From the NCBI RefSeq assembly GCF_005771535.1, contig NZ_VANU01000006.1, positions 62,001 through 126,000 on the forward strand: a stretch of 64,000 bases of DNA, in the 5' to 3' direction. The position numbers and the translations under genes are program-made. The notes under the pieces were generated by a model. That model was not told the DNA's origin, ran no database searches, and saw only the letters and a list, made by a program, of their open reading frames with translations. The stretch comes from Arcobacter arenosus. GTDB taxonomy: Bacteria; Campylobacterota; Campylobacteria; Campylobacterales; Arcobacteraceae. Of the stretch, positions 1 to 64,000 are shown piece by piece (position 1 is the first letter of the stretch; the number at the start of each line of letters is the position of its first letter).

Positions 1-1
1 T

Positions 2-355
2 TATGCGGAGTTTATTAGTTTTTTAGAAAAAATCAGAGAATATGGTTGTAAAGTAGCAATTGATGATTTTGGTAGTGGATATTCAAATTTTGATTACATT
101 GTTAAAATGAGTGATTATATTGATTACCTTAAAATTGATGGCTCTTTAATAAAAGGTATAAGTACGAATCCAAAAACCCAATTACTTGTTGGAACACTAA
201 AGTTTTTATGTGATAACTTAAGGATAAAAGTAATTGCTGAATTTATTGAAGACAAAGAAACCTTTGAAATTATTGTAAATATGGGGGTTGTATATTGTCA
301 AGGATATTATATCGGTGAACCTCAAGATAAAATAAAAGAAGAAAACAATGAATGA
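2..355 (+). CDS. EAL-domain protein, C-terminal fragment (cut by window edge)
   Basis: The reading frame is open from base 2, so this is the last 117 residues of a longer protein whose start lies outside the window. It shows late EAL-domain motifs: DDFGSGYSN, KIDGSLIKGI, VIAEFIED and CQGYYIGEP. EAL domains hydrolyse cyclic di-GMP using metal-coordinating acidic residues. The usual VIAEGVE motif reads VIAEFIE here, a change in a loop next to the active site, so full activity cannot be assumed. Any N-terminal sensor or GGDEF domain is not visible. The stop codon overlaps a possible 33-residue membrane ORF. Confidence 0.85.
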   Translation, partial: YAEFISFLEKIREYGCKVAIDDFGSGYSNFDYIVKMSDYIDYLKIDGSLIKGISTNPKTQLLVGTLKFLCDNLRIKVIAEFIEDKETFEIIVNMGVVYCQGYYIGEPQDKIKEENNE

Positions 356-449
356 TTTTAATAAATGGTTTGATGCGAATATGAGTAGAATCATATGGAT
401 TCTACTAGCAATTCAAGCAATTGCAGTTTCTATTTCAAGTTTTAATTAA
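348..449 (+). CDS. Possible small membrane protein, 33 residues
   Basis: An ATG just inside the end of the EAL gene opens a 33-codon frame that overlaps it by 8 bases, as in translational coupling. The product has a charged N-terminus (MNDFNKWFDANMSR) and one hydrophobic helix (IIWILLAIQAIAVSISSF) that reaches almost to the C-terminus. No separate ribosome binding site is obvious, apart from the purine-rich end of the EAL gene. Its stop overlaps the stop of the convergent lipoprotein gene. Function is unknown; the call rests on the overlap and the clean transmembrane segment. Confidence 0.4.
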   Translation: MNDFNKWFDANMSRIIWILLAIQAIAVSISSFN

Positions 450-643
450 TTTCCAGTAATTGCTCTATAAGCTTTACTACTCTTATCTTCAATAAACTCT
501 CCTGCATCACCATTGTAATCATTTTCAATCTCATCAGCAACATATACACCACCAACAACAGTACCTGTAACTAATAGTGCTGTAACACATCCAGAAAGAG
601 TAAAACTAAGTAAAATAATAAAAAATATATTAATGATTTTCAT
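446..643 (-). CDS. Small lipoprotein
   Basis: The 65-residue product has a type II signal peptide: MK, a hydrophobic stretch, then the lipobox LSGC with the acylated Cys at residue 19. After the Cys comes a glycine-rich, possibly membrane-associating segment (VTALLVTGTVVGG) and an acidic tail. GAGG lies 9 bases before the ATG. It faces the EAL gene and stands alone. The layout resembles small BON-family or YraP-like envelope lipoproteins, but it is too short to hold a BON domain. Function is unknown. Confidence 0.7.
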   Translation of the reverse strand: MKIINIFFIILLSFTLSGCVTALLVTGTVVGGVYVADEIENDYNGDAGEFIEDKSSKAYRAITGN

Positions 644-795
644 CTAATTAACCTCAAAAAAAAGTAAGTGATTATAACAAGTTTTTACTTTTAACATTTA
701 GAGTTGTATTTATTTTTATCTTCTATATATTACTAATAAATTTATAAATAGAGATATTATATTATTATAATTACATTATATATTAAAGGAAATAG

Positions 796-1563
796 ATGAA
801 TTTTAATTATTTAAAAGTAGGTACACTTGCTTTAAGTGTTATCTTATTTACTGGTTGTGCAAGTAGTTTAACAACAAAAATTGATACTCCAATTTCTCAA
901 ATAACTGCAGATAAATCAAAAAGTTATATTACTTTTGCTAGACCTCAAACACTAGGTGCAGCATTAAGTAATACTGTAATTGAATTTGACCCTTCAACAA
1001 AAGAAACAAAACTTGTAGGAACATTAGGATCTTATGATAGAATAATTTATGAGACAACCCCAGGAACGCACTTTTTTTATATGAGTGGGGGAGAAAATGA
1101 TGATATGATAAAAGTTTCAACTGATAATTCTAAAATGTATTATGTTGCAACACAAGTACAATTTGGACTTGTAGCTGGAAGGTTTTATTTTAAACCAATA
1201 AAAAGTTCTACTTTTAAAAGTTTAACTTTATTAAAAGATTCTGAATGCACAGATGAAATTATTGAAAAATATGGATTTGAAAAACATGAAGGCCAAGTAG
1301 ACACTTTTGAACAATATAAAAGTAATTCTTTAAATGTAATAATAACTTGTAATGGTGGAAAAGTTAGCAACATAAATAATTTAAATGCTAGTTTAGATGA
1401 AATTGAAGAAAGTGATATTATAAAACCAAATGAAAAGGCTTATATTCAATATAAAAAGAATCTAAAAGATTATACTTCTGAAATAAATGAAGATTTTGAT
1501 GAATGGTTAAAAGAAGACTCTAAAGAAACAGAAATCAAAAAAGAAGATGGATTTTTTCTTTAA
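796..1563 (+). CDS. Lipoprotein, DUF2846-like
   Basis: The 255-residue product has a lipobox (LFTGC, Cys at residue 21) after a typical signal sequence, so it should be anchored in a membrane. The central part, around residues 40-135, contains the SYITFARPQ strand, an EF(D) strand and the FFYMSG...YYVATQV pattern seen in lipoproteins with a DUF2846-type beta-sandwich. The C-terminal 60 residues are charged and acidic. AAAGGAAA precedes the ATG. It is the last host gene before the split tRNA at the element's left end. Function is unknown. Confidence 0.7.
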   Translation: MNFNYLKVGTLALSVILFTGCASSLTTKIDTPISQITADKSKSYITFARPQTLGAALSNTVIEFDPSTKETKLVGTLGSYDRIIYETTPGTHFFYMSGGENDDMIKVSTDNSKMYYVATQVQFGLVAGRFYFKPIKSSTFKSLTLLKDSECTDEIIEKYGFEKHEGQVDTFEQYKSNSLNVIITCNGGKVSNINNLNASLDEIEESDIIKPNEKAYIQYKKNLKDYTSEINEDFDEWLKEDSKETEIKKEDGFFL

Positions 1564-1572
1564 AGTATAAAG

Positions 1573-1630
1573 TGGTACCGCTAGTCGGACTTGAACCGAC
1601 AAGACCGAAGTCACCGGATTTTGAATCCGG
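1573..1630 (-). pseudogene. tRNA-Leu(CAA), 3' half, left by element insertion
   Basis: Read on the minus strand this gives an anticodon loop TTCAAAA (anticodon CAA) with its CCGGA/TCCGG stem, a long variable arm, a T arm GTCGG-TTCAAGT-CCGAC, the acceptor strand TAGCGGT and an encoded ACCA end. The sequence to its right (1631 onward) no longer matches a D arm or a 5' acceptor strand, so the gene is broken. The missing 5' half is at 26254-26294. Joining the two gives an 85-base canonical class II tRNA-Leu. Confidence 0.9.
1617..1630. repeat. attL core
   Basis: GATTTTGAATCCGG is repeated exactly at 26254-26267. The similarity continues for GTGTT after one mismatched base, giving 20 bp in all. 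The core covers the anticodon loop and one side of the anticodon stem, a favoured target of tyrosine integrases. Confidence 0.88.
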
Positions 1631-1743
1631 TGTGTTAATTATCAAAAATTTATAATTTACTATTAAAAGTCCTATAAAATCAACACTTTTAGTGATACTT
1701 AATAAACTTAATATTTTTAAAATAGTATAATATTAAGAATAAA

Positions 1744-1762
1744 TTGTGTCCTGTTTTGTGTC
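1744..1762 (+). repeat. Left-end TTGTGTC repeats (probable integrase arm sites)
   Basis: TTGTGTC occurs at 1744-1750 and 1756-1762, just upstream of the integrase start. The same heptamer occurs twice at the right end (26183 and 26196) with similar spacing. Short direct repeats inside both ends are what arm-type binding sites of tyrosine integrases look like. Their place before int would also allow autoregulation. Confidence 0.55.
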
Positions 1763-1776
1763 TTAAAGGGTTTTGA

Positions 1777-3084
1777 ATGTACTTAAAATTTGATTTAAAA
1801 AAATATAATACGAGTGGACTTTCATATAAAGATGATGGTCAAATTCCAAAAAATAAGATAAAAAATGGAAAGATTATAAATACTTCATCAATAAAGTTTT
1901 TATATCCTTATAAGATTCAAGTTCGTGCTAATAAAATGATTAATGGTAAAAGAACTAATATAAAAAGAACATATGAATTTCCTCCTGATAAAACATTACT
2001 TGAAGCAGTAAAAGATTGTTCTCAACATTACATAAAACTTATGAAAGCTACTAATTTAGATAAATTTAAAAAAAATGAGATTACAGAATTTTCTTCTTTT
2101 GGAACAGTATGGAAACATTATTTAGATTATAAAGAACATCAGTACAAAAGTAGAGTTGATAAAAATGATTTTGATAGATTAAATAAAGAAAGATTTTATA
2201 ATAAATGGTTAAAAAATATTATAGATGAAATACCTGTAAATAAATTAACTAATGAGGATTTAGTAAAAGTAATATCTAAAATGAAAAATACTAAAACTGG
2301 TGAAGATTTAGCAGAAAGAACAAAAAGAACAGTTTATCAAACTGTTAATCCTGTTTATTCATATTTGAAAATGAAAAGAATTGTTATTGAGTCACCTGCA
2401 TCATTAAGTGGATTACCTTCTTTAAATAACACTCGAAAAATAAATTTATCAATCGACCAAATTAAAGATATTTTTTTGAAATTATATAACTATGATATTA
2501 AACCTTTTAAACAAATATTTATGTGGTTAATGCATGGACGTCGACTTAATGAAGTTTTAACTTTAGAATGGAAAGATATTGATTTTGAAGAAAAGATTTA
2601 TACGATTAGAGCATGTAATAATAAAGCTCGGATAGATATGATTTATGTTCTTACTCCACGATTAATAGAATCACTCAATCAATTACAAGTTAAAAAGTAC
2701 GGTTACATTTTTCCTGCTCTCACTGATAATAGTAAACCTATGTCAGACAATACATTACGTACACATTGGGATAAATTAGAGCTGCCAATAGTAAAGCATC
2801 AATTAAGAAACTGTATTCAAGTATATCTTAAAAATGTACATGCTATTTCGCGTGATATTGTTGATAGTATTATAGGTCATAAACAAACACAAAATGTAGG
2901 TGATAGATATGGTAATTATCAAGAAGAAATTTTAGCTAAAAAGTTAAACCTAATGCTAGATGAAATTTTTGATGATGATTATTCCGAAAAAATAGATCCA
3001 CAACAAGAAAAACTACATAAGTTAAAAGAAATTTTTCCTCACAAAGATGAATATTTTTTAAAAAAAATATTAGAATCTATTTAA
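1777..3084 (+). CDS. int: Tyrosine recombinase (element integrase)
   Basis: The 435-residue protein has an N-terminal arm-binding region (about 40-100), a core-binding SAM-like domain (about 105-200) and a C-terminal catalytic domain. The expected active-site set is visible: Arg in GRRLNEVL (near 256), Lys283, the HxxR box H341-R344, His368 in IGHK and the nucleophile Tyr378 in DRYGNY. It lies 150 bases inside attL and reads into the element. AAAGGG sits 6 bases before the ATG. It should catalyse integration into, and with a helper excision from, the tRNA-Leu(CAA) anticodon arm. TTGTGTC repeats overlap its upstream region. Confidence 0.95.
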   Translation: MYLKFDLKKYNTSGLSYKDDGQIPKNKIKNGKIINTSSIKFLYPYKIQVRANKMINGKRTNIKRTYEFPPDKTLLEAVKDCSQHYIKLMKATNLDKFKKNEITEFSSFGTVWKHYLDYKEHQYKSRVDKNDFDRLNKERFYNKWLKNIIDEIPVNKLTNEDLVKVISKMKNTKTGEDLAERTKRTVYQTVNPVYSYLKMKRIVIESPASLSGLPSLNNTRKINLSIDQIKDIFLKLYNYDIKPFKQIFMWLMHGRRLNEVLTLEWKDIDFEEKIYTIRACNNKARIDMIYVLTPRLIESLNQLQVKKYGYIFPALTDNSKPMSDNTLRTHWDKLELPIVKHQLRNCIQVYLKNVHAISRDIVDSIIGHKQTQNVGDRYGNYQEEILAKKLNLMLDEIFDDDYSEKIDPQQEKLHKLKEIFPHKDEYFLKKILESI

Positions 3085-3257
3085 ATTTAAATGAATTTTA
3101 TAAAAAATTGTTTTTTTGACATTAAAAATTAAAAAGTTAAATATTAAATAGTTTACAATTTTAATAAAATTTTAAAAATAATTTTATCCATATATCTTCA
3201 TATTTATCTTAAATTAATCTATTTAATTGGAATACTTCTCATAAACTCCCTTTTTTT

Positions 3258-3277
3258 AGTGCTTTTATTGCACTTTT
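3258..3277 (+). terminator. Weak hairpin after int
   Basis: AGTGC and GCACT form a 5-bp stem with a 7-base loop, followed by TTT. It sits between int and the promoter of the next operon, so it could end the int transcript or act as an operator. Apart from this and the promoter, the AT-rich 3085-3352 gap shows nothing else I can support. Confidence 0.3.
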
Positions 3278-3281
3278 AAAC

Positions 3282-3310
3282 TTGACAAAAACTTCATAGA
3301 GTGTTAGCAT
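3282..3310 (+). promoter_or_regulatory. Promoter for the xis-parA operon
   Basis: A perfect -35 box TTGACA (3282-3287) and a -10-like TAGCAT (3305-3310) are 17 bases apart. The 3353 gene begins about 40 bases downstream of the -10. A consensus -35 is unusual for this AT-rich genome. Confidence 0.55.
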
Positions 3311-3352
3311 TTCAATATTAAAAGTATTAAATAATAATTTTAAGGAGCTAAG

Positions 3353-3631
3353 ATGCAAGTACTATTAATCAATCCAAATGAATTCAATCAATTAGTAAAA
3401 AAAATTGATAATCTAACTTTTTCTGTTTCAAAACTTGTTGTAACACAAGAGGAAAAAGATAAAAAATTTCAAAAAAAAGAATTAACAATAAAGGAAGCTA
3501 TTCAATATACAGGGTATTCAGATTCTTGGTTTAGGGTTAGGTTAAAAGATGGAAGTCTTAACTCAAGAAAAGAAGGTGCAAAAATAAAAATGATAAATAA
3601 AAAAGAACTTGATAATTTGATAAATAAATAA
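3353..3631 (+). CDS. Excisionase/MerR-type helix-turn-helix protein
   Basis: This 92-residue protein has a helical N-terminal half and a C-terminal MerR/excisionase-like winged helix. The motif ELTIKEAIQYTGYSDSWFR is the DNA-recognition part, and the rest runs to a wing with KEGAKIKMINKKEL. Such proteins bend DNA at attachment sites or act as small transcription factors of mobile elements. It opens an operon with the next three genes behind a good AAGGAG site. A role as recombination directionality factor is inferred from position and fold; it could instead regulate transfer. Confidence 0.65.
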   Translation: MQVLLINPNEFNQLVKKIDNLTFSVSKLVVTQEEKDKKFQKKELTIKEAIQYTGYSDSWFRVRLKDGSLNSRKEGAKIKMINKKELDNLINK

Positions 3632-3646
3632 TCAGGAGTTTATATC

Positions 3647-4051
3647 ATGAATGAAAAAACTGCAGACGAAACAATAATGTTTTTTGAAGAGGCTAGAGTA
3701 GTTTTATACTCTTTGGATGAAAGAATTATGGCTTTTAATGAAGCATCAGAAAGATTAGATAAATCGATTGAAAGTTTCAAAAAAGTTGATAGTGATATTA
3801 ATAAATTAGGTGAAGTTATTTCTAAAAAAATTTATCTAAAAAATATTGAAGAAGAAGTTAGTAAATCAGTAGAATATTTGTTTGATGCAGATTTAGAAAT
3901 AAGGAAATATTCTAAATCGATAAATGATTTTAGATTCCATTATCTTTCAATTTTTACAGCAATCATTATATCTAGCACCTTTGCTTCATTAATTACATTT
4001 ACAATAATAAAGTTTGATTATTTTGAAGAACTTTATCATCTATTTTTTTAG
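3647..4051 (+). CDS. Coiled-coil protein with C-terminal membrane helix
   Basis: The 134-residue product has about 95 residues of charged, probably coiled-coil helix followed by one transmembrane segment (YLSIFTAIIISSTFASLITFTII) and a short tail. It starts 15 bases after the HTH gene and ends 12 bases before parA, so it is in the same operon. I do not recognise the family. A membrane anchor next to a ParA-like ATPase, relaxase and coupling protein would suit tethering the relaxosome or segregation machinery; this is inference. Confidence 0.65.
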   Translation: MNEKTADETIMFFEEARVVLYSLDERIMAFNEASERLDKSIESFKKVDSDINKLGEVISKKIYLKNIEEEVSKSVEYLFDADLEIRKYSKSINDFRFHYLSIFTAIIISSTFASLITFTIIKFDYFEELYHLFF

Positions 4052-4063
4052 AAGGAGTATTTT

Positions 4064-4837
4064 ATGAGATTTAAAAATATTGTTGTAGTTAGTTCAAAAG
4101 GTGGTGTAGGTAAAACAGTTTTTGTTTTTCATATTTTATCATATTTATTAAGAAGAAAAAAATTTAGAATAATTGAAATTGATGACAATAATAATTCATC
4201 TTTATCTTTTAGTCAATCCAATTTATTAGAAAATAGAGTTACTTCATGTGATGTTTCTCAAGGATTTCAAAAGTTAGAAGAACTAGTAATTGAAAATATG
4301 TTTGAAGATGAATTAATTACTGTAATAGATTCAGGAGGTGGAAATGATAGTAAAAAAGTCATTAATAGTATTATTAGACAAGAGTTAACAACAAATACTC
4401 TATTTATAATTCCTTTTTTAGCTGATTTTAGTCAGATTTCTAATCTAATAGAAACTGTAGATCTAGTGAAAAAATATAATTATGCTGTAGTTATAAACAA
4501 TATCAATCTAAGTGATAAAAATGATTTAATGTTTATTGATGGAAATGATGATTTTGAAATTCAATCGTTTAAAAAAATTTTTGATAATTTTTTTATTATC
4601 GAAAAAACAAATCTTTTTTCTTATTCTACTTCAAGATATAAAACTACAATTTATGATTTTGCACAAAGAGCTTTTAAATTTAATCAAAATGAAATACTTG
4701 AATTTGCAAAAAAAGAAACATTTGGTGAAAAAACAGCAATGTTAAATATTTATAGAGACTGGAAAATTTCAAGATTAGCAAAAGACTATTTGTTAAATTC
4801 GAATATTAAATTGTTAGAGGATTATATAAATGAATAA
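4064..4837 (+). CDS. ParA/MinD-family ATPase (VirC1-like)
   Basis: The 257-residue product has the deviant Walker A KGGVGKT near residue 14 with the signature lysine, and a Walker B-like strand (LITVIDSGGG). This is the ParA/MinD P-loop family, which forms ATP-dependent dimers on DNA or membranes. In an integrated element with a relaxase it could act like VirC1, bringing the relaxosome to the coupling protein, or stabilise the excised circle. It has AAGGAG before the ATG and overlaps the next gene by 8 bases. No ParB homologue is recognisable nearby, which favours a transfer role. Confidence 0.75.
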   Translation: MRFKNIVVVSSKGGVGKTVFVFHILSYLLRRKKFRIIEIDDNNNSSLSFSQSNLLENRVTSCDVSQGFQKLEELVIENMFEDELITVIDSGGGNDSKKVINSIIRQELTTNTLFIIPFLADFSQISNLIETVDLVKKYNYAVVINNINLSDKNDLMFIDGNDDFEIQSFKKIFDNFFIIEKTNLFSYSTSRYKTTIYDFAQRAFKFNQNEILEFAKKETFGEKTAMLNIYRDWKISRLAKDYLLNSNIKLLEDYINE

Positions 4838-5114
4838 AAAACTACTAGAGTTTATGAGAAAAAACACACCTCGTAAGAGATTTTCTGTGTTGGAAAAATA
4901 TGAAGATGAAATTATGCAATTAAATATATCTAATTTCACACATGAACAGATTTTAACTTATCTTGTTGAAACATATGAAATAAAAATAACTAGACAGTCA
5001 ATATCAAAATTTATAAAAAAGAAAAAACAGTTAAAAAATACTGAGAAAGATAATTTAAAAATAGAGGAGGACAAAAAAAATGATTTAAAAAATATGTTCA
5101 AAAAACATCTATAA
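4830..5114 (+). CDS. Small basic DNA-binding-like protein (TraK/VirC2-like position)
   Basis: The 94-residue, lysine-rich protein has a helical region (about 15-62) with a likely HTH pattern: HEQILTYLVETYEIKITRQSISKFIKK. This resembles the TraK-type accessory proteins encoded beside oriT in mobilizable elements. It overlaps the end of parA by 8 bases and is the last gene before the hairpin-rich oriT candidate. Binding oriT and helping the relaxase is the likely role, inferred from position and composition only. Confidence 0.55.
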   Translation: MNKKLLEFMRKNTPRKRFSVLEKYEDEIMQLNISNFTHEQILTYLVETYEIKITRQSISKFIKKKKQLKNTEKDNLKIEEDKKNDLKNMFKKHL

Positions 5115-5153
5115 AAGTACTAATTTGCACTTTTTTGCAAGAAGAGTTTACCC

Positions 5154-5288
5154 CCTTTCAATAAAATAGAAAGGTTATGAAATAAAAATAAAGTCAAAGC
5201 AGTTTATAGAAACTATTCTGCATACGTTTAGAAAGTTTATTGTTAACGAAATTCATTCAGACCATACGCCATTTTAAATGGAAGGTCT
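5154..5288. other. Candidate origin of transfer (oriT)
   Basis: This non-coding stretch before the relaxase operon holds several inverted repeats. CCTTTC/GAAAGG is at 5154-5174 with a 9-base loop. AGTTT-ATAG-AAACT is at 5201-5214, inside an outer GCAG/CTGC pair (5199-5221). A nested hairpin at 5259-5288 has outer AGACC/GGTCT and inner CCATTT/AAATGG. Inverted repeats beside the mobilization genes are typical of oriT. No nic site is assigned: TGCATACGTTTAG at 5219 only loosely recalls the nic region of R388-type MOBF plasmids. The last hairpin could also be a terminator. Confidence 0.4.
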
Positions 5289-5315
5289 TTAAAACAAAAT
5301 TTATGAGGTCAAAAT

Positions 5316-5663
5316 ATGAAAGATTATACAAAAATTATTATTCAAACTTTTTCAGGAGTGTTTAACACTGGTAATATAAAAAATGAAACTGAAAGTTTTA
5401 TTTATAATGATAACATAGAAAGAAGAAGAATTACTTCAGATATAACTAATACATGGTGTAAAATTAGTGTTGAAGAGGATTGTATTAAAGAATTAAATAT
5501 AGTTTCGGGTGATTGGGATAAAGATGCTGATATAATGTATTTTTATATGAATAAATATCTTCACAATCATAAAGATTTTATTAGTTTAAATAAACAAATA
5601 AAATTACAATCAAAAGAAATTTTTTACTATCTACAGAGTTTAAATGATGTTAAGTATATCTAA
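5316..5663 (+). CDS. Unknown protein before the relaxase
   Basis: The 115-residue product has no membrane segment and no motif I recognise. It is mildly acidic with a helical C-terminal half. GAGGT lies 8 bases before the ATG, and the gene overlaps the relaxase start by about 17-20 bases, so the two are probably translationally coupled. In related mobilization operons this place is taken by relaxosome accessory factors; that is the only hint to its function. Confidence 0.65.
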   Translation: MKDYTKIIIQTFSGVFNTGNIKNETESFIYNDNIERRRITSDITNTWCKISVEEDCIKELNIVSGDWDKDADIMYFYMNKYLHNHKDFISLNKQIKLQSKEIFYYLQSLNDVKYI

Positions 5664-8490
5664 TATGTCACCCGAAGCTGTTGCTAATTATCATGATGAA
5701 GATAAAAACTATTATCATGAAGATGAACTTCAAGGAAAATGGCAAGGTCAAGGAGTGGATAATTTAAACCTTCGAGAATTTAACTATAATGATTTCAAAA
5801 GACTTTGCAATGGGATTCATCCTTTTGAAGATAAGGTATTAGTAGATTCTTCAAAAAGAGCAGGAACTGACTTAACTTTTTCTGCTCCAAAATCAATTTC
5901 AATTTTGATTGAAATTTCAACTAAAGAAATAGAAAAGGAGATAAGACTAGCTCATGATATTGCAGTTAAAAATACTTTATCTTATATAGAAAAAGATTAT
6001 GCACAAACAAGACAACAGCTTTTTGGTATTAGAGAAGTATTAAATACTAAAAATTTACTGATTGCAAAATTTCAACACGACATTAGTAGAGAACTTGACC
6101 CACAGCTTCACACTCATGCATTTATTTTGAATTTAACACAAAAAGGAAATAGTGAATGGAGAGCATTACATAATGACTTATTATTTAAAAACAAACAATT
6201 TTTTGGACAAATTTATAGAAATGAATTATCACTAAATATTAGAAAAATGGGGTATGGAATTGAAATAACTGATGTCAAAAATGGTTTCTTTGAAGTTAGT
6301 GGGATAAGTAAAAAATTGATTAATGAATTTAGCAAAAGAACAGAACAAGTAAATAATAGTTATGAAGAATTAAAAAGAAAGTTTCCAAATTTTAATGAAT
6401 GGAAATTAAGAGAAATGGCAAAACTTGATTCTAGAAAATCAAAAAATAAAAAGATGAATAGGGTAGAAATTAAAAAAAATAATTTATACAGAGCAGAATC
6501 TATAGAAAATGTTGATAATGTATTAGATAGTGTTAAATTTAAAAATTTTAAAAATAAGAAATTAACATTAAAACAATATTTTGATATTGCAAAAGAAATA
6601 TTAACTAACAAAGAATCAGTTTTTACTAAAGAATTGCTATTGAGAGAAGTGATGAAATTATCGATAGGAGAATATAGGCTAGATGATTATTTAGAAGAAT
6701 TTACTAAAGATAAAGAACTTATTAAATTAGATAAAAATGTTTATTCAACTTTAGAAATAGTTAATATTGAAAAAGAAATTCTAAAAAAAATAGAATTATA
6801 TAAAAATAGTTTTAACTCTATTTCTTCAGAAAATCAATTAAGTTCTTTTATTGAAAGAAATTTTTCAAAAATGACAAAAGGACAAAAAACTTCTTTTATA
6901 AATATTTTAAATAATAACGACTTAATATGTACAATTCAAGGTGATGCCGGTTCCGGGAAAACTTACATGCTTAGAGCAGTAGAAAAATTTATTAATGATA
7001 AATCATCTATTCAAGGATTATCTTTTACAGCAAAAGCTTCCTATGAGCTTGAAAAAGAGTCAAATATAACATCATCAACTCTTAATACTTTTTTTAATCA
7101 GAAAGAATTTAAAAATAATCAAATTTACATAGTTGATGAAGCATCAATGTTGGGTTCTAAACAAATAAAAGCTTTGATTGATAAGGCTATAGAAACAAAC
7201 TCAAGAATTGTTTTAGTTGGTGATATTAAACAATTTCAACCAATTACTGCAGGTGCAATTTTTGAACAATTACAAAAAGAAGGTTTAATAAAAACTAGTT
7301 ATATGAACGAAACAATTAGAGCAAATACTATTATCATGAAATCTTTGTATTCTGATGTTAAGTCAAAAAATATTGAATCTGCTTTTAAAACATTAGAATC
7401 TAATTCTCTTATTATTGAATCAAATAATTTAGATGAAATAAAAAATGAGTATTTAAAAGATTTAAATCATTCACTTCTAATTGTTTCAAAAAATACAGAT
7501 AGAATTATCTTAAATAATCTAATAAGAAACTCTTTAATTCAAAATAAGTCAAAAAGTAGATTAATCTATACTAGAGAATCAACTAATTTAAATGAATTAG
7601 AAAAACATTTTTATAGATACTATAAAGAAAATCAAACTGTGATTATTAACAAGGGGATAAAAGGACTTAAGGCAGGAACTCAAGGAATAATTAAATCCAT
7701 AGATTCTAATTCGAATAGTATTCTAATTTATGCAAATGAAAAAAATATAATTATTGATTTAAAGAAAGATGGTCAAAAGATATCAACATATGAGAATTTA
7801 AAAAAAGAATTTGCTATTAATGAAAAAATCATATTTACTAAAAATAACAAAGAAATAAATATTAAAAATGGTCAAACTGCTAAAATTATAGGATTCAACA
7901 AAAATATTGTGTATGTGGAAAAAGACAATAATATAATTTCAATAGACACTAATGAATATAACTATTTTGATTATTCATATGCAATTACGGATTATAAATC
8001 ACAAGGACAAACTTCAGAAAAAGTAATAATATTGACTGATGCAGACAGAGCTAATACAAATTCTTTGTATGTGCAGATTACAAGAGCAAAAAAAGAAGTA
8101 AAAATTTTTACAAATTCTATAGACCGATTAAAAATAAATGCAGTTAAATCTCAAGCAAAAAGTACAACAATAGAATATTTTAGAACAAAAGTTATAGAAG
8201 AAAAAAATCAAAATGAAGGATTACATTATGAACAAGTTACAAGAAAATCAATTATTAGTATATTGGGAGAATATGGAGAAAAGCTTAGAGTTAAATTTGG
8301 AACTATCTCAAATGATATTAAAAATTTTATTAGAGGAAAAAAATATCTCTCAGAAGAGTTTAAAGTTGATATTAGAAAAAACAGATACAGAATTAATGAA
8401 CTTAGAAAAGAAAAAGAACTTAATGTAGTTAGAAACCTTATTGATAATTTAAATAAAGATAAATCATTAGAAATTGGGCAGGGATATTAA
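5647..8490 (+). CDS. MOBF conjugative relaxase-helicase (TrwC/TraI family)
   Basis: The N-terminal 280 residues are a TrwC relaxase domain. It begins MLSISNMS, has tyrosines in NYHDEDKNYYHED that would cut the nic site, the family motif LTFSAPKSIS, and the metal-binding three-histidine set (QHDISRE then QLHTHAF, near residues 144-157). The C-terminal part is an SF1 helicase with Walker A GDAGSGKT (near 437), VDEASM, YKSQGQT and YVQITRAKKE. It nicks oriT, stays bound to the 5' end and unwinds the strand to be transferred. An ATG one codon earlier (5644) is possible; 5647 fits the family's usual start. At 947 residues it is normal length. Confidence 0.93.
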   Translation: MLSISNMSPEAVANYHDEDKNYYHEDELQGKWQGQGVDNLNLREFNYNDFKRLCNGIHPFEDKVLVDSSKRAGTDLTFSAPKSISILIEISTKEIEKEIRLAHDIAVKNTLSYIEKDYAQTRQQLFGIREVLNTKNLLIAKFQHDISRELDPQLHTHAFILNLTQKGNSEWRALHNDLLFKNKQFFGQIYRNELSLNIRKMGYGIEITDVKNGFFEVSGISKKLINEFSKRTEQVNNSYEELKRKFPNFNEWKLREMAKLDSRKSKNKKMNRVEIKKNNLYRAESIENVDNVLDSVKFKNFKNKKLTLKQYFDIAKEILTNKESVFTKELLLREVMKLSIGEYRLDDYLEEFTKDKELIKLDKNVYSTLEIVNIEKEILKKIELYKNSFNSISSENQLSSFIERNFSKMTKGQKTSFINILNNNDLICTIQGDAGSGKTYMLRAVEKFINDKSSIQGLSFTAKASYELEKESNITSSTLNTFFNQKEFKNNQIYIVDEASMLGSKQIKALIDKAIETNSRIVLVGDIKQFQPITAGAIFEQLQKEGLIKTSYMNETIRANTIIMKSLYSDVKSKNIESAFKTLESNSLIIESNNLDEIKNEYLKDLNHSLLIVSKNTDRIILNNLIRNSLIQNKSKSRLIYTRESTNLNELEKHFYRYYKENQTVIINKGIKGLKAGTQGIIKSIDSNSNSILIYANEKNIIIDLKKDGQKISTYENLKKEFAINEKIIFTKNNKEINIKNGQTAKIIGFNKNIVYVEKDNNIISIDTNEYNYFDYSYAITDYKSQGQTSEKVIILTDADRANTNSLYVQITRAKKEVKIFTNSIDRLKINAVKSQAKSTTIEYFRTKVIEEKNQNEGLHYEQVTRKSIISILGEYGEKLRVKFGTISNDIKNFIRGKKYLSEEFKVDIRKNRYRINELRKEKELNVVRNLIDNLNKDKSLEIGQGY

Positions 8491-8491
8491 A

Positions 8492-10078
8492 ATGAGAAAT
8501 AATAGTTTTTATTTGTTACTAATTACATTGATTTTTAATAAATATCTAATTGAAAATATTTTTTTAATTTATTATAGAGAAGATAGGAATCTATTTATTT
8601 TTTTCTACCTATTACTTTTTATAATCGAGTATATATTTTATATTTATTACATTTTTGAATATAAAAAAGTCAATGATAGAGTTTATTTTTTTAGGTCATG
8701 GATGATGGGTTCATATTCAAATTTTTTCTCACAAACTGAAGGAAATAAATGGACATCTTCAAAAATTGTAAAAGAACGATTGAAGTATGGGGATTTATAT
8801 ATAAACAATTTTAAGTTTGATGATGATGTTATTAATAAATTTTATTTTTTTTCTTTGAGGAAAAAATTTGAAAATTTTAAATGTAAAATTAATACAAAAG
8901 ATTTAACAAAATCAACTATAGTTTTTGGACAAATGGGAAGTGGTAAATCAGAATTCTTATATTCTTTATTAAAACAAAATACTATGAATAGGTATCTTAT
9001 CTTTGATTCTAAAGGTGATTTTACACAAAAATTTTATTCAAGTAAAAGAGATATAATCTTAAATCCTTATGATTCCAGATCTTCTATTTGGAATCCTTTT
9101 GAGGAAGCTGAATTAAATCCTTATATTGTAGAAATCTTCTTCACAAACTTATTAAATTCAATTGCTGGAGATAAAAAAGATTTTTTTTCTGCTTCCACAA
9201 AAGAAAGGTATATGGATATTTTTTATGAAGTATTATATAAAAAATCAGAATTGAATGCAAAACAAAAACTTAGTATTTATGTTAAAGAATTAAAAAGATA
9301 TTTTTCCGAAGTTTCAAAAAGTAATTCTAAATCAGAAAATGATGTTATATCAACTATGAAACTTTTATTTGAATTTATTGAATACATGGATTTTAAAGTT
9401 CAAAATGGATGTAAAACATTTACGATTAGTAATTTTATTATAACAAATAATAGTAAATTGTTTTTGTTAGCTAGGGATGATTTAAAAAGTAAATTAAATC
9501 CTTTTTTTACAGCTTTTATAGCAATTTTTGCATCCATACTTTTATCAAGACCTGATAATAAAGCAAATTTAACAGGTTTATTTTTAGATGAATATTTAAC
9601 TTTTGCAAAAAATTTAGATGAAGAAACATTAGAAGGTTTACATACAAGAATAAGAAGTAAAGGAGGATGTTTAATTACTGCTATTCAATATTTTCCTAAG
9701 GCTAAATATGAAGAATTAACACAAAAAATATTAAATTCAAGTAATTATTTGTTCCTCTTTCAAGGAATAGATACATATACTTTAGACATAATTAATAAAA
9801 CTGTTGGAAAAGTTAGATATAAGAAAGATAGTTTAAAAAAGAATAATAAATCTTTTTATAATAATGAAAGTTTTAATACAGAGGAAACAAATTTACTAAA
9901 TACAACTATGTTTCATAGTTTAGCTGAAAAATTTGAGCATATTACATATATACCATCTAAAAAATTACTTTACAAAGGCTATACTAATGAAATAAAATCA
10001 GTTAAGAGAAATTTAGCATTTGTATTTGATAAAAAAAGTTTATCTAGATTTTATAGAGAGTATAAAGATAAAAATTGA
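8492..10078 (+). CDS. Type IV coupling protein (VirD4/TraD-like)
   Basis: The 528-residue product has two N-terminal membrane helices (about 5-55) and a cytosolic ATPase domain with Walker A GQMGSGKS (near 150), FDSKGDF, Walker B LFLDEYLTF (near 366) and the following ITAIQ motif. This is the VirD4/TraD/TrwB family, hexameric pumps that link relaxosome to secretion channel. The chosen ATG has GGGA 7 bases upstream and lies one base after the relaxase stop; a longer frame from 8474 would overlap the relaxase. With no channel genes present, it must dock onto a helper T4SS. Confidence 0.9.
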   Translation: MRNNSFYLLLITLIFNKYLIENIFLIYYREDRNLFIFFYLLLFIIEYIFYIYYIFEYKKVNDRVYFFRSWMMGSYSNFFSQTEGNKWTSSKIVKERLKYGDLYINNFKFDDDVINKFYFFSLRKKFENFKCKINTKDLTKSTIVFGQMGSGKSEFLYSLLKQNTMNRYLIFDSKGDFTQKFYSSKRDIILNPYDSRSSIWNPFEEAELNPYIVEIFFTNLLNSIAGDKKDFFSASTKERYMDIFYEVLYKKSELNAKQKLSIYVKELKRYFSEVSKSNSKSENDVISTMKLLFEFIEYMDFKVQNGCKTFTISNFIITNNSKLFLLARDDLKSKLNPFFTAFIAIFASILLSRPDNKANLTGLFLDEYLTFAKNLDEETLEGLHTRIRSKGGCLITAIQYFPKAKYEELTQKILNSSNYLFLFQGIDTYTLDIINKTVGKVRYKKDSLKKNNKSFYNNESFNTEETNLLNTTMFHSLAEKFEHITYIPSKKLLYKGYTNEIKSVKRNLAFVFDKKSLSRFYREYKDKN

Positions 10079-10185
10079 GTTTCATTTTAATTACAATTTA
10101 TATATAAATAATAATTAATAAAAAATATAAAATCTATTTATTTAATAAAAATTAGATAAAATATTATTAAAAAATATATGGATTA

Positions 10186-13100
10186 TTGACATTGTTTAAC
10201 TCACTTAAAAAGAAAATAGAAAAAGAATTAGAAGGTTCAATTTATAAAAATAATATTTATAAAGAACTTAAATGGGATTTTATAGAATCATATATTGTTT
10301 CATGGTCAAAAAATTATATTTTACAAATATTTAAATATTTTCTATTTTTCTATTTATTATTTATTAGTATAACAATTCTTTTTGAATTATTACGATTTTT
10401 TCAAGTGATTGATTTCTTTCTTTTTTTTAAAAAAAATTTAGATTTTAAAGATACTATATTTAATGGACAACTTACGATATTAGCTGTAATTTTTCCTTTA
10501 GTTATTGGATTTGTTGGTGTACTTATTAAAGATGATATTGCAAATAAGTCTTTGTGGAAAATTTATAATAGATATTCAGGATTTATGTTAGTTGGCTTTA
10601 GTGGACTTTCTTTAAGTGCAATTATAATTTTAGATAATTACTTTAAACCTTTTCTAATTGATGAATTAAGTATTGTAATTTCATTGATTTACAGTTTTTG
10701 GTTTTTATTAAATTTATTATTACTTAGTTGGCTTCTTCATTCAACATTTAATTTTATAAACAAAACTAAACAAAATGAAATAATTAAAAAATATACTACA
10801 AATATAGTTTTAGAAGAAGAAATTAGAAAAAGACTTTATTCCTTGATTCCCAAAATTCCAGATAAATTAAGTTTATTACCAACAAGTATTAATGCAAATC
10901 AAAAAATCTCTTTTCATTTTTTTGAAAAATCTAAAGATAACCTAGATAAAGTTTCTAGAAAATTTAAAAAAAAACAATATTTATTAGATATTAATTTTAC
11001 TTTTTTATCACTAGCTATAAAGTTATGGATGTTTAGAAATTCATATTTTTTAATTAAGGAAAATATGGAGCTTTTTTTACCAACTACAGTTGATGGATAT
11101 TCTTATAAAGATTTTGACTTAGCTTTACTTAAAAATGATAAATTTACAGTAATAGAAAATTTTTTAATTAGGCGTAGTTACAAGTTTATTTCTAATAATC
11201 CATTTGAAGATGATGATGTTGAAAATATTGTAAATTCTTTGTTTAATAATATTGATAAAGCTATAAATTCAAATAATCAAAGACTTTTTGATGATGAAGA
11301 AGAAACTTTACGAGATTTTTTACAAACTATATTTAGTATAACTTCATTCATTAATGATGAAGGTAAAATCGATAATTGGTTATTACTATCTAATAATTCA
11401 TTTTTCTCTCATAAACTATATTATAACCTATTAAGTGAATTTTATTCATTGAATAAAATTCTTATTTCTAAAATAATATCAGAAGATTATTTTTACAGAA
11501 GTCTATCTAGTTTTTATCCTTATTCTTTTAGTAAACAAGGTGAGAAACTTCATCATGAAATTCAAAAGGGATTGATGGAATTACATGTAGATTTATGGAT
11601 TAATTTATTAAAAGAAAATAGAAGAAAAGAAATTTCTAATCTTAACAGTCTTTTAAAAACATATATAGGTTCATGGGAGTCTTGGGGTAGTAAATATAGT
11701 GAGTTTGAAGAAAATTGGGAAATTATTTCTAACTACTCGAATGTTTTATTCGATCACCTTATTTTATCTAATAGTCTAATTATTGAGTCTCTTAAATTTA
11801 AAAATTATGATGCATCAATTTGGAGTGTTAACATAGTTAATAATTGGTATTCTAACCAATTTTCAATGAAAAAGACACATATTGATTATCTTTGGAAAAA
11901 AGAAATTTTATCAACTTCATTTTTTTTAAAAGAGAAAGATGAAAAACTTTTGAAATTTATATTAAATAACAATGAAGAAAAACTTGAAGATGTATTTACT
12001 ATCGCTTTAAAAAATATTTGGTTTCAGTCAAAGGTAATTACTGCATCTTATATTTTCAATAAGAATTCAGATGAATTAACAACATTAGATAGAAAAATCA
12101 TATTTTCATTGATAAAGGGAGATAAAATAACACCTTTAGACGAAAAAGATTTTTCAAATGTATTTAATAATAATTATGCGTCGGAAATTTTAGAAACATA
12201 CTTACTTAATTTATATCCTTTTTCTAATATCACAAATAATGGTATCTCAAAAAAATTAATAAAAAAATTTAACAGAATACATGAAGAAGAACATATCTCT
12301 GGAAGAATTTATTCTGGATTTGGAGGAGAGAATATCTCCAATGTTAAAGATTGTATTATTGCTTTAATTATTTCAAATTCAAAAAATGAATTTAAAATAT
12401 CTGATTCTTTATATGATTTTATTTTTTCTGAATTAGTAGATATTCCTTTCAGAGATTCAATAATATCATATTTAGAAGAATTATTGGTTTTTGAAGTTGA
12501 AACAGAATCTAAGGTGAAAGCACTTTTAAATACAGAAAATATTCTGGATTTAATTAATAATTATAAAAAATCTATAAATGCAATTATAGATAAGATTAAA
12601 GATGCAACTGAAGAAGAAGTTTATAATACACCTATTAATGAAAGTCGAATTGTTGAACTAAAAAAATATCTGTCAAAAAGTGCATTTAAAAAAGATGATT
12701 CTATATTACCACTAAAGTTATTTAATTCAGTAATAGAAGTTGAAGAAACAAAATATGAATCACTAAAATTAAATATTCAGGGTATTAATAAAAGAGATTT
12801 AATAAGTAATGAAATAAATAAATCTTATGAAGAAGACACATATTCTGAATTAATGAATAAACAAGTATATATAAAACTTTTTAGAGATATTTTTAATAAA
12901 ATTGATTATAAAAACAAAGAATTTATTTCAGAAGAAGATTTAATTATAAATATCCTGAGAGATAAAATACTAATTAAAAATAGTATTATATTTATTGGCT
13001 CAAATAAAGTAAGAAGTTATTTAAGAAAATTAATATGGGAAAATAATGATAATGTACCTTTTACAGTTAAAAATGCAAATACAATTGAAAATGATTATTT

Positions 13101-13353
13101 ATGCCACATTAATGATACTCCTGTATACTCAATTTATAATTTTAAAATAGATTTTTGTTTATTGATAAATTTAGACATATTTAAACAAGTTGAAATTAAA
13201 GTATTTGATAATAAATATTTCGTAGACCTTAAATTTATGGAGTATGAAGATAAGACAAATTCTGGTTTATTACAAATTGAATATTCAATTGAATCTATTT
13301 TTAATAGTAACTATGATTGCTACAAATATACATTAGCTGAAGAGAATGTATAA
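10186..13353 (+). CDS. Large membrane protein of unknown function (1055 residues)
   Basis: Four hydrophobic helices fall in the first 190 residues (around 45-67, 100-122, 130-150 and 160-190). A cytosolic region of about 860 residues follows, with no motif I recognise, rich in Asn, Lys, Ile and Trp-containing helices. The start is a TTG, at 10186 or 10192; no in-frame ATG lies near. Spacing from the coupling protein (107 bases) suggests its own transcription. The next gene, 29 bases on, encodes an ADP-ribosyltransferase-like protein. Neither belongs to known transfer machinery, so they are probably cargo. A defence or toxin-immunity role is speculation. Confidence 0.7.
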   Translation: MTLFNSLKKKIEKELEGSIYKNNIYKELKWDFIESYIVSWSKNYILQIFKYFLFFYLLFISITILFELLRFFQVIDFFLFFKKNLDFKDTIFNGQLTILAVIFPLVIGFVGVLIKDDIANKSLWKIYNRYSGFMLVGFSGLSLSAIIILDNYFKPFLIDELSIVISLIYSFWFLLNLLLLSWLLHSTFNFINKTKQNEIIKKYTTNIVLEEEIRKRLYSLIPKIPDKLSLLPTSINANQKISFHFFEKSKDNLDKVSRKFKKKQYLLDINFTFLSLAIKLWMFRNSYFLIKENMELFLPTTVDGYSYKDFDLALLKNDKFTVIENFLIRRSYKFISNNPFEDDDVENIVNSLFNNIDKAINSNNQRLFDDEEETLRDFLQTIFSITSFINDEGKIDNWLLLSNNSFFSHKLYYNLLSEFYSLNKILISKIISEDYFYRSLSSFYPYSFSKQGEKLHHEIQKGLMELHVDLWINLLKENRRKEISNLNSLLKTYIGSWESWGSKYSEFEENWEIISNYSNVLFDHLILSNSLIIESLKFKNYDASIWSVNIVNNWYSNQFSMKKTHIDYLWKKEILSTSFFLKEKDEKLLKFILNNNEEKLEDVFTIALKNIWFQSKVITASYIFNKNSDELTTLDRKIIFSLIKGDKITPLDEKDFSNVFNNNYASEILETYLLNLYPFSNITNNGISKKLIKKFNRIHEEEHISGRIYSGFGGENISNVKDCIIALIISNSKNEFKISDSLYDFIFSELVDIPFRDSIISYLEELLVFEVETESKVKALLNTENILDLINNYKKSINAIIDKIKDATEEEVYNTPINESRIVELKKYLSKSAFKKDDSILPLKLFNSVIEVEETKYESLKLNIQGINKRDLISNEINKSYEEDTYSELMNKQVYIKLFRDIFNKIDYKNKEFISEEDLIINILRDKILIKNSIIFIGSNKVRSYLRKLIWENNDNVPFTVKNANTIENDYLCHINDTPVYSIYNFKIDFCLLINLDIFKQVEIKVFDNKYFVDLKFMEYEDKTNSGLLQIEYSIESIFNSNYDCYKYTLAEENV

Positions 13354-13382
13354 AATACACAATTATATTAAAAGGCTTATTA

Positions 13383-14039
13383 ATGACATTAAATGTTAGA
13401 AATTTTATTATAAATGAAATGTGTGTTGATGTTGAAGTTTATCAAAAAAGAATTTCACTTTATTCTGATGGTTTAGATTATATTTTTGAAGAAGTTGGTG
13501 ATTATTTATTAAATTATGAGATACTTACTGATAGAGAACAATTTATTGAAGATGTATGTAAGTTTATTGATAAATATGGTGTACTATCAGAAGAAACTTA
13601 TGAAACATTACATATTTTAATTAGAGCTTTTAAAATCTATAAAACAGGTGGATTGTTAGAACTATACCTTTATAATGAATCAGAAAGTTGGGAACCACTT
13701 CCAAAGATAACTAAAAATTTGTATCATTTAATGACAGAATCAGATAAAAAAACTTTTAACAATTTACCTGATATTGTAGAAATTTATAGAGGTACTAGTA
13801 TTATAGAATCAGAAGGAAATATTTTAGACTTTGGTCAATCTTGGTCATTAGATATTGAAAAAGCAAGATATTTTGCATATGAATTAGAGCAAGAAGAAGA
13901 TAAAAATTTAGATAGAATTGTCTTAAAATGTGAAGTTTTTAAGAGTCATATTTATGCATTTTCACATCATCAAAGTGAAGAATTATGTATTATTAATCCA
14001 AAAGGAATAATTACAGATTCTGTAAAAGTTATAGAATGA
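13383..14039 (+). CDS. ADP-ribosyltransferase-like protein
   Basis: The 218-residue product has a helical N-terminal half and a C-terminal domain with an R-S-E order of motifs: Arg in IYRGTS (near residue 138), the SWSLDIEKARYFA segment with the central serine strand, and a late acidic motif in HHQSEEL. That order is typical of the ADP-ribosyltransferase fold of toxins, phage proteins and their relatives. AAAAGG precedes the ATG, and it follows the 1055-residue membrane protein closely, probably in one operon. Activity and target are unknown. Confidence 0.55.
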   Translation: MTLNVRNFIINEMCVDVEVYQKRISLYSDGLDYIFEEVGDYLLNYEILTDREQFIEDVCKFIDKYGVLSEETYETLHILIRAFKIYKTGGLLELYLYNESESWEPLPKITKNLYHLMTESDKKTFNNLPDIVEIYRGTSIIESEGNILDFGQSWSLDIEKARYFAYELEQEEDKNLDRIVLKCEVFKSHIYAFSHHQSEELCIINPKGIITDSVKVIE

Positions 14040-14094
14040 AAATAAGACATATTTTATTTAAGAAAATTAAGAAATTTGGAATAAAGGAAAAATA

Positions 14095-14439
14095 TTGAAT
14101 ATTGAAAAATTAAAATCTATATTAAAGAAATTCTCAGAAGAAAGAGACTGGGAACAGTTCCATTCTCCTAAAAATCTATCTATGGCATTAAGTGTAGAAG
14201 CTTCAGAGTTAGTTGAAATATTTCAGTGGCTTACAGAAGAGCAATCTTACAATCTAAATGAATCAAAAAAACAACATGCAAAAGAAGAAGTTGCTGATAT
14301 AGCTATATATTTACTTAGAATATGTATGAAACTAAACATTAATTTAGATGAAGCAATTATTGAAAAAATGAAAAAAAATGAAGAAAAGTATCCTGTAGCA
14401 AAAGTTAAAGGTTCTGCAAAAAAGTATACTGAACTATGA
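14095..14439 (+). CDS. MazG-like nucleotide pyrophosphohydrolase
   Basis: The 114-residue product is a single all-helical MazG/RS21-C6 domain. It carries EASELVEIFQW, containing the first acidic metal-binding set, and HAKEEVADIAIYLLRI, the second (ExxD). Such enzymes cleave nucleoside triphosphates, often dCTP or altered nucleotides, to monophosphates. The start is a TTG behind AAAGGA. Its stop overlaps the ATG of the next gene (ATGA), so it is coupled to the nuclease-helicase. In that setting it may change a nucleotide pool or remove a nucleotide signal. Confidence 0.85.
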   Translation: MNIEKLKSILKKFSEERDWEQFHSPKNLSMALSVEASELVEIFQWLTEEQSYNLNESKKQHAKEEVADIAIYLLRICMKLNINLDEAIIEKMKKNEEKYPVAKVKGSAKKYTEL

Positions 14440-16331
14440 TAGTTTATAAAAAAACAAAAAAACAATTTTTAGAAGATGTATTAGTTAATGATATTGAAAT
14501 TGAAGATATTATTGCTAATGCAGTTGAAGTTAGCTTAGGTAGAAAAACAGCGAAGAATGAGTATATATCTTGGAAAAACTCATTAAATGAAATGGCCAAA
14601 GTTTTATATAGTGATAAAATCCCTAATGACTCAAATGTTTCAATAGAATACAATATCCCAAGAACTGGGAATAGAATTGATATCATAATTTCTGGTCAAG
14701 ATAAAAACAATGTTGATAAAGTTGTAATCATTGAGTTAAAACAATGGAGTGAAGCTGAACTTACTTCAAAAGATGGAATTATAAAAACTTTTTTAAATAA
14801 AGGTCTTAGAGAAACTACTCATCCTTCTTATCAGGCATGGTCTTATGTAAAACTACTTGAAGGTTTTAATAAAGTTGTTGAAGTTGAAAACATTAAATTA
14901 ATTCCATGTGCTTATTTACATAACTACACTAATGATAATGTATTAAAAAATGAATTCTATGGAAACTATCTATCAAAAGCACCAGTATTTATTAAAGGTG
15001 AAAGAAGTTCTTTAATTGATTTTATATCATCACATATTTCTAATGGCGATAAAAATGATGTAATGAGTAGAATTGATAATAGTAAAATAAGACCTTCTAA
15101 AACTTTAGCTGATTCAATAAGTTCTATGATTAAAGGTAATGATGAATTTACAATGATAGATAACCAAAAAATTGTTTATGAAACTGCATTACAATTAGCT
15201 AGAAAATCTGATAAAAGAAATAAAAATGTACTTATCGTTCATGGTGGGCCAGGTACTGGAAAGTCAGTTATTGCAATTAATTTATTAGCCGAACTTACAA
15301 AAAAAGGTTTTAACTCTAGATATGTAAGTAAAAATGCTGCTCCTAGAACTGTATATGAATCAAAACTAACTGGTACGTTAAAGAAAACAGAAATATCTAA
15401 TTTATTTACTGGTTCAGGTTCATTTGTTGACTGTGTTGAAAATTCATATGATTGTCTTATTATTGATGAAGCACATAGAATGAATGAAAAGTCTGGACTA
15501 TATGGAAATTTAGGAGAGAATCAAATAAAAGAGTCTATTTACTCTTCTAAATCAGTAATATTCTTTTTAGATGAGGATCAAACTGTTACATTTAATGATA
15601 TCGGTGAAGAATCTGAAATAAGAAAATGGGCAGAGTATTACAATGCAAATGTAGAAGTTATGGAATTAACTTCACAGTTTAGATGTAATGGTTCTGATGG
15701 ATATTTAGCTTGGCTTGATAATGTTCTACAGATTAGAGAAACTGCAAATACCACGTTAGATTTAAATGAATATGATTTTAAAATATTTGATAATCCAAAT
15801 GATTTAAGAGATGCAATATATAAAAAGAACAAAATCAATAATAAAGCAAGACTAGTTGCTGGTTATTGTTGGAACTGGGACAGTAAAAAAGATAAAAATC
15901 AAATGGACATTCATATTCCTGAATATGGATTTGAAATGCAATGGAATTTAAATACAGATGGAAGCCTTTGGATTATTAAACCTGAATCAGTTGAACAAAT
16001 TGGATGTATTCATACTTGTCAAGGATTAGAAGTAGATTATATAGGAGTAATTATTGGTGATGATTTAACTTATGAAGATGGAAAAATAGTTACTAATCCA
16101 ATAAACAGAGCAAGAACTGACCAATCTTTAAAAGGTTATAAGACTAGACTAAAAGAAGCTATAAAATCAAACGATATTCAAAGAGTAATTGAGATAGAAA
16201 CTAAGGTCAATAAGATCATTAAAAATACATATAGAACGTTAATGTCTAGGGGAATGAAAGGTTGTTATATATATTGTGAAGACAAAAAACTAATTGTACA
16301 ACTAAAAAAGGTTTTACAATGTATTCACTAA
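14436..16331 (+). CDS. DUF2075-family helicase with N-terminal nuclease-like domain
   Basis: Residues 1-150 show a PD-(D/E)xK-like pattern: RIDIIISG, then VVIIELKQW near residue 100. The middle has a P-loop (VHGGPGTGKS, near 270-279), Walker B LIIDEAHRM (near 342-350), FLDEDQ and the SQFRCNG motif of the COG3410/DUF2075 group. The end has HTCQGLEVDY and PINRARTDQS, like SF1 helicase motifs V and VI. It is 631 residues. It overlaps mazG upstream by 4 bases and the Gp88-like gene downstream by 13, so all three are one translational unit. Proteins of this group are often in defence islands; action on foreign DNA or RNA is inferred. Confidence 0.8.
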   Translation: MIVYKKTKKQFLEDVLVNDIEIEDIIANAVEVSLGRKTAKNEYISWKNSLNEMAKVLYSDKIPNDSNVSIEYNIPRTGNRIDIIISGQDKNNVDKVVIIELKQWSEAELTSKDGIIKTFLNKGLRETTHPSYQAWSYVKLLEGFNKVVEVENIKLIPCAYLHNYTNDNVLKNEFYGNYLSKAPVFIKGERSSLIDFISSHISNGDKNDVMSRIDNSKIRPSKTLADSISSMIKGNDEFTMIDNQKIVYETALQLARKSDKRNKNVLIVHGGPGTGKSVIAINLLAELTKKGFNSRYVSKNAAPRTVYESKLTGTLKKTEISNLFTGSGSFVDCVENSYDCLIIDEAHRMNEKSGLYGNLGENQIKESIYSSKSVIFFLDEDQTVTFNDIGEESEIRKWAEYYNANVEVMELTSQFRCNGSDGYLAWLDNVLQIRETANTTLDLNEYDFKIFDNPNDLRDAIYKKNKINNKARLVAGYCWNWDSKKDKNQMDIHIPEYGFEMQWNLNTDGSLWIIKPESVEQIGCIHTCQGLEVDYIGVIIGDDLTYEDGKIVTNPINRARTDQSLKGYKTRLKEAIKSNDIQRVIEIETKVNKIIKNTYRTLMSRGMKGCYIYCEDKKLIVQLKKVLQCIH

Positions 16332-17506
16332 GTGACTTTAGTATAACAAAAGACTCTTTTTCATCTAAGGAAGAAATTCATATTAAAACAAGAATTGGTA
16401 TAAAAAAACAAAAAATCAATTTATCTGAACTTTTATCAAACTTATTAGATATAAAACAATATTCTAAATCATATGTTAAAACATTTAAAAAAAAGGTATG
16501 TGAATTAAAAGAAGATGAAATTTTAAATTTGAAGTTCAATTTAATACAAGAAAAACATACTGAACAAAAAATTAAAAAAACCAAAAATGATATTGAAAAA
16601 AATATTTCTCGCTTTCATTATAAAAATAATGACCAATTCAGAATTGGAATGTTATCACTTGCACCTAAATTATCTTCTAAAGTTGATATTTGTATAATGT
16701 CTGGAACATGTGAAAATTTTTGTTTAGGTTATAACATATCAAAAGAAAAAGAAAAAATAACTTTCAAGAATGATAATGGAATATTTTTTAAATTACTTAA
16801 AACAATAACTTTTTTGTATAAAACTGATATTTTTTTAGAAAATTTATGTTTAGATATTTTAAAATTTATTAGGTTAAAAAATCCAGTAATAAGATTAAAT
16901 GGTTATTCTGATATATTGTGGGAAAATATTAATATTTCAATTACACATAATTTGAAAGAAGAGATTTCAAAATTTAACAAAACTCATTTATATGAGAAGA
17001 ATATTGTTAATAAGTATTATTTAGAAAAGATTATTGATTTAGAAACTCCTATAAATAAAGAACTTATTATTGGAAAAGAGTATAAAATTTTTGAAATATT
17101 TTCAGGTATAATTTTCTATGACTACACAAAATATAATTCTACACAAAGAAAAAGTGCATCAAAATTTAGTAATTATTATTTAACTTATTCTTATGATATC
17201 CATATTGCAAAAAATAAAGAACATTTAGGAGTAAATACTTTATGTCTAATAACTAAGAAAGACTTCAAAGATAAATTATTATTGAATAAGAAATATTTAG
17301 ATTATAGTTTAATTGATGGCGACTTATCTGACTTTAGATTAATTGATGAACTAAATTGTAAATCAAAAAAATTAATATTACTTGAAGCTGTAAGTCCTAG
17401 TAATAATATTTCGAAGAGAGAAGAAATAGAGTCATCTCCTTTTGTATTAAAAGATATTGGAGATTTAAAAAATATTTTAGAAGTTAATGATGATATTATA
17501 CAATAA
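16319..17506 (+). CDS. Gp88-like cysteine-motif protein
   Basis: The 395-residue product resembles from memory the phage Gene product 88 family. A cysteine cluster CIMSGTCENFC (near residue 125) follows LAPKLSSKVD. Later come RLNGYSDILWE (near 193), where the family has an RLNGTSD box, and FYDYTKYN (near 263) followed by a YLTYSYD strand. Three closely spaced cysteines could bind a metal or Fe-S cluster, which is inference. The first 90 residues are a lysine-rich extension. RBS AAAAGG is inside the previous gene, with a 13-base overlap. Function is unknown; it is tied by operon structure to the nuclease-helicase and MazG. Confidence 0.6.
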   Translation: MYSLSDFSITKDSFSSKEEIHIKTRIGIKKQKINLSELLSNLLDIKQYSKSYVKTFKKKVCELKEDEILNLKFNLIQEKHTEQKIKKTKNDIEKNISRFHYKNNDQFRIGMLSLAPKLSSKVDICIMSGTCENFCLGYNISKEKEKITFKNDNGIFFKLLKTITFLYKTDIFLENLCLDILKFIRLKNPVIRLNGYSDILWENINISITHNLKEEISKFNKTHLYEKNIVNKYYLEKIIDLETPINKELIIGKEYKIFEIFSGIIFYDYTKYNSTQRKSASKFSNYYLTYSYDIHIAKNKEHLGVNTLCLITKKDFKDKLLLNKKYLDYSLIDGDLSDFRLIDELNCKSKKLILLEAVSPSNNISKREEIESSPFVLKDIGDLKNILEVNDDIIQ

Positions 17507-17529
17507 TTAAAATGAGGAGATAAACTATA

Positions 17530-18195
17530 ATGAAACTATTTCTACTACTATTTACCATTCCATTTCTTTTAAATGCAGCTTCTTTTTCTAAATCTAAAAA
17601 AGACTTACTAAAAAAAGTTTACTATGATAATCAAATCACATTCTATTGTTCTAATCCATATGAAATAAAAGATGATAATGGTAAACAAAAAGCTTTAATT
17701 ATTAAAGATGAAAAGTATTACAGTCCAAGAAAACCATTTTATAAATCAGGTAAAGTAAATACAAGAGCTGAGAGAATTGAATGGGAACATGTAATGCCTG
17801 CACACAACTTTGGAAGACATCTACAATGCTGGAGAGATGGTGGAAGAAAAGCTTGTAAGAGTGATAAAACCTTTAATGAAATGGAAGCAGATATGCATAA
17901 CTTAGTTCCTGCAATTGGAGAAATAAATGGAGATAGAAGTAATTATAGATATGGTGCTAATAATCCTATAAAAGAACAATATGGTAATTGTGAATTCCAA
18001 GTAGACTTCAAAGGTAAAAGAGCTTATGTAAAAGAAGATATAAGAGGTGATATCGCAAGAATCTATTTTTATATGAGTGATAAGTATAAAGTTAATCTAT
18101 CTAAACAAGAAAGAAAGATGATGGAAGTTTGGAATAAACTTGACCCAATTAGTGATTGGGAGAGAATCAAGAATAAAAGAGTAGAAAAACTATAA
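17530..18195 (+). CDS. Secreted endonuclease I (EndA/Dns family)
   Basis: A signal peptide (MKLFLLLFTIPFLLNAAS) is followed by a 200-residue Endonuclease_1 domain. The catalytic WEHVMPAHNFGR motif is near residues 80-90, and DMHNLVPAIGEINGDRSNYRYG follows with the conserved Asn and Arg residues. These periplasmic or extracellular DNases cut DNA without sequence preference. GAGGAGA lies 10 bases before the ATG. On a mobile element it could restrict incoming DNA in the periplasm or recycle nucleotides; the genomic context does not decide. Confidence 0.92.
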   Translation: MKLFLLLFTIPFLLNAASFSKSKKDLLKKVYYDNQITFYCSNPYEIKDDNGKQKALIIKDEKYYSPRKPFYKSGKVNTRAERIEWEHVMPAHNFGRHLQCWRDGGRKACKSDKTFNEMEADMHNLVPAIGEINGDRSNYRYGANNPIKEQYGNCEFQVDFKGKRAYVKEDIRGDIARIYFYMSDKYKVNLSKQERKMMEVWNKLDPISDWERIKNKRVEKL

Positions 18196-18214
18196 GGGAA
18201 TTTAAACCCTTATA
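18191..18214 (-). terminator. Terminator of the 106-residue membrane gene
   Basis: TATAAGGG and CCCTTATA form an 8-bp stem with an 8-base loop. On the minus strand it is followed by GTTTTTC. It overlaps the endA stop region, so it may serve both convergent genes. Confidence 0.6.
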
Positions 18215-18218
18215 TAAA

Positions 18219-18539
18219 TTAAAACTCTTGTCTTTTTATGTAAGTAGTGTAAAAGTTAATGTAAGGATTATCCTCTTTTAACTTTTCTACTTTCACTTCT
18301 AACTTACTGCTTATTAATTTACAAGTTTCATGGTTTTGTTTAATTGGATTAGAAAGCATCAAACCTGTACATAAACTCAAAGTATCAGTTAATATTTTTA
18401 TATCCTCAGAAGCATTCATAAAGTTGGGTAACTCTTCTTTAATTCTTTTATCCATGAAATTAATTGTAATTGATATTAATGCAAAACTAATAGCACCACT
18501 AACAATAGCAATCTTTAAATATCTGAATAATGTTTTCAT
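18219..18539 (-). CDS. Small inner-membrane protein, unknown
   Basis: The 106-residue product has one N-terminal transmembrane helix (IAIVSGAISFALISITINF, about 11-29) and a helical periplasmic-type domain with two cysteines (near 57 and 73) that could form a disulfide. It is divergent from the winged-helix gene and convergent with endA. No ribosome binding site precedes the ATG, but an extended -10 sits 7-15 bases upstream, suggesting a leaderless transcript. Family and function are not recognised. Confidence 0.55.
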   Translation of the reverse strand: MKTLFRYLKIAIVSGAISFALISITINFMDKRIKEELPNFMNASEDIKILTDTLSLCTGLMLSNPIKQNHETCKLISSKLEVKVEKLKEDNPYINFYTTYIKRQEF

Positions 18540-18545
18540 AGAAAA

Positions 18546-18554
18546 ATTATAGCA
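18546..18554 (-). promoter_or_regulatory. Extended -10 for a leaderless transcript
   Basis: Read on the minus strand this is TGCTATAAT, a perfect extended -10. The ATG of the 106-residue gene lies so close that the expected transcription start falls on or next to the start codon. Confidence 0.55.
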
Positions 18555-18635
18555 AATCTTTTAATTTAAATTAGAATGAGATATTTAGGAGACATTCTTT
18601 AGTTATAATATTTTTTGTTATCAAAGGAAATAGCT

Positions 18636-19058
18636 ATGTTACATATTGACTACCAACTAACTAAAAAAGATTCTACTAAAATAAAAAAGAAATTAGAACA
18701 AGAAAAACTTACACTTGAACAATACATTCAAAAGTTAATTGATTCAGATATAAATTCAACAATTAATTTAGGTAAAGGCTTTTACTATGATAGTTATCTA
18801 AATAGATTCTTTGATTCAAAAAAAAATGAAATTACATTTACAAAGTTAGAGAAAAAACTTGTATTAACACTACTTCAAGATACTACTAAAATATTTACAA
18901 TTGATGAGATAAGAGAAAAAGTATGGAAGAAAGACAATGCAACAGTTTATACTATTAGAAATATAATTAATAAAATAAGAACAAAAACCTTTTATGAACT
19001 ATTTGAAAACTATTCAAATAAAGGTTATTCTTTAAATATACCAAAAGGAAATAAATGA
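18636..19058 (+). CDS. OmpR/PhoB-type winged-helix protein without receiver domain
   Basis: The 140-residue product has an N-terminal helical segment (about 1-50) in place of a receiver domain. A C-terminal winged helix follows with LEKKLVLTLLQDTTKIFTIDEIRE, VWKKDNATVYTIRNIINKIR and the final GYSLN hairpin typical of Trans_reg_C domains. ATG 18636 is chosen because AAAGGAA lies in front of it; a TTG 21 bases earlier is in frame but poorly placed. It overlaps the exported OB-fold gene (ATGA) and may control it. With no phosphorylation domain, its signal is unknown. Confidence 0.7.
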   Translation: MLHIDYQLTKKDSTKIKKKLEQEKLTLEQYIQKLIDSDINSTINLGKGFYYDSYLNRFFDSKKNEITFTKLEKKLVLTLLQDTTKIFTIDEIREKVWKKDNATVYTIRNIINKIRTKTFYELFENYSNKGYSLNIPKGNK

Positions 19059-19399
19059 AAAAGATTTTACTGTTACTAACTTTTAGCATATCCCTATTTG
19101 CTTCTTCAATATCTTCAAGTGAAGCAAGTAATTACATAGGACTAGAAAAAACTGTTTGTGGAAAAGTTGTAGGAACTTATTACGCTAAATCATCAAATGG
19201 AGCACCCACCTTTTTAAACTTTGATTTGCCATATCCAAATCAATTGTTTACAGCTGTTATCTTTGAAAGAAGTAGAAATAGTTTTAGTGGGAATCCAGAA
19301 AGTATGTTTAAATATAAAAACATTTGTGTTACTGGTTATATTGATGAGTATAAAGGTGTACCTCAAATTATAGTAGAGAATAGTTCACAGATTAAATAA
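19055..19399 (+). CDS. Exported OB-fold protein
   Basis: A signal peptide (MKKILLLLTFSISLFASS) is followed by about 95 residues of an OB-fold pattern: KTVCGKVVGTYYAK, PTFLNFDLPYP, FTAVIFERSR and KNICVTGYIDEYKGVPQIIVEN. This is the YhcR/tRNA_anti-like arrangement often found next to or within secreted nucleases. Its two cysteines may form a disulfide. It is coupled to the winged-helix gene and 860 bases from the secreted endonuclease, so binding extracellular or periplasmic nucleic acid is plausible. No catalytic residues are seen. Confidence 0.65.
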   Translation: MKKILLLLTFSISLFASSISSSEASNYIGLEKTVCGKVVGTYYAKSSNGAPTFLNFDLPYPNQLFTAVIFERSRNSFSGNPESMFKYKNICVTGYIDEYKGVPQIIVENSSQIK

Positions 19400-19435
19400 G
19401 AAGATAAAATAGATAATCTTTATAGAAAGATAAAA

Positions 19436-19457
19436 TTACCCAATTTGAATTGGGTAA
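19436..19457. terminator. Bidirectional terminator between OB-fold gene and Y-family polymerase
   Basis: TTACCCAATT and AATTGGGTAA form a near-perfect stem with a tiny loop. CTTTT follows on the plus strand and TTTTAT on the minus strand, serving the two convergent genes. Confidence 0.75.
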
Positions 19458-19460
19458 CTT

Positions 19461-20753
19461 TTAAACCTCAAATTCTCTCCCATACCTAACAACATCAACA
19501 CCATATTTATCTCTCACTTTTTCAAGCTTTTCATTTAAAGATTTAAACTTACTATCCCTTTCTAAATCAACTAAAGATAATGTCTTTTGATTTGCTCGAC
19601 TAATAAAATTTGAAGCAGATATGGCTATAAAATGAATCTTATGATTTATATGAAAATCTAACTTCTTTATCATCTCTTGTGCTAAATCTATTAAAAATCT
19701 TTCATTAAACAATCTATTGTAAGTAATTGATTGAGATGCTTTTCCTCCATACTCATATCTAATTTTAAAATAAAAAGTTGTTGGGTTTAATTTTAACTTT
19801 GTAATTGTATATGATAAATACCTTGCTAAAACCATTACTCTTCTAAATACTTCATTCCTATCTAAAATTGCTACAAAGTTTCTACTTATACCAATTCCTC
19901 TTCTATCAGAATAAGCAATTACCTTTTCATTATCAATTCCACAAATCCTTTTATATAAATCACGTCCAGTCTTACCATATGGTTCAAAGAATCTTGGTTT
20001 TGCTCTTAATTCACCTAATGTTTTAATTTTAAAGTAATCACATCTTTTAGATAAAGCACGTCCAATACCAGGGAAATCATTTACATCAATATGATCTGTT
20101 GTATCAAATACTTTTTCTTGGGGAACTGCAGTTACTCCAAATGGTTTTACTGTATCAGTTAGAAATTTTGCTATCCATTTTGATTTAGATGCTCCAATAG
20201 TAATAGGAAGATCAAATATTCTTAATATATCATCTCTTAATTTTGTAATAAAATCTAATGTATCTTCATCTTTTATCCAACCATTTAAATCTCCAAAGAA
20301 CTCATCTATTGAATATTGTTCTAATACAGGTATATGATATTCTAAATACTCCTTTAGCTTTTGAGAAAGGGTTTGATAATATAAATGATCTGAAGGAAGT
20401 ATTAATAAATTAGGACATAAGACTAAGGCTTCTTTTAATGGTGTTCCTGTTTTTATTCCATATTTCTTTGCTTCATATGATTTTGCTATTACAATTCCAT
20501 GTATATAACCTTCATCACTTATAAACTCTTTTCTCCAAGCACCTAATATATTATTTGCATCATAATTGTTTCTAAACTCTAATACTGAATTAAAAGCACC
20601 ACTATCATTTAATAAAACACCATCTTTGTTTTTATTTGAAAATATCTTATTATCAGAGCTTTTAACAACTACTACATTTTTCCCTTTTAAAAAAGGATAC
20701 CTTGTTCTTTCTGCACTTACAAAGTAACAGTCTAAATCTAAATGTATCTTCAT
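19461..20753 (-). CDS. Y-family DNA polymerase (DinB/UmuC type)
   Basis: The 430-residue product begins with the catalytic strand LDLDCYFVSAE and has the second catalytic motif YSIDEFFGD (near 144-152). Finger-domain features (YGIKTGTPLKEA), the thumb HhH region (DFPGIGRAL) and a little-finger domain follow. It should copy past damaged bases. An insert around residues 35-75 is typical of the long DinB-like forms I associate with Campylobacterota. It lies inside the element, divergent from mcrC. Two copies of a palindrome also found before the S24 repressor lie directly upstream, so damage-induced expression is likely. Confidence 0.9.
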   Translation of the reverse strand: MKIHLDLDCYFVSAERTRYPFLKGKNVVVVKSSDNKIFSNKNKDGVLLNDSGAFNSVLEFRNNYDANNILGAWRKEFISDEGYIHGIVIAKSYEAKKYGIKTGTPLKEALVLCPNLLILPSDHLYYQTLSQKLKEYLEYHIPVLEQYSIDEFFGDLNGWIKDEDTLDFITKLRDDILRIFDLPITIGASKSKWIAKFLTDTVKPFGVTAVPQEKVFDTTDHIDVNDFPGIGRALSKRCDYFKIKTLGELRAKPRFFEPYGKTGRDLYKRICGIDNEKVIAYSDRRGIGISRNFVAILDRNEVFRRVMVLARYLSYTITKLKLNPTTFYFKIRYEYGGKASQSITYNRLFNERFLIDLAQEMIKKLDFHINHKIHFIAISASNFISRANQKTLSLVDLERDSKFKSLNEKLEKVRDKYGVDVVRYGREFEV

Positions 20754-20756
20754 TTT

Positions 20757-20801
20757 ATTACACCTTGTAATAATTTATTGAAAATATATTGCAATTTGTA
20801 T
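20757..20801 (-). promoter_or_regulatory. Two operator-like palindromes before the Y-family polymerase
   Basis: ATTACA-CCT-TGTAAT (20757-20771) is a perfect palindrome covering the AAGG ribosome site of the polymerase. TTGCA-ATT-TGTAT (20789-20801) is a near-palindrome 18 bases further upstream. Both fit TTRCA-N3-TGYAA, as does the site before the S24 repressor at 24228. They are placed so that bound repressor would block the polymerase promoter or translation start. Confidence 0.55.
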
Positions 20802-20950
20802 ATAATTTAGTAGAAAATTGATATGAAGGTTAATTTATTTTTATAAGTAGACATTATATTATATTGAAAATTCTGTATACTAATTTATGAAATAATCTCT
20901 TTTTTAGTAAATAAGAGTATTATAAATCAACTAAAAGATTATAAAAGAAA

Positions 20951-22084
20951 ATGATGAATTATCTATTTGAAAATCAAAATATTACAAAATCCTTAGAATC
21001 CTATATCAAAGAAAATAAATCATTACATGAACATTTTGAAATAAACTTCAATAGAATTAAACCAAAAAATAGATGTGGTTTTTTATCAATAGAAAATGAG
21101 AACTATTTCATCATTCCAAAAATCTCAAATAAAGAAGAACAAAATCTAAATATATTCATATATATGCTTTTAAAAGCTTATGATATAAAAATATCAAATC
21201 CTGATATTGCAAATTTACAAAACACAAATTTTAAATATCTTGAACTTTTTATCAGATTCTTTGCTGATTCATTACTTCATGAATTAAAAAGAGGTATTTA
21301 TAAAACATATATAACAAGAGAAGAGAACTTAAAAGTATTAAGAGGTAAGTATCTTATTGAGAAAAACTTTCAAAACTTTTATCATATGAATATTTATTGT
21401 GAATTTGATGAATTTTCAACTGATAATGAACTAAACAAATTCTTTTTATATGCAATCAAAATATTTAAAAGATACTCTTCTTATTCAAATTTACATAAGT
21501 GTGATTCCGTTTTTGATGAAGTTTATTATTCTCATATAGATATAAATAGGATCAATTTTAAATTTGATAGGTTAAACCAAAGATTTGAAAAGTCTTATGA
21601 AATTGCTATGATGATATTAAAAAAGCTTTCACCATTAGTTAATAATTCAACTCAAAAAAGTTTTGCATTTTTATTTGATATGAGTGAAGTGTTTGAAAAG
21701 TTTATAGGAAATCTTTATAAAGAAATAGATTCTTCAACTTTATTGCAATGTGAAAGAAACTTTGGGAATTTAAAATTAAAACCAGATATTAAAACAGAAA
21801 CTCAAATAATTGATACAAAATATAAATTAGTTAAAAATAAAGATGATTTAAAAACTCATGATAAATATCAGATGTTTACCTATGGAATAAATTTTAATAT
21901 TAGAGATACCATACTTTTATATCCAAAACATATCTTGGATGTTGATGAAGATTTGAGACTTGGGAAAGATTATAATTTAGTGAATTTAAAAATTAAAAGT
22001 ATTGATTTGAAATTTGAAGATGATGGATATAAAGAATATACAGAAGAGATAAAAAATAGATTGGAGAAAATGAATGAATTTTGA
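20951..22084 (+). CDS. mcrC: McrC-family restriction subunit
   Basis: The 377-residue product has an N-terminal beta-rich region and a C-terminal PD-(D/E)xK nuclease core: NLKLKPDIKT near residue 276 and IIDTKYK near 289, matching the McrC D...DxK pattern. ESYIKENKSLHEHF and the LHELKRGIYKTY region are typical of this family. McrC binds the McrB AAA+ ring and cuts DNA carrying modified cytosines. It overlaps mcrB by 11 bases. The order mcrC then mcrB is the reverse of the E. coli operon. Confidence 0.85.
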   Translation: MMNYLFENQNITKSLESYIKENKSLHEHFEINFNRIKPKNRCGFLSIENENYFIIPKISNKEEQNLNIFIYMLLKAYDIKISNPDIANLQNTNFKYLELFIRFFADSLLHELKRGIYKTYITREENLKVLRGKYLIEKNFQNFYHMNIYCEFDEFSTDNELNKFFLYAIKIFKRYSSYSNLHKCDSVFDEVYYSHIDINRINFKFDRLNQRFEKSYEIAMMILKKLSPLVNNSTQKSFAFLFDMSEVFEKFIGNLYKEIDSSTLLQCERNFGNLKLKPDIKTETQIIDTKYKLVKNKDDLKTHDKYQMFTYGINFNIRDTILLYPKHILDVDEDLRLGKDYNLVNLKIKSIDLKFEDDGYKEYTEEIKNRLEKMNEF

Positions 22085-24131
22085 GCTTTTTGAAAAAGTT
22101 ACTGAAAACAATAATGGGAATATTATTGGATTAAATATTAATTCAAAACCAGAATATCAAGAAGATTTTAAAAACTTGTTGAGAGATTTTAATAAGTTTA
22201 CAGAATTAGTTTGTCCAGAGAATTTAAGTCCAATTGGACTTGATAATAGATGGCAAAATAGTGGAAATTATAAAAAGTATTTCTGGAATCAATTTAAGAT
22301 AAATAATACTGATATTAAAGAATATACAGGTTATTCAATATGGCTTGGTGTAGATATTCGAGGAATTAAAATTCAATGTGGTACTACACAAGAGTTTAGT
22401 GGTAACAGACAAAAAGAAAATGAGAATATTTTTAATTTTATTAAAGAACAAGTGAATGAAATTTTTAATTTAGTTGGAATATATGATTCAGTAATTTTTT
22501 CGAAATTTGAAAGAAATGAATTTTTAGATACATCTTATGATAGATATGCTGCATTGTATTTTCAATACAAAGGAAATAATGAGTTTGAAGATACTAAATA
22601 TTTCAAAGTGATATTAAAATTTTTGTCTGAAAAACTTACTAATTATTTAAGTTCCAGAACAGTTGCTTCAAAAAAAGATTATGAAGAAGAATTTAAAAAA
22701 TATTGGTTTGGCGATATGATTCTTCAACAAAATGGTTCTAAATACGCGGAAGGAACTAAAACATCATATTTTAGAGAACTAACTAGACTGAAAGATATTA
22801 TAAATGAAAGCATTTTTAGAATTGATGATATAGAACTTTTAAACATAATTTTGAATAGATTAGAAAAAGGTGATTTAGAAGAATACAATAAAAGACACCA
22901 GAATACTGATCCGAGTAATGGATTAAAACAATACATAATTTTTATAAAGAATTTAGATAAATTAGAAGAAAAATATATTGATAAAGGGAACCTCATAAAG
23001 AGTAATAAAAACTTAATAAAAAACATAATTCTTTATGGTGCACCCGGTGTTGGTAAAACTCATAATTATAAAAAGTTAATTTCTTTAATAGAAGAGGGTA
23101 AATCTCAAAAAGAAATATTTGATTCAATAAAAAAAAATGAATATAACGATGATTCAAATGAAATATTTTTAAATATAAAAAATGAAAAAAGAGTTGAGTT
23201 CATAACATTTCATCAAAGCTTTGGATATGAAGATTTCATTGAAGGTTTTAGACCAAATGAGGAAGGAAAAATTTATTTAAAAGATGGAATATTTAAAAAT
23301 ATTTCTAATTCAGCTTCTTCTAAAGTTAACTTAAATGAAGAAAAAATTATTAATCGAATGTTTAAAAGTGAGCATCGAATATTTAGAATAGAAAAAATTA
23401 CCAATGAAGATATATTTTTAAAAGATGAAGAAAATAATAGTGATAATTTAATACAAATATCAAAAAAAATGATATTAGAACTTTTAGAAAATATCAATAA
23501 TGGTAATATTACATTAGAAGAAATAAAAAATAGAAAAATAGAAAATTTAAGATTATATTTTGATAAGTTTTATGGAGGGAATAATTTAATCATATATAAT
23601 TTATGTAAATCATTTATTGAAGAAATTAACTACATTAATGGTAAAAACTTTTTTTTAGTAATTGATGAAATTAATAGAGGTAATATCTCAAAAATATTTG
23701 GAGAATTAATTACACTTATTGAAGAATCAAAAAGAGATAATTATGAAGTTACTCTTCCTTATTCAAAAGAAAAATTTAAAGTACCATCAAATCTTTATAT
23801 TATTGGAACTATGAATACTACAGATAAATCCATTGCATTAATTGACGTTGCTTTGAGAAGAAGATTTACCTTTCTTAAAATGTTACCAAATACTGATTTA
23901 GTAATTAAAGGTTTTTCAAATGAATTTGTAAAACTTAATGAACAAATTAAAAAAGACTTAGGTGAAGAGTATCAAATAGGACATAGTTATTTCATGAATA
24001 TACCTGAGTCAGATTTAGACTTTGTTAAAGAATATAAAATTAAGCCATTACTAGAGGAGTATTACTATGGTGATGAAGAAAAATTAAAAATTGCATTAAA
24101 AATAATTGGATTTGAAGATAATTATAATTAA
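22074..24131 (+). CDS. mcrB: McrB-type AAA+ GTPase with DNA-binding N-terminus
   Basis: The 685-residue product has an N-terminal domain (about 1-150) resembling the MrcB_N/DUF3578 DNA-recognition module: FTELVCPENL, NRWQNSG and YSIWLGVDIRG. A AAA+ domain follows with Walker A YGAPGVGKTHN (near 322), a long insert, Walker B FFLVIDEINRG (near 528) and the McrB signature MNTTDKS (near 581). This motor loads on modified DNA and drives McrC cleavage. GGAG lies before the ATG inside mcrC. Substrate specificity cannot be read from the sequence, since the N-terminal domain differs from that of E. coli McrB. Confidence 0.88.
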   Translation: MNFELFEKVTENNNGNIIGLNINSKPEYQEDFKNLLRDFNKFTELVCPENLSPIGLDNRWQNSGNYKKYFWNQFKINNTDIKEYTGYSIWLGVDIRGIKIQCGTTQEFSGNRQKENENIFNFIKEQVNEIFNLVGIYDSVIFSKFERNEFLDTSYDRYAALYFQYKGNNEFEDTKYFKVILKFLSEKLTNYLSSRTVASKKDYEEEFKKYWFGDMILQQNGSKYAEGTKTSYFRELTRLKDIINESIFRIDDIELLNIILNRLEKGDLEEYNKRHQNTDPSNGLKQYIIFIKNLDKLEEKYIDKGNLIKSNKNLIKNIILYGAPGVGKTHNYKKLISLIEEGKSQKEIFDSIKKNEYNDDSNEIFLNIKNEKRVEFITFHQSFGYEDFIEGFRPNEEGKIYLKDGIFKNISNSASSKVNLNEEKIINRMFKSEHRIFRIEKITNEDIFLKDEENNSDNLIQISKKMILELLENINNGNITLEEIKNRKIENLRLYFDKFYGGNNLIIYNLCKSFIEEINYINGKNFFLVIDEINRGNISKIFGELITLIEESKRDNYEVTLPYSKEKFKVPSNLYIIGTMNTTDKSIALIDVALRRRFTFLKMLPNTDLVIKGFSNEFVKLNEQIKKDLGEEYQIGHSYFMNIPESDLDFVKEYKIKPLLEEYYYGDEEKLKIALKIIGFEDNYN

Positions 24132-24227
24132 ATAAATAAGTTATAATATTATGAAACTAAAAGTAAATTTATCATTTATCATAATTTAGAAACATTAGAG
24201 TTTGATAGAAAAATATATTTTAAATAT

Positions 24228-24240
24228 TTGCAATCTGCAA
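24228..24240. promoter_or_regulatory. Operator-like palindrome before the S24 repressor
   Basis: TTGCA-ATC-TGCAA is a perfect 5-bp inverted repeat with a 3-base spacer, 62 bases before the repressor start. It matches the two sites before the Y-family polymerase, so it is the likely binding site for the repressor itself (autoregulation). Confidence 0.6.
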
Positions 24241-24301
24241 TATTTTTAATCTTTTTTTTTTATTTAGTTAAAATACTAAAATCAACAGAAAAAGGTTTAA
24301 A

Positions 24302-24967
24302 ATGATAAGTAGTAACTTTGAATCAGTAATGCAAAAAATAAGAGTTTATCTACAAGAAAAGAATGATTGTAGAGTTTTTGATAAAGATATAGCAAAAGCT
24401 TTAGAGATATCAACTGAACATTATAGTAGATCTAAAACTGAAAATAAGATACCTTTACAGCCAATTATAAATTTCTGTGCAAAAGAGAACATTGTAATTA
24501 ACTATATACTATTTGATCAAATGCCAGAATCACTTCATAAAACTACAGATAAGATTATTAGTGTTAAATACTTTAAAAATGTAAATAGTTCTGCTGGTGG
24601 TGGAGCATTTAATGATGAAGAAAATTGTGAATATTTAGATTTAGATTTAAACACAATAAAAAGACTTGGAGGAATAGAAAAAGCAAAGCATATTGAAGCA
24701 TTAAATGTAACAGGTGAATCAATGGAACCAGTTATCAAAGATAATTCAATTGTTTTTATTGATAAAACATCTATAACTCCTAAATTGAATGAAGATGATG
24801 TTTATGTTGTTAATACTCCAAATGGGATATTAGTAAAACAAGTAATATTAATAGAAGAATTAAAAAAGATTCAACTTCTATCATATAACAAACTATATTT
24901 ACCAGAAATATTTTATTGTGATGAAGTAACTATAATAGGAAAGGTAATAGCTGTAAGAGCTAATTAA
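24302..24967 (+). CDS. CI/LexA-like S24 self-cleaving repressor
   Basis: The 221-residue product has an N-terminal helix-turn-helix (DKDIAKALEISTEHYSRSKTENKIP, about 27-52) and a C-terminal S24 peptidase domain. The cleavage site is Ala98-Gly99 in NSSAGGGA, the catalytic Ser140 is in GESMEP and Lys179 in GILVKQV. RecA filaments trigger self-cleavage in this family. AAAGG lies 7 bases before the ATG. Matching palindromes lie before it and before the polymerase gene, suggesting it represses both and perhaps controls excision or transfer after DNA damage. Confidence 0.87.
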   Translation: MISSNFESVMQKIRVYLQEKNDCRVFDKDIAKALEISTEHYSRSKTENKIPLQPIINFCAKENIVINYILFDQMPESLHKTTDKIISVKYFKNVNSSAGGGAFNDEENCEYLDLDLNTIKRLGGIEKAKHIEALNVTGESMEPVIKDNSIVFIDKTSITPKLNEDDVYVVNTPNGILVKQVILIEELKKIQLLSYNKLYLPEIFYCDEVTIIGKVIAVRAN

Positions 24968-24981
24968 AAGTGAGATAAAAT

Positions 24982-25101
24982 ATGATTGAGAGTTTAATTT
25001 ATTTATCTATTTTTTTATGTGGAATTTTCTTATATGCTTTTTTTAAAGATAGATTGATTAAAAAAGATAAGATGCTTTTTCATAAAGAGAGGTTTAAATA
25101 A
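24982..25101 (+). CDS. Possible 39-residue membrane protein
   Basis: An ATG 15 bases after the repressor stop opens a 39-codon frame: a hydrophobic helix (LIYLSIFLCGIFLYAFF, about 5-21) followed by a strongly basic tail (KDRLIKKDKM...). A GTGAGA purine run lies just upstream as a weak ribosome site. The single-helix, positive-inside layout resembles small inner-membrane proteins. It may be co-transcribed with the repressor. Function is unknown. Confidence 0.45.
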   Translation: MIESLIYLSIFLCGIFLYAFFKDRLIKKDKMLFHKERFK

Positions 25102-25165
25102 TTAAGTAAAAATTAAAATATATTTAATTATTAAAAAATTATTGTTTAAATTAAAAGGTTATTTA

Positions 25166-25708
25166 ATGGATGATTTATTTTCTGAAGATATTGTTGAAGC
25201 TGAATTGAGGCCTGAAACTATTGAAGAACTAAGAAAAAGAACAGTAGGAGAATATGCAGAAGATGAAAATGAAATACTTAAAATATATTCAAATACTGGA
25301 AAAGAATGTTGTCAAATGATTGAAATAAGTACAGGTAATAGATTGGGTATAGTTGAAGGTGATTATAATAGATGTCCTTTAAGTAGTTATAAGTCAAAAA
25401 TGAAACGAGATGAAAAATATATTAATATTCATAATCATCCAAGTTATACCTCTCATAGTATTGCAGACTTAACAATTCTACTTACTTTTGATCAAATAAA
25501 TGAAGTTAGAGTAGTTTCAGCAGATAGAACATATATAGCTTCATATGAGGGACACATAGCAATAGAAAAAGAGGAAGTGGAAAAAATCGGGAAACAATTA
25601 GTAGATGAACTTTCTCTAACTTATCCTTATACTCGCAAAAGTTTATATCATAGAAATTTAGCAATTTCAGAAATCTTTGGTATAATTTTCAAAGAGGAGT
25701 TAGTATGA
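25166..25708 (+). CDS. JAMM/RadC-motif protein
   Basis: The 180-residue product has IHNHPSYTSHSIADL near residues 90-104. This fits the HxHP-x5-SxxD metal-binding motif of JAB/JAMM peptidases and of RadC. The RVVSADRTYIAS strand that follows also fits that fold. ATG 25166 has AAAAGG 7 bases upstream; a TTG at 25142 is less likely. It overlaps the next small gene (ATGA). RadC-like JAMM proteins are common in genomic islands but their reactions are poorly known; deubiquitinase-like or DNA-linked roles are both possible. Confidence 0.6.
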   Translation: MDDLFSEDIVEAELRPETIEELRKRTVGEYAEDENEILKIYSNTGKECCQMIEISTGNRLGIVEGDYNRCPLSSYKSKMKRDEKYINIHNHPSYTSHSIADLTILLTFDQINEVRVVSADRTYIASYEGHIAIEKEEVEKIGKQLVDELSLTYPYTRKSLYHRNLAISEIFGIIFKEELV

Positions 25709-25986
25709 AGAAAAAAGTTTCAATAAAACTAAAAGAAAAAAGTCAAAATACTCCAATAAAAAGAGTAGTATTTAGAAACAAACTTGAATCAAACTCAGAA
25801 TCTATGATAAATATTCATACTTTTAATAATTATGACTCAAAAGTCTTTTCAAAAGATCAATTAATTAAGTTACAAAGAATTAAAAATTTAGTGACAAAAA
25901 AAATTAATGGAAGAATTCGTAATTCGTATAAAATTCAAAAAGATTGGATTATAGATGATTCTGAAATTAGTAATATCAAAAAATAA
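25705..25986 (+). CDS. Small basic protein, unknown
   Basis: The 93-residue product is rich in Lys, Arg, Asn and Ser with no hydrophobic segment. The first 35 residues are probably disordered and the last 50 helical. AGGAG precedes the ATG, which overlaps the stop of the JAMM-motif gene, so they form a two-gene unit at the element's right end. I do not recognise it; a nucleic-acid-binding partner of the JAMM protein is only a guess. Confidence 0.6.
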   Translation: MKKKVSIKLKEKSQNTPIKRVVFRNKLESNSESMINIHTFNNYDSKVFSKDQLIKLQRIKNLVTKKINGRIRNSYKIQKDWIIDDSEISNIKK

Positions 25987-26078
25987 ATTTATGATTTAAT
26001 GAGCTTGACTCTCAAATTAATTAGCAAATACTTAATTTAAGATTTTATATTTATTTAAATAAAGTGTATATTATCTAA

Positions 26079-26164
26079 TGGTACCGCTAGTCGGACTCGA
26101 ACCGACACGCTCAAAGAGCAAGAGATTTTGAATCTCTCGAGTCTACCAATTTCTCCATAGCGGC
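26079..26164 (-). tRNA. tRNA-Leu(CAA), complete, carried by the element
   Basis: On the minus strand the 86 bases fold fully. The acceptor is GCCGCTA/TAGCGGT (with a G1-U72 wobble), the D arm GAG...CTC with TTGGTAGA, the anticodon arm AGAGA-TTCAAAA-TCTCT (anticodon CAA), the long variable arm GCTC-TTT-GAGC, the T arm GTCGG-TTCGAGT-CCGAC and an encoded ACCA. It has the same anticodon as the split host gene but different anticodon stem and variable arm. It lies inside the right end, on the element side of the TTGTGTC repeats. Confidence 0.93.
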
Positions 26165-26182
26165 TTGAAAGGTTTAATTAAT

Positions 26183-26202
26183 TTGTGTCCCTAAATTGTG
26201 TC
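26183..26202 (+). repeat. Right-end TTGTGTC repeats (probable integrase arm sites)
   Basis: TTGTGTC occurs at 26183-26189 and 26196-26202, with a related ATGTC(T) at 26205 and GTGTCTC at 26230. The left end has the same heptamer twice, 12 bases apart. Their position between the complete tRNA and the right core marks this stretch as element DNA. Confidence 0.55.
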
Positions 26203-26253
26203 CTATGTCTTTAAACGCACTATTTATTAGTGTCTCATGCTAATTAATAACTA

Positions 26254-26267
26254 GATTTTGAATCCGG
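26254..26267. repeat. attR core
   Basis: GATTTTGAATCCGG is identical to 1617-1630. To the right the sequence continues into the host tRNA 5' half; to the left it departs at once from the host stem sequence (CTA instead of CCG). Confidence 0.88.
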
Positions 26268-26294
26268 CGTGTTTACCAATTTCACCATAGCGGC
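26254..26294 (-). pseudogene. tRNA-Leu(CAA), 5' half, left by element insertion
   Basis: Read on the minus strand: acceptor GCCGCTA, the D arm GTG...CAC with TTGGTAAA, then the anticodon stem and loop GCCGGATTCAAAATC, after which the match to a tRNA stops. It pairs with the 3' half at 1573-1630 to rebuild one tRNA-Leu(CAA). The host tRNA promoter, further right, would still transcribe through this fragment into the element. Confidence 0.9.
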
Positions 26295-26369
26295 ACCTAA
26301 TAAATTAAGGATGAAATTTTATCCGTTATTTAATTAATTTATGTTTAATTTTTAAAAAATTAGGAATTA

Positions 26370-26401
26370 AAAAAGGGCCTATCTTTCGATAGACCCTTTT
26401 T
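26370..26401 (-). terminator. Terminator of the HU gene
   Basis: AAAAAGGG(C)CTATC-TTTC-GATAG(A)CCCTTTTT is a strong hairpin with one internal mismatch and T runs on both strands. It ends hup on the minus strand. Confidence 0.85.
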
Positions 26402-26422
26402 ATAATTATTAAGAAGTAGTAA

Positions 26423-26698
26423 TTATTTAGCTACTGCTTCTTTTAAAGCTTTACCAACTTTGAATTTTGCTACAGTTGTTGCTGGTACTGTAACAGTTTT
26501 GTCAGTTCCAGGAACTTTTGCAGTTCTCTCAGCTCTATCAGCAGTACTAAAAGTACCAAATCCGATGAAACTAACAGTTTCTTTTTTTACTAAAGTCTCA
26601 GTAATAGTATCTAATACAGCGTCAACTGCACCTTTAGCATCTTTTTTAGATAAACCAGCTTTTGCTGCAACTGCATCAATAAATTCAGCTTTGTTCAT
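26423..26698 (-). CDS. hup: DNA-binding protein HU
   Basis: The 91-residue product is full length for the HU/IHF family. It has MNKAEFIDAVAAKAGLSKKDA, the VSFIGFGTFSTADRAERTA saddle strand and the arm region ending in TVAKFKVGKALKEAV. HU dimers bend and compact the chromosome. AAGGAGT lies 11 bases before the ATG, and a strong terminator follows. It is the first intact host gene right of the element. The DNA-binding arm (about 55-72) has an Ala and Thr-rich tip. Confidence 0.95.
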   Translation of the reverse strand: MNKAEFIDAVAAKAGLSKKDAKGAVDAVLDTITETLVKKETVSFIGFGTFSTADRAERTAKVPGTDKTVTVPATTVAKFKVGKALKEAVAK

Positions 26699-26816
26699 AG
26701 AAGAACTCCTTGTGTAAGATTAAAATATCAGTAAACTTTATAGTATATTTCCTTTGAAATAGCTAAAACTAGGGGCTTTCATAACTTATTTTCTATAAAT
26801 ATAGAAAAAATTGTTA

Positions 26817-27392
26817 TTAATATGATGATTTTATGCTTAAAAGTCTGCAAGAGTTCTCTAAAATTGCTACTCTTTTAACTAAATTATTTATGTCTCTATC
26901 ATATACATATGTACCAATTCCTCTAATTACCATTACATGATTATTAGTTTCTTTCAGGTATTTTGTAATCTCTAAAGCATTTCTATCATACCAACTGTCG
27001 AAGTTACCAGGGTCATAAATATTGATTTTACCAAATGTAGTTTTACCGAAATAATCATCTAATATAATTTCATCATGGTCAAAGGTATAAGCTGTTGTAT
27101 AAATAGGAACACCAAAGGCAATATATTTTGCTTCGTGGATATTAGTATAAATAGTTGAATGTATATCTGATTCAATACTTGCAATATTCCATCTATAATC
27201 TTTTTTATTCATTGTTAGCTTACAAAATGATCTTTCATCCATTTCATCAAAAATCGCATCTGATGTATTTATAATAAATGAGTTATGGTCAACTTTTGCA
27301 GATATTGCACCATGATATATACCAAAGAAATTTTTTCTAAACATAGTAAGAGATAAATTGGATAAAAGTTTTACAGTATTTGGATCAATCAT
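26817..27392 (-). CDS. Class II aldolase/adducin-like protein
   Basis: The 191-residue product resembles the class II aldolase/adducin fold of FucA- and AraD-type enzymes: FFGIYHGAISAKVDHNSFIINTSDAIFD at the N-terminus and IRGIGTYVYDRDINNLVKRVAILENSC at the C-terminus. The usual triad of zinc histidines is not clearly complete; HGA and HE in NIHEAKYIAFG are candidates. It is divergent from rsmH with a short intergenic region. The sugar-phosphate substrate, if any, is unknown. Confidence 0.6.
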   Translation of the reverse strand: MIDPNTVKLLSNLSLTMFRKNFFGIYHGAISAKVDHNSFIINTSDAIFDEMDERSFCKLTMNKKDYRWNIASIESDIHSTIYTNIHEAKYIAFGVPIYTTAYTFDHDEIILDDYFGKTTFGKINIYDPGNFDSWYDRNALEITKYLKETNNHVMVIRGIGTYVYDRDINNLVKRVAILENSCRLLSIKSSY

Positions 27393-27478
27393 TATTAAAA
27401 AACCTTAAATAAAATTTTGGGTAGAATATTATATCAAATAGCGATTAAAATACTAAATTGCTTTAAAAGGCTTAATGA

Positions 27479-28381
27479 ATGGAAATACCACATATTCCAG
27501 TACTTTTTAATGAGGTTTTGGAAACTTTTAGTGAAATCAATGAAGGTTATATTATAGATTGTACAACTGGCTATGCGGGTCATAGTATCGGTTTAATAGA
27601 ACAAAATGAAAATATTCAACTAATTTGTAATGACCAAGATGAAGAAGCATTATTGTTTTCTAAAAAAAGATTAGAACCTTATAAAAATAGAGTTTTGTTC
27701 AATCAAGGAAATTTTGAACATGTAATTGAAACCTTTAGGGGATTTAATATAAAAGGAATTTTAGCAGATATTGGTGTATCATCTTTACAGCTTGATAAAA
27801 ATGAAAGAGGTTTTGGTTTTGATAGTGATACCCTTGATATGAGAATGGATCAAACAAAACCATTAGATGCTTCAGTTGTAGTAAATACTTACTCTCAACA
27901 TGAATTAGAAAGAGTTTTTCATGATTTAGGAGAGGTAAGAGAATATAAAAAAGTTGCTTCTTTAATTGTTAACAATAGACCATTCTCTTCTGCAAAAGAA
28001 CTTGCTGATTTTTTAGCAAAAAAAATGTCAAAGGGTAAAATACATCCAGCTACATTACCTTTTCAGGGAATTAGAATTGAAGTTAATGATGAACTTGGAG
28101 TATTAGAAAGACTTTTTGATTCTATTGAGGAGAATAAACCAAAGGATTGTATTATTGCAATTATTTCTTTCCACTCACTAGAAGATAGAATAGTAAAAAA
28201 CTATTTTAAAAAATGGAGTAAGTCTTGTGTTTGTCCAAAAGATGCATTTAGATGTGATTGTGGAAACAACCATGCTTTAGGAAAAATTTTAACAAAAAAG
28301 CCAATAGTTCCTACAAAAGAAGAGATTAGACAAAACCCAAGAAGTAGAAGTTCAAAATTAAGGGTTTTTAAATTTGACTAG
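27479..28381 (+). CDS. rsmH: 16S rRNA (cytosine-1402-N4) methyltransferase RsmH
   Basis: The 300-residue product starts IPHIPVLFNEVLETF and has the SAM-binding DCTTGYAGHS motif, ILADIGVSSLQLD, the ERGFGF segment, TLPFQGIRIEVNDEL and IISFHSLEDRIVKNYF, all RsmH hallmarks. It methylates N4 of C1402 in the ribosomal P site. AAAAGG lies 8 bases before the ATG. The ftsL-like gene overlaps its end, as in the conserved rsmH-ftsL cluster. Confidence 0.96.
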   Translation: MEIPHIPVLFNEVLETFSEINEGYIIDCTTGYAGHSIGLIEQNENIQLICNDQDEEALLFSKKRLEPYKNRVLFNQGNFEHVIETFRGFNIKGILADIGVSSLQLDKNERGFGFDSDTLDMRMDQTKPLDASVVVNTYSQHELERVFHDLGEVREYKKVASLIVNNRPFSSAKELADFLAKKMSKGKIHPATLPFQGIRIEVNDELGVLERLFDSIEENKPKDCIIAIISFHSLEDRIVKNYFKKWSKSCVCPKDAFRCDCGNNHALGKILTKKPIVPTKEEIRQNPRSRSSKLRVFKFD

Positions 28382-28643
28382 ATTAAATGCAAAAAATTCA
28401 ATACTTATTGTTTTCGGTATTTTATTAATTGCTTTGATTTTATTTGTACCTAAATTATATATCATGAATAATATATATTATAAAAGTAAGGATATAAATA
28501 AATTATATGCCCATTATATTTCATTGAAAGAGGAAAATAAATTCCTTGCTCAGCAATTAGAGGATATGAAATTTAAAAACCAAGTTGAAGATTCACTTTT
28601 AATTTATTCAATAGAAGAAGCAAACGGAACAAAAATCAAATGA
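28374..28643 (+). CDS. ftsL: FtsL-like cell-division protein
   Basis: The 89-residue product has a short cytoplasmic start, one transmembrane helix (SILIVFGILLIALILFVP, about 9-26) and a coiled-coil periplasmic part (INKLYAHYISLKEENKFLAQQLEDM). That layout and the place right after rsmH are those of FtsL, which joins FtsB and FtsQ at the septum. The start is a TTG overlapping rsmH by 8 bases; no in-frame ATG is near. It overlaps the RND gene (ATGA). The primary sequence alone would not prove FtsL. Confidence 0.7.
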   Translation: MTRLNAKNSILIVFGILLIALILFVPKLYIMNNIYYKSKDINKLYAHYISLKEENKFLAQQLEDMKFKNQVEDSLLIYSIEEANGTKIK

Positions 28644-31600
28644 TAAAAACAATTATTGAGTTCGGACTTAAAAAGCCAATACTAAACCATTTTTTACTTT
28701 TCTTTATTTTTATACTATCAGTATTCGCTTATTTCCAAATCCCAAAAGAGATATTCCCGCCATCAAATATGGATGCGGTTACAATAACTGGGACTTATGC
28801 AGGAGCAAGTTCCGATTTACTTGATAAAATTGCAGTTGAAGATATTGAAGATGAACTATTAAGTGTAGGGGAAGTTGATAAAATAACATCGGTTATTAAA
28901 AATGGATATTTTACTATAACTGCTGAATTAAAGCAGGGTGAAGATTCAAATTTAGTAGTAGATGATATAAAAGATATTGTTACAAAAGTTAAAACTAATT
29001 TGCCATCAGACATGGATGAGCCAATAGTTAAAAATATGATTCATAATTTTCCTTTGATTACTGTTGCTGTTTATTCAAAAAACAATACCTCAAAAGAAGA
29101 GTTATTAGATATTGCTGATGATGTTAAATCAAAAATACAGCAATTAAAAGATTTAGAAAATGTTAGTGTTTTAGGAAAAAGTGATAAAGAGTTACATATC
29201 ATTTTTAATGAATCTAAAATTGAAGCTTTTAATCTATCTAATACAGCTGTTATTAGTGCTATTCAATCATTAAGTACAATATTTCCCGTGGGGATTATTA
29301 AAGATACTTCAAGACATTATTATTTAAGTACTTTTAATGGTGAAAAAGATGTAGAAACTATTAAAAATACAATAATAAAAGTTGGAGAAACTAAACTTAG
29401 AATAAAAGATATAGCAGATATAACTTATACATATGGAGATGTTCAAGATAAGTCTCACTTTAATGGTGAAAGAAATGTAGCTGTTAGTATTAGTAAAAGC
29501 GAAGAGGGTGATGCAATTGATTTAGTAAAGCAAATTAAGGAAATTACAAAAGAGTTTGAAAAGCAATATACAAATGTGCAATTTGATACATATATTGATA
29601 CTTCTATTTGGGTTAAGAATAGACTTAACACAGTAGTTTCAAATATCTTATTTGGTCTTGTACTTTTATTTATTGCCTTATTGTTATTTATTAATGTGAG
29701 AATTGCTTTAGTTATTGCAATAGGTATCCCAACTTCATTTATGATAGGACTTATCTCTGCTGATGCTTTAGGGTATAGTTTAAATATGTTATCTCTTCTT
29801 GGGGCATTAATAGCTTTAGGGATGTTAGTTGATGAAGCAATTGTTGTTGGGGAAAATATCTATAGACATATGGAGATGGGTAAAGATAAATTTGAAGCTG
29901 CTCGTGATGGTGCAATAGAGATGTACCCTGCTGTTTTAACTGCAACAGCTACAACAATATTTGCTTTTTTACCAATTTTACTTATGACTGGTCAAACTGG
30001 TAAATTTATGCAAATCTTACCAATCATGATATCAATATTATTACTTAGTTCTCTTATTGAAGCATTTTTCTTTTTACCTTTACATGCCAATCAACTACTA
30101 ACGGTTAGCCATGAAGATAGAAAGTCTCATAAGGTTTGGGATTTCAATAAAAATCTCTACAGGAATATTTTATCTTATCTATTAAAAGGTAGGTTTTTAG
30201 CTTTGATAATTTTTGTTTTTGCAATATTTGCATCAACTTTTATTCTTATTAAATCTTCAAAATTTCAATTTTTACCAGATTTTGATTCTACACAGATTTA
30301 TATAACTGGTTCAGTTGGTGTTGGTAAAAAAATTGAACAGACTGAACAAACAGTATTTGAATTGGAAAAACAACTTTTAAATACACTTGATTTTAAAACC
30401 GAAATCCAATCAGTTAGTTCTGTTACAGGAATGAAACTTGATGGACAAAATCAACCTCAGTATGAAGAGTTTTATTTTCAGATATTTGTTAATTTATATG
30501 AAAGAGCACCACAAAATAGTTTTGAAAAATATATAAATCCATATCTTTCTCCTAAATATGATGATAAAGATATGATTAGAAGTAATAGTGCTCAAGATAT
30601 AGAGAGAATAGTAAAAGATAAGTTACAAAAATATATAAACTCAGGTGATTTTGATGAGCTAAAAGTATTTGTACCAAAGGCGGGGATTGTTAAAAATGAT
30701 TTAGAATTAGCTGTCTCAGGAGATAATAATGAGGTTAGAAAAATTGCACAAATACTTAAAGATGAATTAGCTAAGATTAAAGGTGTATCAAATATAGCTG
30801 ATGATTCTTTAACAGGAAATTATGAACTTAAATTTAAAGTAAATGCATATGGTTATGAATTAGGTTTTTCAGAAGAATCAATATTAAGTGAACTTAGACC
30901 TTTATATTTTAAAGGTACTTATTCAAAAATGTTTGATGATAAAGGAATTATTGATATTGTATTTAAAAGTAAAAATAAAGATGAATTAAAATCTTTAAAT
31001 TCCTTTGAAGTTACTGTTCCTGGAACTAATCAAAAAGTATTATTATCTCAAGTTGCTGATTTTATTAAAGTTCCTGCATACTCGCAAATTTTTAAAGAAA
31101 ACAATAAGAGAATTACAAGTGTTACAGCATCATTTACTAATACAACCTCTAGTGATGTTTTTGACAAATTAAATCCTGTATTAGAAGATTTAAAAACAAA
31201 AACAAATGTAAGTATTGATGTAAAAGGTGAGCAAGAAGAGAATGAAAAAGTAAAAAAAGAGATGGCTCAAGCTGCCTTAATGGCTATCATTTTAATTTTT
31301 ATTGCCTTAGTATGGATGTTTGATTCTATGATTAAACCTCTTATCATAATAAGCACCATTCCTTTATCTATTTTAGGTGTTTATTTTGGACATTTTATTA
31401 TGGGTGTAAATATAACAATGCCAAGTTTAATTGGTATGGTTGGACTTGCTGGTGTAATTGTAAATGATGGTATTATTATGATGGATTTCATTAAAAAAGC
31501 TAAAAATTTAGAAGAGTTAAAAGACTATGCAGTTTTAAGACTTAGACCTATTTTATTAACTTCTATTACAACTGTATTAGGTTTGAGTACATTGATATTT

Positions 31601-31732
31601 TTTGCTTCAGGTCAAGCTTTGATTTTACAACCAATGGCCTTGTCATTAGGATATGGAATATTATGGGCAACAATTTTAAATCTTTATTATGTACCAATGG
31701 TTTATAGACTTATTTATTTAAGAAAAAGTTAA
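28640..31732 (+). CDS. RND-family efflux permease
   Basis: The 1030-residue product is full length for AcrB/MdtB-type RND pumps. It has a first helix near 15-35, a large periplasmic loop, helices around 335-470 with GMLVDEAIVVGENIYRHME (motif with paired acidic residues), a second loop and a final helix bundle with GLAGVIVNDGIIMMDFIKKA. It uses the proton gradient to export substrates. No membrane-fusion or outer-membrane partner gene is adjacent, and it is translationally coupled to ftsL, which is unusual. Substrate is unknown. Confidence 0.9.
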   Translation: MIKTIIEFGLKKPILNHFLLFFIFILSVFAYFQIPKEIFPPSNMDAVTITGTYAGASSDLLDKIAVEDIEDELLSVGEVDKITSVIKNGYFTITAELKQGEDSNLVVDDIKDIVTKVKTNLPSDMDEPIVKNMIHNFPLITVAVYSKNNTSKEELLDIADDVKSKIQQLKDLENVSVLGKSDKELHIIFNESKIEAFNLSNTAVISAIQSLSTIFPVGIIKDTSRHYYLSTFNGEKDVETIKNTIIKVGETKLRIKDIADITYTYGDVQDKSHFNGERNVAVSISKSEEGDAIDLVKQIKEITKEFEKQYTNVQFDTYIDTSIWVKNRLNTVVSNILFGLVLLFIALLLFINVRIALVIAIGIPTSFMIGLISADALGYSLNMLSLLGALIALGMLVDEAIVVGENIYRHMEMGKDKFEAARDGAIEMYPAVLTATATTIFAFLPILLMTGQTGKFMQILPIMISILLLSSLIEAFFFLPLHANQLLTVSHEDRKSHKVWDFNKNLYRNILSYLLKGRFLALIIFVFAIFASTFILIKSSKFQFLPDFDSTQIYITGSVGVGKKIEQTEQTVFELEKQLLNTLDFKTEIQSVSSVTGMKLDGQNQPQYEEFYFQIFVNLYERAPQNSFEKYINPYLSPKYDDKDMIRSNSAQDIERIVKDKLQKYINSGDFDELKVFVPKAGIVKNDLELAVSGDNNEVRKIAQILKDELAKIKGVSNIADDSLTGNYELKFKVNAYGYELGFSEESILSELRPLYFKGTYSKMFDDKGIIDIVFKSKNKDELKSLNSFEVTVPGTNQKVLLSQVADFIKVPAYSQIFKENNKRITSVTASFTNTTSSDVFDKLNPVLEDLKTKTNVSIDVKGEQEENEKVKKEMAQAALMAIILIFIALVWMFDSMIKPLIIISTIPLSILGVYFGHFIMGVNITMPSLIGMVGLAGVIVNDGIIMMDFIKKAKNLEELKDYAVLRLRPILLTSITTVLGLSTLIFFASGQALILQPMALSLGYGILWATILNLYYVPMVYRLIYLRKS

Positions 31733-31736
31733 TGGT

Positions 31737-32486
31737 ATGCAAAATAGATATGCGGCTGATATTGGAGATTTTGGTAAGTTTCATCTATTAAGAACACTTT
31801 TTAATCACAACAGTTATAAACTAAAACAAATTTGGTATATGTATCCAGATGAATCACACAATAGTGATGGGATGTATATTAATTATTTTGATAAAGTAAA
31901 AGATATTGATATAGATTTAGAAAACTCTTTTAAGAAGCTTGTTAGTGGGCAAAGAAGTGTAAAAGCTTTGGAGAATTTAAATCTTTTACCTAACTGCGAA
32001 TATTTTTCAAAGTATGTAAACAAAAATGGAAAAGATAGATTAGATTTTAGAAAAGAGTGGTTTTTAGAAGCTTTAAGATTTTCAAAAGATGCTGATTTTA
32101 TTTTTGTTGATCCTGACAATGGGATTGCAACAAAAATTAAAAAAGAGGAAAAAGATATTGAATTATTAACATTTGATAGTTTTTCAAAAAAAGTAAAAGC
32201 AGGAAAATATATCTTTTTTGATGAGATTGAACAGCTATATAATGTTGGAAGATCAGTTGTCGTTTATCATCATCTAAACCGTTCAATGCCCCATGATAAT
32301 CAAATTAAAATCATAAAAGAGAAGCTAGAAAATAGGTTTTTTAAAGTTATTGCCATAAAACATAAACCCTATTCGCCAAGGGTTTATTTTTTTATATTAA
32401 AAGATAAATATATTCACTATTTTTCTAAAAATGCCCTTGAAAAGTTTCATAAAAACTTTAGTCATCATTGGCAGATTTTTTTATAA
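31737..32486 (+). CDS. Conserved protein of the NRYxxDIGDFGK type
   Basis: The 249-residue product begins MQNRYAADIGDFGKFHLLR and has FIFVDPDNGI (near 122) and IFFDEIEQL (near 160). It is a pattern I recall from uncharacterised proteins in many bacteria. The VDPDNG strand resembles the catalytic strand of some RNA methyltransferases such as RlmJ, so a nucleotide-related enzyme is possible but unproven. It starts 5 bases after the RND gene. Its end overlaps the convergent epimerase gene by 29 bases. Confidence 0.6.
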   Translation: MQNRYAADIGDFGKFHLLRTLFNHNSYKLKQIWYMYPDESHNSDGMYINYFDKVKDIDIDLENSFKKLVSGQRSVKALENLNLLPNCEYFSKYVNKNGKDRLDFRKEWFLEALRFSKDADFIFVDPDNGIATKIKKEEKDIELLTFDSFSKKVKAGKYIFFDEIEQLYNVGRSVVVYHHLNRSMPHDNQIKIIKEKLENRFFKVIAIKHKPYSPRVYFFILKDKYIHYFSKNALEKFHKNFSHHWQIFL

Positions 32487-33882
32487 TTGAATCTATCATA
32501 TTATTAAAAACTAAATAATGAATAGGGATTAAACTATACCAATACAATCTACCAAAAACACCTTTTGGATAATAATAAGCTGATTGAATTAGTTTATTAT
32601 CTTCAATTTTAAACTCTAACCATGCAAGACCTGGAAGTTTCATTTGAGCAAAAAGTAAAAGTCTTTCATTCTCTTTAATATCAACAACTTTCCAAAAGTC
32701 CAATGACTCACCAATTCTTAAATCATTTTGGCTTCTTCTTCCTCTTTTTAGTCCAACCCCACCAATTAATTTATCTAAAACTCCTCTTATTTCCCAAAGA
32801 AAATCATAGGCAAACCAACCATTTTTGCCACCAATTGAGATAAAACTTTTGTATATAGCTTCCTTACTAATATTTTTTATCGTTCTTTCTTTTCTATCTA
32901 CAAAAATTGCATCAGCAATTTCTTGAGTATGATTTTGCTCCCAAATTCTTCCACCAGTATCACTCCATCTACTAATTACTTGATTTGATTTTATCTCTTT
33001 AATCGCTTTTTTTACAGCCTCTTTATAACTTATTGGTTTTATATTTGGAAAATATTTTTCTGCATTGTTATTTTGAATTACAACTTCAGATTTTAATCCT
33101 TCAATTAAAGCTTTTGCAACGGTAAATTGTACAGGAGTAAATAGATTTAACCAATAAGATGAAAGTGTAATTGATAAAAAAGGTAGGGGGATTATTATCC
33201 TTTTTAACTCTAAAGCTTCAGCTGTTTGTATCATCATATCTTTATAGGTAAGTTGTTCACTTCCAATATCTACAACTAAATTTTCTTTTGATTCTAAATC
33301 TATAGATTGTTCTAAATAGTTTAAAACATCATCAACACCTATTGCTTGCGTTTTAGTATAAACCCATTTAGGTGTAGTCATAATAGGAAGTTTTTCAGTT
33401 AAGTTTCTAATTATCTCAAAACTTGTACTCCCTGAACCAATTATAACCCCAGCTCTAATCCATATAGTTTGTACTTTTTTAGATGAAGAAAGAACTTCAC
33501 CAGTTTCAATTCTACTTAGTAGATGTTCACTTGTATTTTCATTTTTCACACCTAAGCCACCAAGGTATATCACTCTTTTTACACCACATTTCTCAGCAGC
33601 TTCTATAAAATTTTTAGCTGAGATTTTATCTAAATCTTTATAGTTTTTATTATTAAGTGAATGAATTAGATAAAAAGCTGTATCAACACCTTGCAAGGCG
33701 ATTTCAAGTTTTTCTTTGTCAAAAGTATCCCCTTCAAAAACTTCAAAACTATTTAAAGTTAAGTTTGAGTGAGATTTTTTATTTCGTACAAAAATTTTTA
33801 AGTCTATATCATCTCTGTTTGATAGTCTTTGTTTTAATCTTCTTCCAATATATCCTGTTGAGCCTGTTAACAAAACTTTCAT
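32458..33882 (-). CDS. SDR-type NAD(P)-binding protein fused to DUF2867
   Basis: The 474-residue product starts with a Rossmann NAD(P) motif, LLTGSTGYIGRRL, and NmrA/epimerase features (YLIHSLNNKNY, IYLGGLGV, IRAGVIIGSGS) over about 290 residues. The C-terminal 170 residues match the DUF2867 pattern: GWFAYDFLWEIRGVLDKLIGG, LRIGESLDFWKV, GRLYWYSLIPIHYLVF. These fusions are common and largely uncharacterised. AAGGA precedes the ATG. The gene pair 31737/32458 is convergent and overlapping. Confidence 0.85.
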   Translation of the reverse strand: MKVLLTGSTGYIGRRLKQRLSNRDDIDLKIFVRNKKSHSNLTLNSFEVFEGDTFDKEKLEIALQGVDTAFYLIHSLNNKNYKDLDKISAKNFIEAAEKCGVKRVIYLGGLGVKNENTSEHLLSRIETGEVLSSSKKVQTIWIRAGVIIGSGSTSFEIIRNLTEKLPIMTTPKWVYTKTQAIGVDDVLNYLEQSIDLESKENLVVDIGSEQLTYKDMMIQTAEALELKRIIIPLPFLSITLSSYWLNLFTPVQFTVAKALIEGLKSEVVIQNNNAEKYFPNIKPISYKEAVKKAIKEIKSNQVISRWSDTGGRIWEQNHTQEIADAIFVDRKERTIKNISKEAIYKSFISIGGKNGWFAYDFLWEIRGVLDKLIGGVGLKRGRRSQNDLRIGESLDFWKVVDIKENERLLLFAQMKLPGLAWLEFKIEDNKLIQSAYYYPKGVFGRLYWYSLIPIHYLVFNNMIDSIIKKSANDD

Positions 33883-33953
33883 GATAAATCCTTATTTTTT
33901 CTAAGTTTACCATTAGTTATACTATCTTGGTATCTACTTTTTGTACTTTAATA

Positions 33954-34943
33954 CTATTTTTTAATCAATTGAGATTTTGCCTTAGAGTTATTATATGAAT
34001 TTACAGATATTCTTTCAATTGCATTATCAATAAGGACTAAATCTTCATTATTAGTACAAATATCTTTTGCCTCAAAATAATATTTTCTAGCTTTTGTAAA
34101 TAAGCTTTGATTTTCATAAGTTAAAGCTAAATTATATAAAACCTCATAAGAGCTTGAATTTAATTGTTCATTTAGAATAATAAGCTTTTCTTGTGCAATA
34201 TTAGTTAAATTTTTTTCTAACAGTTCTACAATATTCTCAAAACTTTTTATCATAGTATCTGGATAGTTTTTATTATCAAAGTTTGAAAAGAATTTAACCT
34301 TTGTGTATGAATAATGGGGAGATATATCATTAATTGCTTTTGATGCTATCTCTTTTGCTATGTCTATATTCATTGGGTCAGTTGAGTTGTTTTTGACTCT
34401 ATTTACATTTAAAAAATATTCAGTAAAAAATCTTCTGTTGTAATTACAATCTATATTTTGTTTATGACCTTTGTAAATTTTAGAAAAAAGAGCTGTTTCA
34501 TTATAATCTAAAACATCAATTTTGGTTTGTACATAATAATCTTTTCTTTCACATGGAATTTTAATTTTTTTATATCTTACACACTTATCGGTTCTTTTTT
34601 TATCTTTATATTCAAATTCAACACATCTAGTATAATCTACATCATCTTCATAGTAATAACTAAAATGTATTGAAGAATCTAATACCTCTCCCGTTATTAT
34701 TGCATCAACATTTTTATAAGTTGGTTTAAGGGTAAAAACTCTTTTATTCTCAACTATTTTATTAACAATTTGTTCTTCAATATAATTTGTTTGATTAATA
34801 TTGTCATTTATAAACTTCTCTAATATGACATCATGAACTCTTATATTAGAAATTTGCGATGGTTGCAAAGACTTTATAGTAACTGTTTTATTAGAACAAC
34901 CTAATAAAAATAGTGTCAGAAATAAAATAAAATATATTTTCAT
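33954..34943 (-). CDS. Lipoprotein with TPR-like C-terminus
   Basis: The 329-residue product has a lipobox (LFLLGCSNK, Cys16). A beta-rich middle domain includes an unusual cysteine-rich stretch (RCVEFEYKDKKRTDKCVRYKK then IPCERK). The C-terminal helices (EVLYNLALTYENQSLFTKARKYYFEAKDICTNN) form at least one TPR. It should sit at the outer or inner membrane facing the periplasm. It is divergent from the RraA-like gene. Function is unknown; the fold suggests envelope assembly or protein binding. Confidence 0.7.
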   Translation of the reverse strand: MKIYFILFLTLFLLGCSNKTVTIKSLQPSQISNIRVHDVILEKFINDNINQTNYIEEQIVNKIVENKRVFTLKPTYKNVDAIITGEVLDSSIHFSYYYEDDVDYTRCVEFEYKDKKRTDKCVRYKKIKIPCERKDYYVQTKIDVLDYNETALFSKIYKGHKQNIDCNYNRRFFTEYFLNVNRVKNNSTDPMNIDIAKEIASKAINDISPHYSYTKVKFFSNFDNKNYPDTMIKSFENIVELLEKNLTNIAQEKLIILNEQLNSSSYEVLYNLALTYENQSLFTKARKYYFEAKDICTNNEDLVLIDNAIERISVNSYNNSKAKSQLIKK

Positions 34944-35052
34944 CTTTCTCTCTTTTGTTTTTTCTATTTTAAAAGTTTATTGTATAGAAAAAGTGATTTT
35001 AATAACATTTTAGAGATAATTGAAGCCTAAAAAAGAAATAAGGATATATTAT

Positions 35053-35532
35053 ATGGAATTTTTTACTGCTGATATTTGTGATGAACATGCCGATAAAGTT
35101 CATGTATTAGACAACGAATTTAAAAATTATGGGGCAAAAGATAAAATTTGTGGAACTGTAGTAACTTTAAAGCTTGATAGAAATAATAGTGAATTGGTTA
35201 AATTATTAAGAGATGAAGATGGAACAGGAAAAATTGTAGTGGTTGATGTTGAAGAGGAATATTATGCCGTTGTGGGTGAAAATTTAATGAAGTTTGCACA
35301 CAATAATAATTTTGAGGGTATTATTGTAAATGGTTATATAAGAGACACTTTTCAAATAAAAGATATCCCTGTTGCACTTTTTGCTAGGGGAACTTGTCCA
35401 AGAAAGTATATCCCTGTTACTCAAGGTCAAAGAAATATTGAATTGTCTTTTTGTGGTGTTCAGTTTAATGATGGTGATTATATTTATGCTGATACAGATG
35501 GTATCATCCTTTCAAAAGAAAAAATTGTTTAA
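35053..35532 (+). CDS. RraA-like protein
   Basis: The 159-residue product has the RraA-fold motifs: FFTADICDEHADKVHVLD, a GTVVTLK strand, VVDVEE, the GIIVNGYIRDT signature with Arg and Asp, and PVALFARGTCPRK, then GDYIYADTDGIIL at the end. The family includes RNase E inhibitors and metal-dependent aldolases such as HMG/CHA aldolase; specificity is unclear. ATG 35053 is chosen because AGGA lies 8 bases before it. It is immediately followed by the gamma-glutamylcyclotransferase-like gene. Confidence 0.85.
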   Translation: MEFFTADICDEHADKVHVLDNEFKNYGAKDKICGTVVTLKLDRNNSELVKLLRDEDGTGKIVVVDVEEEYYAVVGENLMKFAHNNNFEGIIVNGYIRDTFQIKDIPVALFARGTCPRKYIPVTQGQRNIELSFCGVQFNDGDYIYADTDGIILSKEKIV

Positions 35533-36099
35533 ATGTATATATTTGGTTTTGGTTCTTTAGTAAATATAAATAGTGCTCAAAAATCTTTTAAAAGAAAACT
35601 AGAAAATAGTGACTTTATTCCTGTACAGGTAAAAGGATTTAAAAAGGTTTGGAACTCCATTGAACATGTGATTTTTGATGGAGAGGAAAAGATTACTGAT
35701 GCAGTTTTTTTAAATTTACAAAGAGATGAAAAAGTATCAACTAATGGGGTTTTACTTAAAATTACAGAGGAAGAGTTTGAGTTTTTAAAGCTTAGGGAAA
35801 AGAATTATTCATGTATACAAATTGATTCTGTTGAAGATTTTAAAACAGATGAAAAAGTTTATACTTTTATGACTACAAACCCTGCTAAAATAGCAAATGC
35901 TTCAAATAAAAAAGCATTTATTCCTAAAAAATATATAAAACTCTTAGAGGATGGTTTAGAACCATATTCTAAAGAGTTTAAAGAGGAATTTATAAAATCA
36001 TATTCCAATTTTTCTTTTCCAATCAAAGATGGAAATTACACTTTTAGTGACCCTATACAAAATAAATTTGCAAAAGATGGTTTAACAAATGAAAACTAA
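35533..36099 (+). CDS. Gamma-glutamylcyclotransferase-like protein
   Basis: The 188-residue product opens with MYIFGFGSLVNINSA, the substrate-binding YxxGSL-like loop of the AIG2/GGCT fold. It has a likely catalytic Glu in LREKNYSCIQID (near 97), where the family has an acidic residue before a Y. GGCT-fold enzymes release 5-oxoproline from gamma-glutamyl compounds. The start follows the RraA stop directly, and the gene overlaps the next by 11 bases, so the three form an operon. Confidence 0.75.
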   Translation: MYIFGFGSLVNINSAQKSFKRKLENSDFIPVQVKGFKKVWNSIEHVIFDGEEKITDAVFLNLQRDEKVSTNGVLLKITEEEFEFLKLREKNYSCIQIDSVEDFKTDEKVYTFMTTNPAKIANASNKKAFIPKKYIKLLEDGLEPYSKEFKEEFIKSYSNFSFPIKDGNYTFSDPIQNKFAKDGLTNEN

Positions 36100-38290
36100 A
36101 TCAACTATAATTAGTGGAGATTTAAATAAATTTAGTAGAAAAACAAAAGATGACTCAATAATCAAAAAAAATGAAAATGGTATTGAAATTACATATTTTG
36201 ATACAGATAGTTTAGACGATTTTGAGTCTTCTTTAAATAGTGTATGTGGAAATTCATCCTCTTTTTTTAAACTCAGAAAAAAAATATCTACACTTTTTTT
36301 AAGTGTAATTTCTGTTATCATAATTCTTTTTGCATTAATCTCTTCCTCTTTATATGAAGATATGTTTAAAAAAATATTGTTTGAAACTCCTTTTGATTTA
36401 GGCTTTAATGATTATATTTCACTATTTTTCGTTTTAATCTTTTTCTTTGGACTTTTAATGATGCCTTCAATACTAGAAGGTGAAAGTAGCCAATTAAAAG
36501 ATGGTTTACAATCATGGTTTAATAAAGATACAAGAAGATTAAAAAGACTTCAAGTTGCTTTACAAGAATTAGATAAAAAAACTACAGTAAATATTTACAA
36601 TGTTGATATTCTTGAAAAAAACCATTGGATGTATCGTTTAATTATTCCAACCTTACTTAAAAACTTTGATGAAGTAAATTTTTATGTAAGAAATGATTTA
36701 AAAAAAGTTTTTGCAAATAGATTAAAGAAACTAGGAGTTAGTGAGGTAAACTTTGAAAATGTAAGAAATGGGAAATTTGATTCTGATATTGAATTCTTAT
36801 TATCTTCAAAGGAAAAGAAACTTTATACTTTGATGCACTTAAGCTCAACTAAGTTTATTTCAAGCAGTAAATGTCAAAAAACTTTTATCTCTTTAGAGTT
36901 ATTTGAATATTGTGGTAGAAACTTCTTTGATACCAAAAATGATTCAAATATTTTAATATCAGGTTTTCAAAACTTTATCAATAGAAGTTTTGATGATTTT
37001 AAATTTGTAAAACAAGAGAAATCTGCTCAAATATATTTTTCAAGTATTGTAAAAAATAAAGAGTTAGATGATGAGAAAAGAAGCTTATCATATTATTTAC
37101 GAAATCATATAGAAGAGTGTTTGGACTATTTTGATAATCCTATATCTTTGCTTATCTTATATTATTATGTAAAAGATATAGTTTTAGATGAAAAAAGAAC
37201 CATTGCAATTTTACAAAAACTTATTTTAGCAATAAAAAATAAACAACAATACTCATTGATTGATAATTATTGGTTTGATATAGCAGGTGAGATGTTTGAT
37301 CCACAACAGATTGAAAACTTTGAATTAACAAATAATTCAATATATAGAAAATTATCAATTGAATCTTTAGATGATTTAAAGTTTTTATTTGAAAGAAATG
37401 GTTACTTCCAGCAAGCACTTTTAATTTCTCAATATCTTTTTGAAATAAACCCTAATAAATACGCTGTTGATATTAGTTCTTTATATGAAAGAATGGGTGA
37501 TTTTAATAAAGCATATGAAACTTTACCCGAAAACATTGATAAGAAAACAAATAATCAAATAGAAGAGATAGAAGTAAAATTTTTACAAAGAAAATCTTGG
37601 ATTATTGTTTCAAAAAGGGATGAAGAGAAAAAACAAGAGGGATTAAAACTATTAGAAGCATTAAAAAACTTGTTATATTCCCATTCTAATGATAATAAAC
37701 CTATTTGGTTATGGCATTACTATAATATTAAAGCCAATTATTGTGAATGGAATGAAGATTATGAAATGGCAATAGAAAACTATAAAAAATGCCTAGCAAT
37801 ACCAAATCTTGGAGATTTTGAGTATGGTGGGACTTTTATTAATATGTCAATTTCTTATAGGTTTAAATTTATTTTTGAAGATTTTAAAAATATTGAAACA
37901 ATAGATAAATCTATTCATATGGGAGATATTGGATTATTATTAAAAACTTCAGTTGGAGACAGGGATGAGATGCCAGTTGTGCTTCATAATCAAGCATTAA
38001 ATATCTTATATAAATCATTGGTTATTGATGATAAAAAATGTTTAGAAACAGTTGATAAATTAACGTTAGAAGCAATTGAGATTTTAGATAGCACTAATTC
38101 AATAAAAAGATTAGGTATTTTACTTTGTGAAAACATTATAGCTAATATTTTATTGGGAAAACCAACTGTAAATATGATGACAAGATTAAAAGAACATATA
38201 AATTTAGTTGACACTTATGAAAAAAATCAAATAGATTGTTTAATTGAAAAGTTTGTTAAAAAAGGTAAAATTCACGATATAAGTTTATAA
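36089..38290 (+). CDS. Membrane protein with TPR-like cytosolic part
   Basis: The 733-residue product has about 70 soluble residues and two transmembrane helices (around 70-90 and 108-130, LSVISVIIILFALISSS and ISLFFVLIFFFGLLMM). A long helical region follows with TPR-like repeats, for example NGYFQQALLISQYLFEINPN, YERMGDFNKAYETL and NEDYEMAIENYKKCLAI. I do not recognise the family. It is the last gene of the rraA-GGCT operon and ends about 70 bases before ovoA. Confidence 0.65.
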   Translation: MKTKSTIISGDLNKFSRKTKDDSIIKKNENGIEITYFDTDSLDDFESSLNSVCGNSSSFFKLRKKISTLFLSVISVIIILFALISSSLYEDMFKKILFETPFDLGFNDYISLFFVLIFFFGLLMMPSILEGESSQLKDGLQSWFNKDTRRLKRLQVALQELDKKTTVNIYNVDILEKNHWMYRLIIPTLLKNFDEVNFYVRNDLKKVFANRLKKLGVSEVNFENVRNGKFDSDIEFLLSSKEKKLYTLMHLSSTKFISSSKCQKTFISLELFEYCGRNFFDTKNDSNILISGFQNFINRSFDDFKFVKQEKSAQIYFSSIVKNKELDDEKRSLSYYLRNHIEECLDYFDNPISLLILYYYVKDIVLDEKRTIAILQKLILAIKNKQQYSLIDNYWFDIAGEMFDPQQIENFELTNNSIYRKLSIESLDDLKFLFERNGYFQQALLISQYLFEINPNKYAVDISSLYERMGDFNKAYETLPENIDKKTNNQIEEIEVKFLQRKSWIIVSKRDEEKKQEGLKLLEALKNLLYSHSNDNKPIWLWHYYNIKANYCEWNEDYEMAIENYKKCLAIPNLGDFEYGGTFINMSISYRFKFIFEDFKNIETIDKSIHMGDIGLLLKTSVGDRDEMPVVLHNQALNILYKSLVIDDKKCLETVDKLTLEAIEILDSTNSIKRLGILLCENIIANILLGKPTVNMMTRLKEHINLVDTYEKNQIDCLIEKFVKKGKIHDISL

Positions 38291-38360
38291 ATTAACATTT
38301 AATGAATACAAGTTGTAATTTTAAATTACTAAAATAAGCCTCATATAAAAAGGGGTGATA

Positions 38361-40487
38361 ATGAATTATAGAAAAGAAGTCATGGAAAGTTATAGAAAAG
38401 ATACAATTAGGTTAGATGAGGGTACTGTAGAAGAAAAAAGAGCTGAAATTAGAAACTATTTTCTTCAAACATATGAATTAGATGAAAAATTATTCGACTT
38501 ATTGGAAGATAAAAAATATTTTTATAAACAACCAAATAAATTAAGACAACCTCTTATTTTTTATTATGGTCATACTGCTACTTTTTTTATGAATAAATTA
38601 AATGTTTCAAACATTACTACAAAAAGAATTAATAAAAAATTTGAATCTATTTTTGCCATTGGCGTTGATGAAATGAGTTGGGATGATTTAAATAGTGAAA
38701 ACTATGATTGGCCTAGTTTTGAAGAAGTAAAACAATATAGAAATGAAGTTAAGAGTTTGGTTTTAGAGATAATTGATAATATAGAGTTTACTATGCCTAT
38801 AGATTGGGAGTCTCCTATGTGGATTATCCTTATGGGAATTGAACATGAAAATATCCATATTGAAACTTCGTCAGTACTTTTAAGGGAATTAGATATTAAA
38901 TATTTAATAAAAGATGAAATATTTCAATATTGTAATGAATTCTCACAAAAATATCCACAAAATGAACTTGTTGATGTAAAAGGGGGTGATGTTTTATTAG
39001 AAAAAGATCATTCAAATCCAGTTTTTTATGGATGGGACAATGAGTTTGCTTTTCATAAAGCTTTTATAAAAGATTTTAAAGCAAGTAAATATCTTGTTTC
39101 TAATGGAGAATTTTTAGAGTTTGTTAAAGATGGAGGATACTCAAAACTTCATTACTTTAGTGAAGATGGCTTAAAATGGTTAGATTTTAAGCAAGCTAAA
39201 ATGCCAGTTTTTTGGCTAAAAAAAGATGGAGAATATTTCTTAAGAGAGATAAATAGAATTGTTCCTCTACCTTTAAACTACCCAGTAGATATCAACGTTT
39301 ATGAAGCTGAAGCATTTTGTAAATATAAGAGTGAAAAATTAGGTTTTGAGGTTAGACTTCCAAGTGAAGATGAGTATTATAGATTAAATGATTATGTAAA
39401 TGCTCAAGAAAAAGTTAAAAATAACGAAGCAAATATTGGTCTAAACTTCTTTAATCAAACACCAGTTGACAAATATGATTTTGATGATTTTTATGATGTA
39501 GTTGGAAATGTATGGCAATGGAGTATTACCCCTACTTATCCTTTTGATGGCTTTAAAACTCACCCTGCATATGATGATTTTACTACACCAACTTTTGATG
39601 ATAGGCATGCTTTAATCAAAGGTGGTTCATTTATATCTTTAGGAAATGAGATTTTAAGAAGTGCAAGGTATGCCTTTAGAAAACATTTCTTCCAACATGC
39701 TGGTTTTAGATATGTACACTCATCAAATGATTATAGAACAAAACTAAACAATAATGTTTACGAAACAGATGAACAAATCTCTCAATATTGTGAGTTTCAT
39801 TATGGTGATGAGTACTTTGGGGTTAAAAACTTTCCAAAAAATAGTGTAGAGATATTAAAACCCTATTTAAAAGATTGTCAGACAAAAAAGGCTATGGATT
39901 TAGGTTGCTCTGTTGGAAGAAGTACATTCGAACTTGCAAAATATTTTGATGAAGTTTTAGGTATTGATTTTTCAGCAAACTTTATCAATGTTGGTGTAAA
40001 GTTAAAAAAATATGATTCCCTAACTTTTAAAGTTGCAACACAAGGTGAACTTTTTGAAGAAAAAACTGTTTCTTTAAAAGATTTTGATTTAGATGAAATC
40101 AAAGATAAAGTAACTTTCATGCAAGGGGATGCTTGTAATTTAAAAGATATTTACACTGGATATGACTTAATTTTTTGCTCAAATCTAATTGATAGATTAT
40201 ATTATCCACAAAAATTCTTAGATGATGTTCCAAATAGGGTAAATAAAGATGGTTTACTAGTACTTCTAAGTCCTTATACTTGGTTAGAAGATTATACTCC
40301 AAAGGAAAATTGGCTAGGAGGTTTTCTAAAAGATAATAAAGAGGTTGAAACTTTAGATACTTTAAAAGAGAATCTAAAAGATAAGTTTGAATTACTTGAA
40401 ACTATAGATGTTCCTTTTGTTATTAGAGAAACAGCTAGAAAACATCAACATACACTTTCACAAATGAGCATTTGGAAAAAGATTTAG
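38361..40487 (+). CDS. ovoA: 5-histidylcysteine sulfoxide synthase / ovothiol methyltransferase OvoA
   Basis: The 708-residue product has an N-terminal DinB-like four-helix domain with YYGHTATFFMNKL and the iron-binding HxxxHxE motif EHENIHIETSS (near 168-178). A formylglycine-type domain (about 195-455) includes YDVVGNVWQWSITPTYPFDGF and IKGGSFISLGNEILRSARYAFR. A C-terminal SAM methyltransferase (about 500-700) has MDLGCSVGRSTFELA. This fusion is characteristic of OvoA, which joins Cys and His and then methylates the product to ovothiol A. AGGGG lies 5 bases before the ATG. Ovothiol would protect against peroxide. Confidence 0.87.
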   Translation: MNYRKEVMESYRKDTIRLDEGTVEEKRAEIRNYFLQTYELDEKLFDLLEDKKYFYKQPNKLRQPLIFYYGHTATFFMNKLNVSNITTKRINKKFESIFAIGVDEMSWDDLNSENYDWPSFEEVKQYRNEVKSLVLEIIDNIEFTMPIDWESPMWIILMGIEHENIHIETSSVLLRELDIKYLIKDEIFQYCNEFSQKYPQNELVDVKGGDVLLEKDHSNPVFYGWDNEFAFHKAFIKDFKASKYLVSNGEFLEFVKDGGYSKLHYFSEDGLKWLDFKQAKMPVFWLKKDGEYFLREINRIVPLPLNYPVDINVYEAEAFCKYKSEKLGFEVRLPSEDEYYRLNDYVNAQEKVKNNEANIGLNFFNQTPVDKYDFDDFYDVVGNVWQWSITPTYPFDGFKTHPAYDDFTTPTFDDRHALIKGGSFISLGNEILRSARYAFRKHFFQHAGFRYVHSSNDYRTKLNNNVYETDEQISQYCEFHYGDEYFGVKNFPKNSVEILKPYLKDCQTKKAMDLGCSVGRSTFELAKYFDEVLGIDFSANFINVGVKLKKYDSLTFKVATQGELFEEKTVSLKDFDLDEIKDKVTFMQGDACNLKDIYTGYDLIFCSNLIDRLYYPQKFLDDVPNRVNKDGLLVLLSPYTWLEDYTPKENWLGGFLKDNKEVETLDTLKENLKDKFELLETIDVPFVIRETARKHQHTLSQMSIWKKI

Positions 40488-41707
40488 ATTATAGAAAATA
40501 GTTGAATAATTAATAAAGATACATTTACAATAACTCCTACTATTGGTATCCAGATAGGGTAAACTAATACCCCTTCTGGATTAGGCACTTCTCTTTTTAT
40601 TTTTATTAATGATAAGTTCATTAAAGTAAATATTATAAATATAAAAAAGCTAGTAAGAGAAGCTAGGGTTACTATTGGTAGCCATAATGTAAATATCAAA
40701 ACTAAAAAAGAGGCAACAACGGTTGAAAATATTGGAGTTCTTGTTTTTTCATTTATATTAGAAAAAATCTTAGGAAGCCAATTATTCTCTCCCATTCCAT
40801 AAAATAGTCTTGATACCATAATAATTTGAACCAAAGCTCCATTTATAACGGCAAACATACCTATAAAGCTTAGTAAAATAGGCTCTTTATTTGTTAATTT
40901 TGAATATACATCTGCAAGTGGAGCTACACTTTTAGAAAGTTCGCTTGGATTTATTGCCAATATTGAAACTATGGTAACTAATATGTAAAGCATTGTAGAT
41001 ACAATCAATGCTATAATTATAGCCTTTGGCATAGTTTTTGTAGGCTCTTTTACTTCTTCGGCAATATTTACCATATCTTCAAATCCAATAAAAGCATAAA
41101 ACGCTAAAAATGCACCTATTGATATTGTGTACCAAATAGAAATCTTAAAATCAGGAATAAAGTTTACCATCGATACTTCATTAAAATTAATATTTTCAAA
41201 ACCAATAAATAAAATAAACAATAAACCAAAGATTTCAACACAAGTTAAAACTGCTGCAAATTTAACTGATTTTGCTATACCTAAAATAGCTATAATGCAA
41301 AGTATAATAATCAATGAAATTGATGATAATGTTTTTGGAATATTTATAAAAGTTGAGACATATCCGTAAAAACCATGTAATATTGTAGCACTTGATAATA
41401 TTCCACTTAACGCTATCATAAACCCTATGATAATAGATAAATATTTAGAGTTAAAAGCTTTTTTTGCATAAAGGGCTTCACCTGCACTATATGGAAACCT
41501 TGAAGATAATTCAGCATAAGTTAATGATGTAAAAAGTACGATAAATGCAGCAAGTAAAAAAGAAAATGGAGTATAAATATCTGCTATTCCAGAAACTTTA
41601 CCAATAAGTACATATATTCCTGCACCTAAAATATTTCCTAATCCATAAAATACTAACATAATTAAAGAAATATCTCTTTTTAGAAGAACTTTTCTTAATT
41701 TTGTCAT
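40484..41707 (-). CDS. APC-family amino acid permease
   Basis: The 407-residue product has about 12 hydrophobic helices. The APC signature GLGNILGAGIYVLIGKVSGI is in helix 1 and YAFIGFEDMVNIAEEVKEP is in the helix 6-7 region. It imports or exchanges an amino acid or amine; the substrate is not predictable. AAAGGAT precedes the ATG. It is convergent with ovoA and overlaps its stop by 4 bases; the two need not be related. Confidence 0.88.
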   Translation of the reverse strand: MTKLRKVLLKRDISLIMLVFYGLGNILGAGIYVLIGKVSGIADIYTPFSFLLAAFIVLFTSLTYAELSSRFPYSAGEALYAKKAFNSKYLSIIIGFMIALSGILSSATILHGFYGYVSTFINIPKTLSSISLIIILCIIAILGIAKSVKFAAVLTCVEIFGLLFILFIGFENINFNEVSMVNFIPDFKISIWYTISIGAFLAFYAFIGFEDMVNIAEEVKEPTKTMPKAIIIALIVSTMLYILVTIVSILAINPSELSKSVAPLADVYSKLTNKEPILLSFIGMFAVINGALVQIIMVSRLFYGMGENNWLPKIFSNINEKTRTPIFSTVVASFLVLIFTLWLPIVTLASLTSFFIFIIFTLMNLSLIKIKREVPNPEGVLVYPIWIPIVGVIVNVSLLIIQLFSII

Positions 41708-41811
41708 TTTGTATCCTTTGTAATAGAATTATAACATAATAATTAAGATAATTTAATCGATTTTTTTATCATTTAATAATATTTATAGTTATATTAGTGT
41801 AAGCTTTTTAA

Positions 41812-43050
41812 ATGAATAGCTTACAAATAGTCTCTTCAAAAAAAGATTTCTTTTTGATAATCATATTTTTATTATTTGTTTTTTTGTTAAATATAATTTA
41901 TGAGTATATGAAATATAAAGATTTTACTTCACAGGAAGTTTATTATTCAAATTTTAAGATAGAGAATATTTATGATAAAGAAGATTTTTATGTATTAAAA
42001 CTTCAAGAGAACAATTTAGTTTTATATACTTCTATTGAAAAAAACAATTCAATAAAAAAGCTTAGAAATATCAATATTGCAATATTAACTACAAATTTAA
42101 GTTTTTATGAATTTTTAAAAGGATTTTATACAAAGTCAATTTATTATGATGAGATTTCTACAAAAAATACTATAAAAGAAAAACTTTTTTTAAAAATAAA
42201 TAAACAACATAAGAATGAAAAGTTACAGGAATTATTTTCTGCTTTATTTTTAGCTATTCCAATTTCAAAAGTAAACAGAAAAATTTATACAAATTTGAGT
42301 ATAAGTCATTTAATAGCAATATCTGGATTTCATCTAGCTATTCTTTCTTTTATAATTTATTGGTTGATTTATTTTCCTTATAGTTATTTACATAAAAGAT
42401 ATTTTATTTTTAGAAATAAATCAGCGGATGTTATGGCATTTACAATTCTTATTTTATTTTTATATTTACTTTTGACAAATATGGTACCTTCTTTATTAAG
42501 AAGTTTTGTGATGTTTTTTCTAGCTTTTTTATTTCTCCGTTCAAATTTGAAAATTCTTTCTTTTCAAACTTTAGCATTGACTTTTTTGATAATAATCTCT
42601 TTATTTCCGCAGTTTTTATTTTCCATATCTTTTTGGTTTTCAATTATTGGTGTATTTTATATCTTTTTGTATCTTGAGTATTTTAAAAATCTACCAAAAC
42701 TTTTTAGTATTTTGTTTTTTAATATTTGGATTTTTTTTGTTTTTAATCCTATTGTTCATTTTTTCTTTTTTGATACCACTATTGAACAGCTTTTATCTCC
42801 TCTATTAACCCTTGGTTTTTCTATTTTTTATCCTTTTGAATTAATATTTCATATATTTTCTTATGGAGGTTTTTTAGATAGTTTTATTTTAGATTTTTTA
42901 GAGTATAAATTTACTGTATTTGATGTTATAACACCATTATGGTTTTTCTTATTTTATATAGTATTATCAATTGGCTCTGTTTTTTATAACAAAGCCTTTA
43001 TTGTTTTAAATATATTAATGGTATTGTTTAATTGCCATTTATATTTATAA
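41812..43050 (+). CDS. comEC: ComEC/Rec2-type competence channel protein (short form)
   Basis: The 412-residue product has an N-terminal helix (about 13-30), an OB-like soluble loop and a Competence domain with SHLIAISGFHLAILSFII (near 163-180), LLLTNMVPSLLRSFVM and several later helices. ComEC imports single-stranded DNA in natural transformation. There is no metallo-beta-lactamase domain at the C-terminus, so it is about half the length of the E. coli or Bacillus proteins, as I expect for Campylobacterota. The ribosome binding site is weak. Confidence 0.85.
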   Translation: MNSLQIVSSKKDFFLIIIFLLFVFLLNIIYEYMKYKDFTSQEVYYSNFKIENIYDKEDFYVLKLQENNLVLYTSIEKNNSIKKLRNINIAILTTNLSFYEFLKGFYTKSIYYDEISTKNTIKEKLFLKINKQHKNEKLQELFSALFLAIPISKVNRKIYTNLSISHLIAISGFHLAILSFIIYWLIYFPYSYLHKRYFIFRNKSADVMAFTILILFLYLLLTNMVPSLLRSFVMFFLAFLFLRSNLKILSFQTLALTFLIIISLFPQFLFSISFWFSIIGVFYIFLYLEYFKNLPKLFSILFFNIWIFFVFNPIVHFFFFDTTIEQLLSPLLTLGFSIFYPFELIFHIFSYGGFLDSFILDFLEYKFTVFDVITPLWFFLFYIVLSIGSVFYNKAFIVLNILMVLFNCHLYL

Positions 43051-43060
43051 ATACTCTTTT

Positions 43061-43393
43061 TTAGTTTTGCAAATAATCATGCTGTACACAATAGTCACAT
43101 TTATTAATATTTTCATACTCAATTGTTTCTAATTGGATCTCTTTAAAGTGTTTTTTAATCAGCTCAATTGCATTGTTATCAGCTGAATATACCATTGATT
43201 TAGTTTCATCATTTATAACAACTAAATCTTTTGTTTCTTCAAGCAAATCATTTATGTGACTATTCCAATATGAAAGTAATTTTTCATTTTCTGATAGTTC
43301 ATCAAATCTATGATCAAAATTTAAACACATATCTGGAAGAATCCCACATGACTGAATATTATCAAAGTCTATTTTTACTCCATAAAGTTTCAT
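43061..43393 (-). CDS. Unknown small protein with C-terminal CxxC
   Basis: The 110-residue product has Cys residues in IQSCGILPDMC near the start and a C-terminal KCDYCVQHDYLQN, so four cysteines could bind a metal. The middle is helical and acidic. AAAAGGAG precedes the ATG. It is convergent with comEC with an 11-base gap. I do not recognise the family. Confidence 0.6.
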   Translation of the reverse strand: MKLYGVKIDFDNIQSCGILPDMCLNFDHRFDELSENEKLLSYWNSHINDLLEETKDLVVINDETKSMVYSADNNAIELIKKHFKEIQLETIEYENINKCDYCVQHDYLQN

Positions 43394-43569
43394 AACTGAC
43401 TCCTTTTGATATAAGCTATTATTATAATTTTAACGAATACTAATAAAGTAATATTTATAATATGAATCTAATTGTTTCAGTTAAGATTAAGTTTGCTATT
43501 TTAGCTACAATTATTTTAATGAAAATCTAGGTATCATTGCGAAATTATAAAATATTTGAAGGCTTTTTT

Positions 43570-43896
43570 ATGGAGATGATATTAAACGAATTTGATATGG
43601 TTGTTGGTGCAAAATTTGAAAATGGAACAATTCAAGATTATATAGATGATGAACAAACTTATGGCTTAATTCGACTTGAAAAAACAAGTGCTAATTGGTT
43701 TTTATATAATGATGCAGAGTCACCAATTGAGATAAAAAATTTATATAAAAAGATTAAAAAAGGTGAGCATTTTATCAAAGATGATTTTGGAGAAGAGATT
43801 GTTGTTTTCAATAAAAAGGGCGATATCTCTTATGATGATTTAATCAAAAAAATAGATGAATATCTTGATGATGAAATTATGTCAAGTGTTTACTAA
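43570..43896 (+). CDS. Unknown acidic protein
   Basis: The 108-residue product is acidic with mixed beta and helical segments (FDMVVGAKFENGTI, YGLIRLEKTSANWFLYNDA) and no membrane segment. ATG 43570 is preferred because GAAGG lies 7 bases before it; a TTG at 43537 is in frame but without a ribosome site. It lies 20 bases before the DEAD-box helicase and may be in the same operon. The family is not recognised. Confidence 0.6.
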   Translation: MEMILNEFDMVVGAKFENGTIQDYIDDEQTYGLIRLEKTSANWFLYNDAESPIEIKNLYKKIKKGEHFIKDDFGEEIVVFNKKGDISYDDLIKKIDEYLDDEIMSSVY

Positions 43897-43916
43897 CAAA
43901 ATAAAAAGGATTTGTT

Positions 43917-45203
43917 ATACAAGGGTTTAAAGAATTAAAATTAAATGATTCTATTTTAAAGGCAATAGAGAAAAAAGGATATGAAAGTCCTACAAAAGTT
44001 CAAAAGAAAATAATACCAATTGTAAATAAAAAGATTGATGTTATTGCAGCTTCTAAATCAGGAACAGGTAAAACAGCTGCTTATGTACTTCCTATGCTTG
44101 AAAGAATAAACAATAATTTAAGTTTACAAAATAGGGTGTTAAGAGGTTTAATTGTTGTACCAACAAGGGAGTTAGTTGAACAAGTTTCAAAAGCTTTAAA
44201 TGATTATGGACAATTTTTAAAAGTTAAACATACAAAAATTATGGGTGGAACAAGTAGAGTAAAACAAGCAGAAACTTTAGAAGGTGGAATTGATATTGTT
44301 GTAGCAACAGCTGGAAGATTGCTTGATTTATCAAAAGAGGGAATAATAGATTTAAGCTCTGTAAACTTTATAGTTTTAGATGAAGCTGATACAATGCTTG
44401 AGATGGGATTTTTAGATGAAATAGAAACAATTTTCTCATCATGTTCACCATATAGACAAATTATTATGTGTTCGGCAACTATTTCCCAAAATATTAGAAA
44501 ACTAGCTAAAGAGTTTTTAAAAGACCCAGTAACTGTTCAAATTCATGATAGAAGGGATACTGTAAGTTTAATCTCTCATAAAGCTTATAAAATAGATAAG
44601 AAAAAGAAAAAAGAGTTAGTTACTGCACTTATAAAAGAATCTAAATATGATCAAATCCTTCTTTTTGTAAATAAGAAAGATGGAGTTGATGCTGCTTTAG
44701 AACATTTCAAAGAACAAGGTGTAAAAGTAGCAACAGTTCATGGTGGAATTGAATATAAAGATAGAGTTCAAGCAATCAAAGATTTTAGAAATAAAAAAGT
44801 AAAAGTTTTAGTTGCAACTGATATTGCAGGACGTGGGCTTGATATTGAAAAACTACCTTTAGTAATAAACTATACATTACCAGAAACAACAGATGATTTT
44901 ACCCATAGAGTTGGAAGAACTGGACGTGCAGGTAATACAGGAGAAGTTATTACTATTCTTACTGTTGATGATTATAATGCTTTTACAAAAATTGAAAGAG
45001 ATTTAAAATTAAATGTAAAAAGAGAAGTTCATGAAAACTTTCCATTAAAAGATAGACAACCAAGACAAAAAATTCAAACTAAGAAAAAACTTAGTGAGAT
45101 AAAAGGGAAAAGAACTCCTTCAAATAAAGCTCCAACAAGAACTGGTGCTAAATCTAAAAAAACTACAAAAAGAGATTCAAATAGAAGTTTTAGAAAGGGT
45201 TAA
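43917..45203 (+). CDS. DEAD-box RNA helicase with apparent non-canonical start
   Basis: The frame covers about 429 residues: Q motif with GYESPTKVQ, motif I AASKSGTGKT, Ia PTRELVEQ, DEAD as VLDEADTMLEMGFLDE, motif III SATIS, VATDIAGRGLDIE and HRVGRTGRAG, then a basic tail (KKKLSEIKGKR...). It unwinds RNA, probably in ribosome assembly or cold adaptation. No ATG, GTG or TTG lies in frame between the upstream stop (43902) and motif I. The first ATG, at 44094, would delete the P-loop. An AAGGA ribosome site lies 6 bases before ATA 43917, so AUA is the likely start; a base change from ATG would look the same. Confidence 0.85.
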   Translation: MQGFKELKLNDSILKAIEKKGYESPTKVQKKIIPIVNKKIDVIAASKSGTGKTAAYVLPMLERINNNLSLQNRVLRGLIVVPTRELVEQVSKALNDYGQFLKVKHTKIMGGTSRVKQAETLEGGIDIVVATAGRLLDLSKEGIIDLSSVNFIVLDEADTMLEMGFLDEIETIFSSCSPYRQIIMCSATISQNIRKLAKEFLKDPVTVQIHDRRDTVSLISHKAYKIDKKKKKELVTALIKESKYDQILLFVNKKDGVDAALEHFKEQGVKVATVHGGIEYKDRVQAIKDFRNKKVKVLVATDIAGRGLDIEKLPLVINYTLPETTDDFTHRVGRTGRAGNTGEVITILTVDDYNAFTKIERDLKLNVKREVHENFPLKDRQPRQKIQTKKKLSEIKGKRTPSNKAPTRTGAKSKKTTKRDSNRSFRKG

Positions 45204-45204
45204 T

Positions 45205-46131
45205 TTAATCTATAAAAACTAATTGTTCTTTATAATAATTTTTTGATATTTCTAACATCTCTTTAGCTAAATTTGTTGGTTCTATAACTAACAAATTTGG
45301 TTGCCATTTTTTTACCTCATAAATCAACTCTTTTTTCGATGTAGCTGTTAATAAAATCTCAATGGATTTATCTTTATTCTCTTTTAGAATTACTTGTGAT
45401 TTCGAAAGTGGTCTTCTTTTAAAGTATTTTGCAATATCTTCTTTTACTAATAATCTTGCTTCAAAAATATCATTATTTGGTTCAAACCAAATATTAATTG
45501 CTGAATCTAATTTCTTAAGGGCTTGGAGATTTTTTTCAAAAAATATATCTTCCACAATTAAGTTATTTATATCCTTTATGTAAAATGTTTTTAGTTTGTT
45601 ATCATTTAAATCTTTCCCAAAAAGATACCAATATCCATCAAATGTTGTAATTTTATATGGTTCTAAAGATCTATATTTATTTTTAAATTGAAATTTTATT
45701 TGTTTAAAAGAGATAATTGATTCTTGAAGTTGTTTTATAAGTTGAGTTTTATCAGAAATATCTTCTATCTCTATTTTACTATAAATTGGATTTTCATGAG
45801 TGTTTTGAAGTTTTGAAAATAGTGTATTTGCTTTGCTTCCAAATCCACTCCCCATAGAACTAGCAAACTCTTTTAATACATCTAAAACTAAATCTTCTTC
45901 AAAAGAAAGGTTTTTGTCAATACTATGACCATCTTTAACTTTCCATTTATGACCAATTTTTTCTATTGGAAGTTTCTGAATGAGTCGCTCGTTAAAGTCT
46001 CTTTGAATTGTTTTTGTAGAAACATTAAACTCCTGTGCTAAATCTTTTACAGAAAGAACTTCTCCTTCTCTTAGTCTTTGCCAAATGCTATTTAGTCTAA
46101 AAAGTATTTTATCATAGTCATGTTTTTTCAT
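45205..46131 (-). CDS. WYL-domain transcriptional regulator
   Basis: The 308-residue product has an N-terminal winged HTH (LSVKDLAQEFNVSTKTIQRDFNERL, about 24-48) and a WYL ligand-binding domain (FKNKYRSLEPYKITTFDGYWYLFGKD, about 148-173, the WYL motif reading WYL). A C-terminal WCX extension ends the protein. Such regulators often sense nucleotides or single-stranded DNA and control stress, repair or defence genes. It is convergent with the DEAD-box gene by 1 base. The ribosome site is weak. Its targets are unknown. Confidence 0.85.
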   Translation of the reverse strand: MKKHDYDKILFRLNSIWQRLREGEVLSVKDLAQEFNVSTKTIQRDFNERLIQKLPIEKIGHKWKVKDGHSIDKNLSFEEDLVLDVLKEFASSMGSGFGSKANTLFSKLQNTHENPIYSKIEIEDISDKTQLIKQLQESIISFKQIKFQFKNKYRSLEPYKITTFDGYWYLFGKDLNDNKLKTFYIKDINNLIVEDIFFEKNLQALKKLDSAINIWFEPNNDIFEARLLVKEDIAKYFKRRPLSKSQVILKENKDKSIEILLTATSKKELIYEVKKWQPNLLVIEPTNLAKEMLEISKNYYKEQLVFID

Positions 46132-46194
46132 ACGAAAGTTTATTGTATTTAAATTAAAATCAAGATTAGTTTGTAGGTTTTAAAAGATAGGATT

Positions 46195-46222
46195 AATATA
46201 GGAAGTTAAAACTTCCTATATT
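46195..46222. terminator. Long hairpin after the H1-like gene
   Basis: AATATAGGAAGTT and AACTTCCTATATT form a 13-bp perfect stem with a 2-base loop, 4 bases beyond the stop of the H1-like gene. TTTTG follows on the plus strand. It likely separates the H1-like gene from the WYL regulator. Confidence 0.65.
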
Positions 46223-46226
46223 TTGA

Positions 46227-46415
46227 TTATGCAGCTTTTTTAACTGCTTTTTTTGCTAATTTTTTAGCTGCTTTTACTTTAGTTGGCGCTTTTTTTGCAA
46301 CTGCTTTCTTAACTGCTTTAATTGCTGCTGGAGCTTTTTTCTTTTTGATTTCAGCTTTCTTAACTGCTTTTTTTGCAACTTTTGCAATTACCTTTTTCTT
46401 TAATTCTTTTGCCAT
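46227..46415 (-). CDS. Histone H1-like Lys/Ala-rich protein
   Basis: The 62-residue product is almost all Lys, Ala, Val and Ile with a few Pro and Thr, in repeats such as AVKKAVAKKAPTK and KKLAKKAVKK. It has no acidic residue except near the N-terminus. That composition is typical of bacterial H1-like (Hc1/AlgP-tail-like) proteins that bind DNA loosely. AAAAAAGGAAGC precedes the ATG and a long hairpin follows, so it is a real short gene and likely well expressed. Confidence 0.8.
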   Translation of the reverse strand: MAKELKKKVIAKVAKKAVKKAEIKKKKAPAAIKAVKKAVAKKAPTKVKAAKKLAKKAVKKAA

Positions 46416-46539
46416 ATAGCTTCCTTTTTTATTTTTTATTACATTAAGTAATATATTATGACTATTATATATTTTTTAACTTAATTGTAAATAAAAAAAT
46501 GTTAAAATTATAATTATTTTTTAAATATGAAGGATATTT

Positions 46540-46806
46540 ATGACATTTATAGAGTTTAAAAAGTGTTTGCTAGATGCAGAAACATCCATACCAAAATTTT
46601 GTAAGTTAATTAAAGTTAGTGAAAAAAATATACAATCTTATAAGAAAAAAGACCATATACCTAATGCAATAGCCGTAGCAGCTGCATGTTTTGCAAAAAT
46701 GCATAATTTAGGTATTGATTATAAGATTTTTATAGATCAACTAGGTTTAGTTATAAAAACTAAGCCAGGAGTTGGTTTTGCAAAGAAAAAAGAGTTTGAA
46801 AAATAG
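46540..46806 (+). CDS. Small HTH-like protein
   Basis: The 88-residue product has a compact helical start with a possible helix-turn-helix: AETSIPKFCKLIKVSEKNIQSYKKKDHIPNAIAVAAACFAKM looks like a Cro/C1-type fold with a recognition helix at KNIQSYKKK. GAAGGATA precedes the ATG. It faces away from the H1-like gene and is convergent with the next 67-residue gene. Target and function are unknown. Confidence 0.6.
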   Translation: MTFIEFKKCLLDAETSIPKFCKLIKVSEKNIQSYKKKDHIPNAIAVAAACFAKMHNLGIDYKIFIDQLGLVIKTKPGVGFAKKKEFEK

Positions 46807-46810
46807 AAGA

Positions 46811-47014
46811 TTAAAGCTCTTCTATTTTTATATTACCCTCTTTTGTTTCTTTAAATTTCATATTCTTTTCTTTTAGTTTTCTAATCAGTTTTATATTTTC
46901 TGATGTGGATTTGTAAGATCTTTTTTCTGGTGAAATTCTTTTGATAGTTTTCTCTTTTTCATCAAAAGAAAAACATGAGATATTAAGTTCTTTTAGTAAC
47001 TTTACGTATGGCAT
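46811..47014 (-). CDS. Small basic protein, unknown
   Basis: The 67-residue product is lysine-rich and predicted soluble, with two helices (PYVKLLKELNI and SENIKLIRKLKEK) separated by a charged loop. GGAG lies 8 bases before the ATG, which supports it as a gene. It is convergent with the HTH-like gene with a 4-base gap. No family is recognised. Confidence 0.5.
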   Translation of the reverse strand: MPYVKLLKELNISCFSFDEKEKTIKRISPEKRSYKSTSENIKLIRKLKEKNMKFKETKEGNIKIEEL

Positions 47015-47113
47015 ATTGCATCTCCAAATATTATACTGAACATATGTTCAGTGAATTTTACCTAAGAAATATTTATAACATTATAATATATACAGTTATG
47101 TACAAAAGTTGTA

Positions 47114-48661
47114 CTAATATTTAATCAGTACAATACCCATTTCTTCTTTTATTGTTGTATATTTATTAAAATCTTTTAAGTAAATTTTCTTAGTTAAAAT
47201 ATATTCACCTTTTTTAGGGGCACCTTTTTTTACTAAACTTTGGGAATAGAGATTAAAACTTGGATTATTCATTTTATACATATTTATTTTTAGTTTATTT
47301 TCTTTTGCATATAAAGCTATATTTTTGATAGGTTCCTGTTGAATTTTTCCTACTACTGGTACAATTATATAATTCACAGAAATTACAAAAATAAAACTTA
47401 TTAGCAAAAATTTATTTTCAAGTTTTATAAGTTTTATCTTGAAGATAAAAAGAGTTAGAATTATTAGTATGCAAAGTTTAACTTGAAAGTATATATCTAA
47501 AACTTCAATAATTTCATCTTCAATTGAATTAACAAATTTATCTTTTATTGGAATCATTTGTAATAGGTTAGGTAAAAAAAGAAAAATTGTTAAAAAAAAT
47601 AAAAGTGGTAAAAATAGTACTAAAAAAACTTTCTTATTCTCTTGTTTTAAATATTCATTAAAAACAATTCCCATTAAAATAAAAAGTGGTGTATATCCAT
47701 AAATTATATAGTGAGGAAGTTTAGTATTTGAAAATGAAAAGAAAATGAAAACAAAAATAAACCAGATAAAAAGAAATAGGTTTATATCATTATTTAGATA
47801 AGTTTTAATTTTTGTAAGTGTTTTTATTACTAAAGTTGAAAATGGTAATAATCCAAAAATTAATACAGGAATAAAATAAAAATATGTTCCTGAATGTCCT
47901 TCAAAAGTAGAGTTAAATCTAGAAAGATTATGCTTTAGAAAAAATCCATCGATAAAAAGTTGCCCTTGGTCAAGATACTCTAATATATACCAAGGTAAGG
48001 CAATAACTAAAAAAATCAATAAACCTTTTATGTTAAATACAGATTTTATCCAAAATAGAAATTCTTTTTTTATTAATAAAAAAATTAATGTACAAGCAAG
48101 GGGAACTAATATTGCAATTGGACCTTTTGTTAAAACTCCAAATCCTATAAAGGTGAAGGTATAATATAAATAGTTGATATTTTTTGTTTTAAAATAGTGA
48201 TAAAAACTAAACATGCTTAGAACTATAAACATATTTAATAATGCATCAGCAGTTGCTGCTTTTGTAATAATATTTATTTGAAGAGATGATAAAAAAATTA
48301 TACTTGTGTATAATGCAGTTTTTTCATTAAAATATCTATTGGTAAATAAATATATTGCACTTAACCATAAAAGTGAGAATATTACGCTTGGTATTCTTAG
48401 TGCAAATTCGTTTAAACCAAAAATTGAAACACTTAAGGCTTGAAACCAATATATAAGTATTGGTTTATCAAATCTTAATTCTCCATTTAAATATATTGTA
48501 AGGAAATTCTTATTTAAAAGCATCTCTCTAGTAGCTTCACTAAAAGCTCCTTCATCTAAATCAAATAAGGGTACATTTCCAATTGGTAGAAGTAGGGCAA
48601 ATAAAGAAAAAAATAAAAGAACTATTAAGTTGTGATATCTAAATTTCAAAATTTTATTCAA
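47114..48661 (-). CDS. GT39/ArnT-like membrane glycosyltransferase
   Basis: The 515-residue product is a polytopic membrane protein of the PMT/ArnT group. It has FDLDEGAFSEATREML after the first helix (the catalytic Asp-Glu loop of this group), LRFDKPILIYWFQAL, LRIPSVIFSLLW, ATADALLNMF and FGVLTKGPIAI. These enzymes move sugars from undecaprenyl or dolichyl phosphate to lipid A or proteins in the periplasm. The start is TTG behind AGGA. It is divergent from the phosphatase gene. The acceptor is not known. Confidence 0.85.
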   Translation of the reverse strand: MNKILKFRYHNLIVLLFFSLFALLLPIGNVPLFDLDEGAFSEATREMLLNKNFLTIYLNGELRFDKPILIYWFQALSVSIFGLNEFALRIPSVIFSLLWLSAIYLFTNRYFNEKTALYTSIIFLSSLQINIITKAATADALLNMFIVLSMFSFYHYFKTKNINYLYYTFTFIGFGVLTKGPIAILVPLACTLIFLLIKKEFLFWIKSVFNIKGLLIFLVIALPWYILEYLDQGQLFIDGFFLKHNLSRFNSTFEGHSGTYFYFIPVLIFGLLPFSTLVIKTLTKIKTYLNNDINLFLFIWFIFVFIFFSFSNTKLPHYIIYGYTPLFILMGIVFNEYLKQENKKVFLVLFLPLLFFLTIFLFLPNLLQMIPIKDKFVNSIEDEIIEVLDIYFQVKLCILIILTLFIFKIKLIKLENKFLLISFIFVISVNYIIVPVVGKIQQEPIKNIALYAKENKLKINMYKMNNPSFNLYSQSLVKKGAPKKGEYILTKKIYLKDFNKYTTIKEEMGIVLIKY

Positions 48662-48782
48662 ATCAATCCTATTTATTTTTTGAAAGTTTAGCCAACAATC
48701 ACTTTTAGAAATTTCTATTTTATGTCACTAAAATGAAATCATATAGATTTAAAATAAAAAGATTTACTTAGTAAGGAAAAAA

Positions 48783-49466
48783 ATGCAAACTCTTAGATTT
48801 GATTTAGATGATAGTTATGATAGAAAAGTTGCATGGCTTTATTCAATGTTTTTTGAAGATCATAACTTTACAAACTACTTTAGGTTTAATTTTCATCAAG
48901 TTTCAAATGGAATTTATCGTTCAAGTCAACCTACTATGAAAAAACTAGAAGAATTGAAAAATGAGTATGGGATAAAAACTGTTATTAATCTAAAATCAGA
49001 AAACAGAAAAAGTGCATATTTTTTATTTGAAGAGGAAAAATGTAGAGAACTTGGACTAAAGCTTATAAATGTAAATATTCGTTCAAGGGAAATGCCTACA
49101 ACTAAAGAACTTTTAGAATATAAAAGAATTATGGAAGAAGAGATGCACAATCCTACTTTAATTCATTGTAAAGCAGGTGCTGATAGAACAGGAATCTTTT
49201 GTACTTTATATCAGTACTTTATTGAAAAAAGAGATATTTTAGATACAAATCAATTAAGATTTTTACCTTTTGGGCATGTTAAGTATTCAAAGGCAGGTAG
49301 AAGTGATTATTATTTTGAACAATTTGCTAAATATCAAAAAGAAAACCCTAATATAGATCTAATTACTTGGTCAAAAGAAGTAGCAGATCTAAAAAAAATG
49401 AAAGAGGAGTTTAAGGTGAATTTCTTTGCAAGTTTTCTAAATGAAAAAATTTTAAGAAGAGAATAG
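48783..49466 (+). CDS. Dual-specificity/tyrosine phosphatase-like protein
   Basis: The 227-residue product has the Cx5R signature LIHCKAGADRTGIF (near 122-135) with catalytic Cys and Arg. Upstream IYRSSQPTMKKLEEL and TVINLKSE are typical of bacterial DSP/PTP-fold lipid or protein phosphatases. AAGGAA precedes the ATG. The first 40 residues hold no signal peptide, so it is cytosolic or peripheral. Divergence from the GT39 gene may point to a role in lipid or glycan metabolism, but that is speculative. Confidence 0.82.
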   Translation: MQTLRFDLDDSYDRKVAWLYSMFFEDHNFTNYFRFNFHQVSNGIYRSSQPTMKKLEELKNEYGIKTVINLKSENRKSAYFLFEEEKCRELGLKLINVNIRSREMPTTKELLEYKRIMEEEMHNPTLIHCKAGADRTGIFCTLYQYFIEKRDILDTNQLRFLPFGHVKYSKAGRSDYYFEQFAKYQKENPNIDLITWSKEVADLKKMKEEFKVNFFASFLNEKILRRE

Positions 49467-49558
49467 GTTTTATTCTTTTTTGTAACTGAGTAGTCACCAA
49501 GATTAAATACTATTTTGTTACTGAAGTATTTGTTTGTTTCACATCCCAATATTTCCTA

Positions 49559-49588
49559 TTGAAACTAAATAACAATACTCAGTATGAT
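49559..49588 (+). promoter_or_regulatory. Possible promoter of a small RNA
   Basis: TTGAAA (49559-49564) and TATGAT (49583-49588) are 18 bases apart, with no gene following on this strand before a strong terminator at 49620. Confidence 0.35.
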
Positions 49589-49594
49589 TCGCGT

Positions 49595-49653
49595 CAGACA
49601 ATACTTACTTTACTTATAAGAGGAGCTTAACTTCCCTTCGGCTCCTCTTTTTT
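49595..49653 (+). ncRNA. Candidate small RNA of about 60 bases
   Basis: Between the promoter-like boxes at 49559-49588 and a strong hairpin with a T run there is room only for a short transcript with no reading frame. The rest of the 49467-49936 gap holds a 40-residue ORF on the minus strand and otherwise only AT-rich sequence. The RNA has an unstructured 5' part and the terminator hairpin, like trans-acting sRNAs. The hairpin could instead end a long 3' extension of the phosphatase mRNA. Confidence 0.3.
49620..49653 (+). terminator. Strong rho-independent terminator
   Basis: GAGGAGC and GCTCCTC form a 7-bp GC-rich stem around a 14-base loop, followed by six T. It is by far the most GC-rich structure in this gap. 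Confidence 0.8.
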
Positions 49654-49654
49654 C

Positions 49655-49777
49655 TTAGAATATTGACAATACTAAAACAATAACACTTATTACTGCTATT
49701 GAGCTAATTAGCATTTTACTAGAATCTTTTTTGCTAGTAATATAATTACCATTTAATTGTATTGAATAATAGTTCAT
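49655..49777 (-). CDS. Possible 40-residue membrane protein
   Basis: On the minus strand an ATG behind a good AAAGGAT site opens 40 codons. A polar, lysine-containing N-terminus (MNYYSIQLNGNYITSKKDSSK) is followed by one hydrophobic helix reaching the end (MLISSIAVISVIVLVLSIF). The same AAAGGATacaaa leader precedes the APC permease gene. A tail-anchored small protein is plausible. Function is unknown. Confidence 0.5.
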   Translation of the reverse strand: MNYYSIQLNGNYITSKKDSSKMLISSIAVISVIVLVLSIF

Positions 49778-49936
49778 TTTGTATCCTTTTAACTATATTT
49801 TATTACTTTTATATATTTATAGTAACATAAAAAGAATCAAATGTAAAGTTAAAAAAATAAAAATTTTAAATTTTTCGGACATTAACTTGTCTACTTTATA
49901 GTTCATAATGTTTAAAATTAAAAAAAAGGAAACATC

Positions 49937-50134
49937 ATGGGAAACTTTTTATTTACAATCACTTTAGGTTCTATTCTTTACTTTTTATATGGTAGTTTAG
50001 TTTTTTGGTCTGTTGGTAGCGCATTGGCAGTTTTATTTATAGCTTTGATGTTTGTTGATATTAAAGATACACAAGAAAAGATTGAAGAACAATCAGAAAA
50101 ATTGATTTATAGATTAGATAAAGCATTATTTTAA
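49937..50134 (+). CDS. Small membrane protein, 65 residues
   Basis: The product has two hydrophobic helices (FTITLGSILYFLYGSLVF and GSALAVLFIALMFVDI) and an acidic C-terminal helix (DTQEKIEEQSEKLIYRLDKALF). AAAAAGGAAAC precedes the ATG, and a strong terminator follows, so it is a single-gene unit. The family is not recognised. Confidence 0.65.
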   Translation: MGNFLFTITLGSILYFLYGSLVFWSVGSALAVLFIALMFVDIKDTQEKIEEQSEKLIYRLDKALF

Positions 50135-50140
50135 ATCTTT

Positions 50141-50176
50141 TTATCAACTGTAAACTTTAAAATTTACAGTTGATAA
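50141..50176. terminator. Bidirectional terminator before the SNF genes
   Basis: TTATCAACTGTAAA and TTTACAGTTGATAA form a 14-bp perfect stem with an 8-base loop, between two convergent transcription units. Confidence 0.8.
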
Positions 50177-50185
50177 TGGTTTTAT

Positions 50186-51529
50186 TTAGCCAATTAATCC
50201 TAATTTATTAAAAAATAGTATAGCAATTGCAATTGGAACTATATATCTAATTAGTGCATACCATATGTTAAATACAGCAACACTAGTAACTGAAGTAAAC
50301 TTTGTTTTTAAAACATTTTTATCAACAAAGTATCCTAAGAAGATACAAGTTACAAAACCAGAAATTGGAAGAGCAACTGATGAAGTTAGGTAATCCATAT
50401 GATCAAATAAGCTTTTACCAAAGAAAGTTAACATTTCACCATAATCAGCACTCATAGATAATAATGCAAAAATTCCTAAAATCCAAAGAAATGTTGCTGT
50501 GTAAAATACAGCTTTTATTCTACTCATTTGGAATTTTTCAATTAGATATCTTACTGATGGCTCTACTAAAGATACGGCTGATGTAATACCTGCAAATAAT
50601 AAGGCACAGAAAAAAGCAACTGCAATAACTTGTCCAAATATTCCCCATTCCGAAAAAATTAAAGGTAAAGAGATAAATACAAGACCTGGTCCAGCAGTAC
50701 TTTTTGCTCCAGCAGCAAATAAAAATGAGAAGATAATAATTCCTGCAATTAATGCAACAGCAGTATCTACAATAGCTACAAAGACAGATGATTTAATAAA
50801 GTTTGTATCTTTTCCCATTGATGCAGAATAAGTTATTATAATACCCATACCAAGAGATAGTGTAAAAAATGCTTGTCCAATAGCTGCTAAAATTGAATCA
50901 ACTGTAACTTTTGACCAATCAGGCATAAACATAAAGTTTATCGCTTTACCAAATGAATCAAGACTCATAGAGTAGATTAATAATCCAAATAAGATTAATG
51001 CAAGTAAAGGCATAAGTATTAAATTAAGTTTTTCAATACCAGCTTTAATACCCTTTAATGCAATAAAAACCATAGTTGCAACAACTAAAGTATGAAATAA
51101 TATTTGCGTTCCAATTTTTTGTGTAATTAGATTTGTAAAAGTATCTTCTGCTTCTTTTATAGTTGTTGGAAGTCCTGTAATACTTATTATTAAATATTCA
51201 ATAATCCATCCAATAATAAATGCATAAAAAGATAAAATTATAATACCTGCAAAGATTTGAAAACCTGCCCATCTCCAGTTCTTATTGTTTGTTTTAGAGA
51301 TAACTTGATATGAAGATGCAGCATTCGCTTTTGCTTCTTTTCCTATATATGATTCTGCAATAAAAATTGAAAGTCCAATAAATGTAATAGCAATTATATA
51401 TAAAAGTACAAATGCACCTCCACCATTTTCTCCTGTTACATATGGAAACTTCCATATATTACCAAGTCCTACAGCAGAACCAGCTGCTGCTAATATAAAT
51501 CCAATTCTTGAAAATGTGTTTGTTTTCAT
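50186..51529 (-). CDS. Sodium-dependent SNF/NSS-family transporter (second copy)
   Basis: The 447-residue product has about 11-12 helices and the NSS sodium and substrate-binding signature GFILAAAGSAVGLGNIWKFP in helix 1, with GITSAVSLVEP near helix 8. It imports amino acids or related compounds with sodium, like LeuT or MhsT. It is 3' of a close paralogue, sharing one base (TAATG), so both are made from one mRNA. Substrate is not predictable; the two copies may differ in specificity or act together. Confidence 0.9.
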   Translation of the reverse strand: MKTNTFSRIGFILAAAGSAVGLGNIWKFPYVTGENGGGAFVLLYIIAITFIGLSIFIAESYIGKEAKANAASSYQVISKTNNKNWRWAGFQIFAGIIILSFYAFIIGWIIEYLIISITGLPTTIKEAEDTFTNLITQKIGTQILFHTLVVATMVFIALKGIKAGIEKLNLILMPLLALILFGLLIYSMSLDSFGKAINFMFMPDWSKVTVDSILAAIGQAFFTLSLGMGIIITYSASMGKDTNFIKSSVFVAIVDTAVALIAGIIIFSFLFAAGAKSTAGPGLVFISLPLIFSEWGIFGQVIAVAFFCALLFAGITSAVSLVEPSVRYLIEKFQMSRIKAVFYTATFLWILGIFALLSMSADYGEMLTFFGKSLFDHMDYLTSSVALPISGFVTCIFLGYFVDKNVLKTKFTSVTSVAVFNIWYALIRYIVPIAIAILFFNKLGLIG

Positions 51530-52863
51530 TAAATAGCTCCTAATTTATTTAAGAATAAAATGATAATTGCAACGGGAACTATATATCTAATAAGAAAGTA
51601 CCAGATACTAAATATCGTATAACTTGTATGTTTTGTAAATTTTTCTTCCAAAGTCTTTTTTTCAACAAAATAACCTAAGAAGATACATATCATTATTGCA
51701 GCAATAGGCATCATAATTGATGAACTTGCAAAGTCCATAATATCAAAGGCATTTTTTCCAAAGAAAGTAAGTACTTCACCAAATGATTTTGACATTGAAA
51801 GTAGGGCTATGATACCCAAAATATAAAAAGTTGTCCCACAAAGAATTGTTGCTTTAACTCTAGATATTTTAAATCTTTCAATAAAAAATCTAAGTGATGG
51901 TTCTATCATTGATACAGCAGAAGTAATACCTGCAAAAACTAAAGCAAGAAAAAATGAAACTGCAATTATATTTCCTAATATTCCCCAAGATGAAAAGATT
52001 ACAGGAAGTGAAATAAATACAAGTCCAGGTCCTGCTGCACTTTTTGCACCAGCTGTAAAAAGGAATGTAAAGATAATAAGGCCAGCAACTAAGGCAATCA
52101 TCGTATCAACAGAGGCTACAATAAATGATGATTTAACAATATTTGCATTTTTAGGTAAAGAAGCAGAATAAGTTAAAATTGTTCCAACTCCAAGTGATAA
52201 TGTAAAAAATGCTTGTCCTAAAGCTGCAAGTAGTGCATTACTATCAATTTTTGAAAAATCTGGGCTAAACATAAAAGAGACAGCCTGTGAAAAAGAGTCT
52301 AAAGTAAATGCATAAATCAATAAACCAAATAAAATTAACCCTAATAATGGCATTAAAATAAGATTTATTTTTTCAATACCTTCTTTAATACCCTTTAAAA
52401 CTATAAAAACAACAGTCCCTGCAATAATTGTATGGTAAAGAAGTAAAGAGCTAATATCATTTGAAATCAGGTTTTCAAAGTTTTCACCAGCAATTTTAGC
52501 TTCAGTAGGAAGAAAAACAAAAGATTTAATCATATAATCTAAAATCCAACCTAAAACAACAGAATAAAAAGATAATATAATTAATCCTGTAGCAACCATA
52601 AAACCGGCATATTTCCAGTTTTTATTTTTTGTTTTAGAAAGTGTAACAAATGAAGTAGAAACATCTGCTTGTCCATTTTGTCCAATAACTGCTTCAGCAA
52701 GAAAAACAGTTAAACCAATAAATAGTATGGCAAGTAAATAGACTAAAATAAAAGCACCACCACCATATTCTCCTGTAATATAAGGAAATCTCCATATATT
52801 ACCCAATCCAACAGCTGATCCAGCTGCTGTAAGTATAAAACCTATACGTGAAAATTTATTCAC
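51529..52863 (-). CDS. Sodium-dependent SNF/NSS-family transporter (first copy)
   Basis: The 444-residue product is a paralogue of the next gene, nearly collinear: RIGFILTAAGSAVGLGNIWRFPYITG in helix 1, GIKEGIEKINLILMPLLGLILFGLLIYAF in the middle and GITSAVSMIEPSLRFFIERFK. The start is GTG behind GAGGA. Retained collinearity shows tandem duplication followed by divergence. It takes up amino-acid-like substrates using sodium, fitting a marine or brackish lifestyle. Confidence 0.9.
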   Translation of the reverse strand: MNKFSRIGFILTAAGSAVGLGNIWRFPYITGEYGGGAFILVYLLAILFIGLTVFLAEAVIGQNGQADVSTSFVTLSKTKNKNWKYAGFMVATGLIILSFYSVVLGWILDYMIKSFVFLPTEAKIAGENFENLISNDISSLLLYHTIIAGTVVFIVLKGIKEGIEKINLILMPLLGLILFGLLIYAFTLDSFSQAVSFMFSPDFSKIDSNALLAALGQAFFTLSLGVGTILTYSASLPKNANIVKSSFIVASVDTMIALVAGLIIFTFLFTAGAKSAAGPGLVFISLPVIFSSWGILGNIIAVSFFLALVFAGITSAVSMIEPSLRFFIERFKISRVKATILCGTTFYILGIIALLSMSKSFGEVLTFFGKNAFDIMDFASSSIMMPIAAIMICIFLGYFVEKKTLEEKFTKHTSYTIFSIWYFLIRYIVPVAIIILFLNKLGAI

Positions 52864-52939
52864 AACTAATCCTCATCTAAAAAATTTATATGTAATTATA
52901 GTGAAATAAAAATGAAATTTATATGAATAAAATTTGTTA

Positions 52940-53680
52940 TTAACCTAAAACTTTATCAAGTGTATATTTTAAATCTTCATCAAGGTTTTCCATTGAGCTT
53001 CTCATCCAATTTAAATAACCAGGATCTTCAAGAGCTACTTCTGCAATATCTTTACCTCTATATTTTCCAAATCTAAAAGTTTTTACCATAACTGGTGTTT
53101 TTGTAAGATCAACAAGTTTTTCCATAGGGTTGTAGTCTGGGTAAATTTCTCTACATTTTCCAACTAATTTAGATAAAAATAATTTCATAACTAAAACATC
53201 ACCAATAGCATCATGTGCTTTTATGGTAATATTATGTTTCATTGCTTCATTTTGTTCTTGTTTATATAATTCAAGGGCATATCTTAGATATTGTAATCTA
53301 TGATAAGGCATTTCAGGGAAAAGATGTTTTGCACATCTTAAGGTATCAATAATCTGATAAGAGTTTATAAATCCTTCTTTTTCAATCATTCCCATATCAA
53401 AATTGATGTTATGAGCAATTAGATAGTTTTCTTGATTATTAAGCTCTTCTAATCTTTTATAAAAATTAGTTTCAGTCGCTTTAGGTTTATTTACAATTAA
53501 ATCAGGGGTTATATTATGCACTTCCATAGCTTCAAGTTTAATCTCAACATCACTTGAACATAATTCATCATAACATTCAATTTCACCTTTATGATTAAAA
53601 ATCATAGCTCCAAATTGAATTACTCTATCTTCTTCAGCATTTCCTGTTGTTTCAGTATCAAATAGTACATAAAATGGCAT
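52940..53680 (-). CDS. DEDDh 3'-5' exonuclease with DUF3820 tail (ExoX-like)
   Basis: The 246-residue product has the exonuclease motifs FDTETTG (ExoI), HNINFDMGMIE (ExoII) and HDAIGDVLVM (ExoIII, DEDDh type). A C-terminal segment (FRFGKYRGKDIAEVALEDPGYLNWM) is typical of DUF3820. It is like ExoX and probably trims single strands in repair. GGAG precedes the ATG. It lies 18 bases after queA in the tatB-tatC-queA unit. Confidence 0.85.
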   Translation of the reverse strand: MPFYVLFDTETTGNAEEDRVIQFGAMIFNHKGEIECYDELCSSDVEIKLEAMEVHNITPDLIVNKPKATETNFYKRLEELNNQENYLIAHNINFDMGMIEKEGFINSYQIIDTLRCAKHLFPEMPYHRLQYLRYALELYKQEQNEAMKHNITIKAHDAIGDVLVMKLFLSKLVGKCREIYPDYNPMEKLVDLTKTPVMVKTFRFGKYRGKDIAEVALEDPGYLNWMRSSMENLDEDLKYTLDKVLG

Positions 53681-53698
53681 TTTATAATATCTCCAAAA

Positions 53699-54739
53699 TT
53701 AAATTATTAACATTCCGTCACCATATGAATAAAATCTATATTTTTCTCTTATGGCTTCTTCATAAACTTCAAGGGTTTTCTCTAAGCCTATAAATGAGGC
53801 AATTAACATAATTAAAGTTGATTTTGGTAAATGAAAATTTGTAAGTAAATGGTCAACTTTAATGGGTTTATTTGATGGATTTAAAAATAAATCACACTCC
53901 CCTTGAATTTTATTTGTTCTAGCATAATATTCAACAGTTCTCGTAACTGTTGTTCCTACTGCTAAAGTTTTTTTTGCTTCATCTAAAGCTTTTTTTGCTT
54001 CAATTCCTATCTCAAAATATTCACTATGCATTGGATGAGATAGAATATCTTCTGCATCAACAGGTTTAAATGTACCAGCTCCAACATGTAAAGTTAAATA
54101 GTTAACTAGATACTTATTATTGATTTTTTCTAACAACTCTTGGGTAAAGTGTAAAGAGGCAGTTGGAGCTGCAACTGCACCATAATTTTTAGCAAACAAT
54201 GTTTGATAATCTTGGTTATCTTCCTCTTCATCTTCCCTATTCATATAAGGGGGAAGTGGTAAGTGCCCAATCTCATTTAAAATCTCTACTAAAGAAAGAA
54301 AGTCTAATTTTTTTTCATTTTGAAAAAAGTTTACAACTCTACTACCATCATCATTTATTTCTAAAACTTCAGCACATAGATTTTTATCAAAGAAAAGTTT
54401 ATTCCCAACTTTTACCTTCCCTCTAATCATCACTAGGTATCTATCCATAAACAAAGGTTTATTAAATAGTAGTTCAATCTTCCCACCAGACTCTTTTGAG
54501 CCATAAATCCTTGCTTTAATAACTTTCGTATCATTTAAAAAAATAGAAATATCTTTAGGTAAAAAATCCATAAGATTTTTAAAAGTTGTGTGTGTTATAG
54601 AATTTGTTTCTCTATTATAAACTAAAAGTCTAGCACTATCAGCAGGGTGGACAGGATGTGTGGCTATGAGCTCTTTAGGTAAAGAGTAATCATAGCTTGA
54701 AGTTTTTAATGGGTCTAAGATATTATTATTCCTCTGCAT
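53699..54739 (-). CDS. queA: tRNA preQ1(34) S-adenosylmethionine ribosyltransferase-isomerase QueA
   Basis: The 346-residue product has the QueA landmarks YDYSLPKELIATHP, HPADSARLLVYNR, LNDTKVIKARIYG, TAPTASLHFT (as AAPTASLHFTQEL), LHVGAGTFKPV and NFHLPKSTLIML. It adds the ribosyl part of SAM to preQ1 in the tRNA wobble position during queuosine synthesis. The start MQRNNN (54739) gives an ordinary length. A longer frame from 54793 would overlap tatC more and is unlikely. It overlaps tatC by 14 bases. Confidence 0.93.
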   Translation of the reverse strand: MQRNNNILDPLKTSSYDYSLPKELIATHPVHPADSARLLVYNRETNSITHTTFKNLMDFLPKDISIFLNDTKVIKARIYGSKESGGKIELLFNKPLFMDRYLVMIRGKVKVGNKLFFDKNLCAEVLEINDDGSRVVNFFQNEKKLDFLSLVEILNEIGHLPLPPYMNREDEEEDNQDYQTLFAKNYGAVAAPTASLHFTQELLEKINNKYLVNYLTLHVGAGTFKPVDAEDILSHPMHSEYFEIGIEAKKALDEAKKTLAVGTTVTRTVEYYARTNKIQGECDLFLNPSNKPIKVDHLLTNFHLPKSTLIMLIASFIGLEKTLEVYEEAIREKYRFYSYGDGMLII

Positions 54740-55460
54740 CTTCATCATCTTTAACTGCTGGGTTGAAAACTTTAGCAATATAAATAGATACAATATATAG
54801 GAAGATTAATGGTCCTGCCATTAAAAATTGAGTTAATACATCAGGTGGTGTTAATAAAGATGCAACGATAAATATAATAACAACTGCATATTTAAAATAG
54901 TCTTTTAACATTTGGTCATCAACTAAACCTATTTTTGCTAAAAAGAAAGTGATAACAGGTAACTCAAAGGCTACACCAAAACCAAATAAAAGTTTTGTAA
55001 AAAATCCAACATATTTACCAATACTTGGTAATACTGTAACTACAGCAGAACCAAAGTTAATTAAAAATTCAAAACCAAATGGTACAACAATATAATATGC
55101 AAAAGAAGCTCCAATTAAGAACATTAATGTTGCAAAGAAAACAAATGGAAATACCAACTTTTTCTCATGGTCATATAATCCTGGAGCTAAAAATAACCAC
55201 ATTTGCCAAAAAATTACTGGTAATGAAAGAATAAATCCAGAGAAAAAAGCAACTTTTAAAGCTGTAAAGAAAGTCTCTTGAATCTCAACTGCAATCATTT
55301 GCGTATTTGCTGGAAGAGCAGCTTCTACTGGAACCATCATCCATTCTAAAATAGGTTCATAAAAGAAAAAACATGCAAAAAATGCAATTATTAAACAAAT
55401 TGCAGAATTTATTAGTCTTTTTCTAAGGTCTGCTATATGGGGTTTTAAATCTTCTAACAT
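54726..55460 (-). CDS. tatC: Sec-independent protein translocase TatC
   Basis: The 244-residue product has six transmembrane helices and TatC motifs: MLEDLKPHIADLRKRLINSAI at the start with the conserved cytosolic Glu and Arg, LPVIFWQMWLFLAPGLYDHEKK, and FGVAFELPVITFFLAKIGLV. It recognises twin-arginine signal peptides of folded proteins. It shares its first base with the tatB stop and overlaps queA. The C-terminal tail is acidic. Confidence 0.96.
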   Translation of the reverse strand: MLEDLKPHIADLRKRLINSAICLIIAFFACFFFYEPILEWMMVPVEAALPANTQMIAVEIQETFFTALKVAFFSGFILSLPVIFWQMWLFLAPGLYDHEKKLVFPFVFFATLMFLIGASFAYYIVVPFGFEFLINFGSAVVTVLPSIGKYVGFFTKLLFGFGVAFELPVITFFLAKIGLVDDQMLKDYFKYAVVIIFIVASLLTPPDVLTQFLMAGPLIFLYIVSIYIAKVFNPAVKDDEDAEE

Positions 55461-55960
55461 TATTTAAGTTCCTCAGTTCCATCAAAATCTTCAAATTCTA
55501 CTTTGAATTTATCACTTAAATCATCACTTGAAGCAGTCTTTTCAACTTCTTCTTTTTTCTTCTTTTTAGGCTGCTCTTTTTCTGATGATTCAGTTTTAGT
55601 TTTTGGTTCCTTTAAAGAAACTTTTTCCTCTTTTTTACCTTCCTCTTTTTTAGTAGTATTATCTTTTGAAGGCATTTTATCTTCATTTATAATTTCATTT
55701 AGTCCTAAATTAAGATTTTGTTTTACATTTAGAGTATTTTTTGCTTCTTCAATTTGTGCTTTATATTTTGCAGCTTCTTCTTTCATCTCTGCAATATTAA
55801 GTTCATTGTCTAAAGTTGATTTTGCATCATCTATACCTGATTTAAATTTTTTTAAAAATTTAGCTATATCTACCATAGCTGTTGGTAATTTCTCTGGTCC
55901 TAATGCTATAATTGCAACAACGGCAATCAAGAATATTTCCATAAAGCCCATTCCGAACAT
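55460..55960 (-). CDS. tatB: Twin-arginine translocase subunit TatB
   Basis: The 166-residue product starts MFGMGFMEIFLIAVVAIIALGPEKLP, an N-terminal membrane helix followed by the conserved GPEKLP hinge and an amphipathic helix, which mark TatA/B. The long C-terminal tail is a highly charged Lys/Glu-rich coil. ATG 55960 is chosen since GGAG lies 7 bases before it and MFGMG is the usual start; an ATG four codons earlier overlaps that ribosome site. It is next to tatC. Confidence 0.9.
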   Translation of the reverse strand: MFGMGFMEIFLIAVVAIIALGPEKLPTAMVDIAKFLKKFKSGIDDAKSTLDNELNIAEMKEEAAKYKAQIEEAKNTLNVKQNLNLGLNEIINEDKMPSKDNTTKKEEGKKEEKVSLKEPKTKTESSEKEQPKKKKKEEVEKTASSDDLSDKFKVEFEDFDGTEELK

Positions 55961-56071
55961 ATACTTCTCCATTCAATTAATAAGGCATGATTTTACCAAA
56001 ACTTTGTTAAAAGATGATTGAGATTTTAACCTATAAAGCAATTAATTAAAATTATCAAAAAATTTTAAGTT

Positions 56072-58327
56072 TTATTTAACCAATTTCAGTTTAATTATAA
56101 ATTCAACACCTTTTTTTGTATTCTTTGCAGAAATTTTACCTTTTAGGTGTTTTTCTATAATATCTTTACAAATATAAAGTCCTAGTCCAGTTCCTTGGTA
56201 TTGATGTTTTGTTGTAAAATATGGATCAAATATTTTAGATATAATATCTTCTTTAATCCCACCAGCATAATCTTCAATTACAATATAAGCAAAATCATCT
56301 TTTTTAAAACTTTTTATATTAATTATTTTATTTGTAGTTATTTTATTGATTAAGTAAGCATCTTTACTATTTGTAATTATATTAATTAGAACTTGTGACA
56401 ATTCACCTACTACTAATTCAACATAAAGTGGTGTTCCTTCATTTAGTTGTAAGTTTATATTAATATGATTATTTTTTAGTGCAGCATCTAGTATTTTTAA
56501 AACTTCTAAAATTCTATCTTGTACTTTTACTTTTGTTAATGTTCTATCCTCTTTTATAAAATTACTAAATTGATTTATAGTATCTGATAAATAAACAACT
56601 GTATTTAAAACAGTTTGCAAATTTTTTACTGAATTTTCTTTTTCTATTTTATCAAGTTCAAAATCAAGTTTTAATCCTGAAGTAACAGTAGAAATCAAAC
56701 TTAGAGGTTGTCTCCATTGATGGGCAATATTTCCTATCATCTCTCCCATTTGTACGAATTTACTTTGCTCTAAAATTAGTTTTTCTTTTTTTATTTTTTC
56801 TTCTTCCAAGGCTTTAATTCTTGTTAAATCAAGTAGTGTTCCAATTAATCCTGCAACTTCACCTTTTTCATCAAAAAATGCTGATTTATAAAAAATTACA
56901 TCATGTACAACTTTAGTATTTTTATTTACAACATGTGATTCATAAACTTGAGGATTCTCTTCTAATTTGAAAACTTTTAAATCCTGTTCATAATAAATAT
57001 CAGCAATATCTTTTGGTGCTACATCATAAACACTTTTATTTAAAATCTCTTTTTTAGTAAAACCTGTAAATTCACACCAAATTTTATTAACATTTATATA
57101 CTTCCCATCAATATTTTTAATAAAGAAAGGTACAGGTGATGTTTCAATTAATGCATTTAGGAAATCTTTTTGTTGAAGAAGTTCACTATTTCTTTTTTTT
57201 AGTTCTTGTGTATTTTTTTCTATTTTATGTTCTAAATTGTCATTTATTTCTTGAAGTTGATTAGTTTTCTTTTTGACTTCAAATTTTAATGCTTCTTTTT
57301 CGCTAATAATTTTATAAAATAGGTACAATAATAAACATACTATTAAGATTATTAAAATATAGATTAAATTTATTATCCAAAGATAAGATTTTATATCATC
57401 TGCTTTAGCTCTAATTGTAAGAATACCTTGAATGGTTTTATCAATTTTGTTTATTATAGGAATTGTAGTAATTGTTATATTAGCTTGTTTATCTACAATG
57501 GTTTCAACGTTTAAAGAAGAAAAATTTTCATAGGTTTTTTCACGAATAATATTTGAAGGGATAAGTTGCTCTATATCTTTTCTTGTTGCTTTTTTTAATT
57601 CATTTAGAACTTTTGTATTATGTAAATATCCTTTATGAGGTGATGGCTTATATATTTTTGATTTAGATAAAAAATCATCTGTAAAATAATCCTTTTTAAA
57701 ATAAAAATTACTTAAAACATAATATTGTTTCATTATACTAGAGGTTATCGCTGAGGCATCAAAGGTAAAGCAGATTAATCCAACATATTTTTCTTTGTTA
57801 AAAATTGGATGTAAAAATCTAAATCCACTCCCACCTTTCCCTATATTAAAACTATCAAAAGGTTTTTTTGTTTTATTTACATATGTTATATCTGTTCTTA
57901 ATTTACTTGCTTGAAAATTATATTTTTTGGGATTTTTCATTACTAGTAAAAAAGTGTTATCAGGTAAAATTATATTTATACTTGTAATATGTTTTTCTTT
58001 TAATGTTTCATATCTTTTTTGTATATTACTATATAAGTTATCTCTAATTGATTTTTGTACATTTTCTGTACTATCTTGATAGATTAATAGTTTTTCATCT
58101 AATTGATTCATTGTTATTACACCACTTAGAAAAACTTCTGACATCTCTTTATATTGGTTGTAAACAGTATTATAAATTTTTAAATATGAATCACTTTTAT
58201 TATTTAGTTTAGTTGTTGTATATTTTGTTTTTATATAATCTGTGATTAAAAAAGAGAAGATTAAAAAAATTAAAAACAAAAGTATAAATAATATTCTAAG
58301 TTTTTTTATTTTTTTTGATTGAACCAT
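56072..58327 (-). CDS. Membrane sensor histidine kinase with PAS domain
   Basis: The 751-residue product has a transmembrane helix at about 8-30, a periplasmic Cache-type sensor (about 35-310), a second helix (about 316-338), a coiled coil, and a PAS domain (about 385-505, VPFFIKNIDGKYINVNKIWCEFTG). The kinase core has the H-box GEMIGNIAHQWRQPLSLIS (His near 535) and the ATPase G2 box GTGLGLYICKDIIEKH. No response regulator gene is adjacent, so its partner is elsewhere. The ligand is unknown; Cache domains often bind small organic acids or amino acids. Confidence 0.9.
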   Translation of the reverse strand: MVQSKKIKKLRILFILLFLIFLIFSFLITDYIKTKYTTTKLNNKSDSYLKIYNTVYNQYKEMSEVFLSGVITMNQLDEKLLIYQDSTENVQKSIRDNLYSNIQKRYETLKEKHITSINIILPDNTFLLVMKNPKKYNFQASKLRTDITYVNKTKKPFDSFNIGKGGSGFRFLHPIFNKEKYVGLICFTFDASAITSSIMKQYYVLSNFYFKKDYFTDDFLSKSKIYKPSPHKGYLHNTKVLNELKKATRKDIEQLIPSNIIREKTYENFSSLNVETIVDKQANITITTIPIINKIDKTIQGILTIRAKADDIKSYLWIINLIYILIILIVCLLLYLFYKIISEKEALKFEVKKKTNQLQEINDNLEHKIEKNTQELKKRNSELLQQKDFLNALIETSPVPFFIKNIDGKYINVNKIWCEFTGFTKKEILNKSVYDVAPKDIADIYYEQDLKVFKLEENPQVYESHVVNKNTKVVHDVIFYKSAFFDEKGEVAGLIGTLLDLTRIKALEEEKIKKEKLILEQSKFVQMGEMIGNIAHQWRQPLSLISTVTSGLKLDFELDKIEKENSVKNLQTVLNTVVYLSDTINQFSNFIKEDRTLTKVKVQDRILEVLKILDAALKNNHININLQLNEGTPLYVELVVGELSQVLINIITNSKDAYLINKITTNKIINIKSFKKDDFAYIVIEDYAGGIKEDIISKIFDPYFTTKHQYQGTGLGLYICKDIIEKHLKGKISAKNTKKGVEFIIKLKLVK

Positions 58328-58484
58328 TTATGAAACCTATTTAAAATATATTGTATTATATTATTTTTGATTATATTTTAGGCAAAATAGACTTAAATAA
58401 CAGAAAAGATAATCCAATCCAAAATTTAATTGTTTTTTGTTAAAATTTGCCAAATTTTATGAGTATTATAAATAAAGGATAAAA

Positions 58485-59240
58485 ATGAAAATTATAGTTT
58501 TACTTGTTATTGGAATTATTTTGTATTTTATTGCTAGGGGCTATAAAACTGAAAAATTCGAAAATATTAAACTTGATATAAAAGAGAGATTTGATGGAGA
58601 TTTATTAAATCATGAAGCAGGACTTCTTGTTGCTTTAATGGCAAAGGTTGCAAAAGCTGATGGACAAGTTTGTGAGTTAGAAGCTGAGATGTTAAAACAC
58701 ACTTTTTCTGATATCTCAAGACATTTTGAAAATCAAAATGAAATCAGGGAAAAACTAAAAGATATTTATAAAAAAGAGAAAGAAAGTTTTGAAAATACAA
58801 TAGAAATTACTGAAAAACTTTATAAGATAACAAAAAATCACTACGAAAAAAGAGTGGGAATTATAGAATATCTTCTAAATATTGCTTTTATTGATAAAGA
58901 GTTTTCTGAAACGGAATTGATGATTTGTGAAGATATTTCAAATGCTTTAAAAATCAAAAAAGAGGATTTTGAAAACCTTGTTAACAAATTTAAAACTTTT
59001 TATGCAAACCAAAAGGCAAATCAAGCTTTATCTTTAGAAAAAGCATATGAAGTTTTAGAATCAAATGTTAATGATGATAATGCAACACTTAAGAAAAATT
59101 ATAGAACTCTTGTAAAAAAACATCATCCAGATATTGTTTCAGGAAGTGGTGCAGGGCAAGATATTATTGACCAAGCCACAAAAAAACTTCAAGAGATTAA
59201 CGAAGCTTACGAATTAATAAAGAAAGAGAGAAAAATATAA
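58485..59240 (+). CDS. DjlA-like co-chaperone (TerB-like plus J domain)
   Basis: The 251-residue product has an N-terminal membrane helix (about 3-18), a TerB-like helical domain (LLVALMAKVAKADGQVCELEAEML then NIAFIDKEFSETEL, about 45-160) and a C-terminal J domain with the HPD motif in VKKHHPDIVSG (near 208). J domains stimulate DnaK ATPase. This order matches DjlA. AAAGGATA precedes the ATG. Two small [2Fe-2S] proteins follow directly. Confidence 0.87.
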   Translation: MKIIVLLVIGIILYFIARGYKTEKFENIKLDIKERFDGDLLNHEAGLLVALMAKVAKADGQVCELEAEMLKHTFSDISRHFENQNEIREKLKDIYKKEKESFENTIEITEKLYKITKNHYEKRVGIIEYLLNIAFIDKEFSETELMICEDISNALKIKKEDFENLVNKFKTFYANQKANQALSLEKAYEVLESNVNDDNATLKKNYRTLVKKHHPDIVSGSGAGQDIIDQATKKLQEINEAYELIKKERKI

Positions 59241-59471
59241 TTGCTTGAAAAGTTTGATGAAAAGTATGAAGTTTGTAATTGCAGAAAGGTTTCTTTAGAA
59301 ACAATAAAAAATGCAATATTAAAAAAAGATGCAAAAACTTTAGGTGACATTCAAGATATAACAACGGCTGGTACTGATTGTAGACATTGTATTTTCCCTG
59401 AAGGTGATTTTGGAAAAATAAAGAAGAAAATATATTGTAAGGATATTTTGAAAGAGGTTTTACATGGCTAG
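59241..59471 (+). CDS. BFD-like [2Fe-2S] protein, first of a pair
   Basis: The 76-residue product has CNC near residue 12 and CRHC near 47, matching the CxC...CxxC pattern of bacterioferritin-associated ferredoxin and the NifU central domain. It should bind a [2Fe-2S] cluster. The start is a TTG directly after the djlA-like stop, and the gene overlaps its paralogue by 8 bases. BFD proteins release iron from bacterioferritin; no bacterioferritin gene is in the window, so the partner is unknown. Confidence 0.75.
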   Translation: MLEKFDEKYEVCNCRKVSLETIKNAILKKDAKTLGDIQDITTAGTDCRHCIFPEGDFGKIKKKIYCKDILKEVLHG

Positions 59472-59691
59472 AAAATTTCATCATTCATATGAAGTATGTA
59501 AATGCAAACATGTTACTTTGGGTGAAATTATTTATGCAATAAAAGAAAGAGACGCTTTAACAATAGAAAAAATTGGTGAACTTACTGATGCTGGTACTTG
59601 TTGTAAATGTTGTCAAAGTGAAGAAAAAGATATAGGTTCTGAAAAAATGGAACTGTATTTAACTCAAATACTAAACAAATTTGTAGGTTAA
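59464..59691 (+). CDS. BFD-like [2Fe-2S] protein, second of a pair
   Basis: The 75-residue product has CKC near residue 13 and CKCC near 48, the same CxC...CxxC layout as the gene before it, with the fold motif VTLGEIIYAIKERDALTIEKIGELT. GAGG lies about 7 bases before the ATG. The two copies share spacing but differ at most other positions, so the duplication is old. The pair may serve different electron partners. Confidence 0.75.
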   Translation: MARKFHHSYEVCKCKHVTLGEIIYAIKERDALTIEKIGELTDAGTCCKCCQSEEKDIGSEKMELYLTQILNKFVG

Positions 59692-59692
59692 A

Positions 59693-59902
59693 ATGGAAAA
59701 ACAAAAACTAATAGAAGAGATAAAAAAGTTAATTGGAACTGATGAAAATGATATAATTGATATTAATCCAAATTTTTTAGAGTATTTTCAAGAATATGAA
59801 TTAGAAGCGATAAAAGATGACTTAATTTTAAAAAAAAGCCAAATAAGAGAAAGTACTTTTGATTTTTTAGATGAGATTTATGAAAAAACAAAGGAAAATT
59901 AA
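59693..59902 (+). CDS. Small acidic protein, unknown
   Basis: The 69-residue product is charged and almost entirely helical (KLIEEIKKLIG, LEYFQEYELEAIKDDLILKKSQIRE). It starts one base after the stop of the second BFD gene, with AGG upstream, so it belongs to the djlA-like/BFD operon. No family is recognised. It may be a small binding partner of the Fe-S proteins. Confidence 0.6.
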   Translation: MEKQKLIEEIKKLIGTDENDIIDINPNFLEYFQEYELEAIKDDLILKKSQIRESTFDFLDEIYEKTKEN

Positions 59903-59904
59903 TT

Positions 59905-60039
59905 TATAATAAAATTATTAGCGCGACTAGGAAGAAGAAATAAATACATTGTTAGACAACTGTGTGCTTTACAATAAATTATTTTTAAAGAAGGCGAAGA
60001 AAAATATTTAAGCCTAGCAAAAACTAAATGGAGCAAAGA
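59905..60039 (+). promoter_or_regulatory. Promoter and long leader of the DegT-lpxK operon
   Basis: A perfect -10 (TATAAT, 59905-59910) lies about 130 bases before the aminotransferase start. The leader contains TTGT-TAG-ACAA and a possible long-range pairing of CTAGG (59926) with CCTAG (60013). Regulation by RNA structure is possible, but no known riboswitch class is recognised. Confidence 0.4.
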
Positions 60040-61176
60040 ATGAAAGAAATACCTTTTTATCAAACATCATTGGGGGATGAAGAATTAGGACAACTAAAAG
60101 ATGTTCTTGAAATGAATAGAGATGAAAACAAAGTTATAGAATTTGAAGAAAATATAGCAAACTTTGTTGGAGCAAAACATGCAATTGCAACTTGTAATGC
60201 AACGGGAGCAATCCATCTTGCATTAAGTGCAATAAAATTAAAAAGGGGTGACAAAATTTTAATGTCAGTTAACTCTTTTGTTAATGTTCCTGAGGTTGTA
60301 AGACACTTTGATGCAGAACCAATTTTTATTGATATAAATCCAGAGGATATGAATATTGATTTAAATAAATTTGAAAAAGCATTAGAAGAGAATAAATCAA
60401 AAAAATTAAGGGGAGCAATTATCACTTTTGTTGCTGGACAAACTCCTGATTTAGATAGACTTTATGATATTGCTGAAAAATATGGGATTATTTTAATTGA
60501 AGATGCTACATCAGCTTTAGGTGTAACTTATAATGATGAAACTGTTGGAAGTTTAAGAGCAGATATGACAATCTTCTCAACAAACCCATCTAATGGTAAA
60601 TATTCAGTGAGTAGAGCAGGGGTTATTGTTACAAATAACGAAGAGATTGCTGAAAGAGCAAAACTATTAAGAACTCACGCAATTACAACTACATATGATG
60701 ATTTTGGAAACTTAGATTATATTTATGATGTTGTTGATATTGGACACAAATATGATATGTCTGAGTTAGATGCTGCATTTTCTTTAGCTCAATTGAAAAA
60801 AACTAATAAATTTATTAAAAGAAGAAAAGAGATTGCAAAAATCTATAAAGAGAGATTAAGTGGTATTAGACACGTTACAATTCCACCTCATAAAGATGAG
60901 CATATCTTCACTCAATTTATCATTAAAATTTCAAGAAATAGAGATGCCTTTGCAAGAGCGTTAAAAGAAAGAGGTGTATCAACAGGACTTAACTATATTC
61001 CATTACACCTATTGACATATTATAAAAACAAATATTCTATTAAAATTACAACATTTAGTTCAGCTTTAACATCATATCAACAAATTTTGTCGATTCCAAT
61101 GTATCCTGGTATGACAGATGAAGATGTAAATTATATTTGTGACCAAATTATAGAAATAGCTTCTGAATGGGTATAA
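60040..61176 (+). CDS. DegT/DnrJ/EryC1-family aminotransferase
   Basis: The 378-residue product is a PLP-dependent sugar aminotransferase. It has SLGDEELGQLKDVLE, EFEENIANFVGAKHAIATCNATGAIHLAL, an EDATSALGV strand with Asp, and the Schiff-base Lys in STNPSNGKYSVSRAGVIVT (near 186). It would aminate a keto sugar nucleotide for surface polysaccharide or lipid A. ATG 60040 is preferred as GGAG lies 6 bases before it, though ATG 60028 is in frame. The K context (NGKYS) is less usual than the common GKxL/ GEGG forms. It is directly upstream of lpxK. Confidence 0.87.
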   Translation: MKEIPFYQTSLGDEELGQLKDVLEMNRDENKVIEFEENIANFVGAKHAIATCNATGAIHLALSAIKLKRGDKILMSVNSFVNVPEVVRHFDAEPIFIDINPEDMNIDLNKFEKALEENKSKKLRGAIITFVAGQTPDLDRLYDIAEKYGIILIEDATSALGVTYNDETVGSLRADMTIFSTNPSNGKYSVSRAGVIVTNNEEIAERAKLLRTHAITTTYDDFGNLDYIYDVVDIGHKYDMSELDAAFSLAQLKKTNKFIKRRKEIAKIYKERLSGIRHVTIPPHKDEHIFTQFIIKISRNRDAFARALKERGVSTGLNYIPLHLLTYYKNKYSIKITTFSSALTSYQQILSIPMYPGMTDEDVNYICDQIIEIASEWV

Positions 61177-61180
61177 ATAT

Positions 61181-62131
61181 TTGAAGCAAAAGCTTTTTTT
61201 ATGGGTAGAAGAGTATCTCTTCTTCCCAAACCTTTTTCAAAGACTTATATCAATACTTTTAGTCCCCTTTACTTTAGTTTATATGTTAATTATTGCTTTT
61301 AAGAGAGCAAAGTCAACCCCCATTGATTTTAAAATACCAATTATTTCTATTGGAAATATTATTGTTGGTGGAAGTGGAAAAACTCCATTAACAATAAAGC
61401 TTACTAAAAATTATGAAGATGTAGCAGTTATTTTAAGAGGATATGGAAGAAAATCAAGGGGCTTATTTGTAGTTTCAAAAAATGGAAAAATATTAACTGA
61501 TATTAATACAAGTGGAGATGAAGCAATGCTTTTAGCAAAGTCATTGCCAAAGGCTACAATAATTGTTAGTGAAGATAGAAAAAAAGCTATTTTAAAGGCA
61601 AAAGAATTAAATTGTAAGTTGATATTTTTAGATGATGGTTTTTCAAAATATGATATTAAAAAGTTTGATATTTTAATAAGACCAAATATTGAACCAACAA
61701 ATCTTTTATGTCTTCCAAGTGGTGGTTATAGAGAACCTAAAATGGCTTACTCATTAGCTAATCTTGAACTTCAAGAGGATGTTGATTTTAAAAGAATTGT
61801 TACTATTTATAAAGATGAAACTAAAGTAGATATATTACCCCAAAAGCTTATTTTACTTACTGCAATTTCTAAACCAAAAAGAGTTTTAGAGTTTCTACCT
61901 AAAAACACAAAAATGGTTGCTTTTGAAGATCATCATAACTTTACAGAAAATGAAATTAATGATATAAAATTAAAGTACAAAGATTATAGCTTTATTACAA
62001 CTGAAAAAGATTATGTAAAGCTACAAAACTTTGTTTTTGATAATATCTACCTTGCAAAACTTGATTTAGAGATTATTTCTAAAGATAAACTTTCTTTAAT
62101 AAACAAGTATATAAAAATAAATAAAATTTAA
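61181..62131 (+). CDS. lpxK: Tetraacyldisaccharide 4'-kinase LpxK
   Basis: The 316-residue product has an N-terminal membrane helix and the LpxK P-loop IIVGGSGKTPLTIKL (near 60-72), ILRGYGRKSRG, NTSGDEAMLLAKSLP, IFLDDGFSKYDIKK and the C-terminal FEDHHNFTENE and FITTEKDYVKL motifs. It adds the 4'-phosphate to the lipid A disaccharide. The start is TTG, 5 bases after the aminotransferase stop. Confidence 0.95.
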   Translation: MKQKLFLWVEEYLFFPNLFQRLISILLVPFTLVYMLIIAFKRAKSTPIDFKIPIISIGNIIVGGSGKTPLTIKLTKNYEDVAVILRGYGRKSRGLFVVSKNGKILTDINTSGDEAMLLAKSLPKATIIVSEDRKKAILKAKELNCKLIFLDDGFSKYDIKKFDILIRPNIEPTNLLCLPSGGYREPKMAYSLANLELQEDVDFKRIVTIYKDETKVDILPQKLILLTAISKPKRVLEFLPKNTKMVAFEDHHNFTENEINDIKLKYKDYSFITTEKDYVKLQNFVFDNIYLAKLDLEIISKDKLSLINKYIKINKI

Positions 62132-62195
62132 TATATTAATTATTATATGTTATAATTTTATATAAGTACTAGTTTTAGTACAGAAGGAAATTACT

Positions 62196-63110
62196 ATGAA
62201 GTTTTTTGATGATCAATCCTTTAATAACATAGAAAAATTAAAAGAAATAGAGTCTCTATTTTTTTATTTACTTAAGACTACTCCCGATTATATTTTTATA
62301 AAAGATAAAGAACATAAATTTTTATATGCTAGTGATACCATTGCAAAAAATTGTGGTTTTGAAAAAGGTTCACAATTAGTAGGAAAAACTGATTTTGAAA
62401 TATTTCCAGAAGAGTTTGCAAAAATATATTATGAAGAGGAAAAGAAAGTTTTAGAAGAGGGAAAACATCTTACTGAAAGAGAAGAACCTTACTTAAAAAA
62501 TGGGAAAATAGGTTATGTAAGTACTTCAAAAAGACCAATTTTTGATAAAGATGGAAATATAATTGGTGTTTTTGCAATATGTAGGGACATAACAAAAAGA
62601 AAAAAACTAGAAGAGGGTTTACAAAGAAATGCGGATTTTGACACCTTAACAAAGCTTTATAATAGAAGAATGTTCTTTGAACAATCAAAAAAACTACTTG
62701 AATTATGTAAAAGAGAATGTAAGGAAGCAGTATTATATTTTATTGATTTGGATGATTTTAAAAATATAAATGATAATTATGGTCATGATGCAGGTGATGA
62801 AGTTTTAAAGGTTATTGCAAATAGATTAAAAGAAAACTTTAGAGCATCTGATGTAATAAGTCGATTTGGAGGAGATGAGTTTTTAATCTTTACTATCTCT
62901 CAAAATGAAGAACAAGTTCATGAGACAATAAAAAAAGAGATAAAACAATTAATTTCAAAAAGAATAGAATTTAAAAATGAGAGTTTTTTTGTAAAATGTA
63001 GTATTGGTATCTCACTTTTCCCTGAAGATGGGAAAGATATTGAAAAGTTAATATCAATAGCAGATTTAAGAATGTATGAAGAGAAAAAAATACACCATTC
63101 AATAAGATAA
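62196..63110 (+). CDS. Diguanylate cyclase with PAS domain
   Basis: The 304-residue product has an N-terminal PAS domain (about 20-135, LLKTTPDYIFIKDKEHKFLYASD, then FAICRDITKRK) and a GGDEF domain (about 140-300). The intact active site is RFGGDEF, with an inhibitory I-site RASD five residues before it. It makes cyclic di-GMP in response to an unknown signal sensed by PAS. AGAAGGAAA precedes the ATG. There is no membrane segment. Confidence 0.93.
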   Translation: MKFFDDQSFNNIEKLKEIESLFFYLLKTTPDYIFIKDKEHKFLYASDTIAKNCGFEKGSQLVGKTDFEIFPEEFAKIYYEEEKKVLEEGKHLTEREEPYLKNGKIGYVSTSKRPIFDKDGNIIGVFAICRDITKRKKLEEGLQRNADFDTLTKLYNRRMFFEQSKKLLELCKRECKEAVLYFIDLDDFKNINDNYGHDAGDEVLKVIANRLKENFRASDVISRFGGDEFLIFTISQNEEQVHETIKKEIKQLISKRIEFKNESFFVKCSIGISLFPEDGKDIEKLISIADLRMYEEKKIHHSIR

Positions 63111-63130
63111 GTTTTTAAACCTATCTTATT
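63101..63130. terminator. Hairpin between convergent genes
   Basis: AATAAGATA-A-GTTT and AAAC-C-TATCTTATT pair over 13 positions with one mismatch. The hairpin overlaps the stop codons of the GGDEF gene and of the convergent gene. Confidence 0.7.
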
Positions 63131-64000
63131 ATATGACCTACAAATTTTGACATATTATTTAAAATTTTTTCGCCTCTTCTAAATCCTAAAGCTGATGCTT
63201 CATAAGCGTAAAATACACCAGCTTGGTAAGAGTTTCCATTTTCATCAGTTGGAAGTTCTACATATTCTTGGAAAATTGCTTTATGCCCTTCATATTCACC
63301 ATGTGTTTCACAATCAATTGAACCATCAGCATTTATGATTTTTGTATTTGCTCCTTCTCTTCCAAAACATCTTTTTTCTACTTGTTTTTTCCCTTTTAAT
63401 GGTTCAAAAGAAGTTTCTAAAAGAAGAGGGTGATTTGGATATAAATCCCAAAGTATTTTCATGAAACCTTTTGATTGAAACATCAAAGTGTAAGCAGGAT
63501 TAAAAATAATAGCTTTTTTTTCTTTTACAATTTCTGTTAACATTAATGCAAGTTCACTCTCCTCAATGGCAATATCTTCCCAAGGAATAAGCTTAAACCA
63601 AAACTCAAAAAGTTCATCTTCTTTGTAAATACCTTCATCATTAAATTGAACATTTTCAATATATTCAAAGTCTGTATTAAAACCAGCTTCACTTGCTAGA
63701 TGCTGAAGAAGTTTAGTTGTATTTATATCTTCACTCGAGCTAGAGATTGATGAGAATAATATTTTCCATCCAAGTTTTGAATAATATTCTTCAAACTTTT
63801 CTATATCCGAATCTAAAGTAATAATTCTTTTAAAATTCTCTTTTAATGCCTCCGCAAGATTATTAAATTGACTTGCATCATCAAGTCCATTTTTCTTTAG
63901 AAGTGCCCATTGAATTATAGCTGTTTCAAATAATGATGTTGGTGTATCAGCGTTAAATTCAATTAATTTTATAGGTTTACCATCAATACCACCAGCTAAA
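63121..64000 (-). CDS. Glutathionylspermidine synthase-like protein, 5' end outside window
   Basis: The frame is open from the window edge, so the N-terminus lies beyond base 64000. It contains EFNADTPTSLFETA, FWFKLIPWEDIAIEE, ALMLTEIV, IIFNPAYTLMFQSKG, LLETSFEPLKGK, RCFGREGAN and GVFYAYEASALGFRRGEKIL, all typical of the ATP-grasp GspS/YgiC family (PF03738). The family forms amide bonds; YgiC-like members lack the amidase domain, and their substrates are unknown. ATG 63543 is internal, not the start. Confidence 0.87.
   Translation of the reverse strand, partial: LAGGIDGKPIKLIEFNADTPTSLFETAIIQWALLKKNGLDDASQFNNLAEALKENFKRIITLDSDIEKFEEYYSKLGWKILFSSISSSSEDINTTKLLQHLASEAGFNTDFEYIENVQFNDEGIYKEDELFEFWFKLIPWEDIAIEESELALMLTEIVKEKKAIIFNPAYTLMFQSKGFMKILWDLYPNHPLLLETSFEPLKGKKQVEKRCFGREGANTKIINADGSIDCETHGEYEGHKAIFQEYVELPTDENGNSYQAGVFYAYEASALGFRRGEKILNNMSKFVGHIIR

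Follow-up and report, generated by a model that had tools for sequence, protein, structure and literature searches.

A 24.6-kb element in Arcobacter arenosus splits the tRNA-Leu(CAA) gene of its host, shares too short a core with that gene to rebuild it, and carries a whole substitute gene just inside attR that very probably supplies the tRNA instead. The window analyzed here is the whole stretch of 64,000 nucleotides surrounding the element, and it belongs to a host genome of 3.13 Mb (18 contigs, 99.98% complete). ARAGORN called a single tRNA in the window, the carried replacement tRNA-Leu(CAA) of 86 nt at 26079..26164 on the minus strand (RF00005, 53.7 bits), and its acceptor, anticodon and T stems all pair in the predicted fold. 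As the original prediction had placed it, the intact tRNA lies in the right end on the element side of a pair of TTGTGTC repeats (26183/26196). It is encoded on the same strand as the broken host gene, 89 bp downstream of the 5' half of that gene.

The broken host gene is represented by a 3' part on the attL side (1573..1627, minus strand; 82% match to the 3' part of the carried tRNA) and a 5' part on the attR side (26254..26294, minus strand). Read from the sequence, the insertion is precise and falls in the anticodon loop, as joining the two flanks at the core produced a clean 85-nt tRNA-Leu(CAA) in ARAGORN. The longest exact identity between attL and attR is the 14-bp att core GATTTTGAATCCGG, with its left copy at 1617..1630 and its right copy at 26254..26267. 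Because the two sites share only these 14 exact bases, integration cannot rebuild the host gene, and ARAGORN found halves only, with no whole tRNA, at either junction. Reading the two halves as a split, two-piece tRNA was rejected because 24.6 kb separate them and the tRNA also exists as a complete copy.

The sequence GATTTTGAATC occurs on the plus strand at 1617, 26124 and 26254, which amounts to three copies against 0.18 expected (three copies were obtained in 0 of 100 shuffles). The original prediction attached special meaning to this overlap between the att core and the carried anticodon loop. The overlap is real, but every tRNA-Leu(CAA) of this group should have the anticodon loop TTTTGAA, and this accounts for most of the GATTTTGAATC copy within the carried tRNA. 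A motif search also identified arm-type-like repeat pairs at both ends, one of TTGTGTC on the left (1744..1762, plus strand) and TTGTGTCC on the right (26183..26203, plus strand), the latter with its repeats 13 bp apart. Across the window TTGTGTC is no more frequent than chance (5 copies, 4.96 expected), with four of the five copies forming the close pairs 1744/1756 and 26183/26196 beside the two element ends. Motifs of this kind were also observed to the left of the integrase in G033, another genus of the family, and on the Sulfurimonas-related contigs L191 and L193. The conserved right neighbor of the tRNA site is a gene for an HU-type DNA-binding protein (26423..26698, minus strand; PF00216, 103.2 bits).

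An RF00005 search of the host genome returned 42 tRNA genes, and ARAGORN, applied to the stretches covering these matches, called 42 tRNAs of which four were leucine tRNAs: CAA (the carried copy), TAA, GAG and TAG. The carried gene is the only tRNA-Leu(CAA) found (1 of 42) among the 150 first-look candidates scored per genome, a depth at which a poor tRNA could be missed. That the element splits a single-copy tRNA gene and brings its own, as the original prediction proposed, is borne out by this count, and the carried tRNA likely replaces the host tRNA functionally.

The carried tRNA and the rebuilt host gene are identical at 70 of 86 aligned positions, including the whole acceptor and T stems. 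Assigned by hand to the tRNA arms, the 16 differences fall in the anticodon stem (6), the variable region (6), in or beside the D arm (3) and in the T loop (1), in agreement with the predicted combination of a shared anticodon with a different anticodon stem and variable arm. Since 12 of the 16 differences cluster in these two regions, and a related idea is raised for phages in PMC10865867, the altered stem and arm could be imagined to evade a tRNA-cutting defense nuclease, with disruption of the host gene being incidental. We regard this as very unlikely: the anticodon loop is unchanged, the only isotype carried is that of the disrupted gene, and the anticodon stem in G003 and G033 differs little from that of the host.

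The host gene itself can be recognized in relatives. The flank on the HU side (26265-27400) matched 55 of the 60 genomes searched, the own genome included, and 30 loci were examined from it. Twenty of these contained tRNA-Leu(CAA) and ten lacked it within the locus; a second 5' half was present in three of the twenty (G000, which is the own genome, G003 and G033), and the other 17 had a single copy. In eight of the nine element-free congeners the gene matches the carried tRNA at 70-76% and the broken host gene better, at 82-89%; the ninth, G001, is level (70% and 69%, respectively). Among other genera, G029 (94% to the host gene vs 79% to the carried tRNA) and the first tRNA of G110 (82% vs 73%) are also nearer to the host gene, and G016 is nearer to the carried tRNA (75% vs 79%). 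By these identities, the gene in element-free congeners is of the host's own type. The converse reading, in which the halves would be foreign and the carried tRNA native, was rejected because eight of the nine congeners resemble the halves. The original prediction took the carried tRNA to belong to the element and not to this place in element-free relatives, and the host-type gene standing there agrees with it.

The same tRNA was expected at the ends of related elements, and the right-end design indeed recurs in four other genomes of the family (G033, G072, G089 and G003), each with a whole tRNA, arm-like repeats, the host 5' half and the HU gene. In G033 (a closed genome), the HU site is likewise occupied by an element; its integrase is 50% identical to that of the window, and the two host halves are both present. 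Its flanks, when joined, produced an 84-nt tRNA-Leu(CAA) in ARAGORN, its attL and attR share 13 exact bases, and in its right end TTGTGTAC/TTATGTAC repeats and then the second core come after a complete tRNA-Leu(CAA). G072 and G089 contain closely related elements with right ends as in the window, carried tRNAs that are identical at 84 of 84 positions, and element ends with 93% and 96% identity over 5.3 and 3.3 kb. No integrase was detected by Pfam among the 8 (G072) and 4 (G089) element proteins scanned, and the tRNA is still intact in both. G003 also has a right end as in the window, with AAGCGTCC repeats; no relative of the integrase was detected there at E<=0.001, nor could its left end be located. 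The exact two-core pattern was present in 4 of 398 genomes of the order, a list from which G003 is absent. As a separate observation, the common ends of the G072 and G089 elements (loci L165 and L166) enclose different middle cargo, pointing to cargo exchange between conserved ends: by Pfam, SbcCD-, OLD-, HNH- and AbiEii-type proteins in G072 and ABC-three-component proteins in G089.

All five occupied sites with a visible right end (own genome included) have an intact carried tRNA, although G003, G072 and G089 were noticed through tRNA patterns, and G033 alone through its integrase, so that the intact tRNAs of those three are partly by construction. The carried tRNAs of G033 and G089 are identical at 76 of 84 positions (90%) and their broken host genes at 61 of 86 (71%), which indicates that the carried tRNA moves with the element.

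These sites also bear on whether the carried tRNA is a passenger, i.e., an unselected leftover of an older nested or tandem insertion that was kept by chance or by homology-based recombination. Compatible with such an origin are the left ends in G072 (L165, 2300-2700 and 15259-15500) and G089 (L166), which contain a broken chimeric tRNA followed by a second core. In this chimera, accompanied by arm-like repeats, a host-type 3' part and a carried-type 5' part meet at the core, suggesting the footprint either of recombination at the carried tRNA or of an older element. G110 (L164) can be read likewise, as it combines an intact, host-type tRNA-Leu(CAA) (8316-8400) with a second tRNA 1.25 kb away (9648-9734) that is 90% identical to the carried tRNA of the window (79 of 88 positions). 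A single GACACAA repeat precedes this second tRNA and no second core was seen nearby; it is possibly a remnant left by an element. However, the carried tRNA is intact, with an unvarying position and orientation, in five genomes that represent three genera (three of these genomes having been found via the tRNA), and the host gene is rebuilt at none of the five right ends. We therefore consider a passenger origin quite unlikely, and favor the carried tRNA as a substitute for the gene that the element splits.

The original prediction further proposed that the carried tRNA could be a second recombination target. The G072/G089 chimera provides a hint in this direction, suggesting that recombination at the carried tRNA has occurred. 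The carried gene shares 11-12 bases with the att cores in the own genome and 11 in G033. Its diverged anticodon stem would make it a poor target for the element's own integrase, and this limited core sharing may keep the integrase off the carried gene in the own genome.

The original prediction also considered what loss of the element would do to the cell: with an essential tRNA held hostage by the element, a cell losing it without precise excision would die. Several observations are consistent with lethal addiction of this kind: no CAA gene other than the carried copy was found, all five occupied sites with a visible right end retain an intact tRNA (partly by construction, given the tRNA-pattern finds), and in silico recombination between attL and the core in the carried tRNA of the own genome left no tRNA that ARAGORN would call. 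Against it, the same mis-excision in G033 did produce a called tRNA, and a mis-excision "lock" is therefore not general; in silico recombination between the carried tRNA and attR in the own genome also produced a called tRNA. Moreover, the closed genome G012, of the same genus, has no tRNA-Leu(CAA) among the 46 Rfam tRNA matches obtained at the same depth of 150 candidates. Six of these 46 are of long-arm size and were called by ARAGORN as Leu TAA, Leu TAG, Leu GAG, Ser, Ser and Tyr, and no remnant of tRNA-Leu(CAA) was seen at the site. G004, G006 and G015 likewise appear to lack tRNA-Leu(CAA), by two patterns and by reading of the site, with no remnant seen, and none was found by the patterns alone in G011 (91% complete, no match to the HU flank). 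The strict tRNA pattern missed a real CAA tRNA in G060, so its blanks alone are not proof of absence.

UUG codons are rare, accounting for 68 of 8147 codons in 17 chromosomal ORFs (and for 52 of 6177 in 12 element ORFs). The tRNA-Leu(UAA) that is present here should read UUG by wobble, and leuX is dispensable in E. coli. Lethal addiction was downgraded because G012 shows no such tRNA, and we now deem it unlikely; of the original claim, the splitting of a single-copy tRNA gene and the carriage of a substitute stand, and essentiality is not supported. The apparent lack of the tRNA in G012 also means that the pressure to replace the host tRNA may be weak, and loss of the element without precise excision may cost the cell fitness. 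Beside the HU gene, four loci of same-genus genomes (L084 in G006, L085 in G015, L086 in G012 and L088 in G004) seem to have lost tRNA-Leu(CAA) without trace, which makes them a natural test of whether it is dispensable.

For the substitution to work, the integrase would first split the host tRNA-Leu(CAA) gene, and since the core is too short to rebuild that gene, the element carries a whole tRNA-Leu(CAA). Placed in line with the broken 5' half, on the same strand and 89 bp downstream of it, the carried gene could take over the host gene's transcription and supply tRNA-Leu(CAA) after integration. We infer that the carried tRNA is transcribed, charged and of benefit to fitness. The original promoter of the host gene could serve the carried tRNA, and a promoter of its own is also possible. 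Rebuilt tRNAs are expressed from the original promoter with few exceptions, according to PMC8371274 (citing Williams 2002). A promoter scan of 25900-26800 returned a chance-level number of hits (5, with 4.1 expected), and a terminator scan found nothing above chance and called none in the interval that separates the carried tRNA from the broken 5' half.

The gene content of the element is that of an integrative island that is probably mobilizable. Besides its att sites, it encodes a tyrosine integrase of 435 aa (1777..3084, plus strand; PF00589, 36.8 bits) with relatives at 50% identity in G033 and 42% in G121, and a TrwC-type relaxase with a helicase domain (5644..8490, plus strand; PF08751, 247.9 bits), a combination expected of integrative and mobilizable elements. 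A ParA/MinD-like ATPase (4064..4837, plus strand; PF01656) precedes the relaxase, and a TrwB/TraD-like coupling protein (8474..10078, plus strand; PF10412, 119.1 bits) follows it. Among the 23 element proteins scanned, Pfam detected neither phage structural families nor conjugation-channel families; 10 of the 23 match no family, and the protein at 16319-17506 was assigned to GP88, whose name derives from a gene product 88. The integrase search pattern hit 188 stretches in IMG/VR, none of which encodes a relative. Other cargo identified by Pfam includes a Schlafen-group helicase, endonuclease I, an impB/mucB/samB-type polymerase and an McrBC component adjoining an AAA protein. The Schlafen group 3 helicase-domain protein (14436-16331) lies downstream of a MazG-like protein and was matched in PADLOC by AbiO, Nhi and PDC-S41 (50-53 bits), making it possible defense cargo. 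Just after the coupling protein, a 1055-aa protein (10186-13353) without Pfam or PADLOC match has hydrophobic stretches near its N-terminus, as judged by eye.

A more distant relative of the integrase appears to act differently. Three contigs from Sulfurimonas/Sulfurimonadaceae MAGs (L191, L193 and L194) encode integrases of the same group, and on each of them a 3' half of tRNA-Leu(CAA) extends up to the core; the right ends of L191 and L193 lie beyond their contigs, and no tRNA half was seen at the left end of the Arcobacter contig L192. Another contig of the L194 assembly contains an intact tRNA-Leu(CAA) with two GGGTATC repeats 3' of the gene; next to the L194 integrase these repeats occur in complementary form, as GATACCC. 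The displaced 3' half on L194 and this intact gene are 92.5% identical over 67 bp, and HsdM and specificity genes are found on one of the two contigs and HsdR on the other. From this arrangement on two unjoined contigs, the Sulfurimonadaceae relative (L211/L194) appears to rebuild the tRNA classically from a carried half. It has GATACCC instead of TTGTGTC repeats. The integrase group thus looks to use two modes, no rebuilding and classical rebuilding, again with the contigs of the classical case unjoined.

In classical islands within tRNA genes (tDNA), as described for Islander, attP carries a fragment that restores the target at one junction (PMC4383910). The A. arenosus island resembles them in being integrase-driven and in its tRNA gene site, but neither of its junctions restores the gene. 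ABGI1 of A. butzleri RM4018 is likewise an integrase-driven island in a tRNA-Leu, reported to have inserted into the gene's 3' end (PMC2147049). In G062, a tRNA-Leu(CAA) at C1:1324511-1324560 fits the published ABGI1 start of 1,324,568, a match by coordinates only (PMC2147049). Sites such as the one described here can be misread by island-finding methods that look for a rebuilt tRNA together with a fragment. Broader consequences are possible, though we would not yet favor them: Arcobacteraceae islands may be vehicles that replace a core tRNA, with the island tRNA taking over the native unit. Where the integrase is missing, as seems the case in G072 and G089, the foreign tRNA could become the permanent sole copy; the diverged anticodon stem would protect it from the island's integrase, and only precise excision would restore the host gene. 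Here a mobile copy has taken the place of a core tRNA gene, and the genus members that seem to lack tRNA-Leu(CAA) would allow the need for this tRNA to be tested.

The closest known parallel is tRNA-dependent lysogeny, published for actinobacteriophages including Fionnbharth, Gaia and others (Guerrero-Bustamante and Hatfull 2024, PMC10865867), whose authors ask how prevalent it is outside this phage group. Sharing its mode of integration, the island has a tyrosine integrase, an attB over a host tRNA gene, a short core without tRNA rebuilding and a whole tRNA of the same isotype, which in Gaia is also tRNA-Leu-CAA (PMC10865867). Table 2 of that study gives shared cores of 8-17 bp for non-rebuilding and 33-52 bp for rebuilding phages, placing the island cores (14 bp here, 13 bp in G033) within the former range and below the latter. 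Related phage integrases are also split between the two modes, e.g., Omega and Gaia (PMC10865867), so that related-integrase phages rebuild the tRNA as the Sulfurimonadaceae relative appears to do here. Prophage Lj965 of Lactobacillus johnsonii, according to the same study, does not rebuild its tRNA and carries a cognate one, as the island does, but is a phage. A Sinorhizobium paper states that its group saw tRNA-dependent lysogeny for prophages similar to a Mesorhizobium phage. By its scanned genes the island is not a temperate phage forming lysogens, as it encodes a relaxase and a coupling protein and no phage structural family was matched among the 23 proteins; it thus lacks one defining feature of tRNA-dependent lysogeny, yet would work like it. 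A tRNA-replacing, non-phage element in Campylobacterota was not reported in the literature searched by title and the start of the abstract. Unlike the actinobacteriophages of PMC10865867, the element described here is a relaxase-bearing island in Campylobacterota, and its host tRNA seems dispensable in at least one congener. Its carried tRNA is positioned immediately inside attR, collinear with the host gene; the tRNA of Fionnbharth overlaps another phage gene and has its own measured promoter (PMC10865867). Overall, the tRNA-dependent principle is known from phages (PMC10865867), where it is proven, and what is new is its apparent extension to a non-phage, probably mobilizable island in another phylum, Campylobacterota, which suggests that the principle may be general among integrases that target anticodon loops.
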